Positions 1 through 64,000 of a stretch of DNA of 64,000 nucleotides are shown piece by piece. The position numbers and the translations under genes are program-made. This DNA is from Aquamicrobium sp. LC103 (GTDB taxonomy: Bacteria > Pseudomonadota > Alphaproteobacteria > Rhizobiales > Rhizobiaceae), in NCBI RefSeq assembly GCF_001014615.2, contig NZ_LBCQ02000001.1, positions 620,001 to 684,000 of the forward strand. Reading direction: 5' to 3'. The first letter of the stretch is position 1. Every line of letters starts with the position of its first letter. The notes under the pieces are model-generated. The model was not told the DNA's origin, ran no database searches, and worked only from the letters and a program-made list of their open reading frames with translations.

Positions 1-1
1 T

Positions 2-562
2 GGCGGCGTCTTCGCGGCGGCGATGTTCGGCTGGTCGGTCACCGAGATCGGCGTCTTCGGGATCATCCTCAATATCGTGGCCATCTTCGGCTGTTGGGTC
101 GCCGCACAGCTCGACACCGCGCTCGGCTCCAAGACGGTGGTGATGATCGCGCTGATATTCCTGCTCGTCGCCACTGTCGGCATCATCTCGACCGGCCCCG
201 GTTTCACCCTCTTCGGCGCGCTGATGCTGCCGGGCGAGGATACCGGCGGCCTGTTCGGCACCCCGGCGGAGAAAGCCTATATCGTCTTCGGCCTGTTGAT
301 CGGGCTCGCCTTCGGCCCGGTGCAAGCCTCGTCGCGCTCCTATCTGGCACGCAGCGTCACCGCCGACGAGGCCGGCCGCTATTTCGGCATCTACGCCCTG
401 GCGGGCCGGGCAACGAGCTTCGTCGCGCCGTTCCTGGTCGCGACGGTCACGGCGATCAGCGGCTCGCCCCGACTCGGCATGACGATGATCCTGCTGTTCC
501 TCGCCGGAGGCATGGCGCTTCTGTGGCCGACGCCATACCCGGCGGACAAGATGGAGGAGTAG
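2..562 (+). CDS. MFS permease, UMF1/Atg22-like, C-terminal part (5' end outside window)
   Basis: The reading frame is open from the first bases, so the visible ATG at 23 is internal and this is the last ~186 residues of a longer transporter. Several hydrophobic helices are visible, with short basic or acidic loops between them (for example the segment around [16 protein letters not shown]). This pattern matches the C-terminal half of UMF1-type major facilitator permeases (Atg22-like), which is a family-level assignment; the substrate cannot be inferred. It converges on purH, with a hairpin between them. Confidence 0.75.
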
Positions 563-568
563 GCATCC

Positions 569-596
569 CTTCCTTCTCCCCGAGGAGGGAAGGAAG
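569..596. terminator. Hairpin between convergent MFS gene and purH
   Basis: An eight-base inverted repeat, CTTCCTTC (569-576) and GAAGGAAG (589-596), lies in the 40-base gap between two convergent stop codons. There is no clear T run, so its role as a shared terminator is inferred from position. Confidence 0.4.
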
Positions 597-602
597 AGCG
601 GC

Positions 603-2219
603 TCAGTGCCGGAAATGCCGGACGCCGGTGAACACCATCGCGATGCCGTGCTCGTCGGCGGCGGCGACCACCTCCTCGTCGCGCATCGAGCCGCCGGGCT
701 GGATGACGGCGGTCGCGCCGGCCTCGATGGCCGAGAGAAGCCCGTCGGCGAAGGGGAAGAAGGCGTCGGAAGCGACGACGGAGCCCTTGGTCAGCGGCTC
801 GGCCGAGCCCGCTGCTTCGGCGGCGTCGATCGCCTTGCGCGCGGCGATGCGGGCGGAATCCACGCGGCTCATCTGACCGGCCCCCACACCGACCGTGGCG
901 CCGTCCCTGGCATAGACGATCGCGTTCGACTTCACATGCTTGGCCACGCGGAAGGCGAAGCGCAGATCGGACATCTCGGCATCGCTCGGCGCGCGTTTCG
1001 TCACCACCTTCAGGTCGAGGTCGTCGACCACGGAATTGTCGCGTGACTGGACGAGCAGCCCGCCGGCGACCGATTTGACGGCCATGCCCGCCGCGCGCGG
1101 GTCGGGCAGGCCGCCGGTGACGAGCAGGCGCAGGTTCTTCTTCGCGGCGACGATGGCGGCGGCCTCTTCGGACGCTTCCGGCGCGATGATGACCTCGGTG
1201 AAGGTCTTGACGATCTCCTCGGCCGCTTCCGCGTCGAGCAGGCGGTTGAGCGCGACGATGCCGCCGAAGGCGGAGACGGGGTCGCAGGCCAGCGCCTTGA
1301 GATAGGCCGATTTCAGGTTGTCACCCTCGGCCACGCCGCAAGGGTTGGCATGCTTGATGATGGCGACGGCGGCGGTGCGCGCCGGATCGAACTCGGCGAC
1401 CAGCTCGAAGGCGGCGTCGGTGTCGTTGATGTTGTTGTAGGAAAGCTGCTTGCCCTGGAGCTGGCGCGCGCTCGCCACGCCGGGCCGCCTGTCGCCATTG
1501 ACGTAGAAGCCCGCCTGCTGGTGCGGGTTCTCGCCGTAGCGCATCACGTTCTCCAGCCTGCCGCCGAAAGCGCGCCAGGTCGGATGTTCGATCTCCAGCG
1601 CCTCGGCGAACCAGCCGGAGATCGCGGCATCGTAAGCCGCGGTGCGGGCATAGGCCTTGGCGGCGAGCTCCTGGCGAAACCGGTAGGGCGTCGCGCCGTC
1701 ATTGGCCTTCAAGGTGTCGATGAGGCGCGGATAATCGGCCGGGTCGGTGACGATCGCCACATAGGCATGGTTCTTGGCGGAGGCGCGGACCATTGCGGGG
1801 CCGCCGATGTCGATGTTCTCGACGACCGAGGGATAGTCGCCGCCCGCGGCGCGCACCTCCTCGAACGGATAGAGATTGATGACCGCGATATCGATGGCGC
1901 CGATGCCGTGCTCGGCCATCGCCGCCTTGTGCTCCTCGTCGTCGCGGATGGCGAGCAGGCCGCCATGGACGGAAGGGTGCAGCGTCTTGACGCGGCCGTC
2001 CATGATCTCGGGGAAACCGGTGATGTCGGAGACGTCCTTCACCGGAATGCCTGCTTCGGCGATCGCGCGCGCGGTGCCGCCGGTGGAAACCAGCTCGACG
2101 TCCGCCTCGTGCAGCGTGCGGGCGAGTTTCAGCAGGCCGGCCTTGTCGGAAACCGACAAAAGCGCGCGGCGCGCCTTCACCAGATCAGGTGCGGGAATTT
2201 TCTTCGAGGCGACGGCCAT
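603..2219 (-). CDS. purH: Bifunctional AICAR transformylase / IMP cyclohydrolase
   Basis: PurH catalyses the last two steps of de novo IMP synthesis in the cytoplasm: formyl transfer from 10-formyl-THF to AICAR, then ring closure. The 538-residue protein has the N-terminal MGS-like cyclohydrolase domain ([40 protein letters not shown]) and the AICARFT domain ([25 protein letters not shown], with the transformylase Lys-His). The C-terminus [10 protein letters not shown] is the usual PurH end. I chose the ATG at 2219 (MAVASKK) over an upstream in-frame start because family members begin close to the [10 protein letters not shown] motif. Heparinase and rsmB lie upstream on the same strand, a common rhizobial order. 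Confidence 0.97.
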
Positions 2220-2375
2220 GGTGCGGGGCTCCGGGATCGGTAAGGAAGAGATGCGCGGGGGCCTATCACAACCCGGCCGCATTGAAAACGCCGCGCTGCC
2301 GCCGAAGGCGGCATTCCCCGAGCCAATCGAAAAACATTCCGAAGGCCTGGTCAGGGAGAGGTGAACCGGCCGACC

Positions 2376-4073
2376 CTAGAGCTTCTGAATACGCCAGTGG
2401 ATCTCGGGATGTTCGGACGCCTTGAAGCTCAGCACGATCTGGCTGCTGCGGCGCGGCCCGCCGAGGCCTGCGAAGAAAAGCGATTCCTCCACCGCCGGCA
2501 GAAGCTCCTGGCAGGAAAACACCCAGCCGTCGCCGTCCCGCGCGCTCAGGATCAGCCGCTGGTGCCGGTCCTCGAAGAGCTCGATATGAGGATGGAGGTG
2601 GAAGCGCACCTGAACGGCGTCGCGGCCATTGGCGCGTGCCGTGTCGCCGCTCGAGCGGAAGAAGCGGTCGATGCCCTCGACAAGCTTGCCTTCGGCCGAC
2701 AGCGACAGCTCGCGCTGATGGTAGAGGCCGAAGCGCGGCACATAAGCGTCGTGGCTCGCCACGAAGCCCTGGGTGCCGTCGCCGTCGGTCCGTTCGCACC
2801 GCACCCGCCGCGGTCCGTTGATGAGAGGCGTGCCGAGCAGACGGGTCAGACGCGGCGACAGGACGAAGCGGCCCGACGAAGTGTCGTTCACCGTCGCGGT
2901 GGAGTGCGCCGCCGTGGAGCGCGCGAGCGGGCGGAAATCCTCCGCGCCATAGGTGTCGACGCCGCAATTGACGACGAAATGATGCCGCCCGGAGGAGAGC
3001 TCGAAGGAGAGGCAGCCCGCCTGTGCCTGGTGCGACAGTTCGGTCGGTGGCGGAGCGCCCGCGTCGGCGATCACCGTGGTGGTGCCCATCGCGAGGCGCT
3101 CGTAGCCCGAATGCGGCGCATGCAGGAGCGGAGCGCCGGCGGTGTCGTCATGGTGCAGGATCGCCGCGATGCGGTCGTGGCTGGTCGCGCCCATGCCGTT
3201 GAACCGCGCCAGCGTGCCGTCCTGGTGGCGGAAGAAGCGCAGCGCCGGCAGCATGCGTTCCACCGCGCCGATCAGAGCCTCCGGCGGGGCCTCGGCCTGG
3301 TTGGAATAGGTCTGGCGCAGCGGTAGGAGGTCGGCAAGCAGTTCCAGCACCGCCTCCGGATTGCGGGAGACGTGGCCGCCGTCGGGAAATATCTGGCGTT
3401 CGAGCTCCGCGCTCAGATGCTTGCTGGCGCTGCGGATCGCCGAAGAGGGAACCGGCAGCGAGAGCGCGGCGAAGGCGAGCGCTATGCGGGCTCTCAGCCG
3501 CTCCTCGCCGTCGGGCATTTCGGCGGCCACCGCGCGCAGATAGCGGATCTGAAGGGTAAGCGACTTGAGGAAGGCGCGATAGAAGGGGAACTCGGCGCCC
3601 TGCAGCACGACGGCGGAATGCTGCAGCCACGAGATGATGCGACGCGCGGTGACGGCCGGTTCCCAGGCGACGCCGGAAATCCGCCTGCCGTAAATGGAAA
3701 TCCAGTCCGATACGAGCGCCCGTGCATTGGCCGAAGCGAGATCGGTGCCGGCGGCGCGCATGTGGCGCAGCCAGCGGAAACCATGCAGCGAGCGCTGCCA
3801 GGCCGGGTTCGCGACGTCGGTCTGGAAGGGCGACGCGCCGACGGTGTCGACCGTGAAGCCGCCGAGCGGGAAACGGCCATGGTAAATCTCATGCGCGATC
3901 TGCGGATCGGCGAGGCGCAGATCCGGAGGCGCGATGAGCACGCGCTCCGGCGTTCGGCCCGTGAAACGCCAGCGATAGATCGGGCCGGCGCGCAATCGCC
4001 GCCGCACCCGTCGCCAGATTTCCGAGGCGACAAGAATACAAAGCTGCGGGGCGTCACCCCTCGCAATCGTCAA
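2376..4073 (-). CDS. Heparinase II/III family protein
   Basis: About 565 residues. The N-terminal alpha/alpha-toroid-like region is Arg/Trp-rich and the C-terminal half is beta-rich (ADAGAPPPTELSHQAQ, LSFELSSGRHHFVVNCG), as in the heparinase II/III family found between rsmB and purH in many Hyphomicrobiales. Relatives are polysaccharide lyases, but the substrate here is unknown and may be a cell-envelope polysaccharide. I propose a TTG start at 4073: it is preceded by a strong AAGGAGG nine bases upstream, whereas the longer frame starting at 4136 (also TTG) has no ribosome binding site. I see no signal peptide. It lies 99 bases downstream of rsmB. Confidence 0.85.
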   Translation of the reverse strand: MTIARGDAPQLCILVASEIWRRVRRRLRAGPIYRWRFTGRTPERVLIAPPDLRLADPQIAHEIYHGRFPLGGFTVDTVGASPFQTDVANPAWQRSLHGFRWLRHMRAAGTDLASANARALVSDWISIYGRRISGVAWEPAVTARRIISWLQHSAVVLQGAEFPFYRAFLKSLTLQIRYLRAVAAEMPDGEERLRARIALAFAALSLPVPSSAIRSASKHLSAELERQIFPDGGHVSRNPEAVLELLADLLPLRQTYSNQAEAPPEALIGAVERMLPALRFFRHQDGTLARFNGMGATSHDRIAAILHHDDTAGAPLLHAPHSGYERLAMGTTTVIADAGAPPPTELSHQAQAGCLSFELSSGRHHFVVNCGVDTYGAEDFRPLARSTAAHSTATVNDTSSGRFVLSPRLTRLLGTPLINGPRRVRCERTDGDGTQGFVASHDAYVPRFGLYHQRELSLSAEGKLVEGIDRFFRSSGDTARANGRDAVQVRFHLHPHIELFEDRHQRLILSARDGDGWVFSCQELLPAVEESLFFAGLGGPRRSSQIVLSFKASEHPEIHWRIQKL

Positions 4074-4172
4074 AATCCGCACCCTCCTTGCCGCGTCGCC
4101 CCGACGCGACCTTCGGGAATAGCTTAGATGATTCAAGAGTTTGTGCGAAGGCGAAATATCGGCGGAAGGGTT

Positions 4173-5567
4173 TCACCCCGTCCTTCGCATGCGCGCGGCG
4201 TAGAATCCGTCGAGTCCGGAGAGCCGCGGCGAGGCGTTCGCGAAGCCCGCGGGTGTCGTGCGCAGCGCACCGTGCGCGGCACGGAAATCCGGCGAGAAGG
4301 GAAATTCGTCCGCCGCGACGGGAACCGGAATTACGTCCGACGTCTCCGCCAGAAAGGTGTCGTAGAGCGCCTCGCCCTCCTCCGGATCTAGCGAGCAGTT
4401 GGAGAAGACGACGAGCCCGCCGGGCTTGACCAGCTTCACCGCCTGGTCGAGCAGCCGGCGCTGCAGCGCGGCGAGCTTGGAGATGTCCTCGGGCGACTTG
4501 GTCCAAGGCACGTCGGGATGACGGCGCACCGTTCCCGTGGAAGAGCAGGGCGCATCGAGCAGCACCGCGTCGAAGAGGGCTTCGGGCTGGTATTTCGCCA
4601 TGTCCGCGACGACGATCTCGGCGGAGAGCTTCAGCCGGTCGAGGTTCGCGGCGAGCCGCTTCGCGCGGTTGGCGGAGAGGTCGAGCGCGGTGACCTTCGC
4701 GCCGGCATGGGCAAGCTGCGCGGTCTTGCCGCCGGGGGCGGCGCAGAGATCGGCGACGCGAAGGCCGGACACGTCTGCCAGCATGCGCGCCGGAATGCTT
4801 GCCGCCGCGTCCTGTACCCACCATTCGCCCTCGGCGAAGCCGGGCAGTTCGGCGACCGGCCCATCGAGCCTTTCGAGCCGCACGCTGCCGGTCGGCAGCA
4901 CGATGCCGCCGAGCCGCGCCGCCCAGCCGGCTGGATCGGATTTCACGGTCAGGTCGATCGGCGCCTCGACGCGGTGAGCCTCGAGGATCGCGGCGGTTTC
5001 GTCGTCGCCATAGGCGGCGCGCAGGCGCGCGGCGAACCAGTCGGGGGCTTCGACGGTTTGTGCGAGCGCAGCCGGCAGGGCGCGCTCCTTGCGCCGCGCG
5101 ATCTCGCGAAGCACCCCATTGACGAGGCCGGAGAAGCGCGCGGTGCGCGGGTCGGACTTCGCATGGCTGACGGCGAGGTCGACGGCCGCGCTGTCGGGAA
5201 TGTCGAGGAACAGCATCTGCGCCGCCGCGACATGCAGGATGTGGCTCAGCGAATGCGCGTTGGCCGGCAGGGGGCGGTCGAGGCGTGCGACGATCAGCGC
5301 CTCGACCGTGCGGCGGAAGCGCAGCGCCGTCGCGAGGATCGCCCGCACCAGCGCGCGGTCGCGCATGTCGAGCGCGAGGAATTGCGGATGGCCGTGATCG
5401 TGGTCGGTGAGCCCGTCGAGCGAGGTGCCCGCATCCACCACCGCGCCGAGAAGGCGCGCCGCGGTGCGACGCGCCTGCAGTCCGGCAATGTCATCGCCGG
5501 GGGAGGCATGTTGCTTTCGGGTGCGAGCGTTGCGGTTTCCTGCGGCAGCCGGCGTGCCGGCGTTCAC
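4173..5567 (-). CDS. rsmB: RsmB-family rRNA (cytosine-C5) methyltransferase with NusB-like N-domain
   Basis: The family transfers methyl from SAM to a cytosine of 16S rRNA (C967 in E. coli). The N-terminal ~130 residues are NusB-like ([40 protein letters not shown]). The C-terminal Fmu/RsmF-type methyltransferase has the SAM loop ([18 protein letters not shown]) and the catalytic-region motifs [15 protein letters not shown] and [12 protein letters not shown], with both cysteines present. An open frame extends to 5678, but a GTG at 5567 overlaps the htpX stop as GTGA, with AAGGGTCC upstream, so I take that start (464 aa). Translation is probably coupled to htpX. Confidence 0.93.
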
Positions 5568-6568
5568 GACCAGGGACCCTTGCGACCGCTGCGCGGTCCG
5601 GTGGGGTTGTTGCCCCAGGGGCTCGGCCGCTGCTCGCGGGGCTTGGGCGCATCTGCGCGGCCGGCACCATGGCTCCACGGGCCTTGCGGGGCAGCCGAGG
5701 GCGCGTGATCCTGCCGCGGCGTGCCGAACTCGGCGGCCATGGCCTGGAGGGCGGCGATGCGGTTGTCGGTGTTCGGGTGGGTGGAGAACAGATTGTCCAT
5801 CCGCTCGCCCGAAAGCGGGTTGATGATGAACATATGCGCGGTCGCGGGGTTGCGCTCGGCATCGGGATTGTGGATCGCCTTGGCGCTGCGCGCGATCTTG
5901 TCGAGCGCGGAGGCGAGCCAGATCGGGTTGCCGCAGATCTCCGCGCCGCGGCGGTCGGCGGAATATTCGCGCGTGCGGCTGATCGCCATCTGCACCATCA
6001 TCGCGGCGAGCGGAGCGACGATCATGGCGACGAGCACGCCGACGATGCCGAGCGGATTGTTGTTGTCGCGATTGCCGCCGAAGAAGAAGGCGAAATTGCC
6101 GAGCATGGAGATCGCGCCCGCGAGCGTGGCGGTGATCGTCATGGTCAGCGTGTCGTGGTTCTGCACATGGGCGAGCTCATGCGCCATCACGCCGGCGACC
6201 TCTTCGGGCGAGAGACGGCTCAGGAGGCCGGTGGTGGCGGCGACGGCCGCGTTCCGCGGGTTGCGGCCGGTGGCGAAGGCGTTGGGCTGCGGGTTGTCGA
6301 TCAGATAGACCTTGGGCATCGGCAGGCTGGCGCGCGCGGCGAGATCGCGCACGATGCGGTAATATTCCGGCGCGCTGCGCTCGTCGACCTCGGTGGCATG
6401 GTGCATGCGCAGCACCATCTTGTCGGAATTCCAGTAGCTGAAGATGTTCATGCCGGCGGCGATCAGGAAGGCGATCGTCATTCCGCCCGATCCGCCGATC
6501 AGATAGCCGACGCCCATGAAAAGCGCGGTCATGAACGCCAGAAGCATGGCAGTGCGGACAAGATTCAT
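5564..6568 (-). CDS. htpX: Membrane zinc metalloprotease HtpX (M48B)
   Basis: HtpX is an inner-membrane protease that degrades misfolded membrane proteins. The 334-residue protein has two N-terminal membrane helices ([18 protein letters not shown], then [17 protein letters not shown]), the zinc site HELAH in [15 protein letters not shown], further helices, and the downstream Glu in [17 protein letters not shown]. After the catalytic domain comes a Pro/Arg/Gly-rich hydrophilic tail of about 40 residues ([13 protein letters not shown] onward), common in rhizobial HtpX. The ATG at 6568 has GGAG six bases upstream. It is the first gene of the htpX-rsmB-heparinase-purH run and is divergent from the DUF1674 gene. 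Confidence 0.96.
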
Positions 6569-6670
6569 TAACAGCTCCGGTTTCGAGGCCGGCCGGGTCG
6601 ATCCGGCCGGTGCATTGGCTTATATGATGGTAACCATGAACCGCGGTTTCAATATTCCGGCAGTGCACGC

Positions 6671-6895
6671 ATGACCAGCAGCAACGACGAGACACCCACG
6701 ATAGACGAAGTCGCCGAGCCGCGCGCCAGGAAACTTTCGCCCGCCGCCGAACGGGCGCTGGCGGAAGCGGAGGCGCGCCGCGCCGAAGCGCTGAAGAAGG
6801 AAGCGGCCCTGCCCAGGGAACTTGGCGGGCGTGGCGGAAACGATCCGGCCCGCTACGGCGATTGGGAGGTCAAGGGCATGGCCAGCGACTTCTGA
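6671..6895 (+). CDS. DUF1674 / SDHAF4-like succinate dehydrogenase assembly factor
   Basis: A 74-residue hydrophilic protein. Its N-terminal part is Ala/Glu/Arg-rich and helical. It ends in the DUF1674 signature, seen as LGGRGGNDPARYGDWEVKG followed by MASDF. Mitochondrial SDHAF4 of this family protects the flavinylated SdhA subunit before assembly, and a similar role in bacteria is inferred. It is divergent from htpX, a conserved arrangement in Hyphomicrobiales. The ATG has no obvious Shine-Dalgarno. Confidence 0.9.
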   Translation: MTSSNDETPTIDEVAEPRARKLSPAAERALAEAEARRAEALKKEAALPRELGGRGGNDPARYGDWEVKGMASDF

Positions 6896-7282
6896 GGCGT
6901 TCTACGGCGCTGCCGTCGAAGGCGAGGAAGCGGCCGCCGCGCTGCTCACACTTGCCATGGTGCGGGATATGAGGGCGGCGCGCCTATCGCAAGGGCCTTG
7001 GGCCTGTCCCGAAATGAGCGGTGGTGCCGAAACGGGACGGCCGGCCTGTCCCGCTTCGGGAAATTTCCGGCATTGGGCAAGGGCGTAACCTGCCGCGCGA
7101 TGTGAACGGGGCAACACGGTTGCGACGATTCATAAGCGCTTAACCATCCCAAGCGCGAAAATTATTCGAAAACAGTTTGTTAGAGTTGTTCCTAATAAAA
7201 GGCCGCACTTTCGTTCGGAGGCGGCCCGCAATCTGCAGGTGTGTTTCCGACAGTGCGGGGCTGTCGCGAAGGGAGACATGTC
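6896..7282. other. Gene-free stretch with nested repeats and an AT-rich leader
   Basis: I see no convincing gene here. GGCCTGTCCCG occurs twice (7001-7011 and 7043-7053). Between the copies lies CGGGACGGCC (7033-7042), which can pair with either, so alternative hairpins are possible. A GGAAATTTCC palindrome is at 7059-7068. From about 7130 the sequence becomes AT-rich. It contains TTAACCAT at 7140-7147, which matches the alphaproteobacterial CtrA half-site, and probably holds the promoter of the vWA gene. Confidence 0.45.
7140..7147 (+). promoter_or_regulatory. Possible CtrA half-site upstream of the vWA gene
   Basis: The octamer TTAACCAT matches the half-site that CtrA recognises in alphaproteobacteria. 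It is 136 bases before the start codon. Tad/Flp pilus genes are known CtrA targets in some relatives, so regulation is plausible, but this is inference from one short motif. Confidence 0.3.
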
Positions 7283-8605
7283 ATGCAGGCAATGAGAGGT
7301 AGCCTCCGGAGGATCGCGGCGCGTTTCGTCCGCTCGACGGAGGGCAATTTCGCGGTGATGATGGGCGTCGTCGCCTCGGTGCTGGCGCTGTCGGCGGGCT
7401 ACGCACTCAACACCGCGCAACTCTATCACGCCAAGTCCAACCTGCTCGCGGCGCTCGACGCCGCCGTCACCTCGACGGCGCGCGACCTGACGACCGGCAA
7501 GATCGAGGAGAAGGATGCCCGCACGATCGTCGAGGCATTCCTGTTGGCCAATGGCGACCGCGCCTTTGCCGGCCCCGGTCGCGTCACGCTCGACAGCGTC
7601 GTCATAGACAGGGTCGCAAGCACGGTTTCCGCGCAGGCGAGCGTGGTGGTCGACGTGGCCTTCCCGCTCTTCGGCACGCTGAACCGCCAGCGCATCACCA
7701 CCGATTCAGCCGCGCTCTACTCGGACAAGAAGATCGAGGTGGCGATGATGCTGGACGTGACGGGTTCGATGCAGGGTCAGAAGATCCGCGACCTGAAGAC
7801 GGCGGCCAAAAATGCGGTCGACGCGTTTCTGGTCGGACAGAATCAGGCCGACCCGCGTGTGCGCGTCGCGATCGTGCCTTATGCGGATGCGGTGAACACG
7901 GGCTCGCTCTCGAATTACGTCTATGTCGAGCGGAACCGAAATTCCGAGGCGGAACCGCCAAGCGCAAGCGATCCCAAGGCGGTAGCCGGCGGCGGTCCCG
8001 ACAGATGCGCCACGGACCGTGAAGGAAGGCAGCAATTTACGGATGCCGACCCCTACACCGCGATGGTCAATCGCGACTATCGCCTGGAGTTCTGTCCCAC
8101 GGCCGCCCTACGGCCGCTCTCTGCCGATCAAGCCGCATTGAAAGCCGTGATCGATGGCTTCACCGCGAACGGACACACCGCAGGGCAGATCGGAATACAA
8201 TGGAGTTGGTACATGCTTTCGCCACAATGGGCGAGCGTGCTGCCTGCGTCGGCGCGCCCCCAGCCTCATGATCCGAAGGCGGTCGCCAAATATGCGATTC
8301 TGATGACTGACGGCGAGTTCAATACGGCTTTTGCCGACGTCACCCACGGACAGAATGTTCGCGACCAAGCGTCGAAATCGCGCTCCTATGCCGAACGGCT
8401 CTGCTCCGAAATGCGCAAGCAAGGCATCGAGATATTCACCGTCGGATTCATGCTGAAGGCGAATGCGAAAGCGGTGATGCGCAATTGCGCAACGCCCGAC
8501 AGCGGCGGAATCAAGCACTATTACGAGGCGGCGACAGGCGAGGAACTCGACGCCGCCTTCCAGGAAATCGCCCGCAACATCGAGCGCCTGGCACTGACCA
8601 GATAG
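7283..8605 (+). CDS. TadG-like pilus-associated protein with vWA domain
   Basis: A 440-residue protein. The N-terminal basic segment and single membrane helix (RSTEGNFAVMMGVVASVLAL) form the TadE/TadG prepilin-like region found in Flp/Tad pilus loci. A von Willebrand A domain follows, with MIDAS residues in MMLDVTGSMQGQ and later ILMTDGEFNT. Near the end, CATPDSGGIKHYYEA then EELDAAFQEIARNIERL is typical of this group. I chose the ATG at 7283 because GGGAG lies seven bases upstream; an earlier in-frame start at 7241 lacks one. No other tad gene is nearby, so it is an orphan TadG-type protein, probably membrane-anchored with the vWA domain periplasmic or exposed. Confidence 0.85.
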   Translation: MQAMRGSLRRIAARFVRSTEGNFAVMMGVVASVLALSAGYALNTAQLYHAKSNLLAALDAAVTSTARDLTTGKIEEKDARTIVEAFLLANGDRAFAGPGRVTLDSVVIDRVASTVSAQASVVVDVAFPLFGTLNRQRITTDSAALYSDKKIEVAMMLDVTGSMQGQKIRDLKTAAKNAVDAFLVGQNQADPRVRVAIVPYADAVNTGSLSNYVYVERNRNSEAEPPSASDPKAVAGGGPDRCATDREGRQQFTDADPYTAMVNRDYRLEFCPTAALRPLSADQAALKAVIDGFTANGHTAGQIGIQWSWYMLSPQWASVLPASARPQPHDPKAVAKYAILMTDGEFNTAFADVTHGQNVRDQASKSRSYAERLCSEMRKQGIEIFTVGFMLKANAKAVMRNCATPDSGGIKHYYEAATGEELDAAFQEIARNIERLALTR

Positions 8606-8636
8606 CCGGCGGCGTCTCCCGCCGCGCAAAGGAAAA

Positions 8637-8659
8637 GGGCCATCCGAAAAGGATGGCCC
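8637..8659 (-). terminator. Terminator, strongest on the minus strand
   Basis: A perfect nine-base stem, GGGCCATCC (8637-8645) with GGATGGCCC (8651-8659), has a five-base loop. Read on the minus strand it is followed by TTTTCCTTT, a proper U tract. Read on the plus strand it has no T run, although it may still help end the vWA transcript. It implies a minus-strand transcript arriving from the 8.7-8.9 kb side. Confidence 0.7.
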
Positions 8660-8726
8660 CCGTGTTTCCGTTCGCGGCGCGGCCTCGTGGCGGCAGCAAG
8701 GCTGCCGGCCGCGCGTCACGCGCCTG

Positions 8727-8795
8727 TCAGGAAGAATGCTTCCCGAAAGGACGATCCGCCGGGGCCACGCTCAGGAACATGGAATCACTCGACAT
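8727..8795 (-). CDS. Candidate 22-codon micro-gene with extended Shine-Dalgarno
   Basis: On the minus strand an ATG at 8795 opens a 22-codon frame, MSSDSMFLSVAPADRPFGKH followed by two serines and TGA. The preceding bases GAAAGGAGGTGATCC (8797-8811 read in reverse) are complementary to the 3' tail expected for alphaproteobacterial 16S rRNA over about 15 bases. GGAGG sits seven bases from the ATG. Downstream on the same strand are a GC-rich hairpin (CGGCAGC/GCTGCCG, 8691-8707) and a U-tract terminator (8637-8659), so the region looks like a complete short transcript. I do not recognise the peptide. It could be a small protein or a dual-function sRNA. Confidence 0.5.
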   Translation of the reverse strand: MSSDSMFLSVAPADRPFGKHSS

Positions 8796-8918
8796 CGGAT
8801 CACCTCCTTTCAGTTCGTTGAACACGACCACAAGGTGGGGTGTTTCGCGCCGCGGCGCAAGGGCCTTTGTTGTCGGTCGTGCGTCCGCTAACGTGTCGCC
8901 GGGTATTTGGGGGCTGAG

Positions 8919-9209
8919 ATGGGCAGGTTTGCGAACACGCTGTCGATGATGCTTGTCGTTACGACGCAGGCATCGACGTCATTTGCAATGACGGGGTTCC
9001 ATGACGAACCGCGATGGGTGCAATCCGGCCCGGTTCAACTCGCTCAAGGAGCGCGCTCCTGCAAGCAAGTGAGCTCCTGCGAGGAGGCGGTGGAGCTTTG
9101 GTGCGGCGGTTATCGGCGTGCGGATGGGGATGGCGACGGCATTCCTTGCGAGAACGTCTGCTCGAGCAAGGAAGAAGTGGACCGCATCCGAGAAGAGATC
9201 GGCTGCTAA
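8919..9209 (+). CDS. Secreted Excalibur calcium-binding domain protein
   Basis: A 96-residue protein with a probable N-terminal signal peptide (MGRFANTLSMMLVVTTQAST, cleavage perhaps after SFA). The C-terminal half has the Excalibur pattern: a Cys in SCKQVSSCEEAVE, then the acidic loop DGDGDGIPCENVC, with two cysteine pairs. Excalibur domains bind calcium and are found on extracellular nucleases and other surface proteins; here the domain stands alone. I took the ATG at 8919, preceded by GGGGGCTGAG, over a TTG four codons earlier. A strong hairpin follows the stop. Confidence 0.82.
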   Translation: MGRFANTLSMMLVVTTQASTSFAMTGFHDEPRWVQSGPVQLAQGARSCKQVSSCEEAVELWCGGYRRADGDGDGIPCENVCSSKEEVDRIREEIGC

Positions 9210-9223
9210 AATGGAAGGCATGC

Positions 9224-9249
9224 GGGGCTTCCACCTGTGTGGAAGCCCC
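9224..9249. terminator. Shared hairpin terminator between the Excalibur gene and acs
   Basis: A perfect 11-base stem, GGGGCTTCCAC (9224-9234) with GTGGAAGCCCC (9239-9249), has a four-base loop. It lies between convergent stop codons. T-richness downstream is weak on both strands. Confidence 0.6.
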
Positions 9250-9257
9250 TGGCGCCT

Positions 9258-11213
<1,956 letters not shown>

Positions 11214-11518
11214 TCTTTCCTCCGGGATCTGTGCCGGCAGCCCGAAGCAGCCGGCGAAGCGGACGACCGCCGCCATTCGCGCGCATTATTAACATTCCGC
11301 GCCTCGCCACAACATAGACGATGGATTCGAGCGGCCGCGATGTCGCAGACGTTCGGCAGGCTTGGTCCAGTCGCCGCTAGCAGTGGTCGGAGGCGGCTGC
11401 TAAATGGCTGAATTTAAAAGTAAAATGCACGTGATCCATGGAGATTTCAATAGACGGTTAACCAAAACGACCGCACATTGGCGATGTGGAGGAGCAACCT
11501 CGACGAGGTATCTGACCC
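11214..11518. other. Divergent intergenic region, acs / usg
   Basis: No gene is seen in this ~305-base region. It must carry the promoters of acs (minus) and usg (plus). The half nearest usg is AT-rich and contains TTAACC at about 11458, another sequence resembling a CtrA half-site. No confident -35/-10 pair was picked. Confidence 0.4.
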
Positions 11519-11791
11519 ATGCGCGACGAAACCGAAATGGAACTGATGCTGCGCGGCTACGGCCTCACCACTGCCGAGATTCTTTACCGGCTGCCGGACC
11601 ACCCCGGCCTCCTGCAGACCTTCATCTGGCAGCATTACGACCTCGCTCCGAAATTTCCGGCGCTTTACGGTTTTCTCGACTTCTGGCAAGCGAAGCTGGA
11701 CGGCCCGCTGCATTCGGTGCGCTACACCCACAAGCGGCTGATCTCGCCCAGCGAATGGCGCAATGTCAGCGGCGAACTGGTGCTGCATTGA
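11519..11791 (+). CDS. usg: Usg family protein
   Basis: A 90-residue cytoplasmic protein matching the Usg family, named for a gene upstream of trp genes in some bacteria; its biochemical role is unknown. Characteristic stretches are MLRGYGLTTAEILYRLPDHP, FIWQHYDLAPKFP, FLDFWQ and VRYTHKRLISPSEWR. The start lies 7-8 bases after a GAGG. It is not near trp genes here and is followed by a convergent aldo/keto reductase. Confidence 0.9.
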   Translation: MRDETEMELMLRGYGLTTAEILYRLPDHPGLLQTFIWQHYDLAPKFPALYGFLDFWQAKLDGPLHSVRYTHKRLISPSEWRNVSGELVLH

Positions 11792-11872
11792 AGCGGTCAA
11801 GGAACGGCGGCGGCCAGGCGTTCCGCCGATCCTGAGTCGGGCTATTCGCGACGACGGTAGCGTTTCGGTCGA

Positions 11873-12907
11873 TCAAACCGCCGGTGGGTTGAGCCGGGCG
11901 AATCCTTCCTGCCGGCGATAGGGAAAGTAGGGGTATGGAGCGGTGGTCTCGCTCGCCGCATCGAGCCTCGCCACCTGGTCCGGCGTCAGCGACCAGCCGA
12001 CGGCACCAAGGTTCTGGCGCAACTGCTCCTCGTTGCGCGCGCCGATGATGACGGAGGAGACTGTCGGGCGCTGCAACAGCCAGTTGATGGCGATCTGCGG
12101 AACGGTCCTGCCGGTTTCCTCGGCAATGGCATCCAGCGCATCGACGACGCGGTAGAGGAGTTCGTCTTCGACCGGCGGGCCGAAGCTCGCCGTCTCGTGC
12201 AGCCTGCTCGTCCCTGGAAGCGGCTTGTCGCGCCGGATCCTGCCGGTGAGACGACCCCAGCCGAGCGGGCTCCACGCCAGCGCGCCTACACCCTGGTCGA
12301 GGCCGAGCGGCATCAGCTCCCATTCATAGTCGCGCCCTACGAGCGAATAGTAGACCTGATGCGCGACGTAACGCGGCCAGCCATGCCTGTCGGCCGCGGC
12401 CAGCGACTTCATGAGCTGCCAGCCGGAGAAGTTCGATACGCCGACATAGCGCAGCTTGCCGGCCCGGACGAGGTCGTCGAGCGTGGAAAGCACCTCCTCG
12501 ACGGGCGTGCCGGCGTCGAAGGCATGAAGCTGCAGGAGGTCGATATAGTCGGTGCCGAGGCGCCTCAACGCATCCTCCACCGCGCGGATCAGGCGAGGGC
12601 GCGACGAACCGGCGTCGTAAGGTCCATCTCCCATCGGCAGCGAGGTCTTGGTCGAGATCAGGATTTCGTCGCGGCGACCCTTGATCGCCTCGCCCAGAAC
12701 CTCCTCCGAGGCTCCAGCGGAATAGACGTCGGCCGTGTCGAAGAGGTTCACGCCGGCTTCCAGGCAGATGTCGACGAGGCGGCGGGCTTCCATCGCGTCG
12801 GTGTTGCCCCAATTGCCGAAGAGCGGGCCCGTGCCGCCGAATGTGCCCGCGCCGAAGCTGAGGGCGGGAACCTTCAGTCCGGATGCTCCGAGACGTCGAT
12901 ATTCCAT
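11873..12907 (-). CDS. Aldo/keto reductase
   Basis: A 344-residue NADPH-dependent (beta/alpha)8 oxidoreductase. The catalytic tetrad is visible: Asp and Tyr in FDTADVYSAGASEEVLG, Lys in ILISTKTS, and His in LLQLHAFDAG. The C-terminal cofactor-binding segment is SVIIGARNEEQLRQNL. The start MEYRRLGASGL at 12907 is preceded by TAGGAG. It belongs to the YajO/voltage-gated K-channel-beta-like branch; the physiological substrate is unknown. It is on the same strand as the MFS exporter upstream but 157 bases away. Confidence 0.93.
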   Translation of the reverse strand: MEYRRLGASGLKVPALSFGAGTFGGTGPLFGNWGNTDAMEARRLVDICLEAGVNLFDTADVYSAGASEEVLGEAIKGRRDEILISTKTSLPMGDGPYDAGSSRPRLIRAVEDALRRLGTDYIDLLQLHAFDAGTPVEEVLSTLDDLVRAGKLRYVGVSNFSGWQLMKSLAAADRHGWPRYVAHQVYYSLVGRDYEWELMPLGLDQGVGALAWSPLGWGRLTGRIRRDKPLPGTSRLHETASFGPPVEDELLYRVVDALDAIAEETGRTVPQIAINWLLQRPTVSSVIIGARNEEQLRQNLGAVGWSLTPDQVARLDAASETTAPYPYFPYRRQEGFARLNPPAV

Positions 12908-13064
12908 GGATAAATCTCCTAGAGTTTCGGTTCTGGTGTCTTGCGTGCTTCGAGGCTCGCTTCGCTCGCACCTCAGCATGAGGATGCGTCAGGGCCTGAC
13001 CGCTAGCGTTCCCATGTCGAGGCGGTTCGACCGAATGGTCGGGCTTTGAAGGCTGGACAAGGGC

Positions 13065-14264
13065 TCACTCGGCCGGATCGGGGCAGACCGCGGCCGGCGC
13101 AAGCCTCTCGCCGTCCCGTTTTTCGAGGCGCAGCGCGAGGAACGCAACGGCCAGGGCTGCCAGCGGCACGAGGCCGGCGATCCAGGTGACCGAGCCGAGA
13201 CCCGGTCCGTGGTCGATGACGAGACCGCCGAGCCCTGCACCTATGGCGTTGCCGAGATTGAAGGCTGCGATGTTGAAGCTCGATGCGAGCCCTTGGCCGG
13301 CGCCTTCGGCCTTCTGCAGCACCCACATCTGCAGCGGCGCGACGGTGGCGAAGGCGGCCGCGCCGAACAGGCCGATGGCCGCGACCGCCAGAACCTGATC
13401 GTGGATCGCGAAGGTCATGGCGAGCAGAACGGCGGAGAGCGCGACGAGGCTGCCGAGCATGGTCGGCACGAGGCGCCTGTCGGCGAGCTTTCCGCCGAGC
13501 AGATTGCCCACCACGAGCCCGCCGCCGAAGACCAGCAGGATCGGCGAGACGGCGGCGTCCGAAAAGCCGGTGATCCGCGTGAGGATCGGGGCGATGTAGG
13601 TGAAGGCGGCGAACACGCCGACCCAGCTCAGCACCGTGGTGAGCAGGCCGAGCAGGACGGGGCGACGAGAAAGCACGGCGAGCGCGCCGCCGGTGTCCGC
13701 CTCCTCGTCGGCGGCGGGCTCATCCCTCGGGACGAGCAGCGCGATCACCGCGAGCGCCGCGATGCCGATCAGCGTCACCGCCCAGAAGGTCGAACGCCAG
13801 CCGAACGCCTGGCCGAGCCAGGTGCCGAAAGGAACACCGAGAATGTTCGCGACCGTCAGGCCGGTGAACATGATCGCGATCGCCGATGCCTTCCTGTTGG
13901 GCGCGACGAGGCCGGTGGCGACGACGGAGCCGACGCCGAAGAAGGAGGCATGCGCGAAGGCGGTGAGCACGCGCGCCGCCATCAGCGTCCAGTAGTCCGG
14001 CGCCAGCGCGCAGGCGAGATTGCCGATCGTGAAGACGACCATCAGGCTCATGAGCAGGGTCTTGCGCGACCATTTTCCGGTGAATGCGCCGAGCAACGGC
14101 GCGCCGGCGACGACGCCGAGCGCGTAGCCGGATATCAGCAGGCCGGCCGACGAGATCGAGACGCCGAGATCGGCGCTGACCTCGAGCAGAAGGCCCATGA
14201 TGACGAATTCGGTGACGCCGATGCCGAAGGCGCCGGCGGTGAGGGCATAAAGGGCAAGGGGCAT
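13065..14264 (-). CDS. MFS transporter, DHA1 (AraJ/arabinose-efflux-like) family
   Basis: A 399-residue inner-membrane proton antiporter with 12 predicted helices. It has the DHA1 start (LYALTAGAFGIGVTEFVIMG), the motif-A-like loop LGAFTGKWSRKTLL between helices 2 and 3, and a central charged loop (DEPAADEEAD). The likely role is export of sugars or drugs, which the sequence does not resolve. The ATG at 14264 has ACGGAG upstream; longer in-frame starts would add a non-membrane leader. It is divergent from a LysR gene, which is probably its regulator. Confidence 0.9.
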   Translation of the reverse strand: MPLALYALTAGAFGIGVTEFVIMGLLLEVSADLGVSISSAGLLISGYALGVVAGAPLLGAFTGKWSRKTLLMSLMVVFTIGNLACALAPDYWTLMAARVLTAFAHASFFGVGSVVATGLVAPNRKASAIAIMFTGLTVANILGVPFGTWLGQAFGWRSTFWAVTLIGIAALAVIALLVPRDEPAADEEADTGGALAVLSRRPVLLGLLTTVLSWVGVFAAFTYIAPILTRITGFSDAAVSPILLVFGGGLVVGNLLGGKLADRRLVPTMLGSLVALSAVLLAMTFAIHDQVLAVAAIGLFGAAAFATVAPLQMWVLQKAEGAGQGLASSFNIAAFNLGNAIGAGLGGLVIDHGPGLGSVTWIAGLVPLAALAVAFLALRLEKRDGERLAPAAVCPDPAE

Positions 14265-14369
14265 GGGGCGCGCTCCGTGATAAAGGGAAGGCGCCGATGG
14301 ATGCGCCCGCGCCGAAGAAGATCGTGACGTTTCCGGCTGTGAACCAGCCTTGCCGAGGGCACATTTTCT

Positions 14370-14384
14370 GTGAAATAGATTCAC
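14370..14384. promoter_or_regulatory. Inverted repeat at the LysR gene start, candidate operator
   Basis: GTGAA-N5-TTCAC (14370-14384) is a perfect interrupted palindrome with the T-N11-A character of LysR-type sites. It ends two bases before the ATG of the LysR gene, in the 122-base divergent region shared with the MFS exporter. This fits autorepression, but the assignment is inferred. Confidence 0.5.
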
Positions 14385-14386
14385 GG

Positions 14387-15295
14387 ATGGCGAGACCCGA
14401 GATCAACCGTTCCGGCGAGATCGAAGTGTTCGTGCGCGTGGTGGAAGCTGGGAGCTTTTCCGCCGCCGCGCGCGAACTGCGCATGACGCCGTCCGCCGTC
14501 AGCAAGCTGATCGCGAGGCTGGAGACACGGCTAGGCGCCCGCCTGGTGAGCCGCTCGACGCGCAAGCTGCAGCTCACGCCGGAAGGCGCCGGCTTCTACG
14601 AAAGCGGCACGCGCATACTCGCCGACATGCTCGCGGCCGAGCGCGAGGCGGCGGCGGGAGCGGCGCCGCGCGGGCGGCTGCGTGTCAACAGCTACGTGCC
14701 GTTCGGCCAGCACAGGCTGATCCCGCTCCTGCCGCGCTTTCTCGAACGATATCCGGACGTGGCGGTGGACCTGGTGCTGACCGACAACGTCATCGACCTG
14801 ATGGAGGAACGCGCGGACGTTGCCATCCGCGCCGGTCCGCTCGGCGAATCGAGCCTGATCGCGCGCAAGCTCGGCCAAAGCCCGATGGTGCTGATCGCCG
14901 CTCCTTCCTATCTCGAAAGGCGCGGCGTGCCGCGCAGCCCGCGCGACCTTTCCTCGCACAATCTCATGGATTTCTGCTTCGTGCGGCGAATCGGCGGCTG
15001 GCCGTTCATCGACGAGGCGGGCGAGGCGATCATGATCAATCCGGCAGGCAACACGCTGGTCAGCGACGGCGAGGCCATGCGGCGGATGGCGATTGAGGGG
15101 GCGGGCATCGCCCGCCTTGCGCGCTGGCATGTCGGTCCCGACATCGAGGCGGGGCGGCTGACGCCTCTGCTGGGATCATTCAATCCCGGCGATCAGGAAG
15201 TCACCCATGCCGTCTATGTCGGCCAGGGCAAGCACCTGCCGGCGCGGGTGCGGGCGTTCCTGGATTTTCTAGTGGAACATGCAAGATTGTATTGA
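14387..15295 (+). CDS. LysR-family transcriptional regulator
   Basis: A 302-residue DNA-binding regulator. The N-terminal winged helix-turn-helix is clear (VRVVEAGSFSAAARELRMTP, SAVSKLIARLETRLGARL), followed by the two-lobed effector domain (PLLPRFLERYPDVAVDLVLT). The ATG at 14387 has no good Shine-Dalgarno; a candidate operator overlaps that position. An upstream in-frame start at 14297 would add 30 atypical residues and is rejected. It is divergent from the MFS exporter, which it probably controls; the inducer is unknown. Confidence 0.92.
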   Translation: MARPEINRSGEIEVFVRVVEAGSFSAAARELRMTPSAVSKLIARLETRLGARLVSRSTRKLQLTPEGAGFYESGTRILADMLAAEREAAAGAAPRGRLRVNSYVPFGQHRLIPLLPRFLERYPDVAVDLVLTDNVIDLMEERADVAIRAGPLGESSLIARKLGQSPMVLIAAPSYLERRGVPRSPRDLSSHNLMDFCFVRRIGGWPFIDEAGEAIMINPAGNTLVSDGEAMRRMAIEGAGIARLARWHVGPDIEAGRLTPLLGSFNPGDQEVTHAVYVGQGKHLPARVRAFLDFLVEHARLY

Positions 15296-15300
15296 GTCGT

Positions 15301-15711
15301 TCAGGCCGGCGCGTCGGACCATGGATTAAGCACGGCAACGCCGGTGCCATCGAAATCGGCGATATTTCGGGTGACGACCGTCAGGCCATGGACAATCGCA
15401 GTTGCCGCTATCAGCGCATCGGCTTCGCCGCGCCTATGGCGAGCGGAAAGCCTACCCCATTCGAGGGCGACATCCTCCGTTATCGGCAATATCCGATCGC
15501 CATTCTCCTGTCTGAGCGTTTGCAACCATTTCTCAAGCTCGCGTGCCTTAGCCGGCTTACTGGCACGCACCATTTCAATGCCGCGTTCGATCTCGCCCAA
15601 TGTGATCACGCTTAGGTATACTGAGCCGGAATCTACCGACGACAACCATGCCACCGGTTCCGGAACGCCTTTGTGGGCATCCGAGAACGTGTTGGTATCG
15701 ATGAGATACAT
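15301..15711 (-). CDS. PIN-domain toxin (VapC-like)
   Basis: A 136-residue PIN-domain ribonuclease of the VapC/FitB type. The four acidic positions of the Mg2+ site are present: Asp in MYLIDTNTFSD, Glu in ITLGEIERGI, Asp in GEADALIAATAI, and Asp in TRNIADFDGTG. The ATG at 15711 overlaps the stop of the upstream gene by one base (TGATG), so the two are translationally coupled and the upstream gene is presumably the antitoxin. VapC toxins cleave tRNA or rRNA when freed from the antitoxin; the target here is unknown. It converges with the LysR gene. Confidence 0.9.
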   Translation of the reverse strand: MYLIDTNTFSDAHKGVPEPVAWLSSVDSGSVYLSVITLGEIERGIEMVRASKPAKARELEKWLQTLRQENGDRILPITEDVALEWGRLSARHRRGEADALIAATAIVHGLTVVTRNIADFDGTGVAVLNPWSDAPA

Positions 15712-16046
15712 CAGAAATCGATAGGTGGCCGGCTGGATGCCTTGCTCCGCCGGTTGACTGCCTCGTACATTTCCTCCGGCCAATCGGGTCCGGAAAGTAT
15801 ATGGCTGATCAGCGTCGGCCTGTTTTCAGCGACGCTTGCGGTGCCCACGCCACGCTTGACGCTGTCGATCGCCTTCAGGGCTTCCGACTTCGAAGTGTAT
15901 CCCCCAGACCTGAAGACGACCTCGCCGTTCGGTGACACATAGCGAAAGCGGATATGGCCGTTCCTGTCCCGGAGCAATTCGAAACGCGCTCTGCCCAGCT
16001 CTCGTTCGTTCGATCCGGCCGTTTCAGATGCAGCTTTTCCTTGCAT
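15711..16046 (-). CDS. DUF1508 (YegP-like) domain protein, putative antitoxin for the adjacent PIN toxin
   Basis: A 111-residue protein. Residues ~20-66 (RFELLRDRNGHIRFRYVSPN then GYTSKSEALKAIDSVKRG) match the DUF1508/YegP fold. The last ~40 residues (LISHILSGPDWPEEMYEAVN, then a basic stretch and RPPIDF) look like the extended, toxin-wrapping tail of VapB/Phd antitoxins. No ribbon-helix-helix, AbrB or Phd DNA-binding domain is visible. The ATG at 16046 has AGGAG nine bases upstream and is preferred over an in-frame start at 16109. One-base overlap with the PIN gene supports an operon. The antitoxin role is inferred from position and tail. Confidence 0.72.
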   Translation of the reverse strand: MQGKAASETAGSNERELGRARFELLRDRNGHIRFRYVSPNGEVVFRSGGYTSKSEALKAIDSVKRGVGTASVAENRPTLISHILSGPDWPEEMYEAVNRRSKASSRPPIDF

Positions 16047-16118
16047 TCGAAGTGCTCCTGCTTGAAGTCTGCACATCATACCAAGTGTTTTGCCCTGACA
16101 CCACGGCACATTCCACGC

Positions 16119-16778
16119 TCAGCGCGTTCCAAAAATCGCCGAGCCGACCCGCACGCTCGTCGCGCCGAACCGGATCGCGGTCTCGTAGTCGCCGGACATG
16201 CCCATCGAAAGCTTCTCGACGCCGGCCTCGCGGGCGATCTTTTCGAGCAGGGCGAAGTGCGGTCCCGGATTCTCGTCGAAGGGCGGGATGCACATCAGCC
16301 CCTCGATCGCGAGGCCGTGCACGTCGCGACAGCGCGCGACGAAGGCGACCGCCTCGCGCGGATCGATGCCGGCCTTCTGCTCCTCGAGACCGGTATTGAC
16401 CTGGACGTAGAGCCGCGGCGCCTTTTCCTGCCTGGCGATCTCCTTGGCGATTTCGGCGGCGATCTTTTCGCGGTCGACGGTCTCGATCACGTCGAAGAGC
16501 GCGACGGCTTCCTTCGCCTTGTTGGATTGCAGGGGACCGATCAGATGCAGTTCGATGTCGGGAAATTCGGCCCTGAGCGCCGGCCACTTGCCTTGTGCCT
16601 CCTGGACGCGATTCTCGCCGAAGACGCGCTGGCCCGCCCCGATGACCGGCCGGATCGCGTCGGCGTCGAAGGTCTTCGAGACGGCGACGAGCGTGACAGT
16701 GCCTGCCGCGCGCGCCGCGACCTCCGCCTTCGAAATGTTGGACTTTACCGATTCCAGGCGCGAAACCGCGTCTTCCAT
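16119..16778 (-). CDS. yggS: PLP homeostasis protein, YggS/PROSC family
   Basis: A 219-residue alanine-racemase-like TIM-barrel protein that binds pyridoxal 5'-phosphate and buffers its cellular level. The PLP lysine is in LVAVSKTFDADAI (about residue 36). Other family blocks are FGENRVQEAQGKWPAL, LHLIGPLQSNKAKEAV, VNTGLEEQKAGI and LSMGMSGDYETAIRFGATSV. The start MEDAVSRLE is preceded by AGGAATGAG. It is divergent from leuS, a recurring arrangement in rhizobia. Confidence 0.95.
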   Translation of the reverse strand: MEDAVSRLESVKSNISKAEVAARAAGTVTLVAVSKTFDADAIRPVIGAGQRVFGENRVQEAQGKWPALRAEFPDIELHLIGPLQSNKAKEAVALFDVIETVDREKIAAEIAKEIARQEKAPRLYVQVNTGLEEQKAGIDPREAVAFVARCRDVHGLAIEGLMCIPPFDENPGPHFALLEKIAREAGVEKLSMGMSGDYETAIRFGATSVRVGSAIFGTR

Positions 16779-16917
16779 GTCTCATTCCTGCTGTTTTTGG
16801 CCTCTGCCATGCCCATATGGTTGACGCTTCCGGGAAAGCATGGTGAAGGCAGGGTCATCTTTGAACTGACAGCTCGCCTGCGGCAGCTTCCGATGTCTTT
16901 TAGGTGAAAAACCGGTC

Positions 16918-19560
16918 ATGGCAACCGAACGATACAATCCGCGCGCTTCCGAATCCAAATGGCAGAAGGCCTGGGAGGAAGCGAAGATCTTCGAGACGAA
17001 GAACGACGACCCGCGCGAGAAATACTACATGCTGGAGATGTTCCCCTATCCGTCGGGGCGCATCCATATGGGCCACGTTCGCAACTACACGCTCGGCGAC
17101 GTCATCGCCCGCTACAAGCGTGCGAAGGGTTACAACGTCCTGCATCCGATCGGTTGGGATGCGTTCGGCCTGCCGGCCGAAAACGCCGCGCGCGAGCGAG
17201 GCGTTGATCCGCGCGAGTGGACCTACGCGAACATCGAGACGATGAAGGCGCAGCTCAGGACGATAGGGTTGTCCTGGGACTGGGCGCGCGAGTTCGCCAC
17301 CTGCGATCCCGCCTACTACAGGCACCAGCAGAGGATATTCCTGGATTTCTGGCGGGCCGGGCTGGTCGAACGCAAATCGGCCAAGGTCAATTGGGACCCG
17401 GTCGACATGACCGTGCTCGCCAACGAGCAGGTGATCGACGGGCGCGGCTGGCGCTCCGGCGCGCCGGTCGAACTGCGCGATCTCACCCAATGGTTCTTCA
17501 AGATCACATCGATGAGCCAGGAGCTGCTGGACAGCCTCGACACGCTGGACAAATGGCCGGAGAAGGTCCGCGTCATGCAGGCGAACTGGATCGGCCGGTC
17601 GGAGGGCCTGCAGATCCGCTGGCCGCTGGACGAGGGCACGACGCCTTCCGGCGAGAGCGAGCTCGAGATCTACACGACCCGGCCGGACACGATCTTCGGC
17701 GCGTCCTTCATGGCGATCGCCCCCGACCATCCGCTGGCGAAGAAGGCAGCGGAGGGCAATTCCGAACTGGCGGCCTTCATCGAGGACGTCCGCCGGCGCG
17801 GCACCTCGGCGGCGGAGTTGGAGACGGGCGAGAAGGTGGGCTTCGATACCGGCATTCGTGCCGTGCATCCGTTCGATGCGAACTGGACGCTGCCGGTCTA
17901 TGTCGCGAACTTCGTGCTGATGGATTACGGCACCGGCGCCATCTTCGGCTGCCCGTCGGGCGACCAGCGCGACCTGGATTTCGCCAACAAATACGGCCTG
18001 CCGGTCGTGCCTGTGGTGATGCCGGAAGGAGCCGACGCGGCGACCTTCCAGATCACCGAGGAGGCCTATACGGACGACGGCGTGATGATCAATTCGCGCT
18101 TCCTCGACAGCATGAAGCCGAAGCAGGCGTTCGACGAGGTGGCCACGAGGCTGTCCGGCGTCACGACAAACGGTGGCCCGATGGCCGAGCGCAAGGTGCA
18201 GTTCCGCCTGCGCGACTGGCTGATCTCGCGCCAGCGCTATTGGGGCTGCCCGATCCCGGTCATTCATTGCGACGATTGCGGCGCGGTTCCGGTTCCGGAG
18301 AAGGACCTGCCGGTCGAACTGCCGGCCGACGTCACCTTCGACAAGCCCGGCAATCCGCTCGACCATCACCCCACCTGGAAGCGCGTCTCCTGCCCGAGCT
18401 GCGGCAAGGCGGCCAGGCGCGACACCGACACGATGGACACGTTCGTCGATTCGTCCTGGTATTTCGCCCGTTTCACCGATCCGTGGAACGAGACGAGCCC
18501 GACGACACTGAAATATGTCGACGGGCCGACGGGCTGGATGCCGGTCAATCAGTATATCGGCGGCATCGAGCACGCGATCCTGCATCTGCTCTATTCGCGC
18601 TTCTTCATCCGGGCGATGCGCATCACCGGCCATCTGAACGCCGTCGACGAACCGTTCGAAGGCATGTTCACGCAGGGCATGGTGGTGCACGAGACCTACC
18701 GGCTCGGCAGCGGCCAGAACGGTTCCTGGATCACGCCCGCCGAGGTGCGGATCGAGGAGAGTGACGGCAAGCGCCGCGCTTTCCTGATCGGTACCGGCGA
18801 GGAGGTCGAGATCGGCTCCATCGAGAAGATGTCGAAGTCGAAGAAGAACGTGGTCGACCCCGACGACATCATCGCGAGCTACGGCGCGGATACCGCGCGC
18901 TGGTTCATGCTGTCGGATTCTCCGCCCGAGCGCGACGTGATCTGGACCGAGGCCGGCGTGGAAGGCGCGCACCGCTTCATGCAGCGCGTCTGGCGGCTGG
19001 TCTCGGAGGCCGCGCCCGTGCTTGCCGGCGTTGCTCCTGCCTCGAGCCGCGAGGGCGAGGGGGCCGGGATATCCAAGATCACCCACAAGACGTTGAAGGC
19101 CGTCGGCGAGGACATCGAGCGGCTCGGCTTCAACAAGGCCGTCGCCCGCCTCTACGAGCTCGTCAACGCGCTTTCGCCGCAAATAGCCGCGCTTGCCGCG
19201 GGCAAGGAGGCGGCGGCGAAGCCGGCCGCGCGCGAGGCGGTCGAAAGCCTTTTGGCGATGATCGCGCCGATGATGCCGCATCTGGCCGAGGAGTGCTGGA
19301 CGGTGATCGGCGGCAAGGGCCTGGTCGCGAATCAGCCCTGGCCGAAATTCGATCCCGCGCTGGTGGTGGACGATGAAGTCACGCTTCCCGTGCAGATCAA
19401 CGGCAAGAAACGGGGCGATTTGACAATCGCCCGAAACGCGGATCAATCTGCGGTCGAAAAGGCGGCGCTCGAGCTCGATTTCGTTCAGAAGGCGCTCGAC
19501 GGGAAACCGCCGCGCAAGGTGATCATCGTGCCGCAGAGAATCGTCAATGTCGTTGCCTGA
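16918..19560 (+). CDS. leuS: Leucyl-tRNA synthetase
   Basis: This class I synthetase charges tRNA-Leu. The 880-residue length is normal for the bacterial enzyme. The HIGH equivalent is HMGH at about residue 51 ([19 protein letters not shown]), the CP1 editing domain lies around residues 220-420 ([20 protein letters not shown]), and the KMSKS loop is at about residue 637 ([15 protein letters not shown]). The C-terminal segment ([16 protein letters not shown]) is the usual anticodon and C-terminal domain. It overlaps lptE by 14 bases, so the two are co-transcribed. Confidence 0.98.
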
Positions 19561-20191
19561 TCATAGACGCCGGGTGCGCAAGGCTCTCCTGGCCGGTGCG
19601 GCGTTGGGACTTGTCGCGCTCGCCGGCTGCACGGTGCGGCCGCTTTATGGCGACGTGACCTCGGCCACCGCGCCGGGCGGAGCGACGAGCGCGGCGCTCG
19701 CCTCCGTGGCCATCAATCCGGTGAACGATCGTGTGGGCCAGGAGGTCAGGAACCAGCTGATCTTCCTGCTCAATGGCGGTGCCGGCCAAAGCGCAAGCCC
19801 CGTACATACCGTCGATCTCCGCGTCACCTCCCGCAGGACCAGCGCGGCCAGGGTGCAGCCGACGACTCAGGATCTCGAGCCGACCGCCGCCGTCGTGACG
19901 GTGCGCGCGGGTTACACGATCACCGAGCGCGCGACCGGACGGCGCATCGCCGCCGGCACGCGCCAGGTCGTCTCGCCTTATGACATCCCGCGGCAGGAAT
20001 TCGCCGCGGTCAGGGCTGAACGCGATGCGGAGAACCGCGCCGCGCGGGAACTCGCCGAACTGCTTCGGCTGGTGATCGCTCAGGAGCTGGTGAAACCGTC
20101 CTCGAACGCGATTCCCGCCATCGTCTCCTCGCCCGACGAGCTAGAAGGGATCTCCAATGTCCGCACGCCAGGCCAACTAGAGGTTCGCTAG
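19547..20191 (+). CDS. lptE: LPS-assembly lipoprotein LptE
   Basis: A 214-residue outer-membrane lipoprotein that plugs LptD during lipopolysaccharide export. It has a signal peptide with lipobox LALAGC-type ([13 protein letters not shown]), then the LptE fold ([54 protein letters not shown]). The start overlaps the leuS end. In many alphaproteobacteria holA follows directly; here the next gene is an acyltransferase. The low-complexity C-terminus is typical of rhizobial LptE. Confidence 0.88.
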
Positions 20192-20220
20192 CGCCGGCGC
20201 CGGAACCTTTGGGTTGCATT

Positions 20221-20232
20221 CCAGTTAACTGG
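20221..20232. repeat. Perfect 12-base palindrome upstream of the acyltransferase
   Basis: CCAGTTAACTGG is self-complementary over all 12 bases and lies about 60 bases before the acyltransferase ATG. It could be an operator for that gene, but there is no further evidence. Confidence 0.3.
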
Positions 20233-20290
20233 CGATGTCACAAGGTCGTCACTCTTGTGGGCCAGACATCGCCGGAAGGAAGGGGATGAG

Positions 20291-21205
20291 ATGGATTTCC
20301 GCACGATGCCTTCGTTGACATCCGCACTGGTACGGGAGAGGGACTGGTATCTGGGAAATCCCGATCACGTGGTCGACCAGCTCATCGCCGAGCGCGCCAC
20401 CAAGCTTTCGCGCAATCCGCTCTGGCCGGTGCTGCGGCCGGTTCTCTACCGCTGCTTCAACTATCGCCAGGCCGTTTCGATGGCCGACGAGATCGCCGAC
20501 GTCTCCGGCTGGGAGGCGTTCAGCTATCTCAGCGATCTCCTCGCGCTGAACATCTGCATCAAGGGCAAGGAAAACATCCCGGCCACGGGCGGCTTCGTGC
20601 TCGCACCCAGCCATCCGACCGGCATCGCCGACGGCATCGCGGTGTTCGATCTCCTGAAGGATGCCCGCCCCGACATGGCGATCTTCGCCAATCGCGACGC
20701 GCTCAGGGTCACGCCGCAATTCCGCGACATGATCATCCCGGTGGAATGGCGGCAGGGCGAGAAGACACATTCCAAGAGCCGCGACACGCTCGAAATGACG
20801 GCACGCGCCTTCGCCGCCGGCAAGGCGGTGGTGCTGTTCCCATCGGGTCGCATCGCATACTGGAACGAAGGCCGGCTGACCGAGCGGCCCTGGCAGAATT
20901 CGGTGGTCGCGCTCGCGCGCCGCTACAATGTCCCGATCGTTCCCGCCAACATCACCGCGCGCAATTCCGGCCTGTTCTACTTCCTGTCGAAATATTCGAC
21001 CGAATTGCGCGACATGACCGTCTTCCACGAGCTTCTGAACAAGAAGCGCATGTCCTTTACCATCACCGTCGGACGACCGGTCGCGCCCGAACTTCTAGAC
21101 GGCGACGCCGCCGAGGCGACGACGCTGCTCCAGAAATACGCGGTGGAGACGCTGGCGGCCGATCCGGCCGCCGTCTTTTCGCCCGAGAAATCCGTCGCGA
21201 CCTAG
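20291..21205 (+). CDS. Lysophospholipid acyltransferase-like protein (PlsC superfamily)
   Basis: A 304-residue protein with PlsC-type acyltransferase motifs: block I as [10 protein letters not shown] (one residue longer between His and Asp than the classic H-X4-D), block III as [12 protein letters not shown], and block IV as [15 protein letters not shown]. It probably acylates a lysophospholipid or glycerol-phosphate acceptor at the inner membrane. The acceptor is unknown. The ATG at 20291 follows GAAGGAAGGGG, an excellent ribosome binding site; a start 12 codons earlier is rejected. It converges with the transaldolase, sharing four bases at the stops. Confidence 0.87.
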
Positions 21206-21855
21206 CCGATCTTCTGGCCGGTCTTCGCCCAATCGGCGAGAAAGGCCTCCAGGCCCTTGTCGGTCAGCGGGTGCTTGACCAGCGCCTTCAGCGTCGCCGG
21301 CGGCACGGTCGCGACATCGGCTCCGATGAGCGCGGCGCGCTTCACATGATCGACGGTGCGGATCGAGGCGGCGAGGATTTCGGTGTCGAAGCCGTAATTG
21401 TCGTAGATCTGCCGGATCTCGGCGATCAGCTCCATTCCGTCGAAGCCCATGTCGTCGAGGCGACCGATGAAGGGCGAAATGAAGGTGGCGCCGGCCTTGC
21501 CTGCCAGCAGCGCCTGATTCGCCGAGAAGCAGAGCGTTACATTGACCTTGCGGCCGTCGGAGGTGATGGCCTTGCACGCCTTCAACCCGTCGAGCGTCAG
21601 CGGCACCTTGATGCAGATGTTGTCGGCGATCTTCGACAGGAAGTCCGCCTCGCGCATCATTTCGCCATACTCGGTGGCGACGACCTCGGCGGAGACCGGA
21701 CCTTCCACGATGCTGCAGATTTCCCTGGTGACCTCGACAATGCTGCCGCCGGACTTCAGGATCAGCGAAGGATTGGTGGTGACGCCGTCGAGCAATCCGA
21801 GATCGTTGAGTTCGCGGATTTCCTTCACGTCGGCGGTGTCGACGAAGAATTTCAT
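21202..21855 (-). CDS. Transaldolase / fructose-6-phosphate aldolase family (type 3B)
   Basis: A 217-residue short transaldolase. Such proteins transfer dihydroxyacetone units in the pentose phosphate pathway, or act as fructose-6-phosphate aldolases. Motifs are [29 protein letters not shown], and the Schiff-base lysine in [15 protein letters not shown], then [20 protein letters not shown] and [12 protein letters not shown]. The ATG at 21855 has AAGGAG upstream. Which of the two activities it has cannot be read from motifs alone. It is divergent from priA. Confidence 0.93.
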
Positions 21856-21908
21856 GGGGTATCTCCTTGGCAATTTCCAGCGTCGCGGGAGGCGCGTCTT
21901 CGTTCGGC

Positions 21909-21926
21909 CTTTGCTCTAACGCAAAG
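21909..21926. repeat. Inverted repeat in the transaldolase / priA divergent region
   Basis: CTTTGC-N6-GCAAAG (21909-21926) is a perfect interrupted palindrome in the 91-base region between two divergent starts. It may be a regulator site; this is positional inference only. Confidence 0.3.
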
Positions 21927-21946
21927 TCCGGGCAAGGTCACCTGCA

Positions 21947-24151
21947 ATGAAACAAGATTCGCCCGAAAGCATGGCGGCTGAAAACCGCAGCGCCGTAGTT
22001 CCCGTGCTGGTCCCGATGCCGGCGGAGCGGCCGTATTCCTATTCCGTGCCGCCGGGCATGACGGCCGTGCCCGGTTCGATCGTGCGCGTGCCGCTCGGGC
22101 CGCGCCAGGTGGCGGGCGTCGTCTGGGACACGCCGGTCGACGCCGTCGACCCGAGGAAGCTGCGGCCGATCGAGGAGGTCTTCGACTGCCCGCCGATCGA
22201 CGAGAAGACGCGCCGCTTCGTGGATTGGATATCCTCCTACACGCTGTCGCCGCCGGGCATGGTGGCGCGGATGCTCCTGCGCGTGCCCGCCGCTTTCGAT
22301 CCCGAACCGCCCCTCGAAGGCATCGTCTGGGCGGGCTCCGAGCCGGATCGGATGACCGATGCTCGCCGCCGCGTGCTGGAGCTCGCCGCCGACGGCCTGG
22401 CCTGGACGCGTTCCGGCATCGCCCACGCCGCCGGCGTGTCGCTGACGGTGGTGGACGGGCTGAAGGCGCAAGGCCTGTTCGAAACGGTGGAAATTCCGCC
22501 GCGCCCGGTGGTGGCGGCGCCCGACCCCGGCTTCGCCGCACCCGAGCTCACGCTCGATCAGACTTCCGCCGCACGAACGCTGCGCGAGAAGGTGGAAAGC
22601 GGCGGCTTTTCCGTCACGCTCCTCGACGGCGTCACCGGTTCGGGCAAGACGGAGGTTTATTTCGAGGCGATCGCGGCCGCGCTGGAAAAGGGCGCGCAGG
22701 TGCTGGTGCTCGTTCCGGAAATCGCGCTGACCCAGCAATTCCTCGAGCGCTTCCACGACCGGTTCGGCGCGCGGCCGGCGGAATGGCATTCGGATCTCGC
22801 GCCGAAAACGCGCGAGCGCGTCTGGCGGCAGGTCGCCGAAGGCCGGGTCCGCGTCGTTGCCGGCGCGCGCTCGGCGCTCTTCCTGCCCTTCAAGGAACTC
22901 GGCCTGATCGTCATCGACGAGGAGCACGACCCGGCCTACAAGCAAGAGGATCGCGTCTTCTACAATGCGCGCGACATGGCGGTGCTGCGCGGCCATCTCG
23001 GCGACTTTCCGGTTGTGCTCGCCTCGGCCACGCCCTCGATCGAAAGCCGGGTCAACGCGCAGCAGGGCCGCTACGGCCGCGTCGTCCTGCCCGGGCGCTT
23101 CGCCGAGGCGGCGCTGCCCGATCTGAAGGCGATCGACATGCGCCGCTCGCCGCCCGCCCGCGGCGGCTTCCTGTCACCGGTCCTGCTCGGAGAGATGAAG
23201 CGCACGCTCGAGCGCGGCGAACAGTCGCTGCTCTTCCTCAACCGGCGCGGCTATGCGCCGCTCACGCTGTGCCGCGTATGTGGCCACCGCTTCCAGTGCC
23301 CGGACTGTTCGAGCTGGCTGGTCGAGCACCGCTTTCGCGGCCAGATCGTCTGCCACCATTGCGGCCACGCCGAGAAGCGGCCCGAAGCCTGCCCCGAATG
23401 CGGCGCGCTCGACCATCTCGTGGCATGCGGCCCCGGCGTGGAGCGGATAGCGGAAGAGGTCGTGGGACATTTCCCCGACGCGCGCACCATCGTGCTCTCC
23501 TCCGACATGCTGGGCGGGGTTAAGCGGCTGCGGCTGGAGCTGGAGGCGATCTCCAAGGGCGAGGCGGACATCGTCATCGGCACGCAGCTCGTCGCCAAGG
23601 GTCACAATTTCCCGAACATGACGCTGGTGGGGGTGGTCGACGCCGATCTGGGGCTCGCCAATGGCGATCCGCGCGCCGCCGAGCGCACCTTCCAGCTTCT
23701 GAGCCAGGTCACCGGGCGTGCCGGGCGGACCGGCAAGAAGAGCGCCGGCCTGCTGCAGACCTATCAGCCGGAACATCCGGTGATGCGCGCGATCGTCTCC
23801 GGCGACGCCGAGACGTTCTACGAACGCGAGATCGCCGAGCGCGAGCGGGCCGCGCTTCCGCCGTTCGGCCGGTTGGCCGGCATCGTGGTCAGCGCGGCCA
23901 CCCGCGCGGAGGCCGAGAGCCACGCGCGTGCGTTGCGCCGTGCCGCGCCGCATTCGAAAGAGATCGCCGTGCTCGGACCGGCCGAGGCGCCGCTGGCGCT
24001 CGTCGCCGGCCGTCACCGCTTCAGGCTGCTGATACACGGTGAACGGCGAGCCGATATGCAGGGCTTCGTCCGCGACTTGCTGATTGCCGGGCCGAGGGCA
24101 AGGGGGTCGGTCAGGGTCCAGGTCGACATCGACCCGCAGAGCTTTTTGTAA
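21947..24151 (+). CDS. priA: Primosomal replication protein N' (PriA helicase)
   Basis: PriA restarts stalled replication forks by loading DnaB. The 734-residue protein has the N-terminal 3'-DNA-binding domain, Walker A in GVTGSGKTEVYF (about residue 228), DEEH in IVIDEEHDPAYKQED, and helicase motifs ATPSIES and IGTQLVAKGHNFPNMT. Eight zinc-binding cysteines are visible (CRVCGHRFQCPDCSSW, CHHCGH, CPECG). The start is the ATG at 21947 (AAGGTC upstream); an internal ATG at 21971 is possible. It ends 11 bases from a convergent toxin gene. Confidence 0.96.
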   Translation: MKQDSPESMAAENRSAVVPVLVPMPAERPYSYSVPPGMTAVPGSIVRVPLGPRQVAGVVWDTPVDAVDPRKLRPIEEVFDCPPIDEKTRRFVDWISSYTLSPPGMVARMLLRVPAAFDPEPPLEGIVWAGSEPDRMTDARRRVLELAADGLAWTRSGIAHAAGVSLTVVDGLKAQGLFETVEIPPRPVVAAPDPGFAAPELTLDQTSAARTLREKVESGGFSVTLLDGVTGSGKTEVYFEAIAAALEKGAQVLVLVPEIALTQQFLERFHDRFGARPAEWHSDLAPKTRERVWRQVAEGRVRVVAGARSALFLPFKELGLIVIDEEHDPAYKQEDRVFYNARDMAVLRGHLGDFPVVLASATPSIESRVNAQQGRYGRVVLPGRFAEAALPDLKAIDMRRSPPARGGFLSPVLLGEMKRTLERGEQSLLFLNRRGYAPLTLCRVCGHRFQCPDCSSWLVEHRFRGQIVCHHCGHAEKRPEACPECGALDHLVACGPGVERIAEEVVGHFPDARTIVLSSDMLGGVKRLRLELEAISKGEADIVIGTQLVAKGHNFPNMTLVGVVDADLGLANGDPRAAERTFQLLSQVTGRAGRTGKKSAGLLQTYQPEHPVMRAIVSGDAETFYEREIAERERAALPPFGRLAGIVVSAATRAEAESHARALRRAAPHSKEIAVLGPAEAPLALVAGRHRFRLLIHGERRADMQGFVRDLLIAGPRARGSVRVQVDIDPQSFL

Positions 24152-24162
24152 ACTTCTGGAAA

Positions 24163-24612
24163 TCAGCCCGGCAGTTTCTCGAAGGGATTGGCGTAGTCTA
24201 CTTCGAGGAATTGGAAATGCCTGCCGTTTGTCGTCAGGAGCGTCATGCCGTGCGTCTTGGCGATCGCAGCGATAAGCACGTCGGCGAGCCCGGGATTGCG
24301 ACCCTTCGCCGTTGCCGCATCATCGATGGCTCCCGCGACCCTCGCAACATTCGCATCTATTGCGGCGATACGATCGCCGAACAATCCTATCAGGCCGTCG
24401 AGCCATTCTCCCAGCCGATCCGCGCGGACATCGCCCCCGGCCCGCCGCAGCTTGCGGACGTCCCTCTCGATTTCCGCAACGGCGATCGACGGGATGAAGA
24501 GCGTTTCGGCTTCGCCCTGTTCCGCCATCCAGCGCTTGATTCCCTCGGAAGCGGGTGATCGCTCAGGAGCGAATGCGGAGAGGACCGACGTGTCCAACAG
24601 GAAACGCGTCAA
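24163..24612 (-). CDS. PIN-domain toxin (VapC-like) of a Phd/VapC pair
   Basis: A 149-residue PIN ribonuclease: Asp in FLLDTSVLSAF, Glu in SIAVAEIERDVRKL, Asp in GLADVLIAAIAKTHG, and Asn (not Asp) in LLTTNGRHFQF at the fourth position, a frequent substitution in FitB/VapC proteins. The ATG overlaps the antitoxin stop by four bases (ATGA), the classic toxin-antitoxin coupling. It probably cleaves RNA when unbound. It converges with priA. Confidence 0.92.
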   Translation of the reverse strand: MTRFLLDTSVLSAFAPERSPASEGIKRWMAEQGEAETLFIPSIAVAEIERDVRKLRRAGGDVRADRLGEWLDGLIGLFGDRIAAIDANVARVAGAIDDAATAKGRNPGLADVLIAAIAKTHGMTLLTTNGRHFQFLEVDYANPFEKLPG

Positions 24613-24851
24613 AGCTTCACCTCGCGCATCCTGCTCTCGCTGCGCTCGAATTCCACTCCACCGGGAAACTCCGTAAGAAACGTTCCGAGATTTGGCCTGT
24701 GCAGCGGATAAAGCTTGCGCGCGTCCTCGACCGATACGACGACCGCCGCCGGCTTGCCGTGCCGGGTGATGATCGTCGGCTCGCCGTTCTCGGCCGCGTC
24801 GATCAACGCGGACAATCCGGCTTTCGCCTCTCGAACCTGCACGGTTTTCAT
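24609..24851 (-). CDS. Phd/YefM-family antitoxin
   Basis: An 80-residue antitoxin. It begins MKTVQVREAKAGLSALIDAA, then GEPTIITRHGKPAAVVVS, the Phd/YefM DNA-binding fold, followed by a flexible C-terminal tail that should block the PIN toxin. The ATG at 24851 has GGAG upstream; the longer frame to 24935 is rejected. Pairs of this kind repress their own operon; a candidate promoter lies just upstream. Confidence 0.92.
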   Translation of the reverse strand: MKTVQVREAKAGLSALIDAAENGEPTIITRHGKPAAVVVSVEDARKLYPLHRPNLGTFLTEFPGGVEFERSESRMREVKL

Positions 24852-24881
24852 AGCCACTCCATTGTGGTCACATGTAGTCAT

Positions 24882-24909
24882 AATATAATGTTGAGGAAGA
24901 AAGCGCAAA
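24882..24909 (-). promoter_or_regulatory. Candidate promoter of the Phd/VapC operon
   Basis: Read on the minus strand, TTTGCG (24904-24909) and TATATT (24882-24887) are separated by 16 bases, just upstream of the antitoxin gene. The stretch is AT-rich compared with its surroundings. Below the -10, an ACATGT-centred region (about 24869-24874) could be where the antitoxin binds. Confidence 0.35.
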
Positions 24910-24944
24910 GGCAATTGCAAGCCAGTCGACGGCACTTGCCGCGA

Positions 24945-25754
24945 TCAGCGGAAATCGAGCAGCAATGCCCGATGATCGGACACTTCCGGCGCCGCGACGA
25001 CATCGAAGTGCCGGACATCGACTTCAGGCGTGACCAGCATGTAGTCGGCGAAACGTCCGTTCTTTTCGTAGTAGGAGGTTCGCGTGTCGGAGAAGCCGCG
25101 CGTGGTCACCAGGTCGGAAAGCCCGAGACGTCCCAGTTCGTCGAAGGTCACGCTGTCCGGCAGCACGTTGAAGTCGCCGCACACGATCAGGCGTTCGCCC
25201 TCGCGCCGCACGTTGCCCACGAGGCCGGCCAGCGCGCGTGCCTGCTCGCGGCGCGCGGGCGTGTCGCCCTTTCCGGCCGTGTCGCGGAGGCCGTGCATCT
25301 GGGCGATCGTCACGGTGAAGCCGTCCTCGTAATCCATCAGCCGGAAGCAATGCGCATTCCTGGCGCGCGGATGACCGCCCCAGCCATTGCCGGAAAAACC
25401 GCCATGAACGAAATCCATCGCCTGGGCGATCACCGGCAGGTCGGATCGGATAAAGGTCGCCAGTCCGAATTCGGAAGGCACGATCGTTTCGCCGTCGAAA
25501 AGGTCGCCGCGCGCGGCCGGCGCGAAAAAGGCATCGTGGGTGGGGAGCGCCGCCCTTATCTCCTCGTAGAGATTTGCCCTCTGGAGAAGTTCGTGGCTCC
25601 CGTCTCGATAGACGAGCCAGTCGGCCTCGGATGCGGGGGTGCGCACGACCTCCTGCAGGCACAGGACGTCCGCGCCGCAGCTTGCCAGATATTCCATCAG
25701 CGGAGCATGCAGCCTGCCGCCCCAGACGTTCAGAGAAACGACACGCAACGTCAC
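24945..25754 (-). CDS. Endonuclease/exonuclease/phosphatase family protein
   Basis: A 269-residue Mg2+-dependent phosphodiesterase or phosphatase of the DNase I-like fold. Motifs are SLNVWGGRLHAPLM, CLQEVVRTP (metal Glu), QMHGLRDTAGKGDTP, VCGDFNVLPDS and the catalytic VSDHRALL. The start is a GTG at 25754 with GGGAG nearby. Substrate (nucleic acid, phospholipid or sugar phosphate) is not inferable. No signal peptide is visible, so it is probably cytoplasmic. A second member of this fold lies at 43.5 kb. Confidence 0.88.
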   Translation of the reverse strand: MTLRVVSLNVWGGRLHAPLMEYLASCGADVLCLQEVVRTPASEADWLVYRDGSHELLQRANLYEEIRAALPTHDAFFAPAARGDLFDGETIVPSEFGLATFIRSDLPVIAQAMDFVHGGFSGNGWGGHPRARNAHCFRLMDYEDGFTVTIAQMHGLRDTAGKGDTPARREQARALAGLVGNVRREGERLIVCGDFNVLPDSVTFDELGRLGLSDLVTTRGFSDTRTSYYEKNGRFADYMLVTPEVDVRHFDVVAAPEVSDHRALLLDFR

Positions 25755-25963
25755 ACCGATCTCCCGCTTCCATGCGATTCGTCATCCTTGTCGAAGGCGG
25801 GAGCACCGGCAAGAGCCGCATGCCTTCGAAAAATCGGCAAGGTTCGGCAATCTTCCTGTGAAATGCGCACCGCCGAAGCCGTCTTCGTGCTCTGCCGTCT
25901 GGCATGTGCGGCAGCCTTCTATAGAATGCGGCGCGGATTCATCCCACCTTCGAGGGGACTCAT

Positions 25964-26359
25964 ATGGGAATCGCATTTCCATGGCCGATGAGCCAGGGCG
26001 AGTGGCTGGCGTGGACGTCGGCCGCGGTCACGATCCTGTTCGGCCTGATCATGTTGTTCGCGCCGCGCATCACATTGCGCGTCCTGCGGCTGCAACCCCG
26101 GGAGAATCATCCCGAGGCGGTCGGAGAGGCTAGGACGAGCCTTGCCGGCTTTTATCTGGGCGTCGGCCTCGCCTGCATCCTGCTGGCGCAGCCGCTTCTC
26201 TACATCGCGCTCGGTTTCAGTTGGGGACTGGCGGCTTTCGGCAGGATCGTCTCGATGCTCTCCGACAACGGCAACACCTTCTACAACTGGATCGCGCTGG
26301 TGCTCCAGGCGGTGCTTGCGGCCTTCGCGCTCAGCTTCGCGCTGGGGCTGATTGCCTGA
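25964..26359 (+). CDS. Small conserved membrane protein, unknown function
   Basis: 131 residues with about four hydrophobic segments (WLAWTSAAVTILFGLIMLFA; FYLGVGLACILLAQPLLYIA; a third near LAAFGRIVSML; WIALVLQAVLAAFALSFALG). No catalytic motif is seen. It resembles the DUF4345-type small membrane proteins of alphaproteobacteria, but I cannot confirm this. The ATG follows GAGGGGACTC, a good ribosome binding site. It stands upstream of the ATP synthase operon with its own 240-base gap. Confidence 0.7.
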   Translation: MGIAFPWPMSQGEWLAWTSAAVTILFGLIMLFAPRITLRVLRLQPRENHPEAVGEARTSLAGFYLGVGLACILLAQPLLYIALGFSWGLAAFGRIVSMLSDNGNTFYNWIALVLQAVLAAFALSFALGLIA

Positions 26360-26431
26360 TTTCGGAGGGCGTGTCCGTCGATTGCGACAGGCATGCGACA
26401 AAACTGCCGCAAATCCATGGTCCTCGGCGTG

Positions 26432-26459
26432 TTGCGAGTCGCGGAAGCCTGTGCTAGAC
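26432..26459 (+). promoter_or_regulatory. Candidate promoter of the atpHAGDC operon
   Basis: TTGCGA (26432-26437) and CTAGAC (26454-26459) are 16 bases apart, matching the rhizobial housekeeping pattern with a CTA-type -10. This would give an mRNA leader of about 130 bases before atpH. Confidence 0.45.
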
Positions 26460-26599
26460 GGCAATCGACTTTTGGCCGAGGGGCGTTGCGAGCCAATCAA
26501 CCCGGTCGGGAAAAATCAACAAGGTCAAAGATTTAGCCAGAGTTCAACGCTCCAGTAGCAAAATCTTGCGGCCTGTCAGGCAGAGAGAAACGACGGTCC

Positions 26600-27160
26600 G
26601 TGGCACAGTCTGGTTCGATGATCTCCGGTGTAGCTGAACGATATGCTCGTTCGCTGTTCGAACTCGCTTCCGATGCAAAGGCAATCTCCAAGGTCGAAAC
26701 CGACCTTGCGCGTTTCGAGGGTCTGCTCGAAGGCAGTGCCGATCTGCGGCGCCTGATCGAAAGCCCGGTATTTTCGGCCGACGACCAGCTCAAGGCGATT
26801 TCCGCGGTCGCCGACAAGGCGAAGATTACCGGTCTCGTCGGCAATTTCCTGCGTGTGGTGGCCAAGAACCGCCGCCTCTTCGCCGTTCCCGGCATGATCC
26901 GTGCGTTCCGCAAGATCGTCGCCGAGAGCCGCGGCGAGACCGTTGCCGAGGTTACCGCAGCCCATGCGCTGACGGCCGCGCAGCAGACGGAACTCAAGGC
27001 CGCGCTCAAGGGCGTTGCCGGCAAGGACGTCTCGATCAATGTCACGGTCGATCCCTCCATTCTCGGTGGTCTCGTCGTCAAGGTCGGATCGCGCCAGATC
27101 GACACGTCGCTCAAAACAAAACTCAATTCGCTTAAGCTCGCACTGAAAGAGGTCGGCTGA
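26600..27160 (+). CDS. atpH: ATP synthase F1 delta subunit
   Basis: The delta subunit (OSCP homologue) links F1 to the peripheral stalk. The 186-residue protein has the family blocks [42 protein letters not shown] and [20 protein letters not shown]. It starts with GTG at 26600; an ATG six codons in ([10 protein letters not shown]) is the alternative. It is the first gene of atpHAGDC and overlaps atpA by one base. The F0 genes are not in this window, as expected for alphaproteobacteria, where F0 and F1 operons are separate. Confidence 0.97.
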
Positions 27161-28689
27161 TGGATATCCGCGCCGCGGAAATTTCCGCAATTCTGAAAGA
27201 TCAGATCAAGAATTTCGGCAAGGAGGCTGAGGTCTCCGAGGTCGGTCAGGTTCTCTCCGTCGGCGACGGCATCGCGCGCGTCTATGGCCTCGACAACGTC
27301 CAGGCGGGCGAGATGGTCGAGTTCCCCGGCGGCATCCGCGGCATGGCGCTGAACCTCGAAGCCGACAATGTCGGCGTCGTCATCTTCGGCAACGACCGCG
27401 ACATCAAGGAAGGCGACACCGTCAAGCGCACCGGCGCGATCGTGGACGTGCCGGTCGGTCCGGAGCTGCTCGGCCGCGTGGTCGACGCGCTCGGCAATCC
27501 GATCGACGGCAAGGGCCCGATCAAGGCCAAGGAACGCCGCCGCGTCGACGTCAAGGCCCCCGGCATCATTCCCCGCAAGTCGGTGCACGAGCCGATGTCG
27601 ACCGGCCTCAAGGCCATCGACGCGCTCATCCCGGTCGGTCGCGGTCAGCGCGAGCTGGTCATCGGCGATCGCCAGACCGGCAAGACCGCCATCATTCTCG
27701 ATACCTTCCTCAACCAGAAGCCGCTCAACGACGGCGACGACGAGAGCCAGAAGCTCTACTGCGTCTACGTCGCCGTCGGCCAGAAGCGCTCGACCGTCGC
27801 CCAGCTCGTGAAGGTGCTCGAGGAGCGCGGCGCGCTCGAATATTCGATCATCATCGCCGCGACCGCTTCGGATCCGGCCCCGCTGCAGTACATCGCGCCT
27901 TTCGCCGGCTGCGCCATGGGCGAATATTTCCGCGACAGCGGCAAGCACGCTCTCATCGCCTATGACGATCTGACCAAGCAGGCGGTCGCCTATCGCCAGA
28001 TGTCGCTGCTGCTGCGCCGTCCGCCGGGCCGCGAGGCCTATCCGGGCGACGTCTTCTACCTGCATTCCCGCCTGCTGGAGCGCGCGGCGAAGATGAGCGA
28101 CGAGATGGGCGCCGGTTCGTTGACCGCCCTTCCGGTCATCGAGACGCAGGCCAACGACGTCTCTGCCTACATCCCGACCAACGTGATCTCGATCACCGAC
28201 GGCCAGATCTTCCTCGAGACCAATCTGTTCTTCCAGGGCATCCGCCCGGCCGTGAACGTCGGCCTCTCGGTGTCGCGCGTCGGCTCGGCCGCGCAGATCA
28301 AGGCGATGAAGCAGGTTGCCGGCTCGATCAAGGGCGAGCTCGCGCAGTATCGCGAGATGGCCGCCTTCGCGCAGTTCGGTTCGGATCTCGACGCCGCCAC
28401 GCAGCGCCTGCTGAACCGCGGCGCCCGCCTGACGGAGCTCCTCAAGCAGCCGCAGTTCTCGCCGCTGAAGACCGAGGAGCAGGTCGCGGTGATCTTCGCC
28501 GGCGTCAATGGCTATCTCGACAAGCTGGCGCTCAACCAGGTGTCGAAGTTCGAGCAGGGGCTGCTGGTCCACATGCGCTCGGACGGCAAGGACGTCCTGG
28601 ACGCCATCCGCAAGGAGAAGGCGCTTTCCGACGACCTGCGCGCCAAGCTCAAGGCCGAAATCGACGCTTTCGCCAAGAATTTCGCCTGA
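27160..28689 (+). CDS. atpA: ATP synthase F1 alpha subunit
   Basis: The non-catalytic nucleotide-binding subunit of the F1 hexamer, 509 residues, full length. Walker A is [10 protein letters not shown], and the alpha-specific [40 protein letters not shown], and the arginine-finger region [19 protein letters not shown] are present. ATG overlaps the atpH stop as TGATG, giving coupled translation. N-terminal [18 protein letters not shown] binds the delta subunit. Confidence 0.99.
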
Positions 28690-28722
28690 GGCCGTCCGGA
28701 AAACCAGAGTTAGGGTAGCCGC

Positions 28723-29598
28723 ATGGCTTCACTGAAAGACCTTCGCAACCGCATCGCCTCGGTCAAGGCGACGCAGAAGATCACCAAGGCGATGCAGATG
28801 GTCGCCGCGGCGAAGCTGCGCCGTGCCCAGGAGGCCGCCGAGGCCGCGCGTCCCTATTCGGAGCGCATGGCGGCGGTGTTGGCCAATATCGGCCAGGCGG
28901 TGACGGGCACCGACGCTCCGCCGCTGATGGCAGGCACCGGCAGGGACGACGTTCATCTGCTGATCGTCGCCACCGCCGAGCGCGGCCTGTGCGGCGGCTT
29001 CAACTCGCAGATCGCGCGCCTCGCCCGCGAGCATGTCCGCAAGCTGCTCGCCGAGGGCAAGACGGTGAAGATCATCACCGTCGGCAAGAAGGGCTACGAC
29101 ATCCTTCGCCGCGACTTCCAGAAGCTGATCATCGATCGGGTGGAGCTGCGCGACGCCAAGCAGGTCGGCTTCGTGCACGCCGACGGCATTGCGAAGAAGG
29201 TGATCTCGCTCTTCAACGAAGGCGGTTTCGACGTCGCCACGCTGTTCTATTCCGAGTTCAAGTCGGTGATCAGCCAGGTGCCGACGGCACAGCAGCTCAT
29301 CCCCGCCTCGACCCCCGCGGTCGAGTCGGAAGCGGGCGGCAGCGCCCTCTACGAATACGAGCCGGAAGCGGGCGAAATCCTCGCGGATCTCATCCCGCGC
29401 AACATCTCGGTGCAGGTCTTCCGCGCGCTGCTGGAAAACGCAGCCGGCGAGATGGGCGCCAAGATGACCGCGATGGACAACGCCACGCGCAATGCCGGCG
29501 ACATGATCAACAAGCTTTCGATCACCTACAACCGTCAGCGCCAGGCGCAGATCACGAAGGAACTGATCGAAATCATTTCGGGCGCCGAAGCGCTCTAG
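28723..29598 (+). CDS. atpG: ATP synthase F1 gamma subunit
   Basis: The central rotor shaft, 291 residues. Conserved N-terminal helix ([20 protein letters not shown] then [13 protein letters not shown]) and C-terminal helix ([35 protein letters not shown]) are intact, with the middle [12 protein letters not shown]. It is 33 bases from atpA and 75 bases from atpD. Confidence 0.99.
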
Positions 29599-29634
29599 TC
29601 GCCCGATCGCGGAAGGCAACGCGCCTTCGCGTGA

Positions 29635-31245
<1,611 letters not shown>

Positions 31246-31250
31246 GGCAG

Positions 31251-31343
31251 GCGAATAGCGAACAGGGAGTAGCGAATAGGGAAACAGTCGACGGTGCGGG
31301 ATAGCCTTCCAACTATTCGCCATTCGCCATCCGCTATTCGCTA
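31251..31343. repeat. Imperfect hairpin repeat between atpD and atpC
   Basis: The whole 105-base atpD-atpC gap is built of short units of the type GCGAATAG / CTATTCGC. The left arm (31251-31283) carries GCGAATAGCG and AGCGAATAG, and the right arm (31311-31343) their complements (CTATTCGC, CATTCGC, CGCTATTCGC). They can fold into a long imperfect hairpin. It resembles the dispersed intergenic GCGAATAG-type repeats of rhizobial genomes. It may stabilise or modulate the atpD/atpC mRNA; the function is inferred. Confidence 0.75.
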
Positions 31344-31350
31344 ATAAGAC

Positions 31351-31758
31351 ATGGCTGACGCTTTCAAGTTCGAACTGGTCTCGCCCGAGCGACTCCTCGT
31401 TTCGGAGCAGGTCGAATCGGTGGTCATTCCGGGAACGGAAGGCGAGATGACCGTCATGGCCAACCACGCCCCGCTGATGACCACGGTCAAGCCAGGCGTC
31501 GTGACGGTGAAGACGGCGGCCGGCGCGGAAGAGCGCTATGTCGTGTTCGGCGGCTTTGCCGACGTCCTTCCCGAGGCCTGCACGCTGCTCGCGGAGTCCG
31601 CGGTGGCCGTTCGCGACATCGATCGCGACGACCTCGCCCGCCGCATCCAGGACGTGAAGGAAGACGTTACCGATGCCAAGGACGACCTTTCCCGCACCAA
31701 GGCGGAGGAGCTGCTCGGCCAGCTCACCACGCTGGAAGGCGCGTTGCGGGCGGCCTGA
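31351..31758 (+). CDS. atpC: ATP synthase F1 epsilon subunit
   Basis: Inhibitory rotor subunit, 135 residues. The N-terminal beta-sandwich is evident (FELVSPERLLVSEQVESVVI, GTEGEMTVMANHAPLMTTVK), followed by a C-terminal helical region that is acidic (DVKEDVTDAKDDLSRTKAEE). The Shine-Dalgarno is weak (AATAAG), and the gene sits after a hairpin repeat, so its expression may be tuned separately from atpD. It ends the operon; a strong terminator follows. Confidence 0.97.
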   Translation: MADAFKFELVSPERLLVSEQVESVVIPGTEGEMTVMANHAPLMTTVKPGVVTVKTAAGAEERYVVFGGFADVLPEACTLLAESAVAVRDIDRDDLARRIQDVKEDVTDAKDDLSRTKAEELLGQLTTLEGALRAA

Positions 31759-31781
31759 CGACGCGACATCGGACGTTCTCG

Positions 31782-31808
31782 AAGCCGGGCGGTTCGCCCG
31801 GCTTTTTT
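31782..31808 (+). terminator. Rho-independent terminator of the atp operon
   Basis: AAGCCGGGC (31782-31790) pairs with GCCCGGCTT (31796-31804) across a five-base loop, followed by a T run (TTTTTT to 31808). It lies 24 bases after the atpC stop. Confidence 0.9.
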
Positions 31809-31891
31809 GTTGGCAGATTGCAGCGCGCGCCCGCTTGCAACGAAATGCCCCCGGCATCGTTCCCCCTTATCACCGTTCGAAGGAGGAACCC

Positions 31892-32425
31892 ATGAAACGA
31901 AGTCTCGCACCATTCGCTTGCGTGCTGGCACTTTTTGCCGCGCCGCACGCGATCGCCCAGGAAACCGGCGTTTCCGCCACCGCGACCATGCAAGGTCCCG
32001 GCGGCGAGGATCTCGGGCGTGTCACCTTCGCGGAGACGCCGTCCGGCCTGCTGCATGTGTTCGTCGAGATGACCGGCCTGCCCGCCGGGCCACACGGCTT
32101 CCATATCCATGAAACCGGGTCGTGCGAGACCGACGGCGGTTTCGAATCGGCCGGCGGCCACTATGCCGGAGACCGCGAGCACGGGGTCATGTCGCGGAAC
32201 GGGCCGCATCCCGGCGACTTTCCGAATGTCCATGTCGGACAGGACGGCCTGCTCAAGGTCGAGTTCTTCACCGACCGCCTTTCGATCTCCGAGGGCGACA
32301 ATCCGCTGATGGACGAGGACGGCTCAGCCGTCGTCGTGCATGCCGATCCGGACGACTACGAAAGCGATCCATCCGGCCATTCCGGAGACAGGATCGCCTG
32401 CGGCGTGATAGAACAGCCGACATGA
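31892..32425 (+). CDS. sodC: Periplasmic Cu/Zn superoxide dismutase family protein
   Basis: 177 residues with a Sec signal peptide (MKRSLAPFACVLALFAAPHA, cut after AIA). The SodC ligand set is visible: His pair in GFHIHETGSCE, His residues in GGHYAGDREHG and GPHPGDFPNV (with the zinc Asp), His in AVVVHADPDDY, and the active-site Arg with disulfide Cys in DRIACGVIE. So it should be an active superoxide dismutase. AAGGAGGA precedes the ATG. The stop overlaps the next gene's ATG by four bases. Confidence 0.92.
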   Translation: MKRSLAPFACVLALFAAPHAIAQETGVSATATMQGPGGEDLGRVTFAETPSGLLHVFVEMTGLPAGPHGFHIHETGSCETDGGFESAGGHYAGDREHGVMSRNGPHPGDFPNVHVGQDGLLKVEFFTDRLSISEGDNPLMDEDGSAVVVHADPDDYESDPSGHSGDRIACGVIEQPT

Positions 32426-33414
32426 TCGCCCGCCTGTTCGGATTTCTGCTCCTTTCCTTTTTCGCCTTTCCCGCTCATTCCCAGGAGGATGGAGACATGG
32501 AACTCGGCCGCCGGCTGACGACCGATTTCCAGGAAGGCCGCTACGAGGTGATCTGGGAGCGGATGACGGAGGAGATGCGCGCCGCGCTCGGTTCGAGCGG
32601 GACCCTGGCGGAACTCGCGAAAGCGATGGAAAGCCAGTTCGGCGCGGAGAAGGCGACCATTTTCGAGGAAGCGGAGCCACATCTCGGCTACCGCATCTAT
32701 CAGCGCATTGCGGAACATGAGAAGGGTCCGCTGCCGGTGCTGACGCAATGGACGCTCGACGGCGACGACAGGGTCGCCGGCTTCTTCGTGCGTCCGCGCC
32801 AGCCGCCCGCGGCTTCCGATTTCCTCGACTACGAGACCAAGGCAACGCTTCGCCTCCCTTTCGAAGGCGAATGGCATGTCTACTGGGGCGGGCGCACGCC
32901 GGAAGACAATTATCATGCGGTCGATCCGGGCCAGCGCTTCGCGTCGGATTTTCTCGTCGTCACCGACGGCTCCAGCAGCCGCGGAGAGGGGACGAGGCTT
33001 GAAGAATATCATTGCTGGGATCGGCGGATACTCGCGCCTGCTTCCGGCACGGTGGCCGCCGCGGTGGACGACCTGCCCGACAATCCGCTCGGCGAGATGG
33101 ATCCCCGGAACCCGGCCGGCAACCATGTGGTTCTCGATCTCGGCAATGACGAATATGCCTTCCTTGCGCATCTCAAGGAGGGCAGCGTCGGCGTCGAAAA
33201 GGGCGATTCGGTCCAAGCCGGACAGGAAATCGGCCGCTGCGGCAATAGCGGCAACAGTTCGGAACCGCACCTTCACTTCCATCTGCAGACGACGCCGTCT
33301 CTCGGCGCGGGCGAGGGACTGCCGGCGTTCTTCCGCGATTACGTCGCCGATGGCGAACGGGTGGAGAAGGGCGAACCCCAACGCGGGCAAACCGTCGCGC
33401 CCGAGGCGGACTGA
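32422..33414 (+). CDS. Secreted M23 (LytM-type) peptidase
   Basis: A 330-residue protein with signal peptide (ARLFGFLLLSFFAFPAHS). Residues ~25-120 look like a DUF3887-type small domain (TDFQEGRYEVIWERMTEEMR). The C-terminal half is a peptidase M23 domain with the zinc motifs intact: HxxxD-type in NYHAVDPGQRFASDF and HxH in EPHLHFHLQ, plus LAHLKEGSVGVEKGDSVQAG. It probably cleaves peptidoglycan cross-bridges in the periplasm. It is translationally coupled to sodC (ATGA). I see no membrane anchor. Confidence 0.88.
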   Translation: MIARLFGFLLLSFFAFPAHSQEDGDMELGRRLTTDFQEGRYEVIWERMTEEMRAALGSSGTLAELAKAMESQFGAEKATIFEEAEPHLGYRIYQRIAEHEKGPLPVLTQWTLDGDDRVAGFFVRPRQPPAASDFLDYETKATLRLPFEGEWHVYWGGRTPEDNYHAVDPGQRFASDFLVVTDGSSSRGEGTRLEEYHCWDRRILAPASGTVAAAVDDLPDNPLGEMDPRNPAGNHVVLDLGNDEYAFLAHLKEGSVGVEKGDSVQAGQEIGRCGNSGNSSEPHLHFHLQTTPSLGAGEGLPAFFRDYVADGERVEKGEPQRGQTVAPEAD

Positions 33415-33542
33415 AAGCTCATTCCGAGAAGGAAGGGAGCTGCGGAGGCGCGGCCGACCGCTTCCGGGATGACTCTCGGCCGGGTCAGCCACCGGTACGG
33501 TTTGCGCGTCGGCGGATGGCGTTGCGACAGGCCGGTGCGAAT

Positions 33543-34058
33543 CTACCTCGCCAGATGGCGAAACGCCGAGACGACCTCCTCATAGACCTTGCGCTTGAAG
33601 GGGACGATCAGCTCCGGCATCTCGGCCATGGGCTTCCAGGCCCAGGCGTCGAATTCGGCGTCGTGGCCGCCGGGCGGCGGGTTGATGGCGATCTCGCTCT
33701 CGTCCCCGTCGAAGCGGAAGGCGAACCATTTCTGCGTCTGGCCGCGATATTTGCCCTTCAGAGCGATGCCGAGGAGGTCTGGGGGCAGATCGTAATTGAT
33801 CCATAGTGGCGCCTCGGCAAGCAGCGTCACCGAGCGCATGCCGGTCTCCTCGTAGAGCTCGCGCCGCGCCGCCGGCAGCGGATCCTCGCCCTTGTCGATG
33901 CCGCCTTGCGGCATCTGCCAGAGCTTCTCCGTGCCGGCCATCTCGCTGTCTTCCTCGGCGATGCGGCGGCCGGCCCAGACGAGCCCCTCGCGGTTCAGCA
34001 CCATGACGCCCACGCAGGGCCGGTAGGGCAATCCGCTGAAATCCTTTTCCTTTGCCAT
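33543..34058 (-). CDS. rppH: RNA pyrophosphohydrolase (Nudix)
   Basis: RppH removes pyrophosphate from 5'-triphosphorylated mRNA, starting decay. The 171-residue protein has the Nudix box [20 protein letters not shown] followed by TG, with GX5EX7REUXEEXGU complete, and the RppH-type C-terminus ([17 protein letters not shown]). It starts five bases after the deacetylase-like gene and is the last gene of the minus-strand housekeeping run. Confidence 0.95.
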
Positions 34059-34063
34059 TCCTG

Positions 34064-35230
34064 CTATCCTCGCTCGGGATCGTTCGCTACCGCCGAAATC
34101 GGCACGATCTCGATGCCGCGCCGCCTTGCCTCCGCGATCCAGCCGGCGACCGCATCGACCGTTGCGTCGAAAGCGGAGCCAGTGCCGATGGCGAAGCCTT
34201 TCGCCCGCGCCGTCCGCTCGAGATCGTCCAGCCTGCGCAGGATTTCGCCGCGTTCGCGTACGCCGTCAAGCGTCATGTCCGCGGCGGCGAAGGGCACGCG
34301 GTTCCGCGCCGCCATTTCGGGCGCGAGGCTGCGGGCGGAGGAGCCGTCGTCGAAATACATCAGGCCGCGTTTACCGAGCTCGCCGAAGAAGGGCGGCATC
34401 GCGTTTCCGTCGGTCACGAATCGCGCGCCCATATAGTTCATGATGCCGGTGTAGTTGGTGATGCGCGACAGCGCCCAATGGAGCCTGTCGCGGTTCTCCG
34501 CTTCAGCCGCTTCCACGGTCAGCGTGTTGCGGCCAGGATCGACATTCGGATAGTCGAAAGGCTCGAGCGGCACCTGCATGACGATCTCATGTCCCTGGCG
34601 GCGGGCCGTCTGCATCCAGCGGTCGAGGCTATTGCCGCCGGATGCGAATGCCAGCGTCACCTCGGGCGGCAGCTTCGCGATCGCGTTCTGCGTGCCGGTC
34701 TGCGAGACGCCGAGCCCGCCGATCACGATCGCGACGCGCGCGCCGCGCGCGCCGGACCAGGGCCGCGCATAGACGTCGAAGGGCCGTCTTCCGTCGGCGC
34801 CGCGCCTGGGTAGTGGGCCGATATCGGTCTCCTCGATCAGATCGCGGTCGGGCAGGTGCGCGACCAGCGGGTTCTGGCCGAGAGCGGACGGGTCGCGAAT
34901 GACGACCACGCTTTGGCCCGCCGCGTCGGGCGGGTTCACCTTTATGATGGAGGGACCGCCTGCGACATAGCCCGTCGAGGCCGGGGGGACGGGAGCGGTT
35001 GCGGCCGCATCCGCGGGCTCGGGCGTGGAAACAACCAGCGGAGGCGGATTGCGAAAGGGCTTTTCCCGGAACGCGATGGCGCCGGACGTGCCGAGGATCG
35101 CGATCGAGACGAGGGAAAGAACCGCGCCGCCGGCGGTGAGCCTCGGTCGCGAGCCGCCGCGTGGCCGCTTTCCCCTGGGTTCCAAGCCGAGAGGGCGCTC
35201 CATCTCTCCTTGGTGAAATGCCTTGTTCAC
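34064..35230 (-). CDS. Divergent polysaccharide deacetylase family protein
   Basis: 388 residues. There is an N-terminal basic cytoplasmic stretch, one membrane helix ([20 protein letters not shown]), a Pro/Ala-rich linker, then the domain known as divergent polysaccharide deacetylase ([64 protein letters not shown]). Catalytic metal residues of classical NodB-like deacetylases are not obvious, so enzymatic activity is uncertain. It is consistently found downstream of envC-ctpA, suggesting a role in envelope or septal peptidoglycan metabolism. Confidence 0.88.
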
Positions 35231-35363
35231 GGGCGATAATCCGCGTCCTTGCCGTCGGGAACAAAGGAGTATCCGGAAAAATTTACCGGCGTCCGTCGGG
35301 GAACGCCGGTAAAATCCTGGATCGCCGCGGCTCCGGCCCCCGTTGAAGGAGCCGCGGAACGCC

Positions 35364-36689
35364 TTACTGGTTCAGAACCGCGCGGTCCGGATTGGGCGGG
35401 AAGGCCGGATCGGTCTTCGCGCCGCGCAGGAGATCCAGCGCGTAGTTGAGCTGGATGTCGTCCTTCGCCTCCGGCGGCACATAGGCCGCCGAGCCCGAAC
35501 CCTGGTCGTCTTCCTCATTGCCCTTGATGTGGCCACGCAGATCGGATTCGCCGCGGGACACGTCGCGTCCGAGCAGTTCGTCGGGCAGCGGCTGCTCGAC
35601 CTTGATGTCGGGCGTGATGCCCTTGCCCTGGATCGAGGTGCCTGCAGGCGTGTAGTAGAGCGCAGTGGTCAGCCGCAGCGCGCCGTTCTCGCCGAGCGGG
35701 ATGATCGTCTGCACGGAACCCTTGCCGAAGGACTGGGTGCCGACCACAGTCGCGCGGCGATGGTCCTGCAGGGCGCCGGCCACGATTTCCGACGCGCTCG
35801 CCGAACCGCCATTGATCAGCACGATCACCGGCTTGCCGTCGATCTCGTCGCCGGGGCGGGAATCGAAGCGCGTGATGTTCTTCGCGTCGCGCCCACGGGT
35901 CGAGACGATTTCGCCGCGGTCGAGGAAGGCGTCGCTGACGCTGACCGCCTGATCGAGCAGGCCGCCCGGGTTGAGGCGCAGGTCGAGCACATAGCCCTTG
36001 AGCTTGTCGTCGGGAACTTCCTTCTTGATATCGGAGATCGCCTGCTTGAGATCGTCGAAGGTCTTCTCGGTGAAGGAATTGATCTTCAGGTAGCCGACGT
36101 CGCCTTCCACCCGCGAGCGGACGGCCTTCACCTTGATGATGTCGCGAACGATCGTCAGCTTGATGGGCTGCGAGGCGCCTTCGCGCACGATCGTCAGCTC
36201 GATCGGCGTGTTGACGGCGCCGCGCATCTTGTCGACCGCGTCGGAAAGGGTCAGGCCGCGCACCTCGTCGCCATCGATCTCGGCGATCAGGTCGCCGGCG
36301 AGCACGCCGGCGCGGGCTGCCGGAGTGTCCTCGATCGGCGCGATGACCTTGACCATCTCGTTTTCCATCGTCACCTCGATGCCGAGGCCGCCGAATTCGC
36401 CCTTGGTCTGCACGCGCATGTCCTGCGCGGCGTCCGGATTGAGATAGGACGAATGCGGGTCGAGCGAGGTGAGCATGCCGTTGATGGCGCTCTCGACCAG
36501 CTTCTTGTCCTCGGGCTCCGTGACATATTGGGCGCGCACGCGCTCGAATATGTCGCCGAAGATCGCGAGCTGGCGATATGTCTCCGAACCGGCCGCGTTC
36601 GCCGTTGTACCGGTGCCACCATGCACGAGGCTCATGGCGGACGCGCCCATCAGGGCGCCGGCAACCAGAAGCGACAACTTACGTACCAT
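35364..36689 (-). CDS. ctpA: C-terminal processing peptidase (S41)
   Basis: A periplasmic serine protease, 441 residues. It has a signal peptide (VRKLSLLVAGALMGASAMSL), a PDZ domain around residues 85-170 (FGGLGIEVTMENEMVKVIAP, GVLAGDLIAEIDGDEVRG), and the S41 catalytic dyad: Ser in GGSASASEIVAGALQDH and Lys in TQSFGKGSVQTI. The ATG at 36689 (AGGA upstream) overlaps the envC end by 11 bases. It processes or degrades periplasmic proteins, including cell-wall hydrolases in relatives. Confidence 0.96.
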   Translation of the reverse strand: MVRKLSLLVAGALMGASAMSLVHGGTGTTANAAGSETYRQLAIFGDIFERVRAQYVTEPEDKKLVESAINGMLTSLDPHSSYLNPDAAQDMRVQTKGEFGGLGIEVTMENEMVKVIAPIEDTPAARAGVLAGDLIAEIDGDEVRGLTLSDAVDKMRGAVNTPIELTIVREGASQPIKLTIVRDIIKVKAVRSRVEGDVGYLKINSFTEKTFDDLKQAISDIKKEVPDDKLKGYVLDLRLNPGGLLDQAVSVSDAFLDRGEIVSTRGRDAKNITRFDSRPGDEIDGKPVIVLINGGSASASEIVAGALQDHRRATVVGTQSFGKGSVQTIIPLGENGALRLTTALYYTPAGTSIQGKGITPDIKVEQPLPDELLGRDVSRGESDLRGHIKGNEEDDQGSGSAAYVPPEAKDDIQLNYALDLLRGAKTDPAFPPNPDRAVLNQ

Positions 36690-38013
36690 TTCCTGTCCTT
36701 CCAGAACTACGCTCCGCCCACCATGGGGCCGGATCGACGGGTTTTCCATCCTTGCGAAACTCTACATAGAGTTCCGGTCCGGAATTTTCACTTCCGAATG
36801 CCATGGCGCTTGCCACCCTGGCCTCGCCCATCACGCCCACCGGCTCCCCGGCCAGTACGGACTGGCCCTGCGTGACGCTGATTCTTCCCATCCCCGCCAG
36901 CACCACATGATAACCATCGCCGGCATCCAGTATCAAGAGTTGACCATAGGAGCGGAAGGGTCCCGCATAGAGCACCGAACTGTCGGACGGCGCGGTTACG
37001 ATTGCGGCCGAATGTGTCGCGAGCATGTCGCCCTGCATGGTTCCGCCGCTGCCGTCGCCCTGCCCGAAGCGGCGGACGACATGGCCGGCAACAGGAAAGC
37101 CGACCTGGCCGCGGCCGGCGGAAAACGGGATTCGCCCCGGAAGCGTGGGGTTCAAGGGCTGCGCGCGCCTTGCTTCCTCCCTTTCGGCCTCCTTCAAGGC
37201 CGCCAGGCGGCTCTCTTCCTCCGCCTTGCGGTTGGTCTCGATCTCGGCTTCGAGCGCGTCGATCAGCTCGCGCAGGCTGCCCGCCTCGGCGGCAAGCTCG
37301 CTCGAGCGTTGCTTCTCGGCGGCGAGTTTTCCTTCCGATTCCGTCTGCAGGCGCTGCTTTTCCTCAAGAAGAAGTGATAGCCGTTCCTGCTCGGCGACCT
37401 GTTCGGCGATGGTGCCGCGCAGCCGCTCGCGCTCGCTTTCGATCGAGGCGGTGACGCGCGACAGCTCCTTCAGGTCGGCAATCAGTATTTCGGTCTCCGC
37501 GCGCAGCTCCGGCACGACGGCGCCGAGCAGGATCGCGCTGCGCACGGAGGAAAGCGCATCCTCCGGCTTGACGAGGATCGCCGGCGGCGGGTTGAGCCCC
37601 ATGCGCTGGAGGGCCGCCAGCACCTCGGCGAGCACGCCACGCCGTGCGGAGAGGGATTCGCGGATGCCGCCCTCCTGCAGGCGCAAATCGTCGACCTTGG
37701 CGGAGATCTCGGAAATATCCTGGCCGAGCTTCCGCTCGGTCTTCGCAGCCTGGATGAGGGCGGCGGAAAGCGAGGCGTTGTCCTTGCGGATCGCCGCGAT
37801 CTCCCGCGCGATCTCCTCCTGCCGTTCCTCCGAAAGGGTGATCTCGTGCGAGAGGCGTTCATATTCGCTGGCGGTATTGTCGCGTCGGCTCTCGAGGTCG
37901 GCAGCGCTTTGCGCCGCGGTCGCCGGAAGAACGGCAATGCCAAGGAGCAGCGCCAGCGCGGTTGACGCGAGCGTCCCTGAAAATCGAAAGCCGGTCTTCA
38001 TTCCATCCATCAT
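36679..38013 (-). CDS. envC: Murein hydrolase activator EnvC (degenerate LytM)
   Basis: 444 residues: signal peptide, a long coiled coil of ~250 residues rich in Glu, Arg and Leu (LEEKQRLQTESEGKLAAEKQ and similar), then a degenerate LytM domain. The HxH of active M23 enzymes is replaced (GPELYVEFRKDGKPVDP), as in E. coli EnvC, which activates amidases at the septum. Three close ATGs (38013, 38010, 38001) make the exact start uncertain. It overlaps ctpA, and both probably act in daughter-cell separation. Confidence 0.93.
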   Translation of the reverse strand: MMDGMKTGFRFSGTLASTALALLLGIAVLPATAAQSAADLESRRDNTASEYERLSHEITLSEERQEEIAREIAAIRKDNASLSAALIQAAKTERKLGQDISEISAKVDDLRLQEGGIRESLSARRGVLAEVLAALQRMGLNPPPAILVKPEDALSSVRSAILLGAVVPELRAETEILIADLKELSRVTASIESERERLRGTIAEQVAEQERLSLLLEEKQRLQTESEGKLAAEKQRSSELAAEAGSLRELIDALEAEIETNRKAEEESRLAALKEAEREEARRAQPLNPTLPGRIPFSAGRGQVGFPVAGHVVRRFGQGDGSGGTMQGDMLATHSAAIVTAPSDSSVLYAGPFRSYGQLLILDAGDGYHVVLAGMGRISVTQGQSVLAGEPVGVMGEARVASAMAFGSENSGPELYVEFRKDGKPVDPAPWWAERSSGRTGNGT

Positions 38014-38045
38014 GCCCGGATATTTCGAGCCGACCCTAAGCCGCG

Positions 38046-38057
38046 TTCGTTAACGAA
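38046..38057. promoter_or_regulatory. Palindrome / CtrA-like site upstream of envC
   Basis: TTCGTTAACGAA (38046-38057) is a perfect 12-base palindrome 33 bases upstream of the envC ATG. It also contains TTAA-N7-TCAAC, near the CtrA consensus TTAA-N7-TTAA. CtrA controls cell-division genes in relatives, so this is a plausible but unproven site. Confidence 0.35.
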
Positions 38058-38145
38058 ACATCAACCATGAGCGCGGCGGCGTCCCGTTCGGACAATCATA
38101 CGGCAAATGTGTCGAATCTTCGCGTGCTTTCAGGAAAAGCGCCTC

Positions 38146-38625
38146 TCAGACGCGATGGTAGGGGTGGCCGGAAAGGATGGTGGCGGCGCGGTAGAGCTGC
38201 TCGGCGAGGAGCACGCGGACAAGTTGATGCGGCCAGGTCTGGGCGCCGAAGGAGAGGATGAAGTCGGCGGAGGAACGCAGCCCTGAATCATGCCCGTCGG
38301 GGCCGCCGATGGCGAAGACGAGCTGTCTGCGCCCGCCGTCGCGCAGATCGGCGATAAGCCTGCTTATTTCCGGGGAAGAGGGATTCCTGCCGCGCTCGTC
38401 GAGCAGGAAAAGGGCCGCGTCCCTGCGGAAGCCTTCCAGCGCGGACGCTTCCTCGCGGCATCGTTCGGCGGCGCTGCGCGCCCGAGATTCAGCGATCTCC
38501 GTAACGCCGGAGAATTCCAGCCCGACCGCCGGGCCGGTTTTCGCAAACCGGTCCAGATACCTGCCTGCCAATTCCCGCTCGGGGCCAGCCTTCATCCGGC
38601 CCACGGCGTGGACTGATACGCGCAT
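38146..38625 (-). CDS. rlmH: 23S rRNA (pseudouridine-1915 N3) methyltransferase RlmH
   Basis: A SPOUT-class methyltransferase, 159 residues, full length. The trefoil-knot SAM site is seen in LVFAIGGPDGHDSGL and the C-terminal LSFGAQTWPHQLVRVLLAEQ followed by LYRAATI. It starts RVSVHAVGRMKAGPERELAG. It sits 33 bases downstream of rsfS, the standard order. Confidence 0.96.
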   Translation of the reverse strand: MRVSVHAVGRMKAGPERELAGRYLDRFAKTGPAVGLEFSGVTEIAESRARSAAERCREEASALEGFRRDAALFLLDERGRNPSSPEISRLIADLRDGGRRQLVFAIGGPDGHDSGLRSSADFILSFGAQTWPHQLVRVLLAEQLYRAATILSGHPYHRV

Positions 38626-38658
38626 TTCAGCCTCGCCACCTTTGCCGGCGAATACGGC

Positions 38659-39069
38659 TCAGTGAACCGTTTCTTCCTCCAGGTCGGGCGCCTGCCACAT
38701 CTTCTCGATGTTGTAGAACTCCCGGACCTCGGGGCGGAAAACATGGACGATCACGTCGCCGGAATCGATCAGCACCCAGTCGGCGTTCGACAATCCCTCG
38801 ACGCGTGGGAAACCGAGGCCGGCGTCCTTGAGCGCCTTGATGAGATGATCGGCGACCGCCGCGACATGACGATGGGAGCGCCCGGACGCGACGACCATGT
38901 AATCGCCGAGGCTGGATTTTCCCTGTATGTCGATGGAGACGATGTTCTCGGCCTTGGAGTCGTCCAGACTGGCAAGGACGGTTTCGAGGGCACGGGATAC
39001 TTCGGCGCTGCCGCTTACCCCTGCCGGCGAAGGCTGAAGATCGGCCTTCTTCTGTATTGCTGTTCTCAG
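38659..39069 (-). CDS. rsfS: Ribosomal silencing factor RsfS, apparent CTG start
   Basis: RsfS binds ribosomal protein L14 and blocks subunit joining when nutrients are scarce. The family core is complete only if the frame is read upstream of the first ATG (38898): LETVLASLDDSKAENIVSID and IQGKSSLGDYM precede VVASGRSHRHVAAVADHLI. Reading back, there is no ATG, GTG or TTG in a suitable place. A CTG at 39069 lies six bases after AAAGGA, giving 136 residues starting (M)RTAIQKKADLQPSPAG. I therefore propose CTG initiation, or an upstream start I cannot see. Gene order nadD-rsfS-rlmH is conserved. Confidence 0.88.
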   Translation of the reverse strand: MRTAIQKKADLQPSPAGVSGSAEVSRALETVLASLDDSKAENIVSIDIQGKSSLGDYMVVASGRSHRHVAAVADHLIKALKDAGLGFPRVEGLSNADWVLIDSGDVIVHVFRPEVREFYNIEKMWQAPDLEEETVH

Positions 39070-39194
39070 TGTCTTTCCTTTCGAACAAGAACAAGCTCGT
39101 CCGCGAAATTTCGCCGACCTCTCATAGATAGGCAGAGTCGTCTTACAGTTTCAAGACGTCGGCATGTTTTGCGGCCTTCGCGCACCATTTTGGA

Positions 39195-39854
39195 TCAGTC
39201 TTGCCGTCCGCTCCGGGAGGTTTTCCGGCTGGCGTTACGGATCGCCGTGGAGGAGAGGAGGGAGCGCGGGCCGTGGATGAAGGTCCATGCCGGCGGTTTC
39301 ATGCGCGCCAGGAGCGGTGCGTCCTTCTCGTCGATCCGGGCGTGATCGAAGGTCTTCGCCATGACCGAGGACATGAAGGCGAGGGTGGAGCCCGGCCGGT
39401 CGATGACGGCGATGGGGAAGGTCATCGCGATGTCGTGCCAGCGCTGCCAGCGGTGAAACTCCGCGAGGTTGTCGGCACCCATGATCCAGACGAAGTCGAC
39501 GCCCGGATTGCGCGCCTTCACCAGTGCCAGCGTGTCGGCGGTGTAGCGGATGTGGTGGGCGGCCTCGAATGCGGTCACCTTGATGCGCGGGTCCCTGGCG
39601 ATGGCCTCCGATAGAGCGAGGCGCTCGGCCAGCGGCGCGAGCTCGCGGCCTATCTTCAAGGGGTTGCCGGGAGTGACGATCCACCAGAGCTGGTCGAGGC
39701 GCAGCGATCGCAGCGCGATCTCGGCGACGAGCGCGTGGCCGGCATGGGGCGGATTGAAGGAGCCGCCGAACAGGCCCACCTGCATGCGCTTCTCGACATG
39801 CGGCATGCGGAGGTAGCGTGGCTGAACGGGGTGCTCCACGAGGGGAGATGTCAT
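39195..39854 (-). CDS. nadD: Nicotinate-nucleotide adenylyltransferase
   Basis: NadD makes deamido-NAD from nicotinate mononucleotide and ATP. The 219-residue protein has the nucleotidyltransferase motif GLFGGSFNPPHAGH, then LWWIVTPGNPLK, FVWIMGADNLAEFHRW, and the C-terminal SSTAIR. The N-terminal ~25 residues before MQVGLFGG are longer than in E. coli, and the real start may be one of the internal ATGs (MPHVEKRM). It lies in the proA-nadD-rsfS run. Confidence 0.95.
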   Translation of the reverse strand: MTSPLVEHPVQPRYLRMPHVEKRMQVGLFGGSFNPPHAGHALVAEIALRSLRLDQLWWIVTPGNPLKIGRELAPLAERLALSEAIARDPRIKVTAFEAAHHIRYTADTLALVKARNPGVDFVWIMGADNLAEFHRWQRWHDIAMTFPIAVIDRPGSTLAFMSSVMAKTFDHARIDEKDAPLLARMKPPAWTFIHGPRSLLSSTAIRNASRKTSRSGRQD

Positions 39855-39908
39855 GTGCGCGGGCCAGAAAGGGTGAACAGCGACGTCACTGGACAGGATG
39901 CTTCCGGC

Positions 39909-41195
39909 TCACGGCCGCACCTGCCCGGTTCCACGCACCCGGTATTTGAAGGAGGTGAGCTGCTCGACGCCGACCGGTCCGCGCGCGTGCATGCGCCCGG
40001 TGGCGATGCCGATCTCCGCGCCCATGCCGAATTCGCCGCCGTCGGCGAACTGCGTCGAGGCATTGTGCAGCAGGATCGCCGAATCGATTTCGTTGAAGAA
40101 ACGCTCCACCGCGGCGGCATCCTCGGCGATGATCGCCTCGGTGTGATGCGAGGAATAGCGTTCGATATGGTCGATCGCGCCGGAGACGCCGTCGACCAGC
40201 TTCACCGAGATGATCGCGTCGAGATATTCGGTCGACCAGTCCTTCTCGGTCGCCGGTTCGGCCGCGGGGAAGGCGGCGCGGACCGCCTCGTCGCCCCGGA
40301 TTTCGCAGCCGGCCCTCGCCAGCGCCTCGAGGATCGGCAGGAGATGGGTGCCGGCCACCGCGCGGTCGACCAGCAGGGTCTCGGCCGAGCCGCAGATGCC
40401 GGTGCGCCGCATCTTGGCGTTGACGGCGATCGAAACCGCCATGTCGAGATCGGCCGATTTGTCGATGTAGAGATGGCAGATGCCTTCGAGATGCGCGAAG
40501 ACCGGCACCCGCGCTTCGGTCTGGACGCGCTCGACCAGGCTGCGTCCGCCGCGCGGCACGATCACGTCGAGATTGCCGCCAAGCCCCTTCAGCATCTCGC
40601 CGACGGCGGCGCGGTCGGTGGTCGGCACGAGCTGGATCGCGTCCTCGGGAAGGCCGGCCGCCTGCAATCCCCCGACCAGGCAGGCATGGATGGCGGAGGA
40701 CGAGTTGATGGAGTCCGAGCCGCCGCGCAGGATGACGGCGTTGCCGGCCTTGAGGCAGAGCGCGCCGGCATCGGCCGTCACGTTGGGGCGGCTCTCGTAG
40801 ATCACGCCGATGACGCCGAGCGGCGTGCGCACGCGCTCGATGTGCAGGCCGTTGGGCCGGTCCCATTCGGCGATTACGTCGCCGACCGGATCGCGCAGCG
40901 CGGCGACTGCGCGGATGCCGTCGGCCACCGCGCGGATACGGTCGGGCGTCAGCTTGAGACGGTCCATCATCGCCGGAGAAAGCCCGGCTTCCTCGCCATT
41001 GGCCATGTCGATGGCATTGGCTTCGAGTATCCGGTCCTGATGGCGGAGGACGCAATCCGCCATCGCGACGAGCGCGGCATGCTTGCGCTCGGCCGAGGCG
41101 AGGCCGAGCGGTCGGGCGGAGGCGCGGGCCTTGCGGCCGATCTCCGCCATCAGGACGGCGAAGTCCTCGCTCGTCTTTTCATGCGCCTTCAGCAT
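39909..41195 (-). CDS. proA: Gamma-glutamyl phosphate reductase
   Basis: Second step of proline synthesis: reduction of glutamyl-5-phosphate with NADPH. The 428-residue aldehyde-dehydrogenase-like enzyme has [40 protein letters not shown] and the catalytic Cys in [19 protein letters not shown]. It starts four bases after proB. Confidence 0.98.
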
Positions 41196-41199
41196 GATG

Positions 41200-42381
41200 C
41201 TAGCCTTCCATCTCTTCTTCCCGCGTCCTGGCGATCATCGACCGCGACATCACCAGATCGTCACGATGAACCATAGCGGAGCGCGCCTCGTAGCCAAGCG
41301 TTTTTCCGATCTCGGCCGTCTTCAATCCGGCGATCCTCACGGCATCCGCGGCATCGTAGGCGACCAGGCCCCGCGCCACCTCCGCCCCGTCCGGCCCCAC
41401 GACCGCCACCGTGTCGCCGCGCGAGAAACTGCCCGACACCAGCGTCACGCCGGCCGGCAGAAGCGATTTGCCGGCCAATAGCGCGCGGACGGCGCCGGCG
41501 TCGACGCCGATGCGCCCCGCCGGCTCGAGATGGCCGGCGATCCAGGTCTTGTAGCCGCGCACCGGCGTGTCGCTCGCCCGGAAATAGGTGGAGCGCTCGC
41601 CGGCATCGATGGCGGAAAGCGGGTTGAGCCGGGTGCCGGCGGTGATGATCATCGCCGTGCCGGCGGCGGTCGCGATCTTGCCGGCGTCGAGCTTGGTGCG
41701 CATGCCGCCGCGCGACAGTTCCGAGGCGGCGGCGCCAGCCATCGCCTCGATGTCGGGCGTGATGCGCTCGACGAGGGGGATGAACTCGGCATCGGGCCGC
41801 AGCGCCGGCGGCGCGGTGTAGAGGCCGTCGATATCGGAAAGCAGGATCAGGAGGTCGGCGCCCATCATGGTGGCGACGCGGGCCGCGAGGCGGTCATTGT
41901 CGCCATAGCGGATCTCGGACGTCGCGACCGTGTCGTTCTCGTTGATGACCGGGACGGCGCCGAGCTTCAGCAGCGTGGAGATGGTGGCGCGGGCGTTGAG
42001 ATAGCGCCTGCGCTCTTCCGTGTCGCCGAGCGTCACCAGCACCTGGCCGGATTTCAGCCCCTTGAGCGAGAGCTCGTCGGACCACGCGCCGGCAAGCGCG
42101 ATCTGGCCGACGGCCGCCGCGGCCTGGCTCTCCTCCAGCCTGAGCGCACGGCGCCCCATGCCGAGAATGGTGCGGCCGAGGGCGATGGCGCCGGAGGAGA
42201 CGACGAGCACTTCGCAGCCTGCCTGGCGCAAATCGGCGATGTCGGCGACCAGCGATGCGAGCCAGTCGCGCTTCAGACCCGTTTCACGGTCGACCAGCAG
42301 AGCCGAGCCGATCTTGACGGTGATGCGGCGATGGCGGGAAAGCGGCTTGGCGGTCGATTGCGATTCGGAACGGGCTTTCAT
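41200..42381 (-). CDS. proB: Glutamate 5-kinase with PUA domain
   Basis: First step of proline synthesis. The 393-residue protein has the amino-acid kinase domain ([71 protein letters not shown]) and a C-terminal PUA domain ([19 protein letters not shown]). In relatives the kinase is feedback-inhibited by proline. It starts just before the obg stop, so obg-proB-proA are probably co-translated. Confidence 0.97.
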
Positions 42382-42382
42382 C

Positions 42383-43474
<1,092 letters not shown>

Positions 43475-43524
43475 TCAGCGCGAGGGTGAATGACGCGAAA
43501 ATCAGGCGAGGGGATGAAGCAATC

Positions 43525-44385
43525 ATGCAATGCGTCACCTACAACATCCAGTACGGCATCGGACTCGACGGTGAATATGACATCGACCGCATCGCCGAAA
43601 GCGTGCGCGGGGCCGATGTCGTCGCCCTGCAGGAGGTCAGTCGCAACAACCCGAAGAACCAGGGCCGCGACATGGTCGCCGAGATCGCCGCGCTGCTGCC
43701 GGAATATTTCTTCGTCTACGGGCCGAATTTCGAAGTCGACATGGGCTCGCATGTCAAGGACGGCAAGGCGGTGAACCTGCGCTTCCAGTTCGGCAACATG
43801 ATCCTTTCGAAGACGCCGATCCTGTCCTCGCGCAACCTGCTCCTGCCGCGCGGACGCTCGATCGACAAGCTCAACCTCCAGCGCGGCGCGCTGGAAGCGA
43901 TGATCGAGACGCCTGCCGGACCCATCCGCTTCTATTCACTCCATCTCGACCACCGCAGTCCCGACGAGCGCGTCCGCCAGCTTTGCTTCCTCATGGACAG
44001 GGTGCTCGCCTATCCGGCGGAGGGCGGCGCGCTGACCGGAGTGGGCGAACTCGGCTTTCCCGAGCCGCCGCGGCCGGAGGAATTCCTGCTGCTCGGCGAT
44101 TTCAACATGCTCTCCGGCTCGGAGGAATATCTGCGGCTCACCGGCAGGCCGGACCATGAGTTCGGCATGCCGCTGGTCGCGCATCTGCCCGTCGACGCCG
44201 CGGCGCGTGCCGGCGCGGAGACGATCACCTGGGTCGACCCGGTGCGCCCGGGCGACACCTCTCGCCACAAGCGCATCGATTATTGCTTCGTCAGCGCGGG
44301 ACTGGCCTCGCGGATCAAAGCGTGCCGGGTCGACCGGGAGGCGGTCGGTTCGGACCACATGCCGCTGTGGCTGGAGCTCGCCTGA
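43525..44385 (+). CDS. Endonuclease/exonuclease/phosphatase family protein
   Basis: A 286-residue DNase I-like fold enzyme: CVTYNIQYGIGLDG, VVALQEVSRN (metal Glu), FYSLHLDHRSPDE, LLGDFNMLSGSEEY and GSDHMPLWLEL. Relatives act as phosphodiesterases, sphingomyelinases or phosphatases; the substrate here is unknown. No signal peptide. I take the ATG at 43525 (MQCVTYNIQ), where family members begin. GAGGGG lies about 11 bases upstream. It is divergent from obg and converges on the TRAP permease. Confidence 0.88.
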   Translation: MQCVTYNIQYGIGLDGEYDIDRIAESVRGADVVALQEVSRNNPKNQGRDMVAEIAALLPEYFFVYGPNFEVDMGSHVKDGKAVNLRFQFGNMILSKTPILSSRNLLLPRGRSIDKLNLQRGALEAMIETPAGPIRFYSLHLDHRSPDERVRQLCFLMDRVLAYPAEGGALTGVGELGFPEPPRPEEFLLLGDFNMLSGSEEYLRLTGRPDHEFGMPLVAHLPVDAAARAGAETITWVDPVRPGDTSRHKRIDYCFVSAGLASRIKACRVDREAVGSDHMPLWLELA

Positions 44386-44398
44386 TTTCAGCGGGCGG

Positions 44399-45697
44399 TC
44401 AGCGCATGGTTTCCGGCAGCCATGTCGCGATCTGCGGAAAGTAGATCAGCAGCAGAACCACGGTGAGAGACGCCGCGACGAATGGCCATATGCCCGCGAA
44501 AATCCGCGCGGCCGGAACGCCCGTCGCCCGCTCGAGCACGAAGACGTTGAGCCCGATTGGCGGCGTCAGCATGGCGATCTCCATCAGCACGGTCAGGTAG
44601 ATGCCGGTCCAGATCGGATCGTAGCCGATCGCCATCGTGATCGGCAGCACCAGCGGCAGCGTCAGGATCAGCATGCCGAACGTATCCATGATCGCGCCGA
44701 GGAACAGGTAGACCAGCGCCAGCGCGATGAGAATGGACTGCGGCGAGGCGTCCAGGTGCGAAACGAGGCCGACCACGGCATCGGTCAACCGCGTCTGCAC
44801 CAGGAAGCGCGACAGGATGATGCCGCCGGTCAGGATCAGGAATATCGCAGCCGTGGTGCGCAGGGTTTCCTTCAGCGCCTTGCGCAATCCGTCGAGCGTC
44901 AGCCTCCGGCCGACGAGCGCGATCGCCAGCACGCTGAAGACGCCGATGCCGGACGCCTCGGTGGGCGTGAAGATGCCGGCATAGATGCCGCCGATGACGA
45001 TGACGAAGATCAGAAACACCGACGCGAGCCCCACCGCGTGGGTGGAAAGCGGGGGGAGAGCCTCGTCGGAGACCGTGGCGGACACGGCCGGATACTGGCT
45101 GCGCTGGACCATGACCGCGCCGATGAACGCGCATGTCAGGATGAGGCCGGGGACGATGCCGGCGATGAACAGCGCGCCGATGGATGTCTCGCTCCACACG
45201 CCGTAGATGACCAGCGGCACGCTGGGGGGAATGATGATCGCCAGGGTAGCCGCGCTTGCCACCGTCGCCGTCGAGAGCTTCTCGCTGTAGCCGCGCTTGA
45301 TCATCTGCGGCACGGCGATGTTGCCCATGGTCGCGACGGCCGCGACGCTCGAACCGGTCACGGCGCCGAACCCGGCCGATGCGAGAACCGTCGACACGCC
45401 CAACCCGCCCGGCACGCGGCGCAATCCCCGCTGGGCGAGCGAAAAGATGTCTTCCGCGAGGCCGGCATGAAAGATGAGCTGACCCATCAGGATGAAGAGC
45501 GGAACGGCGATGAACAGGAAATTCGTCCCGTTGTCCCAAAGCGCCAAGCCGATCTGAGTCAGGGCCTGCGATGGTCCGGAAAGGATCGCGTAGCCGATCG
45601 TGCCGGCTCCGAGCAGCGCGTAGCCGACCGGCAGGCCGAGCACGACCACGATGAGCATCGCGCTCATCACCAGAATGCCTATCGTCAGCGGTTCCAT
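44399..45697 (-). CDS. TRAP transporter large permease (DctM)
   Basis: A 432-residue inner-membrane protein with about 12 helices, the ion-coupled transport subunit of a tripartite ATP-independent periplasmic transporter. DctM features include GLPVGYALLGAGTIGYAI, PLFILMGQLIFHAGLAEDIF, GASVAAVATMGNIAVPQM-type segment (SSVAAVATMGNIAVPQMIKR), LGAIMDTFGMLILTLPLVLP and LTPPIGLNVFVLE. The start overlaps the small permease stop (TGATG). The substrate is an organic acid by family; which one is unknown. Confidence 0.94.
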   Translation of the reverse strand: MEPLTIGILVMSAMLIVVVLGLPVGYALLGAGTIGYAILSGPSQALTQIGLALWDNGTNFLFIAVPLFILMGQLIFHAGLAEDIFSLAQRGLRRVPGGLGVSTVLASAGFGAVTGSSVAAVATMGNIAVPQMIKRGYSEKLSTATVASAATLAIIIPPSVPLVIYGVWSETSIGALFIAGIVPGLILTCAFIGAVMVQRSQYPAVSATVSDEALPPLSTHAVGLASVFLIFVIVIGGIYAGIFTPTEASGIGVFSVLAIALVGRRLTLDGLRKALKETLRTTAAIFLILTGGIILSRFLVQTRLTDAVVGLVSHLDASPQSILIALALVYLFLGAIMDTFGMLILTLPLVLPITMAIGYDPIWTGIYLTVLMEIAMLTPPIGLNVFVLERATGVPAARIFAGIWPFVAASLTVVLLLIYFPQIATWLPETMR

Positions 45698-46164
45698 CAG
45701 CTTCGCCCGTCCGAAAAGGCGCGAAACGCGCGAATGAATTCCGCGAGGGCGGACAGCGCGGCCGAGAAGACCACGAAGGCCGCGAACGGCCAGAAGCTGA
45801 TGGCGATCAGCTCCGCCCGGTCCCCGTAGCGATGCATGTCCTGCGCGAGGAGAAGGACGGCGTAAGCGATCACGATGCCGACGAGGCCGGTCAGCATGTG
45901 CCGTATCGTGACCCAGAGCCGCCCCGCCTTGCCGCGGAAAAGCTTGTCGAGCAGGCCGACGCGGATGTGCTGGTCGTCCATGCTCACGCCGGGCAGGGCC
46001 GCCACCACGACCAGCAGCAGCAGAAGCTCCTTGACGTCGTTACCCCACCGCAAGGGCAGGTTAAGCACGTAGCGCAGCACGACATCCGCCGTGACGAGAA
46101 TCGCGAGGCCGGGCAACACGAGATAGGCTGCCCAGCCCTCGACGAAGGCGATGATGCGCCGCAT
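45697..46164 (-). CDS. TRAP transporter small permease (DctQ)
   Basis: A 155-residue four-helix membrane protein that pairs with DctM. It has the DctQ pattern (YLVLPGLAILVTADVVLRYV, RWGNDVKELLLLLVVVAALP, DDQHIRVGLL). Its ATG directly follows the dctP stop and its stop overlaps dctM, so the three are one operon. Confidence 0.92.
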   Translation of the reverse strand: MRRIIAFVEGWAAYLVLPGLAILVTADVVLRYVLNLPLRWGNDVKELLLLLVVVAALPGVSMDDQHIRVGLLDKLFRGKAGRLWVTIRHMLTGLVGIVIAYAVLLLAQDMHRYGDRAELIAISFWPFAAFVVFSAALSALAEFIRAFRAFSDGRS

Positions 46165-47301
46165 CTAGCGAGCCGCGGGCACGAGGCCTTCGACGGGCGA
46201 ATTGACCGTCAGCTCGAAGATCGTTTCCGCGCTCGCGTCGCCATATTCGGCTTCCAGCCGCCGGATGTCGGCGAGAAGCTCGCGCGCCGGCAGGCCCTCG
46301 GCCTCGCGGGCCTCCACCCAGTCGTCGAGCAGCGGCTGAAGGGCCGCCTGCCATTCCTGCTTTTCCCCGTCGCCGAGTTCGATCAGCTCGACGCCGTTGT
46401 CGGTGTAGGTCTTGAGCGCCTGCTCGCGAAACTCGACGCCAAGGCGCTGGCTCACGGCGTGGGCGATGTTCTGCTGAAAGCTGGCGAAGGTCGGCTTCAG
46501 CTCGGCCGGCAGGCTCTCATAGGCATCGCGGTTGATGCAGGTGTCGATGTGCTGGGCGGTCAGGCCGAGGCTGGTGTGGTACTTTGCCAGCTCATAGATC
46601 TTGAACGGCACGAATCCCGGATCGACCCAGATCACCGCATCCGCGATGCCCTGCTGGAATGCGGTATAGATTTCCGGGAACGGGATGTTGAGCACGGTGA
46701 TGCCGAGCGCCTCGGCGGCCTCCGGCGGGAAGCCTTGCGCGATGACGCGCAGGCCGCGGATGTCCTCGGGCGTGCGGATCGGCTTCTTGCTCATGATGTC
46801 GGAAACGCCGGCGATTGCCGTGTAGCCGTAGAGAACCCCGCGTCCGTCCCATTCGGGAACGAAGTATTTCGGCGCGAGCTCCTGGACGATCCGTGTCGCG
46901 ACGACCGGATTCGACGGCGTGACGAAGGGCAGCTCGAACGCCTTGTGCAGCGGGAAGCCGCTGCCCTCGTAGGAGGTGTAGCAGGCGGCATAGTCGCTGA
47001 CCCGGTTGCGCACCGCGCGCCAGCCATCGGCGGCGGCATGCAGCGTGCCGCCGTGGAACTCCTCGATGGTCAGCTTGCCGTCGGTCGCCTCCTTCAGCCA
47101 GGTGAAGCCCTTCGTCCACACTTCCGGCACCAGGGAGGCGGCAGGGTTCGGCGAGGAGAATTTCAGCGAGACGGGATCGCCTTCATAGGCCGCCCGCGGC
47201 TCCGCGGCCGGAACCTCGTGGGCCAGCCAATCCGCGACCGTGAACGCGTTCGCCGGCGCCGCCACCAGCGCCAGCGTGAGGGACAGCAGCAGACGACGCA
47301 T
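46165..47301 (-). CDS. TRAP transporter substrate-binding protein (DctP)
   Basis: A 378-residue periplasmic binding protein with a signal peptide (MRRLLLSLTLALVAAPANAF). DctP fold blocks are VWTKGFTWLKEATDGKLTIE, CYTSYEGSGFPLHKAFELPF, GVSDIMSKKPIRTPEDIRGL, FPEIYTAFQQGIADAVIW. The substrate-arginine region (GLRVIAQG) is present, so a carboxylate substrate is likely. It lies three bases after the OsmC gene and directly before dctQ. Confidence 0.92.
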   Translation of the reverse strand: MRRLLLSLTLALVAAPANAFTVADWLAHEVPAAEPRAAYEGDPVSLKFSSPNPAASLVPEVWTKGFTWLKEATDGKLTIEEFHGGTLHAAADGWRAVRNRVSDYAACYTSYEGSGFPLHKAFELPFVTPSNPVVATRIVQELAPKYFVPEWDGRGVLYGYTAIAGVSDIMSKKPIRTPEDIRGLRVIAQGFPPEAAEALGITVLNIPFPEIYTAFQQGIADAVIWVDPGFVPFKIYELAKYHTSLGLTAQHIDTCINRDAYESLPAELKPTFASFQQNIAHAVSQRLGVEFREQALKTYTDNGVELIELGDGEKQEWQAALQPLLDDWVEAREAEGLPARELLADIRRLEAEYGDASAETIFELTVNSPVEGLVPAAR

Positions 47302-47303
47302 GA

Positions 47304-47735
47304 TTACTCCTTTGGTCGCTTCGTTGGTTCGGCGCGATGTCCCGCAATGACGGTGTCACCGGCTCTCAATGTATTGCTGATGGTGCAGATGTCCTCGGCC
47401 GCCTCGACGAGGCGATCCTGCGTCGCGTCATCGAGGGCGTCGCCGAAATGCACGGCAACCTCGAAGCGCCCGAGCCGGCTCGGCTCGTCCTCGGCCTTGA
47501 TGGCGTCCACCGTGACGTCGATTTCCCCGAGCTGGCCAAGGTTCGCCGCGCGCGCCGCGATGCGCACGCTCGCCGCGATACAGGCGGCAAGCGCGGCAGC
47601 CTGTATTTCCAGGGGCGTGAAACCGTCCGCCTTGGGAGAGAAGACGGCGTCGATGACCTGGTCGCGGTCATTGGAGATTCTGCACGCCGCCGCGGTCGCG
47701 CTGTGTGCAAAGACGCGCGCCGATTTTACCGCCAT
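47304..47735 (-). CDS. OsmC-family protein
   Basis: 143 residues of the OsmC/Ohr fold. The two redox cysteines expected of the family are visible: one in IQAAALAACIAASVRIAARA and one in EAAEDICTISNTLRAG. Relatives reduce organic hydroperoxides using dihydrolipoyl partners. It is the first gene of the osmC-dctP-dctQ-dctM operon (three-base gap to dctP), an uncommon pairing. The catalytic substrate is unknown. Confidence 0.85.
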   Translation of the reverse strand: MAVKSARVFAHSATAAACRISNDRDQVIDAVFSPKADGFTPLEIQAAALAACIAASVRIAARAANLGQLGEIDVTVDAIKAEDEPSRLGRFEVAVHFGDALDDATQDRLVEAAEDICTISNTLRAGDTVIAGHRAEPTKRPKE

Positions 47736-47831
47736 CCTTCAGCCCCTCATTCTATGCCGACTGCCACAGATAACAGGAGCGTAGGTCCGGAAGAAGGTAG
47801 TAAATTCCACGAAAAAGGAAACATGAAGCTT

Positions 47832-47858
47832 ATCCAGCCGGTTTCGTGCCGGCTGGAT
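47832..47858. terminator. Hairpin between the acetyltransferase gene and osmC
   Basis: ATCCAGCCGG (47832-47841) pairs perfectly with CCGGCTGGAT (47849-47858) over a seven-base loop. On the minus strand a T-rich stretch appears only about 17 bases later, so it may be a weak terminator for the acetyltransferase transcript. Confidence 0.45.
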
Positions 47859-47901
47859 GGAATCGTTTTGCCAATTTCTGGCCGCTCGCGATCGGCGACG
47901 G

Positions 47902-48492
47902 TCACATCCTGCCCCAGCTCCTGAGGCTCACCCAGGTGCTGCGGTCGAGCGCGTAACGCTCCACCGGAACGCGACCGGCCACCAGCGAATCCAACATGCC
48001 CTGACCGGCATACTGGAAGCCGCATTTGTGGATCACGCGGCGCGAGGCCGGGTTGATCACGCGGCAGGATACGTCGAGGCGATCGATCGTGGTCGCGCGG
48101 AAGGCGAGGTCGACCAGCGCATGGGCGGCTTCCGTGGCATAGCCGCGGCCCCAATAGGGCTGACCGATCCAGTATCCGAGCTCCAGCCCGCCCGGCGTCG
48201 GATGCAGCCCGGCGCAGCCGATGAAGGCGCCGTTGCCGGCAAGCGTCAGCGCATAGGCGCAGCCGGCGCGCTCGTCGGTACGCGAAGCCTGGATGAAGGC
48301 GCGCGCCTCGCGCTCGCCGTAGGGGTACGGCATGCGCGCCAGCATCTCGGCCACCCTCGGATTGTTGGCGAGCTCGGCGAGTTCCGGCACGTCGTCGTCA
48401 TGCGGCGGGCGCATGACCAGCCGTTCCGTCACCAGAACGGGGCAGTCTATTCTCGGACTTTCGTCCTCGACGTCTTCCTTTTCCGCAACCAT
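47902..48492 (-). CDS. GNAT N-acetyltransferase (RimJ/RimL-like)
   Basis: 196 residues of the GNAT fold: TERLVMRPPHDDDVPELAEL, MPYPYGEREARAFIQASR, GCAGLHPTPGGLELGYWIGQ then PYWGRGYATEAAHALVDLAF (acetyl-CoA binding), and RVINPASRRVIHKCGFQYAG. It is usually next to rpmA in rhizobia and is on the same strand, but a terminator separates the two. Substrate unknown, perhaps a ribosomal protein N-terminus or a small amine. Confidence 0.88.
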   Translation of the reverse strand: MVAEKEDVEDESPRIDCPVLVTERLVMRPPHDDDVPELAELANNPRVAEMLARMPYPYGEREARAFIQASRTDERAGCAYALTLAGNGAFIGCAGLHPTPGGLELGYWIGQPYWGRGYATEAAHALVDLAFRATTIDRLDVSCRVINPASRRVIHKCGFQYAGQGMLDSLVAGRVPVERYALDRSTWVSLRSWGRM

Positions 48493-48515
48493 GGCTCAGT
48501 CCTCCAGATGAAAAG

Positions 48516-48551
48516 CAAAGAAAAAGGGGAGATGGCGTCCCATCTCCCCTT
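48516..48551 (-). terminator. Terminator of the rplU-rpmA operon
   Basis: AAGGGGAGATGG (48524-48535) pairs perfectly with CCATCTCCCCTT (48540-48551) across a four-base loop. Read on the minus strand it is followed by TTTTTCTTTGCTTTT. It lies between rpmA and the acetyltransferase gene. Confidence 0.88.
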
Positions 48552-48621
48552 GATCCTTTTCTGGACTGTCCAGACACCGGTTCCCGAGATGGGGCGCCGG
48601 TGTTTGTGGTGCGGATCCGGC

Positions 48622-48891
48622 TTACTCCGCTGCTTCCTTGATCGGGTTTACCGATACGTAGGTTCGGCCGTTGGCTTTCTTGGCAAACGACACGGCACCT
48701 GCTTCGAGCGCGAAAAGGGTATGGTCCTTGCCCATGCCGACATTCACGCCGGGATGCCACTTGGTGCCACGTTGACGAATGATGATGTTGCCGGCGAGGA
48801 CGGCCTCACCGCCGAACTTCTTCACGCCAAGGCGCTTGGATTCGGAATCGCGACCGTTGCGCGAGGAACCGCCAGCTTTCTTATGTGCCAT
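48622..48891 (-). CDS. rpmA: Ribosomal protein bL27
   Basis: 89 residues, standard L27 of the 50S subunit near the peptidyl-transferase centre: [52 protein letters not shown]. It begins directly with the mature-type sequence (no Firmicutes-like N-terminal extension). It follows rplU by 25 bases. Confidence 0.99.
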
Positions 48892-48916
48892 CGGTGTTCT
48901 CCTTCAGATCCTGTTC

Positions 48917-49354
48917 TTATTCGCCGTCCGCCGGGGCGGCGGCTTCCTTGTCGGCCTTCGCGCGCGGCTTCTTCGCCGCCTTCGACTCACCGGCTTCGGC
49001 CTTTGCTTCCTTCTTCGCGGCAGCCTTGGAAGGCTTCGCGCCGTCGGTCAGGATTTCCGAAATGCGCACGGTGGTGAGAAACTGGCGATGACCGCGCTTG
49101 CGGCGCGAATTCTGACGGCGGCGCTTCTTGAACGCGATGACCGTCTTGGCCCTGCCCTGCTCGACGATCTCGACGGCAACGGTGGCACCGTCGACGAACG
49201 GGGCGCCGATCGTCACCTTGTCGCCCTCGCCACAGGCCAGAACCTCGCCGAGCTGCACGATGTCGCCGGCTTCGCCGGCCAACTTCTCGATCTTCAATAC
49301 GTCGTCGGCGGCAACGCGGTACTGCTTGCCTCCGGTCTTGATGACTGCGAACAT
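48917..49354 (-). CDS. rplU: Ribosomal protein bL21 with Lys/Ala-rich C-terminal extension
   Basis: L21 core in residues 1-~103 ([40 protein letters not shown] then [12 protein letters not shown]). Beyond this is a ~42-residue tail rich in Lys, Ala and Glu ([20 protein letters not shown] and on), which is longer than in E. coli L21 but frequent in rhizobia. First gene of rplU-rpmA. Confidence 0.98.
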
Positions 49355-49513
49355 TTTTTGCCTTTCGCTGTTCCGTCCGGCCTCTGTCGACCGCGTCTTC
49401 CGCGGTCCGGCCGTCTTTTTGTCAGTCGGTTATGGTTGATGGTGGCGTTCAAAATGCCGCTGGGCGCCAAAAAGAACGACCGGCGCGGAAATCTCCACGC
49501 CGGATTTGGGCCG

Positions 49514-49542
49514 TCGATACCGCAGAAGGTCAGGCAAGTCAA
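49514..49542 (-). promoter_or_regulatory. Candidate rplU-rpmA promoter
   Basis: Read on the minus strand, TTGACT (49537-49542) and TATCGA (49514-49519) are 17 bases apart. This places the mRNA start about 150 bases upstream of rplU. Confidence 0.55.
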
Positions 49543-49644
49543 GGCGAAGCGCGGAAACGCTCCGCGGGTGTGACGGGCGGAAGGATGCCCGTGGCTTTTC
49601 GATGAAATCGGACGGAAGACGAGACATTTCGCGGCGAATTGCTC

Positions 49645-49672
49645 TTGTCGAGCCGCGCTTCAATGGCTATGT
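49645..49672 (+). promoter_or_regulatory. Candidate tRNA-Ser promoter
   Basis: TTGTCG (49645-49650) and CTATGT (49667-49672) with a 16-base spacer lie ~37 bases upstream of the tRNA's first base, a normal distance for a rhizobial tRNA promoter. Confidence 0.5.
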
Positions 49673-49708
49673 GTGCGCCCGCGCCGATATCGGCGAACCA
49701 CGCCCCGC

Positions 49709-49798
49709 GGAGAGGTGGCAGAGTGGTCGAATGCACCGCACTCGAAATGCGGCATACTCGCAAGGGTATCGTGGGTTCGAATCCCACCCTCTCCGCCA
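49709..49798 (+). tRNA. tRNA-Ser (anticodon CGA)
   Basis: A 90-base type II tRNA with encoded CCA. The acceptor stem GGAGAGG (49709-49715) pairs with CCTCTCC (49788-49794). The anticodon CGA is at 49743-49745 in a CTCGAAA loop, the long variable arm (ATACTCGCAAGGGTAT) is typical of serine, and the T loop GGTTCGAATCC is complete. It reads UCG codons. Confidence 0.98.
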
Positions 49799-50009
49799 TT
49801 GGCCGATCGCCACCAACTGGCATAGTGAACCGCCAAACACCGCCATTTTCACGCTAAAATCCACGTTATCTGGCAAGCCAGCCTTCACCTGTATCCGCCG
49901 CCGACGTGTTGCGACCGGGAGCGGACCGCCGGCTTTCCATCAGCGAATGAAGGAAAGCTGGTATGGACAGTTTTGAACCACTCTGACAGAGACTTACTTC
50001 GCAGTGGAT

Positions 50010-51083
50010 TTATTGCGTGATAGCGGCTTTGCGCCTTTGAGCAGCTTCGAACGTCCGCCGCTCGATTTCTCTAGCGAGCTTGTTCATCCGGTTCGCCATT
50101 CGAAAGAGCGTATCGGCGAATGCGAGGCGGTCTAAGTTCGGCTTCGTCAGCAATAGGAGAGACGTGCATTCTACCATGCTCGTGGCCGCAAATATCAGCG
50201 GGCCGACCATCCCGGAATTGCTCGGTCCCACGAGCAGGACGTCTTCTTGAGCTTCGCACATGCCTAGAAGTTCATCCAAGGCGCGATGGTTGCTGTGAAC
50301 ATGAAGCGATGCGTGTTGATACAGCGATTTCCCGTCAGCCTTTCCAGCAAGTTCGGCCAACTTTTCGAATGTCGGGTGTTTTTGACCAGTGATTGCGCAA
50401 GCCCACCCGTTTCTTCGCTTTAGCTCAGGTCCAAATTTCTCGATGGCGTACTCGGCTTGCGCTTTAAGATGTTGTCGCTCGTCGGTTTCGTCTTCCTCCT
50501 GCGCATCGTTCCACGCTTGGACCCGTGAGTGCGCGAGATACCTTAATGCTAGCTCCTGCCCCGCTTGGCGGATCAGGAAGGCAACAACGCTAGTTTCGTA
50601 GAGCGTCCGCCATCGTGCTAGAGCCCCGTCCGCGAAGCCACCCCTGAGCAAGCAGATGATTTCAGCGGTGACAAGCAAAGCCTTCGCGTGAAGGTGTGTC
50701 ATCGCTTCAAACACGTAATCCTGTTCGGCAACCGCGGTGGGACGGTGGTGCTGATTGAAATCTCGTCCAATTTCTTCGCAAGATACCCATATAGTTTCGA
50801 TCAGGTCGAATGCCTTGCGCCAACGTCGGAAGTTTCGCCGTTCAAAAGCCTCCCGCTCCTTGCTACGACCCACCAGCATGTCAGGCGCGGTTTCCATAAG
50901 CGTTCGGTATAAAGCTCGCCCCGCGCTTTTCGTTGTCTGTTCCGCGACGCGAACCATTTGTTTCGTGGTTAGCTCCTTACCCGCATCCTGTGCCTGCCGG
51001 ATGATGCGTTCAAATTCACTCTGTAGTTCATCCATCGTCCAAGGTTCGCCGGTCGACTTCGGAGATTCCTGCCGATGTTTCAC
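50010..51083 (-). CDS. DUF5677-type protein, unknown function
   Basis: About 357 residues, largely alpha-helical and without signal peptide. I match it to the DUF5677 family by a helical core around ALLVTAEIICLLRGGFADGA and LARWRTLYETSVVAFLIRQA, then SLYQHASLHVHSNHRALDEL. The function is unknown; family members are often found in accessory regions. Codon use is clearly less GC-rich than in the flanking genes, suggesting transfer. The start is uncertain: a GTG at 51083 overlaps the stop of a small upstream ORF as GTGA; a TTG two codons earlier or an ATG at 51035 are alternatives. It lies just after tRNA-Ser. Confidence 0.72.
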   Translation of the reverse strand: MKHRQESPKSTGEPWTMDELQSEFERIIRQAQDAGKELTTKQMVRVAEQTTKSAGRALYRTLMETAPDMLVGRSKEREAFERRNFRRWRKAFDLIETIWVSCEEIGRDFNQHHRPTAVAEQDYVFEAMTHLHAKALLVTAEIICLLRGGFADGALARWRTLYETSVVAFLIRQAGQELALRYLAHSRVQAWNDAQEEDETDERQHLKAQAEYAIEKFGPELKRRNGWACAITGQKHPTFEKLAELAGKADGKSLYQHASLHVHSNHRALDELLGMCEAQEDVLLVGPSNSGMVGPLIFAATSMVECTSLLLLTKPNLDRLAFADTLFRMANRMNKLAREIERRTFEAAQRRKAAITQ

Positions 51084-51190
51084 AGCCAAGTCACCGTGTG
51101 CCGAAGTTCTACCTCAACCTGCTCCACCTGATAGGTCAGATACATTTCCGCCTCATGTAATTGGTGCCAGAACAATCGATGCCAGAGCAT
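51080..51190 (-). CDS. Candidate 36-codon ORF coupled to the DUF5677 gene
   Basis: ATG at 51190, with GGAG six bases upstream, opens a 36-residue frame (MLWHRLFWHQLHEAEMYLTY and on), rich in Trp, His and Glu, which stops by sharing GTGA with the DUF5677 start. Its codons are AT-richer, like that gene. I do not recognise the peptide. It could be a small partner protein or a translated leader, or a chance frame. Confidence 0.35.
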   Translation of the reverse strand: MLWHRLFWHQLHEAEMYLTYQVEQVEVELRHTVTWL

Positions 51191-51563
51191 TTGAACTCCG
51201 ACAAGAGAACGTCAGCTTACTCGTCTCGTTCGTCGGAAATGGTAGTCCGCTCCCGCACCCTATTGTGGCCCTTCGCTCTCGCCTCAATTTTGGAGGGCTA
51301 TAGTGTAGACATAGTTCTCCGTTTCGTCGGCTTCGGCCCGCCATTGGCCGACGATTGCCCTCTAGCCCGTGATCGCCGATTGCCGCACGCCCACCAGGCG
51401 GCGTAGCGAACCGTCACCGACTGTTCGCAGCCCTCGATACGGTCGAAATGCCAGCGCCGCGTGGCTCAAAGCCGGTCATCTCCTTACCGCCAGCTTGAGC
51501 CATTTGCTGGTGAAACGTCGGTGAGGCGCTTTTGTGTGTTTGGCTTTCGGGCCCCGCCGCGGA
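51191..51563. other. Gene-free stretch between the DUF5677 region and the O-antigen-ligase-like gene
   Basis: No convincing gene. GC is lower near 51.2-51.4 kb and returns to the genome average toward 51.5 kb. A CTATAG at about 51296-51301 (minus strand) could be part of a promoter for the DUF5677 unit. I looked for a copy of the tRNA-Ser 3' end as an attachment site and did not find one. Confidence 0.35.
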
Positions 51564-53009
51564 TCACGCCGGCAGGCGCTGCTTCGCCTCGTGCTGGTCC
51601 GGCGCTTCCGGCTTCGGCAGGAACATGTACCGGTTCTTGCCCGTGTCCACCTCCTGCATGAGGAAATGGCAGTAGAAGGCAAAGCTCGCCGCGCACCACA
51701 TGAAGGATTCGCCGATCGCCAGGCGGACGTTCGAATTGTTGGTGATGGTCATGGCGAAGAAGACGAGCAGCGAGATATAGCACTGCACGGCGGCGGCGGG
51801 GACCAGACCCCGGCGATATGCCCGCCACACGCATCTCACCGCCCATACGAAAAGCGCGAAATAGAACACCAGCCCGGCGATGCCGTAGCGGATCGCGATC
51901 TCCAGATAGCCGTTGTGCAGGAGGTTGAAGTCGGTCTGCGGATAGGCGCGGTCCTGCCAGAAGTGGAGCCATGCCACGCCGTTGCCGAAGAGCGGTGCGC
52001 GGCCCACGATCTCGAGGGCGCTCGCCCAGAGCATCAAGCGTTCGCGGAAACCCTGCGGGGCGCTCGGGTCGTCGATGGCACGGGCCATGCTTTCCATGAA
52101 GCCGCCGCCATTGCCGATGTCCGCCGCGAGGCGAAGCGTGGCGTTGAACGTGTCGTCGGCGACGCTCTGCATGCCGTCGCCGAGCAGCGCCACCAGAATG
52201 CCGGCCGCGACGATGCATCCGAGCATCACGTAGAGCCCGGCGCGGCTGTGGCTCAGCGCGATGAGGAGGATCGCCTGGAGCGGCAGGGCGACGGCAAGCG
52301 ACAGCCAGACGCCCTTCGATTGCAGGCCGTAGACATTGACGATGCCGAGCAGGAAGGTGACGATCGCCATGGCGGCGAGGCCGCGCCTCAGCGCGGGGCG
52401 AAGGTTTTTGCGCCGCATCACCTCATGGGCGAAGGGCAGCATGCAGAGCACGATCATTCCCGTGCCGACGGCCGCGTGGATGGGATTGTGGTGGAGGCCG
52501 AACCAGGCGCGCTGGCCGCTTTGCAGGGCGCTCGCGTCGAACGAAGCCGCGACGACGAGAAAGCTGATACAAGCGAAGGCCAGGATCAGGACGAAGGGAC
52601 GCCTGATGAAGACGAGGAAGGTATAGCCGAGCGTGGAATAGAGTATCGGCAGGAGATAGATCCCCTCCGAGGAGCCGATCCCCATCTCCCGATGAAAGAC
52701 GAATGTGTAGGCGATGCGCAGCCCGACACAGATCGCCCATGCCACGCATATATGGGCCATGAGGCCGATGGATGGCCTGTCGGGCTTCAGATAATAATGC
52801 GTCAGCCCGACGAGCGCGAATATGAGGCCGGCATATCTGTAGGTGTCGGACTCGAACCAGACGGCGGAGATGAGACCCAGCGCGAACAATAAATAGAGAG
52901 TGTCGAAATAGGGCGCATGCGCGCTTGTGAACCCGCCTATCTTCCCGGACAGGCGGCGAACATTCTCGACGAGGGCTTGTGCTTCCTTGGGAACGGTCAC
53001 GGCGCGCAA
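51564..53009 (-). CDS. O-antigen ligase / Wzy-like membrane protein
   Basis: 481 residues with about 11-12 helices and a large loop. The late periplasmic-loop motif FNLLHNGYLEIAIRYGIAGL and the GVWLSLAVALP-type segment are characteristic of the O-antigen ligase/polymerase superfamily (WaaL/Wzy). It probably joins or polymerises a surface polysaccharide or a lipid A-linked glycan. The start is a TTG at 53009 with AGGCGGA upstream; a GTG three codons later is the alternative. The hydrophilic C-terminus (KPEAPDQHEAKQRLPA) is cytoplasmic. It follows the GT25 gene by seven bases. Confidence 0.85.
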   Translation of the reverse strand: MRAVTVPKEAQALVENVRRLSGKIGGFTSAHAPYFDTLYLLFALGLISAVWFESDTYRYAGLIFALVGLTHYYLKPDRPSIGLMAHICVAWAICVGLRIAYTFVFHREMGIGSSEGIYLLPILYSTLGYTFLVFIRRPFVLILAFACISFLVVAASFDASALQSGQRAWFGLHHNPIHAAVGTGMIVLCMLPFAHEVMRRKNLRPALRRGLAAMAIVTFLLGIVNVYGLQSKGVWLSLAVALPLQAILLIALSHSRAGLYVMLGCIVAAGILVALLGDGMQSVADDTFNATLRLAADIGNGGGFMESMARAIDDPSAPQGFRERLMLWASALEIVGRAPLFGNGVAWLHFWQDRAYPQTDFNLLHNGYLEIAIRYGIAGLVFYFALFVWAVRCVWRAYRRGLVPAAAVQCYISLLVFFAMTITNNSNVRLAIGESFMWCAASFAFYCHFLMQEVDTGKNRYMFLPKPEAPDQHEAKQRLPA

Positions 53010-53016
53010 GTTCCGC

Positions 53017-53757
53017 CTATCTTTTGTGAGCGTAGAGAGCGCGGTAGAGATAGTCCCGGCCCCGGAACACTGCCGTGGGCGTCCGCTTCCAGAAGGGAAA
53101 CTTCGTCGCCCTGTAGGAATCGCGGCTGGATATTTCGGAGGCGGAGCTGTTTGGCGAAAACTTCACGATGCCTTCCAAGACGGAGTAGAATTCAATCCCG
53201 TTGTCCCAATATCTTTCCAGCGCTATGTCCCACGGGAGGTCCATGACGGCAAGGCGCATATATAGCTTCCTCGCCCCCTCGCGCGAGACGAGATAGGCGG
53301 CCGCCGACCCTTGCGGACCATGCATCGTCCGGCCGATCTCGACGCCGAGCTTCGAACGCGTCCACGACACGAAGCCCGTGGTGCGGTGGTTGATAAGCTT
53401 GATTACGTCGAAATTCAGGTCCGTATCGATGATCGACTGCACCAGCGGACCGGTCGATGGCTCGAACTGGACGTCGTCCTCGACGATCACCGCGTAAGGC
53501 ACGCCCGAATCATATACGGCCCGCAGTGCCCTGAGATGGCTTCTGTAGCAGCCATATTCGCCCGGCAGGATCGTCCGACCATGGCGCAGTCCGAACTTCG
53601 CGACGTTCACGTCGATCCAGTCGGAGGCGGGAACGGCTCTTCCGTCCACTCCCTCGACGCGGATGATCTCGATGCCGCATGCCTGCGCGCTTGCTTCTAT
53701 GCGCTTCCAGCGTTCCGCCGATCTTTCCAGATTTATCCCGAAGAATGGTACTGTCAT
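53017..53757 (-). CDS. Glycosyltransferase family 25 protein
   Basis: 246 residues of the LPS-type GT25 family: FFGINLERSAERWKRIEASA, ILPGEYGCYRSHLRALRAVY, AVIVEDDVQFEP (DxD-like metal site), KLINHRTTGFVSW, GSAAAYLVSREGARKLY. It adds a sugar, often galactose, to lipooligosaccharide in relatives; the donor here is unknown. It is co-directional with the O-antigen-ligase-like gene (seven-base gap), forming a small surface-glycan unit. Confidence 0.9.
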   Translation of the reverse strand: MTVPFFGINLERSAERWKRIEASAQACGIEIIRVEGVDGRAVPASDWIDVNVAKFGLRHGRTILPGEYGCYRSHLRALRAVYDSGVPYAVIVEDDVQFEPSTGPLVQSIIDTDLNFDVIKLINHRTTGFVSWTRSKLGVEIGRTMHGPQGSAAAYLVSREGARKLYMRLAVMDLPWDIALERYWDNGIEFYSVLEGIVKFSPNSSASEISSRDSYRATKFPFWKRTPTAVFRGRDYLYRALYAHKR

Positions 53758-53902
53758 TGCGGATGGATCGTCACCGTTATCGTTGCCGTCGCCGGGAAAA
53801 CGGCGGTCGCGGGCTCTCGTTCACCGCAGATGTACTGGATCGGCGCTTGCTGATCCAGCCGAATTGCAAGCCCGTCCGCCATTGCGTCGCCGCGCGTCCG
53901 GC

Positions 53903-53922
53903 GACCGCGAAAAAAGGCGGTC
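53903..53922 (+). terminator. Weak hairpin with T run in the GT25 / tetR gap
   Basis: GACCGC (53903-53908) pairs with GCGGTC (53917-53922), followed on the plus strand by TGTTTTT. The neighbouring genes are both on the minus strand, so its purpose is unclear. The 227-base gap otherwise shows nothing. Confidence 0.25.
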
Positions 53923-53984
53923 TGTTTTTCCGAAAGGCGTCTTGGCCGAGTTGCCGGGCCGCGGCCATTTCCGGAAAGCGGAGG

Positions 53985-54563
53985 TCAGTGCCGCGCTTCT
54001 TCCCGCTTCCGGACATCGCGTTCGCAGCCGACAAGCTTGCGCAGGCCTTCCATCACCTGCGCGAACTCCTTCTCGTCGATGATCTCGAGATTGAGCAGTT
54101 CCATGCTGCGGATGCCATGCAGCGAGAGATAAGCGATCATGGCCATGGTGGGGTTTTCGGCATTGGACTTCATGCGGTCGAGAAAGGCGCGTTGATAACG
54201 CCTGACCGGGGTGACGAAGTCCTGGTCCTCGGCCAATGCCGCCAGCAGGCTGGCGGGCGGCGGCTGCCTGCGTTTATGCTCCTGCAGGAAGAGCTCCATA
54301 TATGCGTCCACCACGCTGTTGGGTGCGCCGTCGCTTTCCTCCTCGCGCGCGGACAGCGCTTCCTCGAATTCGCGCAGGAAGCTTTCGACCAGGCTTTGCA
54401 CCAGCTTCGCCTTGTTGGGAAAGTGATAGAGCAACCCGCCTTTCGAGACGCCGGCGCGCGCGGCGACGGCATCGAGGGACAGATTTCCGGGGCCGACCTC
54501 GCGCGCGATGGCCTCGGCTGCCTCCAATATCTTCCGCTTCGCCCCCCGCGCGTCCTTCTTCAT
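53985..54563 (-). CDS. TetR-family repressor of the adjacent RND pump
   Basis: 192 residues: the N-terminal helix-turn-helix (AKRKILEAAEAIAREVGPGN, DAVAARAGVSKGGLLYHFPN) and a C-terminal ligand-binding helical domain. I take the ATG at 54563 with GGAAAG upstream. The open frame continues far upstream antisense to the pump gene, and that part is not coding. It is divergent from the RND operon with a perfect palindrome between them, so it almost certainly represses it. Confidence 0.93.
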   Translation of the reverse strand: MKKDARGAKRKILEAAEAIAREVGPGNLSLDAVAARAGVSKGGLLYHFPNKAKLVQSLVESFLREFEEALSAREEESDGAPNSVVDAYMELFLQEHKRRQPPPASLLAALAEDQDFVTPVRRYQRAFLDRMKSNAENPTMAMIAYLSLHGIRSMELLNLEIIDEKEFAQVMEGLRKLVGCERDVRKREEARH

Positions 54564-54576
54564 CGGCTTTCCAGAC

Positions 54577-54605
54577 TTGACATTACCGTCCAGACGGTAC
54601 AGTAA
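54577..54605 (+). promoter_or_regulatory. RND operon promoter
   Basis: TTGACA at 54577-54582 is a perfect -35. A -10 is less clear: TACAGT (54598-54603) or CAGTAA (54600-54605). The spacer holds the operator palindrome. Confidence 0.55.
54584..54599. promoter_or_regulatory. TetR operator palindrome
   Basis: TACCGTC-CA-GACGGTA (54584-54599) is perfectly symmetrical. It sits between the -35 and -10 of the pump promoter and 21 bases from the tetR start, so one bound dimer could block both directions. Confidence 0.8.
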
Positions 54606-54704
54606 GTGCGCTGCAATTATCAAGCCTGTTGTGAGCCTGGCAGTGCTGTCGCATCGCCGGGTTTCGACCGTCTCCATAGCCTGCGACCAGAAAGCGCCCG
54701 GATC

Positions 54705-55868
54705 ATGATCAAACGTCTCATCATCGCGATCATCCTGCTTGCCGTCCTCGTCGGCGGGCTCGTGGGCTTCAATATGTTCCGCGACCGCGCGATCGAGAAC
54801 TTCTTCGCGAACATGCCCGTCGCGCCGGCGACCGTGTCGACCGTCACCGTCGAACCACAGACCTGGACACCGGCGATAGACGCGATCGGCACGGTGAACG
54901 CGATCCGCGGCGTGGATCTGACGGTGGAAATGGCGGGCGTGGTCAAGGATCTTCGCTTCCTCGCGAACCAGAAGGTCAGCGAGGGCGACGTGATCGTGCA
55001 GCTCGACGACGTCGTGCAGCGCGCGGATCTCGATGCGGCGCGCACCCAGGCGCAGCTCGACAGGCAGACCCTCGAGCGCGCGGCCGAGCTGCAGAAGCGC
55101 GGCGCGGGCACGACCGTGGCGCTGCAGGCGGCGGAAGCGGCGGAGGCGAACTCCTCCGCCCAGGTGGCGAAGCTCGAGGCCGTGCTTCAGCAGAAGCAGT
55201 TGCGCGCGCCCTTCGGCGGCACGCTCGGCCTGATCCGGGTGGACGAAGGCCAGTACATCACGCCGGGCACCGTCGTGGCCTCGCTGCAGGACCTCGACAC
55301 GATGCGCGCCGATTTCACGATTCCCGAACAGCAGCTTCCGCAACTGCGGGTCGGCCAGCCGGTCAGCCTGACGCTGGACAATCGCGACGAAGTGTATCGC
55401 GGCGAGGTGATCGGCATCGATTCCAAGGTCGATCCGGCCAGCCGGCTCGTCCTGGTCCGCGCGGCGATAGAGAACCCGAACGCCAGCATCACTCCCGGCC
55501 AGTTCGCCCGCATCAAGGTCGAGCTTCCGACCGAGGACAGCGTCGTGGCGCTGCCGCAGACGGCGGTGGTGACGAGCCTTTACGGCGACTACGTCTATGT
55601 GGTGCGCAAGAAGGAGCCGGCCGAAGGCCAGCCCGCCGAGCAGGAAAGCGCCGAGAATTCGGAAGCCGCCGGGCAGTTGGAGGCACGGCAGGTCTTCGTC
55701 AAGGTCGGACGCCGGTCCGGCGGTCTCGTCGAGGTCACCGACGGCGTGAAGGCCGGCGACGTAATCGTCACGGCCGGCCAGAACCGCCTGTCGACCGGCA
55801 CTCCGGTCGTCATCGACAACACGATCAACCCGGCCGGTGGGGACGCCTCGCAGGCGGCAGCGCAATGA
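54705..55868 (+). CDS. RND efflux periplasmic adaptor (membrane fusion protein)
   Basis: 387 residues of the HlyD/AcrA type. It has an N-terminal membrane anchor (RLIIAIILLAVLVGGLVGFN), barrel-sandwich halves (GTVNAIRGVDLTVEMAGVVK; LRAPFGGTLGLIRVDEGQYI), a coiled-coil hairpin between them (RTQAQLDRQTLERAAELQKR), and a beta-barrel (QPVSLTLDNRDEVYRGEVIG). No lipobox Cys. The ATG at 54705 lacks a good Shine-Dalgarno. It overlaps the permease start (ATGA). Confidence 0.93.
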   Translation: MIKRLIIAIILLAVLVGGLVGFNMFRDRAIENFFANMPVAPATVSTVTVEPQTWTPAIDAIGTVNAIRGVDLTVEMAGVVKDLRFLANQKVSEGDVIVQLDDVVQRADLDAARTQAQLDRQTLERAAELQKRGAGTTVALQAAEAAEANSSAQVAKLEAVLQQKQLRAPFGGTLGLIRVDEGQYITPGTVVASLQDLDTMRADFTIPEQQLPQLRVGQPVSLTLDNRDEVYRGEVIGIDSKVDPASRLVLVRAAIENPNASITPGQFARIKVELPTEDSVVALPQTAVVTSLYGDYVYVVRKKEPAEGQPAEQESAENSEAAGQLEARQVFVKVGRRSGGLVEVTDGVKAGDVIVTAGQNRLSTGTPVVIDNTINPAGGDASQAAAQ

Positions 55869-58800
55869 ACATTTCCAGCATCTTCATCCGCCGACCCGTC
55901 CTGTCGACGGTTCTGGCGTGCCTGATCCTGCTCCTGGGCTTCCAGGGCATTTTCAACCTGCAGGTGCGTCAGTATCCGGAGGTCGAGGAAACGGTCATCA
56001 CGATCACGACGACCTATCCGGGCGCCAGCGCCGACCTGATCCAGGGCTTCATCACGGCGCCCATCTCCGCTGCCGTCGCCACCACGGAGAACATCGACTA
56101 CGTGACTTCGCAGAGCCGCCCCTCGGCCAGCGTCGTGACCGTGCAGATGCGGCTGGGCTCCGATCCCGACGTGGCGCTGACGGAGGTCATGTCCAAGGTG
56201 CAGCAGGTGCGCAGCGAACTGCCCACCGACGCGGAGGACCCGACCATCGTCAAGGGCACGGGCATGCAGTTCGCCACCATGTATCTGGCGCTGCAGAACC
56301 CCAACATGACGGATGAGCAGGTCACCGAATACATCGACCGCGTCATCCGCCCGCGCATGTCGACGATCCCCGGCGTCGCCGAGATCCAGGTGATGGGCGC
56401 GGCGAACTATTCGATGCGCGTCTGGGTCGATCCCGTGCGGCTCGCAGCCCGCGGCCTCACCGCGGCGGAGGTTCTGGCCGGCATCAATTCAGCGAACTTC
56501 CTCGCCGCTCCCGGCAAGACCAAGAACGAATACGTCGCCTACGCGATCACCATGCAGTCGACGCTGCAGACGCCGGAGGCCTTCGGCGCGCTGCCGCTCA
56601 AGGCCGAGGGGGACGACGTCGTGCGGCTGAGGGACGTCGCAAGCGTCGAGCTGGCCGCCGAAAGCACCGACATGGTCGTCACCTTCAACGGCCAGCCGGG
56701 AACCTTCATCGGCGTCTTCCCGACGCCGGCCGCCAATCCGCTCGACGTGGCGGCGGCGGTGAAGACCGAGCTGCCCGCCATCCAGGCGAGCCTGCCCGAC
56801 GGCATGACCATCACCATGATGTACGACGCGACCGAATCGATCAGCGCCTCGATCCGCGAAGTCTTCACGACCATCGCCGAGGCCGTCGCCATCGTCGTCG
56901 TCATCATCCTGCTCTTCCTCGGCTCGTTCCGCTCGGTTCTCATGCCGATCGTGACGATCCCGCTGTCCTTGATCGGCGTCTGCTTCGTGCTGTTCACGCT
57001 CGGCTATTCGATCAACCTGCTGTCGCTCCTGGCGATGGTCCTGGCGATCGGCCTGGTCGTCGACGACGCCATCGTGGTGGTGGAGAACATCCATCGCCAT
57101 ATCGAGGAGGGCCTTTCCCCCCGCGAGGCGGCATTCGTGGGCATGGAGGAGATAACGGGTCCCATCGTCGCCATGACGATCACGCTCGCCGCCGTGTTCG
57201 CGCCGCTGGCCTTCATCGGCGGGCTCACTGGCTCGCTGTTCCGCGAATTCGCCATGACGCTCGCCGGAGCGGTCATCATCTCCGGCATCGTCGCGCTGAC
57301 GATCACGCCGATGATGTCGGCCCGGCTGCTCAAGCGCGGCGGCCACAGCCGCTTCCAGCAATTCGTCGACCGCAATTTCGACCGCCTGGCCGACGGCTAC
57401 GAGAAGCTGGTCTCGGGCTCGCTGAACTATCGCCCCGTCACGCTGCTGATCGTCCTCGTGCTGGTTTCGCTGACCGGTTATCTCTTCATGAAGACGTCGA
57501 GCGAGCTCGCGCCGGAAGAAGACGAGGGCGCGCTGTTCTCGCTCGTCACCGCGCCGCCCTACGCGACGACGGCGTACACCAAGACCTATACCGACCAGAT
57601 GCGGGAGCTGACCAAGGACATTCCCGAGCTGGATGCGAACTTCTCCATCGTCGGTTTCGGCGGACAGACCAATTCCGGCATCGCGCTCTGGGCCTTCAAG
57701 GACTGGGCGGAGCGCGACCGTTCGCAGGCGGAAATCCAGCAGGACATCCAGCAGCGGCTTTCCAAGGTCGCGGGCGTGGAAGCGCTGGTCTTCGCGCCGC
57801 CGTCATTGCCGGGCGCGGGCGGCGGCCTGCCGATCTCGATGGTCATCCAGTCGACCGGCGATCCGAGCCGCGTCTACGAGGTGGCCGAGGAGATCCGCCA
57901 GAAGGCGCAGGCCAGCGGCCGCTTCATCGTGGTGCAGAACTCGCTGAAATACGACGCTCAGCAGGTCGTCGTCACGATCGACCGCGACCGCGCGGCGGCG
58001 CTCAACCTGCCGATCCGCGACATCGGCACGACGTTGAGCCTGCTGGTCGGCGGCGGCTCGATCGCGCAGTTCGACCGCGATTCGAACAGCTACGACATCA
58101 TCATGCAGGTGCCGGACGAGTACCGGAACAATCCGGAACGGCTCGGTGATTTCTTCGTGCGCAGCGCAACCGGCGAGATGGTTCCCCTTTCGGCGATCGT
58201 CACCATATCCACCGACGTTGCCGCCGCCGCGATCGAGCAGTTCAACCAGTTGAACTCCGCGACGATCTCGGCGCTTCCGGTTCCGGGCGTGACCACCGGC
58301 GACGGCCTCGCGGTGATCGAGGACATAGCCCGGCCGTTGCTGCCGGAGGGCTTCTTCATCGACTATTCGGGGCAGTCGCGGCTCGAGATCGAGCAGGGCA
58401 ACACGATCATGATCGCGTTCGCCCTGGCGGTGGTCGTGATCTACCTGGTGCTCGCGGCACAGTTCGAGAGCTTCCGCGATCCGCTGATCATCATGATGTC
58501 GGTGCCGCTGTCGATCTTCGGCGCGATCGTGCCGCTCAATCTCGGGCTCGGAACGCTCAACATCTACACCCAGGTGGGCCTGATCACGCTGATAGGCCTG
58601 ATCACGAAGCACGGCATCCTGCTGGTCGAGTTCGCCAATCAGCAGAGGGTGGAGCATGGGCTCGACCGCTTCGATGCGATCGTCGCGTCGGCCAAGGTCC
58701 GACTGCGGCCGATCCTGATGACCACCGCCGCGATGTCGCTCGGCGTCGTGCCGCTCATCATCGCCTCCGGCGCGGGTGCCGCGGCGCGCTACTCGATGGG

Positions 58801-58951
58801 CCTCGTCATCTTCACGGGCATCATCATCGGAACGATGTTCACGCTCTTCGTGGTGCCGATGTTCTACACCTACATCGCCGACAGGGAAGTGTTCCGCGAC
58901 GAGGACGAGCGGGCGGGCAGCCGGCCGGTGCCGCAGGAAGGCACGGCGTAA
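55865..58951 (+). CDS. RND multidrug efflux permease (HAE1 family)
   Basis: 1028 residues, full length, with 12 helices and two large periplasmic loops. Proton-relay residues are intact: Asp pair in AIGLVVDDAIVVVENIHRHI and Lys in IGLITKHGILLVEFANQQRV. It starts NISSIFIRRPVLSTVLACLI like MexF/AcrB-type pumps. It exports drugs, solvents or other hydrophobic compounds with the adaptor and an outer-membrane channel encoded elsewhere. Regulated by the divergent TetR. A strong terminator follows. Confidence 0.96.
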   Translation: MNISSIFIRRPVLSTVLACLILLLGFQGIFNLQVRQYPEVEETVITITTTYPGASADLIQGFITAPISAAVATTENIDYVTSQSRPSASVVTVQMRLGSDPDVALTEVMSKVQQVRSELPTDAEDPTIVKGTGMQFATMYLALQNPNMTDEQVTEYIDRVIRPRMSTIPGVAEIQVMGAANYSMRVWVDPVRLAARGLTAAEVLAGINSANFLAAPGKTKNEYVAYAITMQSTLQTPEAFGALPLKAEGDDVVRLRDVASVELAAESTDMVVTFNGQPGTFIGVFPTPAANPLDVAAAVKTELPAIQASLPDGMTITMMYDATESISASIREVFTTIAEAVAIVVVIILLFLGSFRSVLMPIVTIPLSLIGVCFVLFTLGYSINLLSLLAMVLAIGLVVDDAIVVVENIHRHIEEGLSPREAAFVGMEEITGPIVAMTITLAAVFAPLAFIGGLTGSLFREFAMTLAGAVIISGIVALTITPMMSARLLKRGGHSRFQQFVDRNFDRLADGYEKLVSGSLNYRPVTLLIVLVLVSLTGYLFMKTSSELAPEEDEGALFSLVTAPPYATTAYTKTYTDQMRELTKDIPELDANFSIVGFGGQTNSGIALWAFKDWAERDRSQAEIQQDIQQRLSKVAGVEALVFAPPSLPGAGGGLPISMVIQSTGDPSRVYEVAEEIRQKAQASGRFIVVQNSLKYDAQQVVVTIDRDRAAALNLPIRDIGTTLSLLVGGGSIAQFDRDSNSYDIIMQVPDEYRNNPERLGDFFVRSATGEMVPLSAIVTISTDVAAAAIEQFNQLNSATISALPVPGVTTGDGLAVIEDIARPLLPEGFFIDYSGQSRLEIEQGNTIMIAFALAVVVIYLVLAAQFESFRDPLIIMMSVPLSIFGAIVPLNLGLGTLNIYTQVGLITLIGLITKHGILLVEFANQQRVEHGLDRFDAIVASAKVRLRPILMTTAAMSLGVVPLIIASGAGAAARYSMGLVIFTGIIIGTMFTLFVVPMFYTYIADREVFRDEDERAGSRPVPQEGTA

Positions 58952-58973
58952 GTCCAAGCTGTTACCCTGACGA

Positions 58974-59004
58974 AAAAGGACCGGCCGTCACGGCCGGTCC
59001 TTTT
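58974..59004. terminator. Bidirectional terminator between the RND operon and purU
   Basis: AAAAGGACCGGCCG (58974-58987) pairs perfectly with CGGCCGGTCCTTTT (58991-59004) over a three-base loop. T runs lie on both strands, so it serves both convergent units. Confidence 0.92.
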
Positions 59005-59037
59005 GCTTTTTGGCCCTTGTTCCGGCCGCGCAGCGGA

Positions 59038-59889
59038 TCAGAAAACGACCGTCTTGTGGTCGTTCAGCATGACGCGGGATTCCAGGTGCAGCTTGACCGC
59101 GCGCGCCAGCACGCGGCTTTCGATGTCGCGGCCGACGGCGACGAAGTCCTCCGCGCTCATGGCGTGGGTGACGCGCTCGGTCTCCTGCTCGATGATCGGC
59201 CCCTCGTCGAGGTCCGGCGTGACATAGTGCGCGGTCGCGCCGATGAGCTTCACGCCGCGCTCGAAGGCCTGGTGATAGGGCTTGGCGCCCTTGAAGCTCG
59301 GCAGGAAGGAATGGTGGATGTTGATCGCGCGGCCGTAGAGCCGCTTCGACAGATTGTCGGAAAAGACCTGCATGTAGCGGGCGAGGACGATCAGCTCGGC
59401 GCCGGTTTCCTTGGCAAGGCCGAGCAGCTTTTCCTCCTGCTCGGCCTTGTTGCCCTTGTCGACGGGCCAGTAGTGGAAAGGAATGCCTTCCAATTCCGCC
59501 GCGCGGCGGCTGTCCTCGTGATTGGAAACGACCGCGGCAACCTCGGCGTTCAGCCAGCCGACCCGGATCTGATAGAGAAGATGCAGCATGGCATGGTCGA
59601 ATTTGGAGACCATGATGATGATCTTCGGCTTGCGGCCGGCATCGACCAGCGCCGTCTTCATCGAGAAGCGCTCGATCGGCGATTTGAGCGCGCGCTCCAG
59701 ATGCTCCCTCGACGTTTCGCCGGGAGCCGCGAAGGCGATGCGCATGAAGAAGCGGTTGGTCCGGCGGTCCCAGAACTGGCTGCTCTCGGCGATGTTGGCG
59801 CCGATCGAGGCGAGTTCGGTCGTGACGGCGGCGACGATGCCCGGGCGATCCTCGCAGGACAGGCTTAAGATATGAACTTGGTCGGGCAT
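59038..59889 (-). CDS. purU: Formyltetrahydrofolate deformylase
   Basis: Hydrolyses 10-formyl-THF to THF and formate, balancing one-carbon pools. The 283-residue protein has an N-terminal ACT domain (SLSCEDRPGIVAAVTTELAS) and a C-terminal formyl-transferase domain with NIHHSFLPSFKGAKPYHQAF and the Asp in YVTPDLDEGPIIEQ. I take the ATG at 59889 (MPDQVHILSL; GGAG 11 bases upstream) rather than the upstream in-frame start at 59988. Confidence 0.95.
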   Translation of the reverse strand: MPDQVHILSLSCEDRPGIVAAVTTELASIGANIAESSQFWDRRTNRFFMRIAFAAPGETSREHLERALKSPIERFSMKTALVDAGRKPKIIIMVSKFDHAMLHLLYQIRVGWLNAEVAAVVSNHEDSRRAAELEGIPFHYWPVDKGNKAEQEEKLLGLAKETGAELIVLARYMQVFSDNLSKRLYGRAINIHHSFLPSFKGAKPYHQAFERGVKLIGATAHYVTPDLDEGPIIEQETERVTHAMSAEDFVAVGRDIESRVLARAVKLHLESRVMLNDHKTVVF

Positions 59890-60209
59890 GACAGTCGAGC
59901 TCCGGATGGGATTTGATGTGCCTGCCACCTGATCCGCGGGGCGCTCTTCGATCAACGTCCCGCCGGCAGGTGCTTCGGTCATAGGCAATAGCCCATACGA
60001 CAGACGGCCGGATATACGGAATCCGACATCAGCTTGCGCAAGGCGATCGCCGGTGCCCTCATTGCAGGTGATGCTTCGCTATGGCAGTAACGGCTCGACT
60101 GAATTTTCGGGGCGGTGCCCCGAGGGCTCGCGTGGGGGGCACCATGATGGCCGTTGTCGCTTCAGGGGGCTGGAATGTTTGCGCATAAGCCGGGGTGGCG
60201 GGCGGCTCC
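59890..60209. other. Intergenic region, purU / membrane protein
   Basis: No gene or clear regulatory element is seen in this ~320-base divergent region; it should contain two promoters. Confidence 0.35.
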
Positions 60210-61655
60210 ATGACCGCCAGGGGCGTCGATCGCCGATATATCGGGACAGCGTTGGGGCTCTCGGCGCTTGCCGCCGCGATCACGCTCGCATCCACGGCCC
60301 CCGTGCTCGCGCATGCGGCCGATCGCGGCCATGTGCTCATCCTGCCCACGGGCTATTACCTCTTCGGCGGGGCGGCGGCGGTTGCGCTGAGCTTCCTGGT
60401 GCTGGCGCTGGTCCCTCCAGGTTGTCTCGACCGGCTCTTCTCGTTCAGGCGCAGCCTGGCGGTTGCGCCGACATGGCCGAGGCTGGCAGCGAGCACGGCG
60501 AGCTTCCTGTGCTTCGTCGTCCTCGTCGCGGCCGGCTATCTGGGCAGTCGCGATCCGCTTTCCAACCCGTTGCCGCTCACTTTCTGGACACTGTTCTGGA
60601 TCGGCCTCACCCTTCTGCAGGGCGTGTTCGGAAACATATGGTGGTGGATCAATCCGCTCTATGCGCCATGGCGGCTGCTTTCCGCCGTGCTCGGCCGGAA
60701 CCGCGCGCCCGAATTGCCGCGCGGCCTCGGCTACTGGCCGGCGGTCGCGCTCTTCCTCGGCTTCGCCTGGTTCGAGCTCGTCTACCCGGCGCCGGACGAC
60801 CCGGCGCGGCTGGCGAGCGTGCTTGCCGTCTATTTCGCCGCCAACCTGTCGGCAGCGCTGATCTTCGGCTATGAGGCATGGACGCGGCAGGGGGAATGCC
60901 TCTCGGCCTTCCTCGGCATGATCGCGAAGCTCGCCGTCGTCGAGGGCTGCGAGCCGCGGCGGAAGCGGCGGGCGCTGCGCTTTTGCCTGCCGGGGGCGAA
61001 ACTCTCCAGCGCGGAACCCCTGCCGTCAAGCGGTGTCGTCTTTCTGCTTCTCGCGTTGAGTTCGGTCTCCTTCGACGGGCTGATGCGGACCTTCTTCTGG
61101 CTCGGGCTCAACGACGTCAATCCGCTGGAGTTTCCCGGCCGCAGCGCGGTCGTCGGCATCGGCAGCTACGGGCTCGTGGCGATGTTCGCCGCGCTGGCCG
61201 CCGCCTTCTTCGCGGCGGTCGCCCTGGGCGACCGGCTTTCGGGAAAGTCCGCCGGCATCGCGGCCGCCGCGGGCGCGCTCGTCTGGTCGATCATCCCGAT
61301 TTCGATGGCCTATCATTTTTCGCACTACCTGACCGCGCTTCTGGTCAATGGGCAGTATGCGCTCGCAGCACTGTCGGATCCGCTGATGAACGGCGCCGAT
61401 CTCTTCGGCACGGCGGGTCTGCACGTGCAGGCGGGCATCGTCATGGGCGCGCGCTCGGCCTGGGCGATCTGGAACCTGCAGGCGGCGGCGATCATCGCCG
61501 GACATCTGCTCGCGGTGGTCGTCGCGCATGCCATCGCCTACCGGCTCTACGGCTCGGCCGCGCGGGCCACCCGCAGCCAAATCCCGCTCGCCATTCTGAT
61601 GGTCGTCTACACGATCTTCGGCCTATGGCTGCTTTCTTCGCCGACGGCCGCGTAA
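60210..61655 (+). CDS. Polytopic membrane protein, unknown function
   Basis: 481 residues with about 10-12 hydrophobic segments (TALGLSALAAAITLASTAPV; AVALSFLVLALVPPG; FWTLFWIGLTLLQGVFGNIW and more). The C-terminal part has a His pair in PISMAYHFSHYLTALLVNGQ. I do not recognise a functional domain. Homologues in rhizobia may carry the database name fenitrothion hydrolase, which I cannot verify and which should not be trusted as function. Start ATG at 60210 or GTG at 60195. It lies just upstream of an ABC importer, on the same strand. Confidence 0.8.
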   Translation: MTARGVDRRYIGTALGLSALAAAITLASTAPVLAHAADRGHVLILPTGYYLFGGAAAVALSFLVLALVPPGCLDRLFSFRRSLAVAPTWPRLAASTASFLCFVVLVAAGYLGSRDPLSNPLPLTFWTLFWIGLTLLQGVFGNIWWWINPLYAPWRLLSAVLGRNRAPELPRGLGYWPAVALFLGFAWFELVYPAPDDPARLASVLAVYFAANLSAALIFGYEAWTRQGECLSAFLGMIAKLAVVEGCEPRRKRRALRFCLPGAKLSSAEPLPSSGVVFLLLALSSVSFDGLMRTFFWLGLNDVNPLEFPGRSAVVGIGSYGLVAMFAALAAAFFAAVALGDRLSGKSAGIAAAAGALVWSIIPISMAYHFSHYLTALLVNGQYALAALSDPLMNGADLFGTAGLHVQAGIVMGARSAWAIWNLQAAAIIAGHLLAVVVAHAIAYRLYGSAARATRSQIPLAILMVVYTIFGLWLLSSPTAA

Positions 61656-61823
61656 AGGGCCTGCCAGCGGGGCCGAATCATGGCATATGCCGTTACGTAA
61701 AGACGACCTTGTCAGGCCCGATGATTGGTGATTTAGTTTGTACACATGCAATTTTCGCACATCGAAAATGCATTGGAAAAACGGCGAAAAGTCCGGTCAA
61801 GAACACTCCGAGGGGAACCGAAA

Positions 61824-63128
61824 ATGACTGACAGACGCAACGTTTCCAGCATCATCCGCAATCCGATCTCGCGGCGCTCCGCGCTCAAGGGATTGGCCGC
61901 CACCGCCGCCATCGGCACCGCTCCGGGCTTCGTGCGCTATTCGCAGGCGCAGTCCTCGGCGCCGATCAAAATCGGCTTCCAGGCGCACCGCACCGGCATC
62001 GGCGCATCCTACGGCCGCTGGTACGAGCGCACCACGGCGGCGGCGGTGAAGCTCATCAACGAGGCGGGCGGCATCAACGGCCGGCCGATCGAGATCATCA
62101 CCGAGGACGACGGCACGGACGCAGCGCGCGGCGCGGAGGTGATCGAGAAATTCGCCAACCAGCACAAGACCGACATCGTCTACGGCACGCTCTTCAGCCA
62201 TGTGGTGGTGGGGTCGGCGCCGGCGGCGGGTGAGTTGAAGATGCCTTATTACGTGGTCAGCGAGGGCTATCACGTCGCTTCGGGCAAGATGAACCGCTGG
62301 GTGCTTCAGCCGGGCATCACCGACGTCAAGGCGCAGACGCGCTCGGTGGCGCCCTGGATCACGTCCAATGTCGGCAAGAAGATCACCATGATCTATCCCG
62401 ACTACGCGTTCGGCCACGACCACCGCGATTTCTTCGCGCCGGCGGCTGTCGAGCAGGGCGGCGAGGTGATCGCGCAGATTCCGATCCCGCCGACCGAAAC
62501 CTCGTTCACCCGCTATTTCCCGCAGATCCCAGCCGACACAGACGTGATCTACCACGTCATGGTCGGCCCCGCCGTGCTCACCTTCGTGAAGGAGCTGGGC
62601 GAGTTCTACGGCGGCAGCGGGCCGGCGCTCTTCGGTTTCATCGATTCGCTCGAGGCGGTCGACATCAACAGCCCGGGGCTCGAGTTCCTCGAGGGCTCGC
62701 ATTTCTGGGAAGGCATGCCGCGCTACCTGCAGGAGGGGGCGTCGGAGGCCGAGATCGCCTATCGCGACGCCGTCGGCCTCGACGAGAACGGCGCCAGCGT
62801 CAACGATCCGAAGGATGTTTCCACCAACGCCCACAGCTTCGGCTGCTGGGAGACGCTCTACGTCATCAAGGCGGCGATGGAGGCGGCCGACTACAAGGGT
62901 CCGGAAGATCGCGCCAAGCTGATCGAGGCGACCGAGGCGATGACCGAATTCGCCGAGGGCAAGGAGCATCCGCAGGGCGACAAGGTGTTCAACGGCAAGA
63001 TCCACCAGTGCTTCGGCCACCAGAACATTTCCGTGGTGGAGAACCAGAAGCTCAAGGTGGTTCACCGGACTTCGATCGAGGACGGCATGTACGAACCGGA
63101 AGCCGACTACACGACGCAGACGCTGTGA
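61824..63128 (+). CDS. ABC transporter substrate-binding protein (Leu/Ile/Val- or amide-type)
   Basis: 434 residues of the type 1 periplasmic binding fold. The N-terminus carries a twin-arginine-like signal (ISRRSALKGLAATAAIG), so export may be by Tat. Fold blocks are IKIGFQAHRTGIGASYGRWY, INEAGGINGRPIEIITEDDG, FANQHKTDIVYGTLFSHVVV. This family binds branched-chain amino acids, urea or short amides; the ligand is not clear. The ATG at 61824 has GAGGGG upstream. It is followed by a LivH-type permease. Confidence 0.9.
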   Translation: MTDRRNVSSIIRNPISRRSALKGLAATAAIGTAPGFVRYSQAQSSAPIKIGFQAHRTGIGASYGRWYERTTAAAVKLINEAGGINGRPIEIITEDDGTDAARGAEVIEKFANQHKTDIVYGTLFSHVVVGSAPAAGELKMPYYVVSEGYHVASGKMNRWVLQPGITDVKAQTRSVAPWITSNVGKKITMIYPDYAFGHDHRDFFAPAAVEQGGEVIAQIPIPPTETSFTRYFPQIPADTDVIYHVMVGPAVLTFVKELGEFYGGSGPALFGFIDSLEAVDINSPGLEFLEGSHFWEGMPRYLQEGASEAEIAYRDAVGLDENGASVNDPKDVSTNAHSFGCWETLYVIKAAMEAADYKGPEDRAKLIEATEAMTEFAEGKEHPQGDKVFNGKIHQCFGHQNISVVENQKLKVVHRTSIEDGMYEPEADYTTQTL

Positions 63129-63239
63129 GCATTTCCCGCGGATGAATGTGTTAGGACGACGCTCCACGTTGCCCCCCTACGGCCGACAAGCGAGAGGGGG
63201 GGGCGGCGGAACGCAAACGTCGCACCCGTGTGTCGGCTG

Positions 63240-64000
63240 ATGGGCTTCGGACCCTACTTCCTGCTCGCTTCGCTGGAGGGTCTCGTCACCGCCGCCGTGC
63301 TGACGCTGACGGCGCTGGGCCTGTCGCTCGTCTTCGGCGTGATGCGGGTGGTGAACGTCGCCCATGGCGAGTTCTTCATGCTCGGGGCGGTGCTTGCCTG
63401 GGCGATCTCGACCGCCTTCGCCGGACATCCATCGATCGGCTTTGCCGCCGCGTTGCTCGTCAGCCCGCTCGTCGTCGGCGGGGTCGCCCTTCTTGCCGAA
63501 CGGCTGGTGCTTCGCCGGCTGAACTATGATCCCGAAGCCACGATCGTCGCGACGATCGGCCTGCTCTATATCGTCCAGCAGCTGGCGCTGACCTTCTACG
63601 GGCCGGATGCGCGGCCGGTGCAGGCGCCATTCAACATCCGCGTGACGCTGCCCTGGTTCGGCTATTCCGGCTACAAGCTCGCCGTCATCGCCGCCGCGAT
63701 CGTGCTCGTCATTGCGACATGGCTCGTCCTGACGCGCACCAAGGTCGGCCTCGTCATGCGTGCCACGCAATATGACCGCGAGACCGCGCAGGCCTTCGGC
63801 ATTCCGGTCGATCGCGTCTATGCGGGCGTCTTCGCGCTCGGCGCGATGCTCGCCGCGATCGCCGCGGTGCTCGTCGTGCCGATCCAGCAGGCGCACTACC
63901 TGATGGGGCGCGATCCGCTGCTTCTGTCCTTCATCGTCGTCATCATCGGCGGGCTGGGATCGCTGCGCGGGACGGTCGTCGCCGCCGTGCTGATCGGGCT
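63240..64000 (+). CDS. ABC transporter permease, LivH type (3' end outside window)
   Basis: The first ~253 residues are visible: FLLASLEGLVTAAVLTLTAL, then GLSLVFGVMRVVNVAHGEFF typical of LivH/UrtB permeases, with VGLVMRATQYDRETAQAFGI at the ATPase-coupling loop. The ATG at 63240 has little Shine-Dalgarno. It follows the binding protein by 111 bases and presumably continues into LivM and ATPase genes outside the window. Confidence 0.9.
   Translation, partial: MGFGPYFLLASLEGLVTAAVLTLTALGLSLVFGVMRVVNVAHGEFFMLGAVLAWAISTAFAGHPSIGFAAALLVSPLVVGGVALLAERLVLRRLNYDPEATIVATIGLLYIVQQLALTFYGPDARPVQAPFNIRVTLPWFGYSGYKLAVIAAAIVLVIATWLVLTRTKVGLVMRATQYDRETAQAFGIPVDRVYAGVFALGAMLAAIAAVLVVPIQQAHYLMGRDPLLLSFIVVIIGGLGSLRGTVVAAVLIG

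Follow-up and report, generated by a model that had tools for sequence, protein, structure and literature searches.

A DUF1508 domain in place of the Phd N-terminal domain in a putative PIN toxin-antitoxin pair of Aquamicrobium sp. LC103

The window, i.e. the whole stretch of 64,000 nucleotides of Aquamicrobium sp. LC103 that was analysed, contains on its minus strand two small overlapping genes behind a yggS-type gene. The features of this locus are as follows:

15301..15711, minus strand: PIN-domain toxin gene, 136 aa, FitB/VapC-like (Pfam PIN; D5, E40, D98 and D119 retained)
15711..16046, minus strand: candidate hybrid antitoxin gene, encoding 111 aa with a DUF1508 domain followed by a Phd-type tail (its stop codon shares a base with the PIN start, TGATG)
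15825..15968, minus strand: DUF1508 (YegP/HVO_2922-like) domain, corresponding to residues 27-74 of the hybrid protein (PF07411; modelled fold)
15714..15824, minus strand: Phd-type toxin-binding tail, residues 75-111 of the hybrid (tail identity; DNA match to genome G032)
16047..16118, minus strand: spacer of 72 bases that separates yggS from the hybrid gene (contains AGGAG at 16055-16059)
16119..16778, minus strand: same-strand upstream neighbour of the hybrid gene, which we take from its sequence to be yggS

The hybrid ORF runs from an ATG at 16046 to a TGA at 15713-15711 and the PIN ORF from an ATG at 15711 to a stop at 15301, with one base common to the stop of the former and the start of the latter. 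The AGGAG lies 8 bases ahead of the ATG of the hybrid gene. Such a small, overlapping two-gene unit with the antitoxin gene first corresponds to the layout of type II systems. Coordinates and strand of the pair, as well as the start of the PIN gene on the stop of the gene upstream, agree with those given in an initial annotation of this DNA.

The 136-aa protein carries a PIN domain (Pfam, E 8.2e-19) with catalytic acidic residues, and its closest solved relative by sequence is FitB (trafficking protein B; E 9.6e-16). Three of its acidic residues, D5, E40 and D98, have acidic counterparts in FitB (alignment A5). The fourth acidic position of FitB is occupied by N116 in the window protein and D119 is found three residues further, and the claim that all four acidic residues are present thus stands if D119 is counted as the fourth. 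In the FitAB system itself, the antitoxin FitA is a ribbon-helix-helix protein with neither a DUF1508 nor a Phd domain. The nearer relatives of the window toxin have a different type of partner: the 30 best PIN matches in a family sample of 394 genomes comprise the window and 29 others, and a Phd-type antitoxin is encoded upstream in 29 of these 29, including L123, where the ORF is short and the Phd start was identified by motif.

The first part of the hybrid protein matches the DUF1508/UPF0339 profile PF07411 with 47.7 bits against a cut-off of 22 (E 1.4e-12), which confirms the YegP-like DUF1508 domain assigned earlier to the upstream gene. In the structure model, this domain consists of three strands and a helix (residues 21-67) and is of moderate quality, with a pLDDT of about 81 over residues 21-60 and 63 over residues 61-70; the tail is modelled with low confidence in the single chain (mean pLDDT under 60), with a helix at residues 91-102. 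UPF0339 proteins came first in the two fold searches that we ran, Foldseek (E 1.2e-4 to solved UPF0339 structures) and VIA. The best fold match was 6q2z (model residues 17-75, Z 7.0, rmsd 2.8, 59 aligned residues), followed by 3bid (Z 6.6), 2k7i (6.2) and 2k8e (6.0). Next after these four UPF0339 structures was MmoD (6d7k; Z 5.7, rmsd 3.8, 55 residues), which is the inhibitory subunit of methane monooxygenase. Two of the UPF0339 structures, 2k7i and 6q2z, are two-chain depositions, and the chains of YegP and SO_3888 are about twice as long; both fit a pairing of DUF1508 domains. The hybrid thus shares domain profile and fold with DUF1508/UPF0339 proteins such as YegP, HVO_2922, Atu0232 and NMB1088, but differs from them by its fusion to a toxin-binding tail and by its departure from all 13 other rows of the alignment at 5 of 12 nearly invariant positions (25, 26, 28, 48 and 55, two of them K to R; alignment A4). 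A donor of the DUF1508 half was not found in a family sample of 297 genomes, where the best matches were about 50% identical.

In the same sample of 297 genomes, the hybrid protein matched two kinds of genes, namely DUF1508 proteins and, with 47-67% identity and whole-genome E values down to 1.3e-13, the last ~40 residues of short proteins. All ten of these tail-type rows were inspected and one (L039 in G048) was dropped as a chance frame. A PIN gene lies directly behind each of the remaining nine, and eight of the nine antitoxins (84-91 aa) open with a Phd domain. At the ninth locus (L032, 1330-1512, in G284), the antitoxin ORF before the PIN gene comprises the later part of Phd only and a full tail, and could represent either a shortened Phd or a later start. 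The tail of the hybrid measures 37 aa and is 70% identical to the best Phd/YefM tail and 63% to the tail of the nearest PIN relative; eight Phd-type antitoxin tails of the same PIN subfamily are 38-70% identical to it (alignment A1). Seven positions (L84, G86, P87, W89, R100, K102 and R106) are invariant in a nine-row tail alignment, and tblastn of the tail among scan candidates reached an E value of 3e-16. These similarities are far above chance and bear out the resemblance to a VapB/Phd toxin-binding tail noticed at the outset. When genome_contigs (84,980 species) was scanned with a single peptide pattern for the tail, 30 loci were obtained, partly from the same genomes as the family sample. 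All 30 have a Phd N-terminus (29 by ORF and L094 by start motif), none has DUF1508, and a PIN match was found behind 26 of them, in pieces at L075 and L078.

The Phd relatives place the boundary between the two halves. Two of them were compared with the phd_fam model and scored 55.6 and 59.1 bits; the model stops at residue 50 in one and at residue 52 in the other, ahead of the matching tail, so that the replacement is domain for domain. For the hybrid itself, none of the Phd, RHH, AbrB and HTH models of Pfam and NCBIfam gave a match at E values up to 1, in keeping with the earlier remark that it has no recognised DNA-binding domain.

The most informative comparison was with genome G032, whose PIN protein is the sister of the window PIN in the PIN tree (support 97/86). 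The gene order at the same chromosomal place is yggS-Phd-PIN in G032 and yggS-DUF1508/Phd tail-PIN in the window. In a blastn comparison, the match to G032 extends through yggS to about base 16127, is absent until about 15819 and resumes there, at around codon 76 of the hybrid, with 69.5% identity over 502 columns covering tail and PIN gene; codon 76 corresponds to the end of the Phd fold. The gap between 16127 and 15819 suggests that the stretch replaced comprises the Phd domain and perhaps the spacer, which is so short that divergence alone could account for the missing match there. Since the sister keeps the Phd form, the replacement can be located with a precision of a few codons. The proposal of the initial annotation that DUF1508 takes the place of the DNA-binding module, before a toxin-binding tail, is strongly supported by homology, given that the tail is that of Phds of the same PIN subfamily and that the sister locus has a Phd.

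The yggS gene was matched in 148 of 151 genomes, and that of the window is 77% identical to the yggS of G032 and up to 87% to those found elsewhere. It lies directly upstream of a Phd-PIN pair in at least three genomes (G032, G062 and G142), as judged from the coordinates compared among the PIN matches listed. Behind the 29 other best yggS loci, Phd-PIN was seen only in G142 (within 1.5 kb, or less where the contig ended). The Phd- or hybrid-PIN modules at the spot behind yggS (G000, i.e. the genome of the window, G032, G062 and G142) belong to three different parts of the PIN tree. Since G062 and G142 do not fall with the window and G032 in this tree, they seem to have arrived separately. A single ancestral insertion for all four loci was considered and rejected: the PIN tree would require three changes, and only the window and G032 group together. 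Modules of this kind may have landed repeatedly at the spot behind yggS. Another Phd-PIN pair, of ordinary appearance, is present in the window 9 kb away (24163-24612 and 24609-24851, minus strand), consisting of a 149-aa PIN-like ORF behind a Phd-like ORF (tblastn, 35% identity to a Phd query, E 2.3e-4).

The regulatory DNA of the pair was compared with that of Phd genes. For this comparison, 49 upstream stretches of 90 bases were picked by the Phd start motif, all distinct in their last 60 bases and many from related genomes; CTAG occurs in 47 of these 49, and two CTAG within 25 bases in 44. The five without a CTAG pair are L078, L089, L094, L095 and L121, and L073 (one CTAG) and L097 were missed by the start motif and stand outside the 49. 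The CTAG pair is often a perfect inverted repeat, e.g. TAGCTAGACAGTCTAGCTA, and the commonest CTAG positions are 13-31 bases before the Phd start (Phd genes in L068-L127). By its place and form, this repeat is probably the operator of the Phd-PIN subfamily. CTAG is scarce in the window, with 24 sites in 64 kb, and 100 of 100 shuffles have at least as many; a CTAG pair is present in 76 of the 63,910 stretches of 90 bases across the window. No CTAG was found within 90 bases before the hybrid gene. Of the features of Phd/YefM antitoxins, the hybrid thus has the C-terminal tail, while N-terminal domain and operator repeat were not found, which indicates that the DNA-binding half of Phd and its presumed operator are both missing.

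A scan of positions 15200-16300 revealed no sigma-70-like promoter (0.4 expected) and two terminator-like sites around the pair, both on the plus strand. In the absence of a promoter match and with the terminator-like sites on the plus strand, read-through from yggS is possible. Considering also that the operator signature is gone, the pair is probably transcribed either as a continuation of the yggS transcript or from a promoter that escaped recognition, and without autorepression of the Phd type. It has to be weighed here whether DUF1508 is itself a DNA-binding module, in which case the hybrid would bind a new operator in the spacer behind yggS and the pair would still be self-regulated. The domain sits exactly at the position of the former DNA-binding half of Phd, its modelled fold of three strands and a helix would be compatible with such a role, and weak fold matches were obtained to the N-terminal part of lambda integrase (1z1b; Z 3.4, 46 residues, 4.5 A), to dsRBDs and also to the N-terminal domain of HicB. 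Such Z values, however, are also typical of common arrangements and were given no weight as evidence, the spacer contains no inverted repeat stronger than those of shuffled sequence (best arm 4, score reached by 177 of 200 shuffles), and no report of DUF1508 binding DNA was found in the literature at the level of listings. We consider this explanation unlikely.

With regard to the distribution of the fusion, no second DUF1508-Phd-tail fusion was detected in overlapping samples at the level of family, order, class and phylum (297, 397, 357 and 378 genomes, respectively), using E cut-offs of 1e-3 for family and order and of 1e-4 for class and phylum; two tail-type rows of the order sample (G381 and G478) stand outside this result. 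The fusion was likewise not seen in the one-pattern scan of 84,980 species. Two scans of viral contigs gave no relatives, and a third gave three DUF1508 loci and no fusion. Twelve loci with alignment rows crossing a stop into the tail region were re-read: in 11 of them, a DUF1508 protein ends at the stop and the sequence behind it is unrelated, and the twelfth (L177) had no match to the motif. A recognised PIN gene was found near none of 83 other DUF1508 loci, a set of better-scoring matches that includes at least two overlapping pairs (L028/L063 and L176/L178). The search for PIN genes there used 11 PIN queries and covered flanking regions of some 1.5 kb (less where a contig ended, and as much as 2.5 kb at the three viral loci), and the count of 0 of 83 may miss diverged PIN genes. 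This count suggests that DUF1508 has no independent link to PIN. A widespread DUF1508-PIN family was rejected on these grounds, i.e. on the outcome in samples, tail scan, viral contigs and neighbourhoods.

The initial annotation had raised the possibility of a poorly described antitoxin architecture, which in the wider sense would occur in many genomes, and had named rare adjacency of the two genes elsewhere as evidence to the contrary. This general claim is not supported and fails as far as the searches reached. The rarity of the adjacency can be explained by a domain replacement, and the sequence data describe, so far, such a replacement in a single genome rather than a widespread family. 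The genus has one species in the collections searched, and very near records may be absent from them. In the literature, we found no paper joining DUF1508 with antitoxins and none on COG3422, the COG of YegP. The main text of the survey PMC2701414 mentions neither COG3422 nor YegP.

Because the fusion is confined to one draft assembly of 34 contigs, it might have arisen as a sequencing or assembly artefact that joined a yegP gene to a Phd-PIN locus. The hybrid, however, is read without interruption in one frame, has a ribosome-binding site of its own and lies within a contig of 692 kb. The DUF1508 part is preceded by yggS and followed by tail and PIN gene, at the site shared with G032, and the assembly contains no other DUF1508 gene: the only match of PF07411 at E values up to 0.1 is the one at G000:C1:635825-635968 (48.6 bits). 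An artefact is therefore very improbable.

The singularity of the locus is also relevant to the question whether it still functions. Comparison of the PIN genes of the window and G032 gave a dN of 0.234 and a dS of 1.33, i.e. a ratio of about 0.18, which is an average over the two branches at a high dS; the synonymous sites of the tail are saturated in this comparison. Averaged over both, the PIN genes are under purifying selection. The branch of the window PIN in the tree is shorter than that of its sister (0.21 and 0.31, respectively), and the window toxin looks maintained. The PIN protein of G032 (L031/L165, behind Phd) has a Y at the nearly invariant D98 position; judging from this residue, the G032 toxin may be inactive, and the Phd-bearing sister perhaps the less active of the two. 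Toxin activity may thus not be retained by every member at the yggS site. Decay of this kind, together with the shortened Phd of G284 (L032), the occurrence of the fusion in a single genome and the lack of both operator signature and promoter match, would agree with a decaying or domesticated remnant, left by a one-off recombination, in which PIN is weakly expressed or harmless and needs no working antitoxin. Against this, the window pair has two uninterrupted reading frames, the toxin retains its catalytic residues, the branch of the window PIN is not lengthened and the hybrid tail preserves the residues invariant among Phd tails. A remnant thus seems improbable to us.

We favour the interpretation that the locus is a type II pair derived from an ordinary Phd-VapC(PIN) system, in which the first half of Phd and the apparent operator were swapped for DUF1508 while tail and PIN were kept, and regard it as probable. 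It shares with Phd/YefM-VapC (PHD-PIN) systems the PIN subfamily, the C-terminal tail, the gene order, the tight overlap and, in G032, the site, and differs from them by carrying DUF1508 for the Phd N-terminal domain and by lacking the CTAG signature. In the Phd of phage P1, the N-terminal domain serves both dimerisation and operator binding (PMC4803016). In the proposed mechanism, this half for dimerisation and operator binding would have been replaced by DUF1508, with the Phd tail and the PIN toxin staying in place. DUF1508 would fold, probably dimerise, and stabilise and present the flexible tail, which in turn may wrap around PIN and shield its acidic active site by means of one of three invariant basic residues, R100, K102 or R106. 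The TGATG overlap would couple translation of the two genes, and the pair would probably be transcribed by read-through from yggS or from a promoter of unrecognised type, without the autorepression typical of Phd.

A precedent for such an arrangement is provided by PMC10440598, according to which toxin-antitoxin modules swap parts and natural Panacea-Phd-C antitoxins exist. In that work, a SUMO-Phd-C fusion neutralised a Doc-type toxin and Phd-C alone did not, i.e. a carrier was needed. The hybrid resembles PanA of C. doosanense in that a globular domain, itself non-neutralising in PanA, carries a C-terminal Phd-C, but it has another globular domain, its toxin is PIN and not Doc, and the function is inferred here and was determined by experiment there (PMC10440598). 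By analogy, the hybrid is likely to neutralise the PIN toxin, and the locus suggests that the principle of a carrier plus Phd-C also operates in the PIN system of the window.

The same work also bears on the role of DUF1508. The globular domain of Panacea is not needed for neutralisation and was hypothesised to be a trigger sensor (PMC10440598), and DUF1508 could similarly be a sensor or stability module, responding to a stress signal or acting on antitoxin turnover, so that the swap rewired toxin release as proposed for Panacea. A survey (PMC13373217) reported 57 cases of a yegP homologue following capK-capS, which hints that YegP/DUF1508 proteins might be part of stress or immune operons. 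We saw, however, no ligand, signal or degradation data for DUF1508, and the five altered positions among the 12 nearly invariant ones imply that an inherited function may have changed. A sensor or stability role is for these reasons rather doubtful.

While PHD-PIN is a well-known pair, there is a strong case for the DUF1508 version as a domain replacement. Such a swap is rarely seen against an unswapped sister, and here G032 retains the Phd form at the same place; moreover, the DNA-binding half and its presumed operator were lost together. The pair makes two questions testable, namely whether any stable carrier with a toxin-binding tail suffices against a PIN toxin in nature, and which role DUF1508 plays. 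As a more general proposition, put forward tentatively and with less than even confidence, DUF1508 can take over in place from the DNA-binding half of an antitoxin. If true, an antitoxin could do without an operator and autorepression of its own by relying on a housekeeping (yggS) transcript, and the hybrid would offer a first clue to the function of the small and widespread DUF1508 domain, as a module for dimerisation, sensing or nucleic-acid binding.
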